This document shows positions 1 through 22,786 of a DNA stretch of 22,786 nucleotides, piece after piece. Position numbers and translations under genes: made by a program. The notes below the pieces were generated by a model. That model searched no databases, was not told where the DNA came from, and saw only the letters and a list, made by a program, of their open reading frames with translations. The DNA is taken from positions 1-22,786 of the IMG/VR virus record IMGVR_UViG_3300033153_003632; one strand, written 5' to 3'. Every line of letters begins with the position of its first letter. Position 1 is the stretch's first letter. The DNA is from a virus.

Positions 1-2136
1 GACAGCAAGGGCAGGGGGCGCAGTGTCGAGAACTGCCAGGGGGTCACCTCCCTGTTCTTTGACCTTGACCTGCTCGGCCTGGTGGATGCTGCCCGGCTGG
101 CTCGAGGGCAGACCCTGCCTGACAAGGCTGCAGACCGCAAGGCACACATGTACCAGATGCCGGAGGAGCAGCGGCAGGAGTGGCTTGACCTGCTCCTGCA
201 GGATGTGGGTGGCATCCTCGAGGCGGTCATGGGTGCGCCCCCTACCCTCACCATCTGCAGCGGCTGGGGCTTTCACTTCCACTACGCCATCACTGAGCCC
301 ATGCGGCAGGAGAAGGCTGCCCTGCAGGCGCTTCACGCTGCAGTGGTTGACGAGTGCAACCGGCAAGCCAGCGAGCTCGGGCAGACCCTGCACCCACCCC
401 TCACCACCTACCACAAGGCATATGACCGCACGCACGATGTAGGGGCGCGCCTTGCTCGAGCACCAGGCAGCCAGAACACCAAGTGTCAATGGCGCATGCT
501 GCCCGTCGAGGTGGTGTCTGCTTCTGAGACTGTCCTGGACTCAGACACAGTGGGCAGGCTGCGCCAGCAGTGGAGACGGCAGGGCCAGCTCACAGCCAAC
601 GACAAGGCGAAGACAAAGCCCAGCCCAGTGCCCAAGCGCAAGCGCCCAAGGCAAGCCAAGAGCGTTGACGTTGACTTCCGGTCACAGCGACTGGCAGACG
701 GCAGAGCATGGCAGCAGCTCGCTGACGCACTGGCACCGGGTGAGCGCCTGAAGGTCATCTGCCCCTTTGGTGGCACCTCGGTAGGCTCGGGCTTCTTTCA
801 TCGTGAGGCTGATGGGCGGGTGCGCTACTACTCTGCCCCTCAGGCTACCACCTATTGGAACAGCTACAAGCCCCAGACAACCCCGGGCCTGGTGGACCTG
901 CGCAGGGGGCCACCTCGGAAGGATGGCAGCCCCGGAAACATCCTCAACACCATCACCAACCTGCACACCATGCTCACCCATGACGCTGCCTTCAGCCTGT
1001 GGTTCGATGACTTCCGCCAGCAGGAGATGGATGGGCACCAGGTGGTGGATGATGGCATCTGGGTGCGAGTCATCACCCACATGGAAACCGCCTATGACTG
1101 GCAGTGGCGCGTTGGTCGCGAGCTGATGTTCTCGGCAGTGGAATACGTCTGCCGGCAGACCACACGCAACCCGGTGCAGGCCTACGTCAAAGGTCTCAAG
1201 TGGGATGGGCTGCCCCGGATCGATCGTTGGCTGCTCGAGGTCTGCCACACAGAAGACCTGCCCGTGTATCGGGTCTACGCTGCCAAGTGGGTCATCGGCC
1301 TCATGGCTCGGCTCTTCTCCCCTGGCTGTCAGCTACAGAACTGCATGCTGCTCACCGGCCCACAGGGCTGGGGCAAGAGCAGTGTGTGGCGCTGCTGGGC
1401 AAACTGGCCAGGGCAGGAAGGGCTTTACTCGGATACTCGATTTAACATCAAGGATAAGGACTGCTACTTGCAGCTCTATAGCGCTCTTATCTATGAAGAC
1501 GCGGAAATGGGCAGCAGTCGGCATGCCGACCAGGAGACCCGAAAGGCATTCATCACCAGCGCAGTCGACCGCTTCCGCCCCCCATTTGGGCGCAAGATGC
1601 GCAGCTACAAGCGGCACACAGTCATCACGATGACCTCAAACGAGCAGGACGTGCTGAGAGATCGAACGGGAAGCCGTAGGTACTGGGTGGTTCCCTGCTC
1701 GGGTGCAGCTGCAGGTCTGGACTGGCTGCGCAAGTACAGGGACCAGATGTTGGCAGAAGCGTACCAGGCCTACCAGGAGGGGCAGCACTGGTGGCTCACC
1801 CCTGAAGAGTCACGCATGCAGCGGAAAGCCAACGGAGACTTCCAGTACCTGGACTGGTTCACCCAGTGTGCTCAGGTGGCTTGGGATGCAAACCAGGGTG
1901 GCAGGCGCAACCGGTTCACAGTCAGTGAATTTGCCCAAGCCATTGACCACAATCTGTCCGTACAGCGCTTTGGACTCTCGCTATCTTCAGCGCTGCACAC
2001 TGCAGGGTTCAAGCGGTACCGCTCAGGTGGTGCCACCTACTACTACAAGCCCGGTGACTCTACAGGCGCAGGCACCGGTCTGATCCAAATCCGCGCCCTA
2101 ACCCGTACCGAGCTTGAGCAGAAGACCGGTATTTAG
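1..2136 (+). CDS. PrimPol-VapE-like primase-helicase, 5' end missing
   Basis: The reading frame is open from base 1, so the true start lies upstream. A GTG at 82 would remove the first catalytic motif. Three archaeo-eukaryotic primase signatures are visible: an FFDLD acidic motif (nt 55-69), SGWGFHFHY (nt about 259-285, the S-x-H motif) and ARLARAPGSQNTK (nt about 445-483). A CPFGG segment near nt 760 resembles a degenerate zinc-binding linker. The C-terminal half is VapE/D5-like: WDGLPRIDRWL (nt about 1201-1233), Walker A GPQGWGKSS (nt 1357-1383), an acidic YEDAEM strand and DRTGSRRYWVV (arginine-finger region, nt about 1660-1692). The expected role is primer synthesis coupled to DNA unwinding at the phage replication fork. 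It is the first gene in the visible operon and lies 12 nt before the ERF gene. Helicase assignment is strong and primase assignment good. Confidence 0.88.
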   Translation, partial: DSKGRGRSVENCQGVTSLFFDLDLLGLVDAARLARGQTLPDKAADRKAHMYQMPEEQRQEWLDLLLQDVGGILEAVMGAPPTLTICSGWGFHFHYAITEPMRQEKAALQALHAAVVDECNRQASELGQTLHPPLTTYHKAYDRTHDVGARLARAPGSQNTKCQWRMLPVEVVSASETVLDSDTVGRLRQQWRRQGQLTANDKAKTKPSPVPKRKRPRQAKSVDVDFRSQRLADGRAWQQLADALAPGERLKVICPFGGTSVGSGFFHREADGRVRYYSAPQATTYWNSYKPQTTPGLVDLRRGPPRKDGSPGNILNTITNLHTMLTHDAAFSLWFDDFRQQEMDGHQVVDDGIWVRVITHMETAYDWQWRVGRELMFSAVEYVCRQTTRNPVQAYVKGLKWDGLPRIDRWLLEVCHTEDLPVYRVYAAKWVIGLMARLFSPGCQLQNCMLLTGPQGWGKSSVWRCWANWPGQEGLYSDTRFNIKDKDCYLQLYSALIYEDAEMGSSRHADQETRKAFITSAVDRFRPPFGRKMRSYKRHTVITMTSNEQDVLRDRTGSRRYWVVPCSGAAAGLDWLRKYRDQMLAEAYQAYQEGQHWWLTPEESRMQRKANGDFQYLDWFTQCAQVAWDANQGGRRNRFTVSEFAQAIDHNLSVQRFGLSLSSALHTAGFKRYRSGGATYYYKPGDSTGAGTGLIQIRALTRTELEQKTGI

Positions 2137-2148
2137 AGAGGACACACC

Positions 2149-2769
2149 ATGTTTGAAATGTTCAGCTTTACCGATGACCGAAAGGAACTGGCTGCAGCCC
2201 TGGTCAAGGCACAGACCTCGATGGGGGCAGCAGTCAAGGACAGCAAGAACCCACACTACCGCAGCAGCTATGCCAGCCTCAGTGCAGTCATTGACGCTGT
2301 GGTGCCCTGCCTGAATGCACAGGGTGTGGCTGTGATGCAGCTGCCCCACCTCGATGAATCCTATGTGCAGCTCACCACCATCCTGATGCACACCAGTGGG
2401 CAGATGCTCAGCAGCACTGTGGCCAGCCCCATGGGAAAGAAGCAGGATGCACAGGCTGTGGGCTCGGCCATCACCTACCTGCGCCGCTATGCCCTGCAGA
2501 GCATCATGGGGCTGCCTGTAGAGGATGATGATGGCCACGCTGCCAGTCGGCGCACTGTGCAGCCCCGGAGCCTTCCCAGCACCGAGACTACTGCTGCCCG
2601 TATTGTCAGCGAGCTTGCAGCAGTAGGGCTGAGCGTACAGGCCTACACCACCTGGGCAGGCAAGGCAGGCAAGCCCCCTATCAATGCCATGACCCCTTCC
2701 CAACAGAAGATGTGCCTCGAGTGGCTCACCCATGGCAACGGCATCGATGCCATCAAGGCTGCCCAGTAG
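2149..2769 (+). CDS. erf: ERF-family single-strand annealing protein
   Basis: This 206-aa protein matches the ERF superfamily of phage single-strand annealing proteins, typified by P22 Erf. Diagnostic stretches are KNPHYRSSYASLSAVIDA (residues 33-50) and QAVGSAITYLRRYALQSIMG (102-121), followed by an acidic EDDDGHAA segment. The C-terminal third is more variable, as is usual in the family. It probably coats and anneals single-stranded DNA made by the exonuclease encoded downstream (3826-4662), driving recombination, end repair or concatemer formation. The ATG has an AGAGGA Shine-Dalgarno sequence about 8 nt upstream and sits 12 nt after the primase-helicase stop, so the genes are probably cotranscribed. 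Family assignment is confident; details of activity are inferred. Confidence 0.92.
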   Translation: MFEMFSFTDDRKELAAALVKAQTSMGAAVKDSKNPHYRSSYASLSAVIDAVVPCLNAQGVAVMQLPHLDESYVQLTTILMHTSGQMLSSTVASPMGKKQDAQAVGSAITYLRRYALQSIMGLPVEDDDGHAASRRTVQPRSLPSTETTAARIVSELAAVGLSVQAYTTWAGKAGKPPINAMTPSQQKMCLEWLTHGNGIDAIKAAQ

Positions 2770-2805
2770 CACTACCCCACCCACCCACAGCAGCGAGAGG
2801 ACATC

Positions 2806-3306
2806 ATGCAGCTGTTCGAGCAAGCACCTACAAAAGATGAACTGTTGGCGTATATCGATACCCAGCAGAGCCCTGCGAAACTGGGCACGATTTGCGATCA
2901 CTTTGGAATTGTATGCCCCACCCCTGATCGGCGTAAAGGTTCAGTCTACAGCCAAGTGCGAAGCATACTCCGCGAGCTTGCTCGCGAGGGAGCTATTGCC
3001 AGAAGACAACACCGACCAAGAGGCTGGTACTGGTACTACAGCATTCCGCGTTTGGTGGAAGAGGTACAGCAAGAGCAGGCACAGAAACCGAATGTGAACC
3101 TGCAGCCTGTTGCGCCTTCTATCAGCCTCGATGACCTGAAGGCAAAGGCGAAGGAATGCAGTAGGCGCATGCACAAGCTGCAGGATGAAATCGACAACGC
3201 ACAGCAGGAACTTGACAAGCAGTCTGCACGACTCGATGTGCTGCTCAGCTTGATCGATCCCTTCGACGCAGACTTTGAACCGCTGTGGGAGTGTCATAAT
3301 GATTGA
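2806..3306 (+). CDS. Winged-helix and coiled-coil protein of unknown role
   Basis: The 166-aa product has no family I can name. Residues about 9-80 read like a winged helix-turn-helix: a helix with LLAYIDTQQSP, a helix with SVYSQVRSILRELAREGAI, then a basic wing RRQHRPRGWYWYY. Residues about 108-152 form a heptad-rich coiled coil (SRRMHKLQDEIDNAQQELDK). This layout suits a dimeric DNA-binding protein. Its place between the annealing protein and the resolvase suggests a regulator, an origin-binding protein or a helicase-loader-like factor, but that is inference. A GAGAGGA Shine-Dalgarno sequence precedes the ATG. Its last 8 nt overlap the start of the resolvase gene, which implies translational coupling. 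Confidence 0.75.
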   Translation: MQLFEQAPTKDELLAYIDTQQSPAKLGTICDHFGIVCPTPDRRKGSVYSQVRSILRELAREGAIARRQHRPRGWYWYYSIPRLVEEVQQEQAQKPNVNLQPVAPSISLDDLKAKAKECSRRMHKLQDEIDNAQQELDKQSARLDVLLSLIDPFDADFEPLWECHND

Positions 3307-3829
3307 TGCAAGCAAGGCTGACCCCTACGAGGACGCGCAGCTGTTCATTGGTGTTGACCCTGGCCCCAAGGTGCTCGGCCTGGTGGTCTACGCTGTGAAG
3401 CCGGGTGACACCCTCGGCACTGTCATCCTGGCAGATGGCAAGGCTGACCCCATCCGAGCACGACAGGTCATCGCCACCCTGGCTGCAGACCGGCCCATTG
3501 TGGTGCTCGAGCACACCCACCCAGGCCCACCCAGCTGGGCTGTGATTCACACTACAGTCATGCTGGGCCGTATCTGGGAGTATGCAAGCATTCAGGAAGT
3601 GCAGGTTTTCCCTGCCCATCGCAAGAACGTCAAGGCGCTGCTGGGCAACAGTGACAGCGCCATCCGGCGCACCATCTGCGAGCTGCACGGCTACGATGCA
3701 CGAACCTTGCACCCTTCCCATGAGGGGCGCTTGCATGGCGTGTCATCGCATGCCTGGCAGGCCCTTGCTGCTGTCCTGTTCCACATCCACAAGCACCACC
3801 ACCCCATCACCAAAGAGGACGCCCCATGA
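3299..3829 (+). CDS. RuvC-like Holliday junction resolvase
   Basis: This 176-aa protein has an RNase H-fold RuvC pattern. The first acidic residue is in FIGVDPGPKVLGLVVY (Asp20), and a second is in PIVVLEHT (Glu71). The C-terminal helix is HGVSSHAWQALAAVLFH (146-162), where RuvC normally carries an Asp pair; here His146 and His151 are present instead. It probably cuts branched DNA made during recombination or before packaging. The ATG at 3299 is preferred over an upstream TTG at 3275 because GGGAG lies just before it and it overlaps the previous stop by 8 nt. Its own stop overlaps the exonuclease start as ATGA. It could be another RNase H-fold nuclease, but the resolvase reading fits the neighbours. 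Confidence 0.8.
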   Translation: MIDASKADPYEDAQLFIGVDPGPKVLGLVVYAVKPGDTLGTVILADGKADPIRARQVIATLAADRPIVVLEHTHPGPPSWAVIHTTVMLGRIWEYASIQEVQVFPAHRKNVKALLGNSDSAIRRTICELHGYDARTLHPSHEGRLHGVSSHAWQALAAVLFHIHKHHHPITKEDAP

Positions 3830-4662
3830 TTCCCAGCCACATTGAAACGGCAAACTGGTCTGATGCTGAATACTTTGCCTTCCCTGCGATGAATGCCACA
3901 GCCCTCAAGCAGCTTGCCAAGAGCCCCCAGCTGTACAAGCACCACCTGAAGAACCCCAAGCCCAAGACCTCGAGCATGGTGCTGGGCTCGGCTACCCACT
4001 GCCTCACCTTCGAGCCCTACGCATGGGCTGAGCGGTACGCTGTGTGGGATGGGGGCAGCAGGCGAACGAAGGCCTACAAAGAGTGGGCAGAAGCCCATGA
4101 GGCTGAAGGCCTGCAAGTCATCACTGCAGACGAGCATGCCCGAGCCCTCGAGACTGCAGAAGCTGCGAGCAAGCACCCCCTGCTCAGTGAGCTGCTGATT
4201 GCAAAGGGCACCCAGGTCGAACGTGCAATCGTGTGGCAGGGGCTCTTTGGTCCGTGCAAAGCCAAGATCGATCTACTGCACTACAGTGACAAGCACGGGC
4301 TGGTTATCGCAGACCTGAAGACCACAAGCTCAGACCTCGACGAGCACAGCCTCACCCACACCATTGGGCGCTATCTGGTGCACCTGCAGCTCTGGCACTA
4401 CGTGCACGCTGCCTGCATGCTGCTGGATGTGGACTTGGGCAACGTTGACCGGTTGCGCCTGGTGGCAGTCTACGCGCAGACCTCTGCCCCTCATGATGTG
4501 GTTGCCTGCGAGCTTGGGCCAGAGACCATGATGCAGACGGCAGACCTGTACCGCGAGCTCGCGGCCCTATACGAGGGCTGCACCACAATGGGCTACTGGC
4601 CCGGGTATTCCCCACAGCGGACCGTTGAGGTACCGCACTATTACACCACCATCAAGAAGTGA
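3826..4662 (+). CDS. RecE/YqaJ-like PDDEXK exonuclease
   Basis: The 278-aa protein resembles the PDDEXK-like domain of phage and RecE exonucleases (the DUF3799 type). Visible features in order are the N-terminal NATALKQLAKSPQLYKHH, GSATHCLTFEP (His58), VERAIVW (Glu132), AKIDLL (Asp149), IADLKTT (Asp163 and Lys165, the D...E-x-K-type core) and YLVHLQLWHY (183-192, the helical Q/Y motif after the core). It should resect double-stranded ends to make single strands for the ERF protein encoded upstream. The ATG overlaps the resolvase stop as ATGA, and GAGGAC lies upstream. Length is normal for the family and all key residues are present. Confidence 0.9.
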   Translation: MIPSHIETANWSDAEYFAFPAMNATALKQLAKSPQLYKHHLKNPKPKTSSMVLGSATHCLTFEPYAWAERYAVWDGGSRRTKAYKEWAEAHEAEGLQVITADEHARALETAEAASKHPLLSELLIAKGTQVERAIVWQGLFGPCKAKIDLLHYSDKHGLVIADLKTTSSDLDEHSLTHTIGRYLVHLQLWHYVHAACMLLDVDLGNVDRLRLVAVYAQTSAPHDVVACELGPETMMQTADLYRELAALYEGCTTMGYWPGYSPQRTVEVPHYYTTIKK

Positions 4663-4671
4663 GAGGACACC

Positions 4672-5079
4672 ATGCCTGCAAACATCACCATCACTGCCCG
4701 TCTGGCGCGCCCTCCTGAGGTGCGCGAGAGCAACAGCGGCACCACCATCTGCACCCTGACGCTGCCCAATGACACCGGCTGGGGCGACAACAAGACCACC
4801 ACCTGGTGGAGCTGTGTGCTGTTTGGCAAGCGCGCAGAAGCTGCAGCCAAGCACCTGGACAAGGGGCAGTGGGTCACTGTCAGTGGGGAGCCGAGCCTGC
4901 GCAAGTACAACAAGCGGGATGGGACCCAGGGCACATCGCTTGAGGTGAAGGTTCATGACTGGGGCTTCTGTGGCCCCAAGGTGCAGCAGTCACAGTCTGA
5001 GCGAGTTGCCCAAGATAATGGTCGTTCGCGCTCAAATCTGAGAGGCTACCCAGAACCCATCCCTGGCCTTCCCTTCTGA
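4672..5079 (+). CDS. ssb: Single-stranded DNA-binding protein
   Basis: This 135-aa protein has one OB fold of the bacterial and phage SSB type: [14 protein letters not shown] at the N-terminus, [21 protein letters not shown] (about residues 44-64), [12 protein letters not shown], and a final strand [11 protein letters not shown]. The tail is short and ends PIPGLPF. It keeps the terminal Pro-Phe of bacterial SSB tips but lacks the acidic run, so its protein-recruiting role may differ. It would protect single strands during replication and resection. The ATG follows a GAGAGGACACC box. It is the last plus-strand gene, and its final 34 nt overlap the convergent 52-aa gene on the other strand. Confidence 0.92.
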
Positions 5080-5204
5080 GGCTTGCGCTTCCCTGCCTTG
5101 TTGAGGGCTATGGCTACGCTTTGACGTTGGCTGTAGCCCTCCTTCTTCAGCTTCTTGATGTTGCTGCTGATAGTCTTGTCTGACTTACCGGACTTCAGGG
5201 GCAT
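5046..5204 (-). CDS. Small basic protein (52 aa)
   Basis: A minus-strand frame begins ATG at 5204 with a GAGGTG Shine-Dalgarno sequence at good spacing and stops at 5046. The product starts [20 protein letters not shown] and continues [20 protein letters not shown]. This pattern (PLKxGKSxKTIxxNI...QxQAVAIAL) recurs in small phage and bacterial proteins of unknown function. It is Lys-rich with no membrane segment. It is the last gene of the late block and overlaps the 3' end of ssb in convergent orientation. The recognisable sequence pattern and the Shine-Dalgarno site make it a real gene despite its size. Function is unknown. Confidence 0.8.
5103..5141 (+). terminator. Possible weak terminator hairpin
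   Basis: GAGGGCTA (5103-5110) and TAGCCCTC (5134-5141) form a perfect 8-bp inverted repeat around a 23-nt loop, followed on the plus strand by a CTTCTTC pyrimidine stretch. It sits 24 nt after the ssb stop, where a terminator for the early block would be expected. The loop is long, there is no clean T-run, and the segment also codes for the 52-aa protein on the other strand, so this is tentative. Confidence 0.25.
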
Positions 5205-5287
5205 GGCTCACCTCGGGCAGGGTGTGGCGCAGTGTCATCACGAGCAGTGCACACTGGAGCAGCAGCAGACGAGAGACCACCCTGCGC

Positions 5288-5602
5288 CTACTTGTGTGTC
5301 GCAAGGTCGCGGATGAGCTGCCCGAGGGTTTCAGTGAGCTGCCTGAGGTCTCGCTGGGTGTCACGCAATGCCTCCAGCTGCAGCTCGAGTCTTGTGACTC
5401 GGGTCTGCAGGTCTGAGGTCACACCCTGCGCCGCTTCAGGGTGTTTGCCTGACATTAGCCTATCCTTGACAAGGAGCGCAAGCACGGCAGACAGCAGGCC
5501 GGCTACACCTCCACCACCTACACCCCACATATCTGAGTGAGTGGTAACGATAGGGCCAGCCTCTTGAGCAAAGGCAGCAAGATGGAGCAGTAGCCAGAGC
5601 AT
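5288..5602 (-). CDS. Candidate holin (membrane and coiled-coil protein)
   Basis: The 104-aa product starts with a hydrophobic segment, MLWLLLHLAAFAQ, that could be a signal peptide or first membrane span. A glycine-rich second hydrophobic segment follows (GGGGVAGLLSAVLALLV, about residues 29-45), then a charged coiled coil to the end (about 60-102). Small size, two membrane segments and a place three genes after the endolysin suggest a class II-type holin. A spanin-like or other lysis accessory role is also possible. The start overlaps the preceding stop as TGATG, so it is translationally coupled. The 83 nt between its stop and the 52-aa gene hold no convincing gene. Confidence 0.65.
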   Translation of the reverse strand: MLWLLLHLAAFAQEAGPIVTTHSDMWGVGGGGVAGLLSAVLALLVKDRLMSGKHPEAAQGVTSDLQTRVTRLELQLEALRDTQRDLRQLTETLGQLIRDLATHK

Positions 5603-5829
5603 CAGCCGTCCAGCTGGTCAAGGGCTTCACGCATGCCCTCAAGAATCTCAACGCGCCCTTCCAGCAGGGCATCTACGACGTAAGAAATAGCCAGGTCGCT
5701 GATGCGCTCCCAGATAGCATTCCGGGGCTCAATGATGGCATCGAGCACCTCAATGATGGTTTGCTTGTTGCCTACTACCAGGGCTCTGCCGAGCCTGTGC
5801 AGTCGTTCGGTGCGTTGCTCTCGTGTCAT
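5602..5829 (-). CDS. Hypothetical helical protein (75 aa)
   Basis: I recognise no family. The product is predicted mostly helical from MTREQRTERLHRLGRALVVG to EILEGMREALDQLDG, mixed-charge and without a membrane segment. The ATG at 5829 is chosen over longer upstream starts because AGAGGT lies about 8 nt before it, and the longer version would run through the preceding gene in another frame. Its stop overlaps the holin-candidate start. Sitting inside the lysis cassette, it may be a soluble lysis regulator, but nothing in the sequence proves that. Confidence 0.7.
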   Translation of the reverse strand: MTREQRTERLHRLGRALVVGNKQTIIEVLDAIIEPRNAIWERISDLAISYVVDALLEGRVEILEGMREALDQLDG

Positions 5830-5833
5830 GGCG

Positions 5834-6181
5834 CTACCTCTTGGGTGTACGTTTGCTCTTAGCTCGCTTGCCTGCCCGTTTGGCAAACAGGGCATCCTGT
5901 ACGTCTTTCTTGGTGGCTCGGGTGTTGGGGGTCTTGCTCTTGCTGACCACCTTGGTGGGCCTGCAGTATTGACTCTTGGCATCACCCGAGTGGCCACAGG
6001 GCTTGCCTGTTTTCTTGTCTACCCACTTTTCTCGCGCCCATCTGCGCAGACTCTTGCCTTTGTCGGTCTTCCGTACTTGGCCCTTGCGCTTCCTGCACTT
6101 GGCAACAGCCTGAGAGGCTCGGGCAGACGGCCAAACCTTGTAGCGTGCCTTGACCTCTCTGGTGCAGGCATCATCAGCCAT
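5834..6181 (-). CDS. Basic Cys-containing protein, DUF5872-like
   Basis: This 115-aa protein is rich in Lys and Arg and contains RRWAREKWVDKKTGKPCG followed by a SQYCRPTKVVSKSKTP segment. The pattern of Trp, EKW-D, PCG and CRP recalls the DUF5872 family, which I associate with proteins of large DNA viruses and some phages; that is recollection, not a search. The two Cys (PCG and YCRP) plus one near the N-terminus and another at AKCRK could bind a metal. The tail (AKRAGKRAKSKRTPKR) could bind nucleic acid. The ATG at 6181 overlaps the endolysin stop by 8 nt and has GGTGG upstream. A longer in-frame start at 6367 would lie wholly inside the endolysin gene and is unlikely. Function is unknown. 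Confidence 0.72.
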   Translation of the reverse strand: MADDACTREVKARYKVWPSARASQAVAKCRKRKGQVRKTDKGKSLRRWAREKWVDKKTGKPCGHSGDAKSQYCRPTKVVSKSKTPNTRATKKDVQDALFAKRAGKRAKSKRTPKR

Positions 6182-6593
6182 CGGATGCCACCAACTGCCA
6201 GTGTGGCCCATCCTTAAATGATGTCCAGTCTCCGCCCCACTCGAGGCGATGACCTGCACCCACCTTGCCGGCCTGCTGCAGGCGCTTCCACACAGCCTTG
6301 ATGTGAGCTGCAAGGGGGTGGTAGTAGTCCCAGTCCCAGGAGATGCCGCCCACATAGGGCGCAGCATCTACAGCCATGCTGGGGGACCGGTTGTGGTAGC
6401 TGTTGGGCCAGGAGAGCTGTGAGGCACCTGAGGCTTTGAGCTCGTTTTGCTTCTGCTCGTCTCGGTAGCCCTCAAGAATGCTGATGTCAGACGGGCAGGC
6501 AGGGTCTGCCAGTGCCTCAGTCATCAGCAGGATGAGGTCAGGGTGGCAGCTGTTCAGCCGGTCAAGACTTCTGCTCGAGTATGCCCAGCTCAT
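6174..6593 (-). CDS. M15-family peptidase endolysin
   Basis: The 139-aa product matches small phage peptidases of the VanY/L-alanyl-D-glutamate endopeptidase type, such as the T5 endolysin. Zinc ligands are visible as YHNRSPSMAVDAAPY (His67 and Asp76) and DGPHWQL (His131). RLEWGGDW (116-123) is the usual strand before the last ligand, and EGYRDEQKQNEL is the conserved helix. The HNxSPSxAVD spacing is the longer variant rather than the T5-type HxxGxAxD. It would cut peptidoglycan cross-links at lysis. The ATG at 6593 is chosen because AAGGTG precedes it and it overlaps the upstream stop as ATGA; 28 additional upstream codons would run into the 85-aa gene. No signal peptide is seen, so export would rely on a holin. 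Confidence 0.9.
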   Translation of the reverse strand: MSWAYSSRSLDRLNSCHPDLILLMTEALADPACPSDISILEGYRDEQKQNELKASGASQLSWPNSYHNRSPSMAVDAAPYVGGISWDWDYYHPLAAHIKAVWKRLQQAGKVGAGHRLEWGGDWTSFKDGPHWQLVASDG

Positions 6594-6847
6594 GAGGTCA
6601 CCTTGCTCACTGGTTTCGATGTCCACATCTTGCAGGACCAATAGCGCGCCTTGTTGGGCGGCCCTGGCTCGCTGCAATTGTGGCGGTCCCTGAATGCTTT
6701 GCGCTTCTTTGGGTTGTCCCGCCTGATTTCCATGTCAGGGTCACCAAACCGCACAGTGTAGCTCTTGCCGTTGTAGGTGCCCTTCACCACGAACTTCTTG
6801 GACCCATAGCCCGGTTCACCTTTCCTGATTCTGCGAGGCTTGGCCAT
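6590..6847 (-). CDS. Small Cys/His protein, DUF5754-like
   Basis: The 85-aa product begins MAKPRRIRKGEPGYGSKKF, continues with a strand-rich YNGKSYTVRFGDPDMEI, and ends with RHNCSEPG and KARYWSCKMW. The FGDP...RKAFRDRHNC...ARYWSCxxW pattern resembles DUF5754-type proteins that I recall from large algal viruses and phages; no search was possible. One Cys is in RHNC and another in SCKMW. Function is unknown. The start has GAGGA about 10 nt upstream. The stop overlaps the endolysin start as ATGA, placing it directly upstream in the lysis cassette. Confidence 0.78.
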   Translation of the reverse strand: MAKPRRIRKGEPGYGSKKFVVKGTYNGKSYTVRFGDPDMEIRRDNPKKRKAFRDRHNCSEPGPPNKARYWSCKMWTSKPVSKVTS

Positions 6848-6897
6848 CAGCGCGAATTCCTCAGGGCATCAACGCGCCCATAGACGTTGTCATCCAT
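6847..6897 (-). CDS. Possible 16-codon micro-ORF
   Basis: ATG at 6897 opens a 16-codon frame (MDDNVYGRVDALRNSR). Its TGA overlaps the ATG of the 85-aa gene as TGATG, and it starts one base after the stop of the preceding gene. It fills the only gap in this tight cluster and could couple translation across it. There is no clear Shine-Dalgarno site before it, so it may simply be non-coding spacer. Confidence 0.25.
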   Translation of the reverse strand: MDDNVYGRVDALRNSR

Positions 6898-6898
6898 G

Positions 6899-7153
6899 CT
6901 ACTGCTCTGCGAGATGGGCAACGATGGGTCGGGCGATAGACCGGGAGTCGCCTGCACTGGGGCTCGATGCGGAGTCGCTATCGTAAGCGGCAACGATAGG
7001 GTCAATGTCTGTACGGGCTCGGCAGGTCACCATGATGACGTGCGCCTCCGTCTCGTGAGTCAGCACTTCGTCGACAACCAGCTCACCCTGCACGACGTAG
7101 CCGGCCTGCTGGGTCTCGGTGTCAAACGAATCCATCACATCGAGCGACATCAT
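6899..7153 (-). CDS. Hypothetical protein (84 aa)
   Basis: I do not recognise this protein. The first half reads as beta-strand (QQAGYVVQGELVVDEVLTHE, EAHVIMVTCRA). The second half is a Ser/Asp-rich tail (YDSDSASSPSAGDSR). The start is uncertain. ATG at 7153 overlaps the stop of the preceding gene as ATGA, the habit of this genome, but GGAGGG abuts it directly. An ATG at 7150 has better spacing, and one at 7177 would add 8 residues without a visible Shine-Dalgarno site. It lies between the putative appendage gene and the lysis genes. Confidence 0.6.
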   Translation of the reverse strand: MMSLDVMDSFDTETQQAGYVVQGELVVDEVLTHETEAHVIMVTCRARTDIDPIVAAYDSDSASSPSAGDSRSIARPIVAHLAEQ

Positions 7154-7962
7154 CCCTCCGTTGGCCATGCGAGCCATGTGGTGTGCGTGACCAGCAAATC
7201 AAGGTCTAAATTTTGATTGCCCGAACACCAAATCATCGGGTACGCGTTTACCCGGTAATCGTGCTGAAACGGGTAGCCAGTGTTCGGCAACGAATACGTG
7301 CTGTTCATCGACAACGTACCGCCCGGTAGCAGCGTCGTAGCGTCGAATGCAGCAGCGTTTGCCGTACCCATGTAGTCCGCACCGGTGGCGTACCACCGAT
7401 TGTGAAACGTAGACGGGTTGACCTTGCTAATCGAGTTGGTCCCGCCGTTGGCCGTTACGTTGCGGACAACGCAAGTACGCAAATTTGACGTGTTGTTGGC
7501 GATTCGGATACCCGCACCGACTGTGCCGTTGCCCGGTGTGGTCCCCCACGAGGGGTTTTTCGCGTACCCGACCGCGTACACACCGTTTCCGGTGGTGCCT
7601 GATGTGCGGCTTGACACGGTAGCGGTAATGTCTGCAGTCAGGACAACGTAGTCGGCTATTTCGGTCGCGGTGTTTGCTGTCAGGGCAATCGACCAATCAA
7701 AGTTGGAGCCCGCCACCTGCACAATGTGCAGTCCGGTCGCTTTGAGCGTAGCAGTGATACCGCTGTGGTTTTGATCAACCGTAAAGGACGTGCCACCCAG
7801 GGTGTAGGTGCCGCTCGATGACAGGTCAACGTCTACCGAACCGTTATCGATCCAGACCTTTGGCCAGGATACGTCAAGCACAGTGAGCACCTGGGCAGCG
7901 CCACTGGGTGCAGCTCCACCACTGGCACCGGTGCCGGGGTCAAAGCAGGGGGTGATTGGCAT
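7150..7962 (-). CDS. Beta-rich virion appendage, putative receptor-binding protein
   Basis: The 270-aa product is rich in Gly, Thr, Ser, Asn and Val with repeated short strands (SGTYTLGGTSFTVDQ, VVLTADITATVSSRT). It has a Gly/Ala-rich N-terminal linker and a C-terminus with HDYRVNAYPMIWCSG and LLVTHTTWLAW. This composition is typical of phage fibre, spike or head-fibre domains, but no named family is recognised. It follows the ejection-protein genes and precedes the lysis genes, a common place for host-recognition genes. AGGAG lies 8 nt before the ATG. Base use differs from its neighbours (many ACG, GTA and CGT triplets, fewer CTG and GCA codons), which suggests recent exchange. The role is inferred from composition and context. 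Confidence 0.65.
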   Translation of the reverse strand: MPITPCFDPGTGASGGAAPSGAAQVLTVLDVSWPKVWIDNGSVDVDLSSSGTYTLGGTSFTVDQNHSGITATLKATGLHIVQVAGSNFDWSIALTANTATEIADYVVLTADITATVSSRTSGTTGNGVYAVGYAKNPSWGTTPGNGTVGAGIRIANNTSNLRTCVVRNVTANGGTNSISKVNPSTFHNRWYATGADYMGTANAAAFDATTLLPGGTLSMNSTYSLPNTGYPFQHDYRVNAYPMIWCSGNQNLDLDLLVTHTTWLAWPTEG

Positions 7963-7965
7963 GAC

Positions 7966-8403
7966 TCACTCCTGCCAGAAGACTTCAGAACCAGTGAACA
8001 CCGGGTTGCTGGTAGCGTCATCCACTTTGACGAAGAGGTAGAGCGTACCGTTGCCAGGACCACCCAGGTCTTGCCACATGGGCATATCCACACTGAACAT
8101 GGCACACTTGGTGGTTGCCGTTGTGATGCCTGCTACGAGGTCTGCCTCTGTGTCAGGAACCAACACAATATCACCGGCTGCATCCTCACACAGTCGAATG
8201 GTGACCTTGGTGGCACTGGTGGCACTGGTGAGCACAATCTGCAGGCCGTTGATGATGCCCCGGAAGTTGACCGCCCGCATGCTATCGGGCAGGTCTGCAA
8301 GCAGGTCATGTGCATGCACTGCAGTCAAGCTGAAAGCGGTGCCCACTGCTTGGGTACCCACAACCGGATTGTGATGCAGCAGGTGTGTGATTCTTGTGGT
8401 CAT
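7966..8403 (-). CDS. Beta-sandwich virion protein (145 aa)
   Basis: The product is strand-rich: FRGIINGLQIVLT, ATKVTIRLCEDAAGDIVLVPD and GTLYLFVKVDD, ending SEVFWQE. The pattern of a charged D-x-x-GD turn, a PDT segment and a C-terminal LYLFVKVDD strand recalls small structural proteins found beside tail-appendage genes in environmental phages. I cannot name a family. The ATG at 8403 is preferred over the ATG at 8415 because GGAGGAACGC precedes it. It starts 42 nt after the stop of the 1442-aa gene, and that spacer holds no terminator. It stops 3 nt before the appendage gene. Confidence 0.65.
   Translation of the reverse strand: MTTRITHLLHHNPVVGTQAVGTAFSLTAVHAHDLLADLPDSMRAVNFRGIINGLQIVLTSATSATKVTIRLCEDAAGDIVLVPDTEADLVAGITTATTKCAMFSVDMPMWQDLGGPGNGTLYLFVKVDDATSNPVFTGSEVFWQE
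8211..8228. repeat. Two tandem 9-bp units
   Basis: TGGCACTGG occurs twice in direct tandem. It lies inside the 145-aa virion gene, where it encodes the repeated tripeptide T-S-A (TSATSAT) on the minus strand. Confidence 0.9.
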
Positions 8404-8445
8404 GCGTTCCTCCATTACTCGGACTGGCTACGCGCCCTCAGTCTA

Positions 8446-11400
8446 TCACTCAGCGGCACCCATGACTTCTGCAATCTGCCCCACTTGCCTGCGCCGCACT
8501 TCCTGAGGGTCTGCAACCGGTGCACGCTCGAGCAGGGCACCGGCTACCGCTTGACCTGGTGTCCGTGGTGCGAGCTCCTGCGCATAGATGCGCTCAGGCT
8601 CTCTGCCCGGCTGCATCTCGAGGCCTGCAGTGCCACCCACCAAGGCTTTCTCAATGGCTTCAGGGGTGAGGGTGCGCATGAGCTGCAGCATCTTCAGCCC
8701 CTCAGGGCTGGGCTCAAAGACTTTGTAAAGGGGTAGGCCTCGTTCATCTCTGCCCCACAGCAGGTGCGGCATGCCCTTGGGCACTCGCTTCCAATACTGT
8801 GGAAGCTGCTCATGCTGCTGCCCTTCAGGGGGTGGGATGTCTTGCGGCTTGAGCAGACGCTGGAACCAGTCCCATGCCCCATGCTCTCTGCCCATGTCTG
8901 AGTGATGGGCATACAGCGCAGCTGCCCAGAACATCTGCTCGTCACTCACAGGGGCTGCCCCATCAATGCCCTGAGTGTTGTACTGCTGCCCCTGCGTGAA
9001 CTCGTCAAAGGCGCGCAGGACACCCGGTAGCGCTTCATCTGTGAGGGCTCGGGTGAGGGTTTCGCTCCCCTCCACCACCTGGTGGATGGTGCTGCCTGCC
9101 CGCTCACCTGCTGTGACTGCTCGCTTGAGGTCACTCACCAGGAGGTCACCCTGCCGAGCCATGCCGAGTGCTACCTCTGCAGGGGCGAAGATGGGCACCT
9201 CAGGCCCAAAGTAGACCCCATCACCGGCTGTCACGATGCCCAAGCTCTTGAGGCTCTTGTCACCATGCAGGTTGTATGGGTCCTGCGCTCGAGCTTGCTG
9301 CGCCTTTGCCTTGAACACCACGCGCGCCTTGTCTGGGTTGGTCATGATGGCCCGGGCAAGCTCGGTATACAGCTTGGTGTTGCCTGCTGCTGTGGCGTAA
9401 ATCTGCCCAAGCGAGTCCCGGATGGGGCCTGGCACCTCGGAATAGTTGAACAGTGCACGCCGGGCATAGGCTGCAGCAGCCTCAGGGGTGCTGCCCTTGA
9501 GCAGCTGAGCCTCGAATGCACCCTGCCGCATGCTGTGCTCGATGGCTTCAGCAGTCCGGGTATAGAAGCTCTTATCCAGGGGGTTCAGCTCTCGCTTGAC
9601 CACACCCTCAAGCGGTCCCTCTGCTGCGCGTCTGGCATCCCTGAGAATGTCATCTGCGATCGATCCCACACGCTGTGACTCAATGGTGCTGTACCCGAGC
9701 CCCAGCTGCTCACCCAGCTCCTCAAGCTGCTTGCCTGTGTAGTAGACCCCATCACCAGTCGTGAGGCCTCCCCCAAAGATGCGCCGCTTCAGCAGCTGGT
9801 CGGTGATGTCTGCCGACTCCTGCAGGCCGACTGTGAGCAGGGGGGTGAGCGCCTGCCGAAAGAGCGCAGCAGGGAAGCCGACCACATTGGGCAGCACGTA
9901 GCCATAGCGGGCATTGGTCACAATGTTTCGTCGACCAGTACCAAGCGCAAGCTGCGCAAGCTCACCCAGGGCAGACTTTAGGGAGCCCCTTGCTCTGGGG
10001 CTGATGCCCTCGATGAACTGCGCAAACTCCTCACCATTCTCAGCGAGCACACGTTCTGCGTGGCTCTGCCGGATGTCGTAGACCCTCTGCCGCTGAATGT
10101 CTCCACTGCGCAGCCGGGGCACCTCTCGCGCCACTGGCTCACTCAGGGCCGACACAAGGCGCTCAGCCCCTGCAGGGCGCTCCCCTGCCCGTCTGGTGAG
10201 GGCTTCCACAGCGCTGCCCAGCTGCTCAGTGTATTTGCCCTGTGCTGCGAGTGCTTTCTTGGTGCCTTCATCGACCGCCACCTTGAGCAGTGCTTTCTGG
10301 TAGTCCGGGGCAAGCCAGGAGGTGAACCGGGAAGTGCCGCGAACCCCTGCAATCCCTGGCACGTTGGCTTTCATCAGGGCCTGGTCAACTGCGCGCACTG
10401 TGTCTACTGTGGGCATGCTCATGGGTGAGAGGCCCGTGGTAGGCACCAGGCCCCTATCTTTGGCAAGCTCGAGCAGGCGCATGCCTTTCTCTTCATCGCC
10501 ATAGATGGCACCCATGACCTTTTCCCAGGCCTGCTGAGTGCCCATGGGCTTGGGTGCCTTGGCAAGCTCTTCCACCAGGATGCCATCTACTGCAGCATCA
10601 GCGTTCCCCAGCTCGCGAGACTTGGCAGCCATGCGCTGCCCAATGCGGCGTAGCTCCGTCTGTGCAGCAGACCGGATGGCTTGCCGTGCACGGGCTACCG
10701 CTGCAGTCTCTTCCTCGAGGAAGCGACCACCCAGCAGCACAGCCTTGGCCCTACGTGCAGCAGGGGTCTGCAGGGCTCGGCTCTTAGTCAGTAGCTCAAT
10801 GCCCTGGTTCTGCCCCTCGAGATACACCTGCGCCGCTGTCAGGTCTCGGGCAAGCCTTGCCTGCTTGGGTGCCTCACTGATGGCATGGGCATCCTCGAGC
10901 AGGGTAGTGGCCTCTCTGCGCAGGGAGGTAGGTACGTCTGCCCAGTTGTCATACTGCTTGAGCTGCTGGCCGACTGCATCTGGCAGCCGGTCAATCACAT
11001 CCTGAGGGCTGCCCCCAAAGACCTGCCGACGAAATCGTCCAAGGGATGCCTGCATGGTGGGCTCAAAGACTCGAGGCACACCCACGTTGCTTGTCACCAT
11101 GACCACATCATCAGGCACATTGAGCACGAGCTGCCTGCCGAAGTAGGCTGTGTTCTCACCCAGGATGGGTGCCACATCTCGCACAATCTGCGCAGGGGTG
11201 TCACTGGTGGGCTTGATGGCCTGGATGGCTCGGGTAGCCGTGGCCTCATCGAGTGCCCCAGACTTGAGCACATTGGTGGCAACCTTCCTGGCTACCCGTC
11301 CGTCTGCTGCTCGGCCTGGTGTCACTGCTGCTGCGATGTCTGCAACCGGGTTGGCCACACCCAGGGCAGCGGCTTGCGCAGCCTTTGTGAGCCTGCCTTG

Positions 11401-12774
11401 GGGCTTGGCAGCCTGCACGGCATTGGTGGCCTTGATGAAGGCCTGTGAGGCCTTTGCTGCCCCTGCATCTACCTTGGCCAGCTTTGCAAGACCCTTGGCT
11501 CCCTTGGCAGCAGTGCCAGGGCCTGCAGGCATGAAGACCTCACCCAGGCTGCCCGCAAAGTAGGCAGCATCAGGGTCACCCCAGACCTCTGCATACCAGT
11601 CACGCACTGCAGGGGCATCGTTAAACTCGTCACCCATGGTGCGGCCTGCACCCACATTCTGAGCAATCCGGCTGACTTCTGCATCGATGAAGCCCTGGAA
11701 GTCCTCGAGCGGGTTGGGCACCTCGACTACTGCAACGGTCTTCTTGCCCTCAGGGTCAAACGTGGTGAGCTTGCGCGTCTGGGAGGTGGTTGCCACACCT
11801 GGTGCAGGATAAGCGAGCTGGGGCACAGCCTTCACCAAGTCAGTGAACTGCTGCTCAAGCTCAGGACTGACTGCCCCCAGAATCTCGCGCCCCACCTTGG
11901 TGGGCAGCTGCAGGGGGTAGACCACATCAGGGATACCCAGGGTGCGCCTGGCCTGCGCTACAGCCAACCCAAGGTCATCGGGATCGACTGGCACACCCTT
12001 GCTGTCCACCTCGTAGCCGAGCCCTCGGAAGTAGCCCTCTGCAGCAAGGGCAGACACCCATCCGAGAGTAGAGCGCAGTGCAGCCCCCAGCTCCGTCTCT
12101 ACCACTCCGGCTGTCTCGTCTGCTTGGGTGAGGATGCCCGAGATAAGTGGGCCAGCAAACTCAAAGGCGCTCACCTCTTCATCTGCTGCTACCCTGCGAT
12201 CGATCTCAGCCTGCTGGGCTGCAATCTTCTGCCCCACCTGCCGGGCAGACTCAGCCCCAAGGATAGGCTGCAGGGCAAAGGCCTCAGTGACTTCCTGCTC
12301 TGGGGTGGGTGCACCCAACTGACCTGCAATCCTGCGCTCAGTCAGAATCTCACCTGAGGGCAGCACAGCCGGTATCTCTTCTTCGATGATGGCACTGGGC
12401 CGGAACAGTGGGAAGCCCTCAGGGTCTACGCGCCTGGGCTCTTCCCTGCCCGGCTGAATCACCTGCTGTGCCTCCAAGCCCAGCCTGGTGCGCTCCCTCT
12501 CGAGCAGGCGCGCACGTTCCCCAGCGATGTCACCCTCTTTGATGAACGCCTGCCGTGCTTCCAGCTCCTGCACAGCAGCAGCCTGCGCCGCTTCCTCTCG
12601 CGCCTGTGCAAGCTCAGCGGCAGGCGGAATGGCAGCGATGGGCTCAGGGGTAGGCGGAGCAGGCCGGGCAGGGATGCCAGGAAGGATGCCCTGCTGTCTC
12701 AGGATGGTGGTGACTTCCTGCCGGGTGAAATCATCAGGGAATGCGTAAACGGTATCGCCAACTTTGTACTCCAT
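8446..12774 (-). CDS. Giant internal virion (DNA ejection) protein, 1442 aa
   Basis: This is the largest gene in the window. The first 33 residues include YAFPDDFTRQEVTTILRQQG, matching a short FPD-xxT-xxEI-xxxL motif that I associate with N-termini of large phage internal proteins. A Pro/Ala/Glu-rich linker and long Ala-rich helices follow, with some hydrophobic stretches (VLPNVVGFPAALFRQALTPL). Two TxGDGVY(Y/F) motifs occur about 177 residues apart and are encoded by an exact 16-bp repeat (9210-9225 and 9741-9756). No lytic transglycosylase catalytic motif was recognised. Length and position after two other Ala/Gln-rich virion genes match the gp16-type protein of T7-like phages, which helps carry DNA across the cell envelope. 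The ATG follows AGGT and lies 8 nt after the previous stop. Homology to gp16 is not shown by sequence. Confidence 0.75.
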   Translation of the reverse strand: MEYKVGDTVYAFPDDFTRQEVTTILRQQGILPGIPARPAPPTPEPIAAIPPAAELAQAREEAAQAAAVQELEARQAFIKEGDIAGERARLLERERTRLGLEAQQVIQPGREEPRRVDPEGFPLFRPSAIIEEEIPAVLPSGEILTERRIAGQLGAPTPEQEVTEAFALQPILGAESARQVGQKIAAQQAEIDRRVAADEEVSAFEFAGPLISGILTQADETAGVVETELGAALRSTLGWVSALAAEGYFRGLGYEVDSKGVPVDPDDLGLAVAQARRTLGIPDVVYPLQLPTKVGREILGAVSPELEQQFTDLVKAVPQLAYPAPGVATTSQTRKLTTFDPEGKKTVAVVEVPNPLEDFQGFIDAEVSRIAQNVGAGRTMGDEFNDAPAVRDWYAEVWGDPDAAYFAGSLGEVFMPAGPGTAAKGAKGLAKLAKVDAGAAKASQAFIKATNAVQAAKPQGRLTKAAQAAALGVANPVADIAAAVTPGRAADGRVARKVATNVLKSGALDEATATRAIQAIKPTSDTPAQIVRDVAPILGENTAYFGRQLVLNVPDDVVMVTSNVGVPRVFEPTMQASLGRFRRQVFGGSPQDVIDRLPDAVGQQLKQYDNWADVPTSLRREATTLLEDAHAISEAPKQARLARDLTAAQVYLEGQNQGIELLTKSRALQTPAARRAKAVLLGGRFLEEETAAVARARQAIRSAAQTELRRIGQRMAAKSRELGNADAAVDGILVEELAKAPKPMGTQQAWEKVMGAIYGDEEKGMRLLELAKDRGLVPTTGLSPMSMPTVDTVRAVDQALMKANVPGIAGVRGTSRFTSWLAPDYQKALLKVAVDEGTKKALAAQGKYTEQLGSAVEALTRRAGERPAGAERLVSALSEPVAREVPRLRSGDIQRQRVYDIRQSHAERVLAENGEEFAQFIEGISPRARGSLKSALGELAQLALGTGRRNIVTNARYGYVLPNVVGFPAALFRQALTPLLTVGLQESADITDQLLKRRIFGGGLTTGDGVYYTGKQLEELGEQLGLGYSTIESQRVGSIADDILRDARRAAEGPLEGVVKRELNPLDKSFYTRTAEAIEHSMRQGAFEAQLLKGSTPEAAAAYARRALFNYSEVPGPIRDSLGQIYATAAGNTKLYTELARAIMTNPDKARVVFKAKAQQARAQDPYNLHGDKSLKSLGIVTAGDGVYFGPEVPIFAPAEVALGMARQGDLLVSDLKRAVTAGERAGSTIHQVVEGSETLTRALTDEALPGVLRAFDEFTQGQQYNTQGIDGAAPVSDEQMFWAAALYAHHSDMGREHGAWDWFQRLLKPQDIPPPEGQQHEQLPQYWKRVPKGMPHLLWGRDERGLPLYKVFEPSPEGLKMLQLMRTLTPEAIEKALVGGTAGLEMQPGREPERIYAQELAPRTPGQAVAGALLERAPVADPQEVRRRQVGQIAEVMGAAE

Positions 12775-12782
12775 GGGCTGAC

Positions 12783-13436
12783 CTACTCAAATTGCTGGGT
12801 TTGAGGGTTCCACGTAAGACGCTTGGGGGCAGGCTCGGGCACAGGCGCAGGGGGCTCAGCCTCCCCTGCTGGGGCTGCTGTGATGGTGGTCTCGGGCAGC
12901 GTTGTCACAACCCGCTCAGGCGCAGGCTCGGCTCGAGGGGCAGGGGGTGGCGCAGGTGGTAGAGGTTCCCCACCTCCCAAGACCTGCTCAATGGATTTGA
13001 ACGCTGTGGTGCCTGGTGCTGCCAGCCTGACAGGCTTGCCCCGCTCGTAGACTGCATACCCTCGATCCGTCTTCCGATACAGAAAGCTCGGGTCTGTGGG
13101 GTCTCGCACAATCTCAGACACTGCAGGGGCAGGGGCAGGGGCAGCGGCAGTGGGTTCAGGTTCATCAAGATCGATACGCCGGAACCTTGAGGGTTCATCA
13201 AGCAGGGCCAGCTCAGGCTTGGGAGGTCCGGCCTCTGGCTTGCTCAGTCGCTTGGTGAAGAATGCCTGCTGGTCAAACTCCTCTTCGATGGCTGCAGTGA
13301 TTTCCGCATCTGCCTGCGCTGCTTGCTCCTCTGCTTTGGCCTCTCGCTCTTTGGCTGCTCGCTGAAGCTCTCGCTGTGAGGGGCTGGCAAGGTTGCTGGT
13401 GGTGTACTCCTTCTGAGCCAGGGCAAAGGCACCAAG
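12783..13436 (-). pseudogene. C-terminal part of frameshifted internal virion protein
   Basis: This frame opens directly after an in-frame TGA at 13437-13439. It reads LGAFALAQKEYTTSNLASPS, then Ala/Glu/Gln-rich helix (EEQAAQADAEITAAIEEEFD), then an Ala-Pro linker, then a C-terminal domain with SFLYRKTDRGYAVYERGKPV and an ending LTWNPQTQQFE. This is convincing coding sequence, but it has no good start: the only late option is GTG at 13121, inside the Ala-Pro linker, without a Shine-Dalgarno site. It continues the preceding gene after a -1 frame change near 13,43x. If independently translated, it would be a 112-aa protein from 13121. Its stop lies 8 nt before the 1442-aa gene, so the joined gene fills the interval exactly. 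Confidence 0.7.
13124..13141. repeat. CAGGGG hexamer in three tandem copies
   Basis: Three exact CAGGGG units, followed by a near copy, encode an alternating Ala-Pro linker on the minus strand. Such Pro-rich spacers are commonly extended or shortened by slippage. Confidence 0.9.
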
Positions 13437-14572
13437 TCACGGGCAAGCCGCTGGGGCTTAGACACAGCCTCAAGCTCGATGTCTGCCGCAAGCACATCGT
13501 TGAGGATGTCATCCGCCTGAATCATCGCGTTGTAGTAGGGGCTCTGCTGATACTGCAGGTATCGGCCCTGGTTGCGCTCCGGGTCATACCCCCGTGCTAC
13601 GAGCTCGCGGCGTGCACGCTCCCTGCCTGGGTCTGTGTACTGGGCACCTGGTGCCTCTGCTCGGGCCTGTTCGAGTTGAGCGATACGTGCTCGAGACTGC
13701 AAGACCTCGGTCTCGAAGTTTGCCCGCTGGTCGTTTCGGTAGGCCTTCTTTGCCTTGGCCTCGTCATACAGCGCCTTGGCAAACTCAAAGTCTTCAGCAC
13801 TGGCAAAGTCTTCAGCAGCCAGGGTGCCGTCTTGCATGGCTGTCAGTGCAGCCTCAAAGGCATCCTGCTCGGTGCTGAAGCTCAGCCCCTTGGGTGCCGC
13901 TGTCTGCTCTCGACGTTCCACAATGGCCTGCCCGTCGTACCCACCTCGGATGCCTGCAGGGCCTGCGAAGAATGCAGCCTCGAGCTGCTGCTGCAGTGCA
14001 CGCTCAGCGGCCTGCTCCTCAGGGCTGACTGCTCGAGGTGCGCCGCTGGGAGCCCTGCCCCTTGCCACCTGCTGCAGCTGCTGTCTGACGAGATCAATCT
14101 CACCCTCTTCGATGCCTCCACGCTCAAGCATGCGCACAATCTCAGCGCCCTGCTCAGGTGTGGTGTCTGAGGTGATGATTTCCAGGGCTGTCTGCACTGC
14201 TGTGACTGGCTGCGCCCCTGCACCTACAGTGACTGCCCTGAGCGCGTCTCGCTGTGCTCGAGGTAGCTGCAGGCCTGCTGCCCTACCTGCTGCCCCGGCT
14301 GCCACCCTGCGCCGTTCTGCATCCTCGCTGGCATACTGCTGCTGTAGCAGGGCCTGAGCGCTGCCCAAGTCCTGAGGGCGCACCCGGAACACTTCCTGCA
14401 GGTTGGTCAAATTCTGCCGTTCGGACTGCACCAGGCTGTCAAGATAGTTGAGCCTGTCCTGCTCGGCCTGGATGTCTCGGGTGATGTCCTGGTAGCGCTG
14501 AAACGCTGCCACAGTCCGAGCATACTGCTCGAGGTATTGGGGTCGTCGACCGGCAAAGCTGGTGGTAGGCAT
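13244..14572 (-). CDS. Internal virion (ejection-type) protein, frameshifted 3' end
   Basis: As read, this gene gives 442 aa. Residues 1 to about 378 are credible protein: an N-terminal helical region (QYARTVAAFQRYQDITRDIQ), Gln/Ala/Glu-rich helices and segments such as FEAALTAMQDGTLAAEDFAS. After RLARDL (near nt 13436) the frame becomes a Ser/Lys/Arg/Gln/Pro-rich string typical of out-of-frame reading, while another frame takes over with good coding sequence. The intact protein would be about 596 aa (14572 to 12783). By position between a small Ala/Gln-rich gene and the 1442-aa gene, it is a gp15-like ejection-protein candidate. A GAGAGAC box precedes the ATG. Whether the shift is programmed, a mutation or a sequence error cannot be told here. 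Confidence 0.72.
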   Translation of the reverse strand: MPTTSFAGRRPQYLEQYARTVAAFQRYQDITRDIQAEQDRLNYLDSLVQSERQNLTNLQEVFRVRPQDLGSAQALLQQQYASEDAERRRVAAGAAGRAAGLQLPRAQRDALRAVTVGAGAQPVTAVQTALEIITSDTTPEQGAEIVRMLERGGIEEGEIDLVRQQLQQVARGRAPSGAPRAVSPEEQAAERALQQQLEAAFFAGPAGIRGGYDGQAIVERREQTAAPKGLSFSTEQDAFEAALTAMQDGTLAAEDFASAEDFEFAKALYDEAKAKKAYRNDQRANFETEVLQSRARIAQLEQARAEAPGAQYTDPGRERARRELVARGYDPERNQGRYLQYQQSPYYNAMIQADDILNDVLAADIELEAVSKPQRLARDLVPLPWLRRSTPPATLPAPHSESFSEQPKSERPKQRSKQRRQMRKSLQPSKRSLTSRHSSPSD

Positions 14573-14581
14573 GGCAGTCTC

Positions 14582-15235
14582 TCAGGAGGGGACAAGACCG
14601 CCGAAGGAGCGGTCGGTAGCTGTGGGGCCGTACAGGCGCAGCAGGTCAATGTCAGACAGCTTGGGCACTTGCGCCTCCTGCATCTTGGTTTGTTGGGCCA
14701 TCTGCAGCGCCTGGGAGCCGACATCTGCAGCCCCACCCAGGGCACCGGCTACCGTTGCTGCCCGAGCTGCGCGCAGGGCTGCATCTGCAGACTGTTGCTG
14801 CACCTCGAGCGCTGCAATGCGTGCACGCTGCTCCTGCTCGGCTGCTTGCTCGGCCTGCAGGATGGCTGTCTGCTCCTGCTGCTGCATGGTTCTGAGCGCC
14901 TGCTGCTCAGCCTGCTCCTGCAGGAAGAATTCACGGCCACTGATGGCCCTGCCTGCTGCCTGCTGCGCTGCCTGCTGGGTGAGCGCCATCGCCTCGAGGT
15001 CTCGGGTAGCGCCCATCTGCGCAGTCTCGAACTGCCTGCGCAGTGCGCCCTCCTCGCGCTCTGTGAGCCCAAGCTCACCTCTGCGCCTTCTGGCGCGCAG
15101 TTCACGTAGCTCAGCCTCTTGTTCAGGGGTCAGCTCTGCTGCACGAGCTGCACGCATCTGCCCAACACCTTGGGCAATCCCTGCGCCTGCTCGAGCTGCA
15201 CCGAGCCCAAGCAATCCAAGTGTCAATGTTGCCAT
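14582..15235 (-). CDS. Small internal virion protein, gp14-like by context
   Basis: The 217-aa product starts with a small hydrophobic, Gly/Ala-rich segment (MATLTLGLLGLGAARAGAGI) and continues as long Ala/Gln/Glu-rich helices with coiled-coil potential (about residues 35-165). It ends with a short folded-looking tail (LSDIDLLRLYGPTATDRSF). The hydrophobic N-terminus plus helical body and its position first in a run of three such genes match the smallest ejection protein of T7-like phages. Direct sequence homology is not claimed. GAGGTG lies 6 nt before the ATG and overlaps the stop of the upstream gene. The stop is 9 nt before the next gene. Confidence 0.68.
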   Translation of the reverse strand: MATLTLGLLGLGAARAGAGIAQGVGQMRAARAAELTPEQEAELRELRARRRRGELGLTEREEGALRRQFETAQMGATRDLEAMALTQQAAQQAAGRAISGREFFLQEQAEQQALRTMQQQEQTAILQAEQAAEQEQRARIAALEVQQQSADAALRAARAATVAGALGGAADVGSQALQMAQQTKMQEAQVPKLSDIDLLRLYGPTATDRSFGGLVPS

Positions 15236-15243
15236 GGGTCACC

Positions 15244-15972
15244 TCAGAGGTAGAAAGTCTCGATCGATACGCCCCAGTTGACCACACCTGCACGGCCTAC
15301 CTGGGAGTGGGCTGCAAGCCCAAAGCGGGCAGTGCCAGCCCCTGTCAGCGTATGCAAGAGGGTACCGTCTCGTGACTGATACGCTGCCTGTGTGGTGTAC
15401 AAATTACGCGCACCCCGTGCACTTGCGTAGTCTTGCCAAGGTATAAACCCAGCCCCAAAATTGTTGACCACTTCTTGTGCGTGGTCAAGGTACGTGCTGC
15501 GCGCAGCTTCAACATTGCCGACGTAGGGGCACACCCAAACAAAACGTTGCGCCGTATTGCTCTCAGTGCCTGCCCCACCTGAGTTGTCTGGGCCTGCCTC
15601 GATTTCCCACCAATAATGAAACAGCATGCTGCAGGCCTTACGGACCTGGATGTCAATCGCTGTCTGTGGGATAGCGTGAAAAGTGTTGCTGCTCGTGCGT
15701 CCCTGCCCGCTCAAATACTTTGTGCAGAAGGTCAGCCGAATCATGCCCGAATCACTGCCCCCCTGGTGACCTGTGACCCCATGCTGCACTTGGCTGAAGG
15801 GCTCATATTTGGGGGGCTGCACATGCCGGGTATCGATCCACTTGGCTGCCTCCATATCGCCAGCGACCACACCAGAGTGCAGATAAACGCGGAGTGCCGC
15901 AAAATTGCCCTCAAGGGCAGCGCTGGTGAGGGTGGTGCCATCCACAAAGGTAGTGGGAGGGGTGTAGCTCAT
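15244..15972 (-). CDS. Beta-rich virion protein, third of a tandem trio
   Basis: The 242-aa product starts MSYTPPTTFVDGTTLTSAAL, continues with a helical stretch and DMEAAKWIDTRHVQPP, then a strand-rich body (ACSMLFHYWWEIEAG, FVWVCPYVGNVEA) ending VVNWGVSIETFYL. The opening DGTTLT...L pattern echoes the DGDALN...LN pattern of the upstream neighbour and is common in phage structural proteins that anchor fibres or appendages. No enzyme motif is seen. AGAGGG precedes the ATG, which overlaps the preceding stop as ATGA. A tail-appendage or minor virion role is inferred from context. Confidence 0.65.
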   Translation of the reverse strand: MSYTPPTTFVDGTTLTSAALEGNFAALRVYLHSGVVAGDMEAAKWIDTRHVQPPKYEPFSQVQHGVTGHQGGSDSGMIRLTFCTKYLSGQGRTSSNTFHAIPQTAIDIQVRKACSMLFHYWWEIEAGPDNSGGAGTESNTAQRFVWVCPYVGNVEAARSTYLDHAQEVVNNFGAGFIPWQDYASARGARNLYTTQAAYQSRDGTLLHTLTGAGTARFGLAAHSQVGRAGVVNWGVSIETFYL

Positions 15973-16832
15973 TTTACCCTCTGCTTGAGCACACTGAGGT
16001 TACCGCTGGTGTATTCCAAAGAGGCACCTGTGCTGTAGGTGGGGTCATGCACCAAGTAGTTGGTGGTACCCACAGACCAAGGGTGCATGATGCCCTTGAC
16101 CACCACACGCAAGCCGTAGACCGTCTGGGCGCTCACAGTCCGAGGCAGGTACCAACTGCCCGAGATTCCTCGCCAATTGATATTGGCCTGTTGACTCGCT
16201 GAATTAAGCTCACCATTCAGGGGGTCGGCATATCGTAAATCTGCGGGCACTACGCTCGTAGCTTGGCAGTCGTTAAGTTGGTTTCCTCGCTCAGACCCAA
16301 TGGTACCGGTAAAGTCACCCTGACCGGGTACCGGCTGGAATGCACTGAGTGCGGCGCTTGTGATGTCATACTCAAGATAGAACGCCCACACAGCACCCCA
16401 AGTGCTTGCTGCTCGAGTGCCTCCCCCAGTCCCAGGAAAGGTATAAAACCCGTGACTGCCTGCTGCATTCCAGTTGGTACCTGGGAGGGGCTTGACTGAG
16501 AGGTTCCAGTACACACGCAGGATTTCATCTACAGCAACAGTCAGGCCTGCACCAAAGGACATAGTGCCTGTGATGGCTGTTGCAGCGGCAGGCATGGCAG
16601 TCATGCCGTTCACTGTGGTGGTGCTGGTGTGCTTGAAAGAGGTGGCACCCAGGAGCTGTGACTGTGTGTGGGTCACCACCCACCCAGGAGCAAACTGGGG
16701 CAGGTCATGGGATGCATCACGGGAATTGAACTGGTTGAGGTCCGTCTGGGTGTAGCTGCTCAGCCGGTCATTGAGGCTGGCAGCATTGAGGGCATCCCCA
16801 TCCTTGATAGGTCCATCTGTGATCCTGCTCAT
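15969..16832 (-). CDS. Beta-rich virion protein, second of a tandem trio
   Basis: The 287-aa product begins MSRITDGPIKDGDALNAASL, followed by NQFNSRDASHDLPQF. A strand-rich body follows: GTMSFGAGLTVAVDEILRVY, WAFYLEYDITSAAL and TVYGLRVVVKGIMHPW. It has no recognised catalytic motif and is probably an appendage or minor tail component. The ATG at 16832 is chosen over a GTG two codons upstream because GGGAGG lies 5 nt before it and it overlaps the preceding stop as ATGA. It is translationally coupled to both flanking genes. Confidence 0.65.
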   Translation of the reverse strand: MSRITDGPIKDGDALNAASLNDRLSSYTQTDLNQFNSRDASHDLPQFAPGWVVTHTQSQLLGATSFKHTSTTTVNGMTAMPAAATAITGTMSFGAGLTVAVDEILRVYWNLSVKPLPGTNWNAAGSHGFYTFPGTGGGTRAASTWGAVWAFYLEYDITSAALSAFQPVPGQGDFTGTIGSERGNQLNDCQATSVVPADLRYADPLNGELNSASQQANINWRGISGSWYLPRTVSAQTVYGLRVVVKGIMHPWSVGTTNYLVHDPTYSTGASLEYTSGNLSVLKQRVK

Positions 16833-17497
16833 CTCCACCTCCCTACAGCCAAGTATCGCATGCCCCAGAGGTGAGCCTGGGGCACTACGTTGCTTGCTGA
16901 TGTGAGTAGACAGTCATCTTGTGATGCACCGTTGATGCGCCACTGTAGACGAATCTGAATGTCACCTTGGGGCAGCAGTTGGCTGCCCAACACCCGGAAT
17001 GCCTCATGATAGGCAGGCCCTCTACGCTCTGCGATTGTGACCCCATTGGCTGTGATGCGCAGGTTCACGTAGCGAGGATTGTAGGGGTAAAAGCCTCCGT
17101 TGCCCTCTGCCATTCCACCCATGATGTAGGCATTCCCCACCCACTCGAAGTGCAGCATGCCCCCCTTCCAGCCTGTCAGGGTGATGCCGTTGCCAGGACC
17201 TGCATTGACCCAGCCACCAGGGTACACCTGGAAGGCTGCAGCGTTCCAAGACTGAGGGGCTACTGCACCCGTGAACACTGCTGTAGTTTGCTCACCCCCT
17301 GAGGGGTACGCTGCTGCATGGTAGACCCGCTGCAGGGCGTAGTCTTTGACCCTGGTGGCATCTGCATACTCTCGCGGTAGCTGTGCACGGTCCAGCGTCG
17401 TGATGCTGCTCTGCTGTGCGCGCAGCTCGTCATTGATGGCACCGGGTGAGGCAGTGGCACCGGTTGTGGCTTCTCGCTGTGTCCACTTCTTGCTCAT
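16829..17497 (-). CDS. Beta-rich virion protein, first of a tandem trio
   Basis: The 222-aa product has a helical N-terminus (GAINDELRAQQSSITTLDRA, then QLPREYADATRVKDYALQRV) and a jelly-roll-like body: SWNAAAFQVYPGGWVNAGPG, GGMLHFEWVGNAYIMGG, RYVNLRITANGVTIAER and a C-terminal MRYLAVGRWR. Aromatic and Gly content suggests a surface-exposed or ligand-binding fold, but no family is recognised. The start overlaps the nozzle-gene stop as ATGA. The architecture, a short helical anchor then a beta body, is shared with the next two genes. Confidence 0.65.
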   Translation of the reverse strand: MSKKWTQREATTGATASPGAINDELRAQQSSITTLDRAQLPREYADATRVKDYALQRVYHAAAYPSGGEQTTAVFTGAVAPQSWNAAAFQVYPGGWVNAGPGNGITLTGWKGGMLHFEWVGNAYIMGGMAEGNGGFYPYNPRYVNLRITANGVTIAERRGPAYHEAFRVLGSQLLPQGDIQIRLQWRINGASQDDCLLTSASNVVPQAHLWGMRYLAVGRWR

Positions 17498-19671
17498 GCG
17501 CGCCTGCCCATGACCACCTTGGTGCCCTTGGTGGTGAACTCGTATTCGTGACCTACCAAGATGATGTCACCTTGGGTCTGGAGCTCAAAGCAGAACCATG
17601 CAGCAGACATGTGCGCGACACTGTAGCGCAGGGGCACCAGGCGCTCTTTCTGGTATGTCGTGACGCTGCCCAAGATGGCTGAGTCCAGTGTGGGAAGCGC
17701 CACAGCATCAGGAGGCTGCGCAAGGTAAGTGCGCTCGATGACAGGGGTGAGGCTGAAATCTTTGTAGTGGCGCATGGTGATGTCCACGTTGCCCGTTGTC
17801 ATCACCCAGATGGTCACGTATGTGAGCTGCTTTTGCAGCTGGGGGTCATCAGCCGAGAACCAGGCCGATCGATAGGTACTGGTCGGTGGGTCATCATCGG
17901 TCATGGCGTCATCGACAATAGTAGACCCCAAGGCGCGCTTGCCCGAGAGGACAAACAACCCACGCTCTGTGTTGCTGTTGCCTGTCTCGCTGCCTGTGTT
18001 GTGTCCGAAGATGACTGTGCCATCTGCTCGAGCTGCAAGCGCTCCCACAGGGAAGCCCTGCCGAGTTGACCAGGGGCTCAAGCGCTGGGAGTCCACCAGG
18101 GCCAGCCGGTCAAGGTGCAGCACCAGACCCACGTTGGGCCGGTCGTTACCATTGGCAGCAAAGTACACATGATACTCACGCATAGCTGCAGAGAAGATGC
18201 CCACAGCCTTGGGCAGGCAGTCTGGGGTCATGCGCTCAATGAATTCATCCTGTCCCACAGTCAGGTTGACTGCATCCTGAATGGCACCACCCTCGAGGCC
18301 ACCGGTGAGGGCATAGACACCATCCGAAGCAAGGAAGACCACACCCAGGCCGGGCACAGCTTGAATGGTGTGTGGGCTCTTACATGTGATGCTGTTGCTG
18401 ATGGTGCTGACTTGGAAGTTGGGGTAGCTGCCCGTCACCACATCAATGCCACGCTCTCGAAAGACCAAGAGGGTGGTGTAGTGGGCAAATAGGCCGGTGA
18501 TGGCCCCACCCTCACTGCTCAGTTGGATGAAATCAGCAGTCCCGAACTGCTCAATGAGACCCGGAGCGGAGTAATAGAGGCTCAGGCCATCATCGATGCC
18601 CCCATCCAGCCACAAGCTGCCCCCAAATAGGGCGCTGAAGCGCGCGCGAGGAGCAGGCAGGGGACCGGTGGCCAGGTCTGGCTTGGGTAGGTTCAGGTTG
18701 CTGGTGCGCACTGCATCAAAGAACAGCTCCTCACTGTTGTTGTTGATGATGTCCACGAAATACAGCGTGGTATCCCCTTGATATACGTAGTCGTCGCTGT
18801 AGTTCTTGGTGCGGTACAGCTTGCGGGCAACAGTGCCCTCTGGGCCAATGGGGATCTGCAGCCCCACAGCATGCCGGAACCCTGCTGTACCGGCATCTGG
18901 CTCCCATGCCGCTGTGCCCAGCTCGGATGCAGGCCCCTCACTGCCTGTGTTTGCAATGAAGCTCACAACATAACTGAACAGTGCCTGTCTGCTTTCATCG
19001 GCATCCCGACCCGGAAAGCCAAGGCCCCACCTGGCACCATCTGGCAGGCCTCTCGGGTCGCTGGGGTTCCACAAGGTGAGCGCGTTGCCCTGCGTTCGAG
19101 GCTGGTAGCCGCTGGCACCCACAGCAGGCATGGGCTCCACACGCAGGGGCTCAGGCGCTGTGGGCAAACCATCAAAACCAAAGGGCCTGATACACTGCCC
19201 AATAGCTGTAGCGCTGTCCGTTATGTTGCCCAGTGGCCAGGGATCGACCAAGACAGGCCGGTCTACTCCGTTGGTGACAATCACCCCATAGGGTGTGTCT
19301 GTGTACCAAGACCCTGCCTCTGTAGGTGTGGGGATGTGCCTGCCCGTTGCAAGGGTGCGCAGCACAAGCGTGTTGAATCCGAGCGCTTCATACAGGTAGT
19401 AGAGGGTGCCCTCGGACTCGAAGAGGGTGGCCTGCCGTGCACCGCCTGCGAGCTGCTGTGCAACATGCAGCGATGTGATGGGGCCAACAGACTGGAAAGG
19501 CTCCCAATTGTTGTAGCCCACACGGTACTGCTCGTACCCTACGCGCGAGCTCCACCCACCTGACACCCGGTCAAGGGTCCAGTTCTGCAGCTCACCTGCA
19601 TCCTGCGGGTTCTGGGGCAGCCGAGTGGCCACCCCTCCTGCAAGCCTTGTCTGATATTGGGACTGGTTCAT
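17494..19671 (-). CDS. Tail nozzle/hub-like beta-propeller protein, 725 aa
   Basis: The protein opens with QTRLAGGVATRLPQNPQDAG and runs as repeated beta segments, including HYTTLLVFRERGIDVVTG (about 398-415) and GLGVVFLASDGVYALTGG (about 441-458). These are blade-like repeats seen in podovirus tail nozzle or stabilisation proteins such as T7 gp12 and P22 gp10. Length is close to that of T7 gp12 (about 790 aa). It would form the distal tail tube through which DNA passes. It follows the adaptor gene with an ATGA overlap and has no clear Shine-Dalgarno site of its own, so its translation probably depends on coupling. The exact family is inferred from pattern and position rather than a database match. 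Confidence 0.75.
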   Translation of the reverse strand: MNQSQYQTRLAGGVATRLPQNPQDAGELQNWTLDRVSGGWSSRVGYEQYRVGYNNWEPFQSVGPITSLHVAQQLAGGARQATLFESEGTLYYLYEALGFNTLVLRTLATGRHIPTPTEAGSWYTDTPYGVIVTNGVDRPVLVDPWPLGNITDSATAIGQCIRPFGFDGLPTAPEPLRVEPMPAVGASGYQPRTQGNALTLWNPSDPRGLPDGARWGLGFPGRDADESRQALFSYVVSFIANTGSEGPASELGTAAWEPDAGTAGFRHAVGLQIPIGPEGTVARKLYRTKNYSDDYVYQGDTTLYFVDIINNNSEELFFDAVRTSNLNLPKPDLATGPLPAPRARFSALFGGSLWLDGGIDDGLSLYYSAPGLIEQFGTADFIQLSSEGGAITGLFAHYTTLLVFRERGIDVVTGSYPNFQVSTISNSITCKSPHTIQAVPGLGVVFLASDGVYALTGGLEGGAIQDAVNLTVGQDEFIERMTPDCLPKAVGIFSAAMREYHVYFAANGNDRPNVGLVLHLDRLALVDSQRLSPWSTRQGFPVGALAARADGTVIFGHNTGSETGNSNTERGLFVLSGKRALGSTIVDDAMTDDDPPTSTYRSAWFSADDPQLQKQLTYVTIWVMTTGNVDITMRHYKDFSLTPVIERTYLAQPPDAVALPTLDSAILGSVTTYQKERLVPLRYSVAHMSAAWFCFELQTQGDIILVGHEYEFTTKGTKVVMGRRA

Positions 19672-21038
19672 GGGGTAAACGTCAGCTTGCCATAGGGGTT
19701 GCGCACGAAACGATAGCCTGCAGTCGGTGTGCCCTTGATGATGCGCCGGGGCACCTCTTTGAGGTAGCGCTGCTCCATCGCCTTGTAGAGGATGGCCTTC
19801 TTTCTCCCGTAGACCTGAGACAGGGCAGGGTTGGCTACCTTGAGTGTAAGGTTCTCGAGCGCTGCATACGCCACAATCTGCGCATAGGCAGCAGGCACCA
19901 AAGGAACGTCTTGGTCTTCCTGCATGCGAGTGGGTGACACCACCAGGCGCACATTGAGGTCTTGGTCACTGCTCGGGTGAGGGTACAGCTGCACCGCCTG
20001 ATAGAGGGCAGACTGGTTGAACCGGTACCGGATAGCACGCGACTGAAAGCCCTGGGTGCTCAGGTGACTCAGGCGCAGGTCCGGCTTCAAACTCACCCCT
20101 GCTGTGGGTGCCACTGTGTCGACGCCTTGGGGCAGCGGGTCTTCTGCATCTGCATGCCGAATGCGCACAGGGGCCAGGATGTTGGCCTCTGGGCAGGTGA
20201 AGTAGTAGCGCCGGTACAGGCCGGTCACGTTGGAAATCACCTCAGGGGTGAGAATCAGCGTCTGATTGTCTGCCAGGGTAAATGACGCCACCTTGCTCAG
20301 GGCAGACTCAAAGCCGCTGCTCACGTCGTCCCGATAGCTGGGAGCGTTCTGCGCGTTTGGTGCAAAGACGTTGCACATGTACAGGTTGATGGTGCGCACA
20401 CCCTGAGCGACCCCTACCACCTGGCTCACCCCTCGAGGCACCTGAGGGGCTGGCACTCGTCTGCCCTCACTGGGTAAGAATGCCTCGATAGTGCCGAGCA
20501 GGCTGGGGTCAAGGTTGGCGTCTTCCTGTTCCCACTTCGAGAGGAACAGGGCTTTTGCAGGGATGGTGCCCACATGGGGGTCACCCACGTTCTGCACAGT
20601 CATGCAGTCGCTGGGCAGGTAGACCTCTCGCCGCTTGACGGTGACTGAGTAGGTGCCTGATGCACCCGTATACGCGCGGTCGATATACAACCTGGTGGTG
20701 AGCTCCACCCACTGCACTCTGCAGAAGTGGCTCACCCCTGCGCTGTCTGTGAACTCGAGGGAAGCCCCTGCAAGCTCACTGCCCGGCTTGACTGTGGTGC
20801 CCACGTTGAAGCCGGTGCCTGTGACCTGCGCCTGCCCGGCGGTGAACGTCAGGTTGAGTGTGGTGTCGGTCCACACCTGTAGCTTGCGCTCACTGCTGGC
20901 GAATGCCCAAGGCCTGTCCGTCAGGCAACGTGTCTGGGCATCGTTCAGCAGGCTGACAAGCTGCGCTCGGTACGTTTCGTTGCTGGGGTCGTAGTCCAGC
21001 AGGTTGCCACAGAAGTCAAGCAGCTCACCTAAGTTCAT
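19668..21038 (-). CDS. Head-tail adaptor (connector) protein
   Basis: The 456-aa product begins with a helical region, MNLGELLDFCGNLLDYDPSN, then LLNDAQTRCLTDRPWAFASS, a motif (helix, RPW, then beta) typical of podovirus adaptor proteins such as T7 gp11-type and related metagenomic families. A beta-domain follows (LNLTFTAGQAQVTGTGFN), with KRREVYLPSDCMTV near the middle. The C-terminal helical bundle includes PAAYAQIVAYAALENLTLK and RKKAILYKAMEQRYLKEVPR. It would join the portal to the tail nozzle encoded next. GAGGT lies 7 nt before the ATG. Only 11 nt separate the start from the upstream terminator, so transcription must read through that terminator or start within upstream genes. Confidence 0.75.
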   Translation of the reverse strand: MNLGELLDFCGNLLDYDPSNETYRAQLVSLLNDAQTRCLTDRPWAFASSERKLQVWTDTTLNLTFTAGQAQVTGTGFNVGTTVKPGSELAGASLEFTDSAGVSHFCRVQWVELTTRLYIDRAYTGASGTYSVTVKRREVYLPSDCMTVQNVGDPHVGTIPAKALFLSKWEQEDANLDPSLLGTIEAFLPSEGRRVPAPQVPRGVSQVVGVAQGVRTINLYMCNVFAPNAQNAPSYRDDVSSGFESALSKVASFTLADNQTLILTPEVISNVTGLYRRYYFTCPEANILAPVRIRHADAEDPLPQGVDTVAPTAGVSLKPDLRLSHLSTQGFQSRAIRYRFNQSALYQAVQLYPHPSSDQDLNVRLVVSPTRMQEDQDVPLVPAAYAQIVAYAALENLTLKVANPALSQVYGRKKAILYKAMEQRYLKEVPRRIIKGTPTAGYRFVRNPYGKLTFTP

Positions 21039-21049
21039 GGCAATACCTC

Positions 21050-21091
21050 AAGAAAAGAGCCCCAGCCCTCTCGAGCACAGAGGACTGGGGC
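21050..21091 (-). terminator. Rho-independent terminator after the capsid genes
   Basis: On the minus strand a 13-bp stem (plus positions 21079-21091 with 21059-21071, one G-U pair) encloses a 7-nt loop and is followed by TCTTTTCTT (21050-21058). It is a strong intrinsic terminator by eye. It lies in the 104-nt gap between the decoration gene stop and the adaptor start, where there is no other gene. Confidence 0.88.
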
Positions 21092-21142
21092 AGGGCAAGC
21101 GGCCCGAGAGGACATTGGGCCGAGCCTGCCCCAGGGGGGGAC

Positions 21143-21616
21143 TTAGAAGCGCTTCAGGATGTGGATGGCAACCTTGTTGGCAGTGGTTGCACCCTTGGCC
21201 TCAAGAGCCACAGCAAACAGGCCAGCAGTGTCACCGGCTGCAGCAGTCTCGACTTCACCGGGTGCAGTAGATGCAGCGGAAAGCGCTGCACCGCTTGCGA
21301 TGGTGCCACCGTTGCACTTTACGTCTGCAGCGTAGCCACTGACTACAACGCGCACCTGCTCACCTGCACCGGCTGCAGCGTTGAGCGCTACACCGATTGC
21401 AAGCGGGTTGCCGGTTGCAACGTTGGCAGCCTGCTTGATGTAGAGCACCCGGTCTGCACCGGTCTTGGTGTTGTCGAGTCCAACCACATCACCGGCTACG
21501 ATGGCAGCGCTGGAGATGAAGGTCTCCACCTGGCGACGGTTCGAGGTGTCGCCTGCAATCGAGGTGGGGCTGGTGATGCCATCACCCAGGAACTGAACGA
21601 GAGTAGAAGTTGCCAT
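21143..21616 (-). CDS. Head decoration (capsid cement) protein
   Basis: The 157-aa product begins MATSTLVQFLGDGITSPTSI and has the strand pattern of DUF2190-like capsid cement proteins: AAIVAGDVVGLDN, ATGNPLAIGVALNAAAGAGE, QVRVVVSGYAADV and a C-terminal LFAVALEAKGATTANKVAIH. It is Ala/Gly/Thr-rich and lacks enzymatic motifs. Its place 5 nt after the capsid gene supports a role in stabilising the mature head. GGAGG lies about 10 nt before the ATG, inside the end of the capsid gene. The pair is followed by the strong terminator, consistent with high shared expression. Confidence 0.8.
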   Translation of the reverse strand: MATSTLVQFLGDGITSPTSIAGDTSNRRQVETFISSAAIVAGDVVGLDNTKTGADRVLYIKQAANVATGNPLAIGVALNAAAGAGEQVRVVVSGYAADVKCNGGTIASGAALSAASTAPGEVETAAAGDTAGLFAVALEAKGATTANKVAIHILKRF

Positions 21617-21621
21617 GATTC

Positions 21622-22632
21622 TCAGGCCTCCGCATCGAGAAGAACACCATGGGATGCAAGGTGTCCGGTGACGAGCTGCATACGGCAGAACACCATAGCG
21701 GCTTCAGTTGCAGTACCAGGGACGGGCATCATATCCGAGACCTCGAAGAAGCCATCGGTATCAGCGTACAGCTGGAAGTTGCTGCTGCTCAGCACGTAGG
21801 CCGAGACAGGCTTTGCCGGGTTCTGCGCCGTGAAGCCAAGGTTGGGTTCCACATAAATCTTGGCACCGCGCCACATGGCCACCATGTCACGATCGAGGCT
21901 CTCGCGGTCGCCTGCGCTGACGTAGTTGACAAAGGACTGCTGCTGCTTCTGGAAGGCAGCAAAGCACTTGGGGCTCATGAAGATGATGTCAGGGAACTCA
22001 CCGGACGGGTTCCGAATCTGACAGTCAATCATGAGCTGGTCAAGGTGCGACAGGTCAAAGCCTGCACCGGAATCGAAGAAGTTGTTGAACCAGTTTTGCG
22101 CTTGGTACGTTGCCTTCGAGAGACCGCCCACACTGTTCTGCTGGGTTGCAGCGGTGACACCCTCAAGCCAACCAGTGCCGGCTGCAGTGGTCATGCCGTT
22201 GAGGGTTTGCAGGGTGGTGAGGCTGGTGCTGTTACCGACCATGACCTGCTTGCTGACCTCTTTCTTGAGCCCAAGCATGACGTTCTTCATCTTGGATTCA
22301 AGGATGTTGACTACAGCCAGGTCACCCTTGTTGGCAGCCTTTTCCACTGCGCTGAGAATGATGGGCTGAGTGAAGTTCGAGTATTCGAACTTGGCCGACT
22401 GGAAGGGGTCCGTCACTGCCATCGAGACAGGCTCAAAGCCGTTGCTCAGCTCAGTGATGCTGCTGTGCTCACCGAAGATGACAGGCTGTTCTACGCGCAG
22501 GCCGCCCGAGACTTTGACCAGGTTGCCTGCAGACTCAATGGCGCGGAAGAGGGGATGACTGAGAAAGCTGTTGTCGATGAGCTTGTCACGCAACAGCTGC
22601 AGCGTGGTGCTGATTACTGACTGGGGTGCCAC
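21622..22632 (-). CDS. Major capsid protein, HK97-fold family
   Basis: The 336-aa product has the recognisable layout of a widespread tailed-phage capsid family: ISTTLQLLRDKLIDNSFLSH at the N-terminus, GGLRVEQPVIFGE (E-loop region), FEYSNFTQPIILSAVEKAAN (about 83-102), a helix VVNILESKMKNVMLGLKKEV, and the late segment FPDIIFMSPKCFAAFQKQQQ. It ends with AMVFCRMQLVTGHLASH. GTG at 22632 is taken as start because GGAGG lies 6 nt upstream and residues encoded farther upstream do not look coding. A GTG start is odd for the most abundant virion protein. The leader contains paired repeats that may control its translation. It forms the icosahedral shell with the decoration protein. Confidence 0.9.
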   Translation of the reverse strand: MAPQSVISTTLQLLRDKLIDNSFLSHPLFRAIESAGNLVKVSGGLRVEQPVIFGEHSSITELSNGFEPVSMAVTDPFQSAKFEYSNFTQPIILSAVEKAANKGDLAVVNILESKMKNVMLGLKKEVSKQVMVGNSTSLTTLQTLNGMTTAAGTGWLEGVTAATQQNSVGGLSKATYQAQNWFNNFFDSGAGFDLSHLDQLMIDCQIRNPSGEFPDIIFMSPKCFAAFQKQQQSFVNYVSAGDRESLDRDMVAMWRGAKIYVEPNLGFTAQNPAKPVSAYVLSSSNFQLYADTDGFFEVSDMMPVPGTATEAAMVFCRMQLVTGHLASHGVLLDAEA

Positions 22633-22638
22633 GATAGG

Positions 22639-22643
22639 CCTCC
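22639..22643 (-). promoter_or_regulatory. Capsid gene ribosome-binding site
   Basis: GGAGG on the minus strand lies 6 nt before the GTG at 22632 and fixes the start of the capsid gene. Its upstream edge overlaps a 9-nt element able to pair with an upstream copy. Confidence 0.8.
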
Positions 22644-22720
22644 ACTGTGGGTTGATTGCTTGCGGTATTTGAGGCGTGCAGTGTTCGTCACTGTGCCGAT
22701 AGCGCAAGCCTCCACAGTGG
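22642..22720 (-). repeat. Inverted repeat in the capsid leader
   Basis: CCACTGTGG (plus 22642-22650) and CCACAGTGG (22712-22720) are exact reverse complements. Being quasi-palindromic, they also form a near-direct repeat with flanking GCCTCC (so GGAGGC occurs twice in the mRNA). Two further segments lie between them, CACTGTG (22689-22695) and CAGTG (22679-22683), which can pair with the outer elements or with each other. Confidence 0.75.
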
Positions 22721-22739
22721 GGTGGGCTCACATGGGGGC

Positions 22740-22748
22740 ACTATAGCA
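22740..22748 (-). promoter_or_regulatory. Extended -10 promoter for the capsid operon
   Basis: The minus strand reads TGC-TATAGT, an extended -10 element with a good TATAAT match. The sequence 17 nt upstream (TGCACC) is a weak -35, as often seen with TGn promoters. Transcription would start near 22733, giving a leader of about 100 nt before the capsid GTG. Confidence 0.5.
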
Positions 22749-22753
22749 TGGTG

Positions 22754-22786
22754 CTACTTACGGTGCATAGCCTGAGCTATGGCCAG
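22754..22786 (-). CDS. Possible 3' end of the upstream gene
   Basis: From the right edge, one minus-strand frame stays open for 10 codons (LAIAQAMHRK) and stops at TAG 22754-22756. The other two frames stop sooner or read poorly. In this gene order the upstream gene would be a scaffold, portal or similar head gene, but 10 codons cannot identify it. Confidence 0.35.
   Translation of the reverse strand: MAIAQAMHRK
22766..22781. promoter_or_regulatory. Palindromic site near -40 of the capsid promoter
   Basis: CATAGC (22766-22771) and GCTATG (22776-22781) form a perfect 6-bp inverted repeat with a 4-nt spacer. It lies about 40 nt before the predicted transcription start. It could be an activator or operator site, or an RNA hairpin at the end of the upstream gene; no T-run follows, so it is not a terminator. 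Confidence 0.35.

Follow-up and report, generated by a model that had tools for sequence, protein, structure and literature searches.

The leader of the major capsid protein gene in this virus record raises the question of whether its repeated, mutually complementary segments around the ribosome-binding site form an RNA structure that acts on the gene and, if so, which of the possible pairings have been preserved among relatives. In the window, that is, the whole stretch of 22,786 nucleotides that was analyzed, four such segments had been noticed in a preliminary description, which read them as a switchable translation control element built on mutually exclusive pairings. All four were confirmed in the sequence of the minus strand, together with a Shine-Dalgarno (SD) sequence (Table 1), and CCACWGTGGAGG was found to have just two copies in the entire record, both of them in the capsid leader. 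When folded, the leader is more structured than its shuffled versions (-41.4 vs -34.2±3.6 kcal/mol), but only moderately so (z -2.0), with 11 of 200 shuffles folding as well. Since a single-sequence fold that stands only moderately above shuffles is not convincing alone, relatives were compared. The preliminary description is partly confirmed by this comparison: the underlying observation is real, and the best-supported fold differs from the one that had been put forward.

Table 1. Features of the capsid leader and its transcription unit in the window, with the evidence on which each assignment rests.
Feature	Position	Strand	Basis
Likely stop codon (TAG) of upstream gene	22754..22756	minus	relatives' stop usually 23-50 nt upstream of hairpin A
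Promoter-like element, TATGCA-18-TATAGT	22740..22769	minus	comparison with relatives; predicted
Extended -10, TGcTATAGT	22748-22740	minus	part of promoter-like element
Hairpin A, AGCC (22728-22725) / GGCT (22710-22707)	22707..22728	minus	R1 match; covariation
Segment 1, CCACTGTGG	22720-22712	minus	sequence
Helix P1, loop of A (22720-22712) with segment 4 (22650-22642)	22642..22720	minus	covariation; swap test
Helix P2, CTTGCG (22708-22703) / CGCAAG (22664-22659), enclosing B	22659..22708	minus	conservation in clade
Hairpin B, GGC/GCC, A / CAC internal loop, CAGTG/CACTG	22673..22697	minus	compensatory changes
Segment 2, CACAGTG	22695-22689	minus	sequence
Segment 3, CACTG	22683-22679	minus	sequence
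Segment 4, CCACAGTGG	22650-22642	minus	sequence
SD sequence, GGAGG, 6 nt 5' of start codon	22643-22639	minus	sequence; GGAGG-type SD in most relatives
Major capsid protein gene, GTG start at 22632	21622..22632	minus	phrog_9953 major head protein, E=4.7e-19
Probable cement (decoration) protein gene, next after capsid	21143..21616	minus	position; homologue match
Terminator-like hairpin, 13 bp then TCTTTTCTTG, closing capsid-cement unit	21059..21091	minus	sequence; relatives

Relatives were collected by scanning 2.9 million viral contigs, the queries being the window's capsid protein and more remote proteins of the same family, which yielded 367 overlapping loci carrying 117 unique leaders. The element belongs to a large group of uncultured phages of ~30 kb; no close annotated phage was found for the window's capsid protein, the nearest named match being a 30%-identical stretch of the capsid protein of Myxococcus phage Mx9. 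Prophage or host copies were considered and rejected: a first scan of GTDB species genomes returned no encoded capsid relative, and the exact pattern of the two conserved hairpins described below had no match in GTDB genomes. Searched across all viral contigs independently of any protein, the same exact pattern gave 37 matches, all in this capsid family; the 33 new loci among them were checked and all lie directly upstream of the capsid gene, and the other four were already in the capsid set. Comparison with Rfam 15 gave no match for the window's leader, even at E<=5, and none at the gathering threshold for the leaders of 17 relatives.

Judging by the aligned leaders, the most conserved part of the leader is a hairpin that was absent from the earlier scheme (hairpin A), accompanied by a second hairpin (B). 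Hairpin A has the form [AGCC]-CA-CC...GG-A-[GGCT] in the window, with an internal loop CA / A and a CC/GG pairing that closes the apical loop, and can be extended outward to 22732/22703; segment 1 corresponds to the apical loop plus its closing GG. Its form across the family is [s1]-YA-CC...GG-(A/C)-[s1'], and that of hairpin B, the inner stem of which is made by segments 2 and 3, is [s2]-A-[stem]-loop-[stem']-CAC-[s2']. A covariance model of the two hairpins (R1), built from 20 leaders, matches the window at 22673-22728 with 63.6 bits and gives 91 matches at E<=1 over 99 loci, each directly upstream of the capsid gene; about 100 divergent viral leaders have A+B, always ~90-100 nt before this gene. 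Applied to 23 whole phage records, R1 identified one strong copy in nearly all of them. Second matches in whole records (E 0.003 to 0.9) were treated as probable chance, the one in L370 having been viewed as an alignment; the weak extra matches with E 0.003-0.05 lie at G007:C1:16670-16728 (L370:1171-1229), G011:C1:19052-19082 and G003:C1:137-187.

The evolutionary record of A+B was assessed on an alignment of 72 distinct sequences fitted to the R1 model (A3), in which the element is 92.3% paired and shows 194 cells changed on both sides of a pair, against 53±7 in shuffles, with a covariation score of 0.492 against 0.154; sliding controls reach at most 0.106 and at most 46% paired. The helix of hairpin A (helix 1 of A3) is 97.5% paired, and a MAFFT seed alignment agrees with these results (37 both-side-changed cells vs 11.4±2.6). 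Among 26 leaders of the window's clade, the pair 22726-22709 in the A stem changes from G-C to C-G in four, and the pairing of segments 2 and 3, one of those originally suggested, is kept in 94% of cells, is fully paired in 22 leaders and displays compensatory changes. Conservation extends to unpaired bases: the 3' strand of the internal loop of B reads AC in 72/72 distinct sequences, the opposite A is present in 66/72, and the A of YA in hairpin A is found in 66/66 ungapped sequences. The comparison thereby shows A+B to be a conserved, capsid-specific RNA structure.

The long-range pairing of segments 1 and 4 (P1) also withstands comparison. It is kept in 93% of cells over the 26 clade leaders and fully paired in 14 of them, with 26 both-side-changed cells against 10.8±3.7 (0/500 shuffles), and the covarying alignment pairs in the window's clade are 20-92 (CG 13, UA 11), 21-91 (UA 18, AU 5) and 23-89 (CG 10, UA 10). 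The proposed overlap between segment-4 pairing and the SD sequence holds in that the first GG of the SD is paired in P1; the helix ends there, and the AGG stays outside it. Compensatory changes among relatives, the finding on which the original proposal hinged, are thus present in both 1+4 and 2+3, and the covariation of A+B and P1 bears out its view of the capsid leader as structured and evolutionarily constrained.

When 27-37 divergent leaders are compared, the loop of hairpin A pairs more strongly with its own pre-SD region than with swapped partners (z about -4, p<=2e-4). The first version of this test, in which the whole 5' arm was set against the SD, gave p 0.07, as compared with p<=2e-4 for the loop only, perhaps because the GGC/GCC of the A stem swamps the signal. 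With composition-matched shuffles, the loop A-SD pairing gave a combined Fisher p of 0.001-0.01, the signal coming from few lineages: three of 27 are individually significant (L021, L002 and L245), L299 is suggestive, and both L021 and L002 belong to the window's wider clade. The SD pairing therefore appears to be strong in the window's clade, where the loop is complementary to the SD edge with compensatory changes, as would be expected of an SD-occluding pseudoknot, and in a second clade, and to be weak or absent elsewhere. The fact that P1 is not universal weighs most heavily against a purely translational reading and, given that A+B is universal and the SD pairing is not, the universal core may have another job. 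In the clade of L034, L035, L041, L042 and L036, the SD-region GAGGCGCT is largely complementary to the 3' arm of A (GAGCGCCT), and not clearly to its loop, which is perhaps another route to the SD.

P1 is compatible with hairpin B, and also with hairpin A if the two form an H-type pseudoknot, in which stem A is followed by the loop CACC and stem P1, and the last loop accommodates B and a shortened P2. Helix P2, the outer two pairs of which overlap hairpin A, is 96% paired in the window's clade, but its sequence is almost invariant there; GCAG/GTAG variants occur in a second clade. On the clade alignment, the pseudoknot keeps 95.7% of cells, with helices that covary or are kept, against 90.9% for a nested alternative in which A is melted, P1 is extended over the SD and P2 is full. 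The extension of P1 over the rest of the SD (GGCC/GGCC) was rejected, being only 71% paired and in conflict with the A stem, whose flip from G-C to C-G in four leaders means that the extension would not pair there. Energy computed with ViennaRNA nonetheless favors the nested fold for the window, at -41.4 kcal/mol, over the pseudoknot, at about -22 (A, P1 strands open) plus -15 (P1 helix) before pseudoknot costs. Covariation fits both arrangements, and P1 is formed in both.

The remaining parts of the original scheme did not survive. Pairings 1+2 and 3+4 are each fully paired in only 4 of the 26 leaders and are not kept in relatives; that they can form at all is a by-product of near-palindromic CAC-W-GTG units. 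With these two pairings unconserved and P1 able to coexist with A+B or with B, a scheme in which all four segments pair in mutually exclusive ways is not supported. The GGAGG that had been taken for a decoy is the 3' arm of hairpin A, and is present only in the window's closest kin, most relatives having GGAGCC instead.

The surrounding genes point to a dedicated transcription unit. In a relative, the genes that precede the capsid gene have matches to terminase, to portal and, weakly, to scaffold; the gene immediately upstream weakly resembles a scaffolding protein in relatives (phrog_3927, E=0.0048 with the L368 homologue). A small gene between portal and scaffold in L368 (5640-6116) has a sub-cutoff match to a WYL domain (PF13280, E=0.001), which is unusual inside a structural operon. 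The capsid start codon has ATG, GTG and TTG alternatives at the same place in relatives, and a homologue of the probable cement gene (L368:8085-8558) matches PF09956 Phage_cement_2 below cutoff (E=0.0013). After the cement gene, at the junction where the window has its strong terminator-like hairpin, most relatives checked have GC-rich hairpins, often with another hairpin before. An Rfam match to sX13 at 21054-21153 on the minus strand was discarded, as its 28 bits compare with a gathering threshold of 50 and it corresponds to the terminator region.

Because a strict consensus promoter scan of the window alone found no promoter, the promoter call rests on comparison. Of 44 divergent leaders, most carry a -35/-10 pair, usually at 8-15 nt 5' of the A core, as exemplified by TTGGCA-17-TATTAT, TTGACA-18-TATAAA and TTGTCA-18-TACAGT; the mean score of these promoter-like sites is 7.33 vs 5.88 in the mononucleotide shuffles used as control, several lineages having weak sites. 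We infer a transcript start at ~22733, at or just before hairpin A. With a sigma70-like promoter predicted just upstream, the capsid transcript very probably has this leader as its 5' UTR, and the promoter-like evidence supports the earlier assumption that it begins a single RNA.

The explanation that we place first, with tentative confidence falling a little short of even, is that the element represents a family of cis-acting RNAs, located in the 5' UTR of the capsid message, by which translation of the capsid protein is controlled. Transcription would start at ~22733 and hairpin A would fold first; where P1 exists, the emerging SD would be taken up by the loop of A, slowing 30S loading in an off state that could be either an H-type pseudoknot that retains A or a nested P1+P2+B fold in which A is melted. 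A+B would serve as a receptor, its internal loops YA/A and A/CAC being read by a putative factor acting in trans, for which a virion-assembly protein of the phage or an RNA-binding protein of the host is the likeliest candidate and which would shift the balance, and the dedicated promoter-leader-capsid-cement-terminator unit would supply capsid at a regulated high level. We infer both the effect on translation and the binding factor, the latter being suggested by the invariant internal-loop bases. A precedent is the T4 gene 32 pseudoknot. Located 67 nt before the start codon, it nucleates gp32 on unstructured A+U sequence that spans the ribosome-binding site (PMC3014915), and it was considered in a 2010 review to be possibly the only viral pseudoknot in translation autoregulation (PMC3014915). 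As in the autogenous translational operator of T4/T2 gene 32, the capsid leader places a pseudoknot, here a candidate, in the phage 5' leader of a heavily made protein, here with proposed control. It departs from gene 32 in that its hairpin loop pairs directly with the SD edge, that it has a second conserved hairpin, and that it serves the capsid gene.

A constitutive 5' mRNA stabilizer or ribosome-standby structure, involving no switching, would account for hairpins at the 5' end of a structural gene that is usually the most abundant of its kind, for the strong SD and for the promoter-leader-capsid-cement-terminator unit. T7 gene 10 is an example of a structured leader on a highly expressed phage gene, and in the T7 phi10 - gene 10 - T-phi arrangement the capsid gene, flanked by scaffold and tail genes, comes with a promoter, leader and terminator of its own. 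The capsid gene studied here likewise has its own promoter-like site, leader and terminator-like hairpin, but the predicted promoter is of the sigma70-like host type, the leader has long-distance pairing and the sequence is unrelated. We regard this explanation as unlikely, since the fixed internal-loop bases (AC 72/72, A 66/72) exceed the needs of stability and a covarying SD-edge pairing is expected to lower initiation, not to raise it.

Rather unlikely, too, is an antitermination RNA of the HK022 put kind, in which the 5' hairpins of the late transcript would bind the elongating RNA polymerase, allowing it to pass the terminator-like hairpin that follows the cement gene and to go on into the tail genes. 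The HK022 put RNA is about 70 nt long and has two stem-loops, putL lying just downstream of its promoter (PMC9378689). The likeness is one of gross anatomy: put acts in cis as RNA, and the capsid leader also has two stem-loops (~55-70 nt), A+B being 55 nt, directly downstream of an inferred promoter-like site, with a terminator-like hairpin downstream in most relatives; the universality of A+B, which the SD pairing does not share, is also in its favor. HK022, however, has two put sites, one for each early operon, whereas here each record has one strong copy, before the capsid gene only, and the compensatory SD-edge pairing seen in some clades, the window's included, has no obvious antitermination role.

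A small-molecule or ion riboswitch on the capsid gene is very improbable. The SAM-II and preQ1-II riboswitches are SD-sequestering H-type pseudoknots in which a 5' hairpin loop takes up the SD, as the 5' hairpin loop does in the capsid leader, and the conserved internal loops would suit such a sensor; the 55-nt core, however, has few invariant unpaired bases, is detected by no Rfam model, lies in a phage capsid context and was never found before another gene, and its exact pattern had no match in GTDB species genomes. Finally, a DNA operator in which CCACTGTGG and CCACAGTGG, both near-palindromes and 70 bp apart, are two copies of a palindromic protein-binding site can hardly be credited, because the compensatory changes in relatives destroy the window's palindromes and direct repeat and keep the complementarity, as in L010 (CCATTGCGG/CCGCAATGG, still complementary) and L016 (CCGTAGCGG/CCGCTATGG).

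Control of capsid translation from the leader may not be confined to this family. The Mx8/Mx9-like capsid family, which was reached through the weak Mx9 match, has a conserved leader of its own (alignment A6), recognized neither by R1 nor by Rfam, with 23 both-side-changed cells vs 4.7±1.9 over 25 sequences. In A6, the segment CATCTGA of the leader is paired with a stretch leading into the SD (TCAGATGGAG), the CATCTGA/TCAGATG helix adjoining it; another Mx8/Mx9-like subgroup has a different pair (CCACACAAA / TTTGTGGAG) at the same place, part of which is scored as unpaired by the fixed-column count. Leaders of this second class were located in L408-L486 (e.g. L408:2862-3003), L406, L488 and L489. 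The cultured phages Mx8 and Mx9 of Myxococcus and BUCT555 of Stenotrophomonas also have leaders predicted, from single sequences, to fold onto their SD. An A-like hairpin picked out by eye in Mx9 is missed by R1 and is an insert that Mx8 lacks, so no link to A+B is claimed. It is conceivable, although we hold it with less conviction than the control of capsid translation by A+B and P1, that capsid-mRNA leader RNAs are widespread and have evolved repeatedly in tailed phages, with at least two unrelated classes that pair at the SD edge, as RNA sensors matching capsid synthesis to assembly.

No description of such a capsid leader was found in the open-licence papers searched. A cis-regulatory leader RNA is a known kind of element; the family, its placement on the capsid gene and its combination with SD-edge pairing appear to be new. 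The capsid is usually a phage's most abundant protein, and the matching of its amount to scaffold and other virion proteins has mostly been explained by promoter strength. The leader element probably tunes the amount of capsid protein, and a conserved, capsid-specific RNA that can reach the ribosome-binding site would provide a post-transcriptional control point in a group of phages without a close cultured relative.
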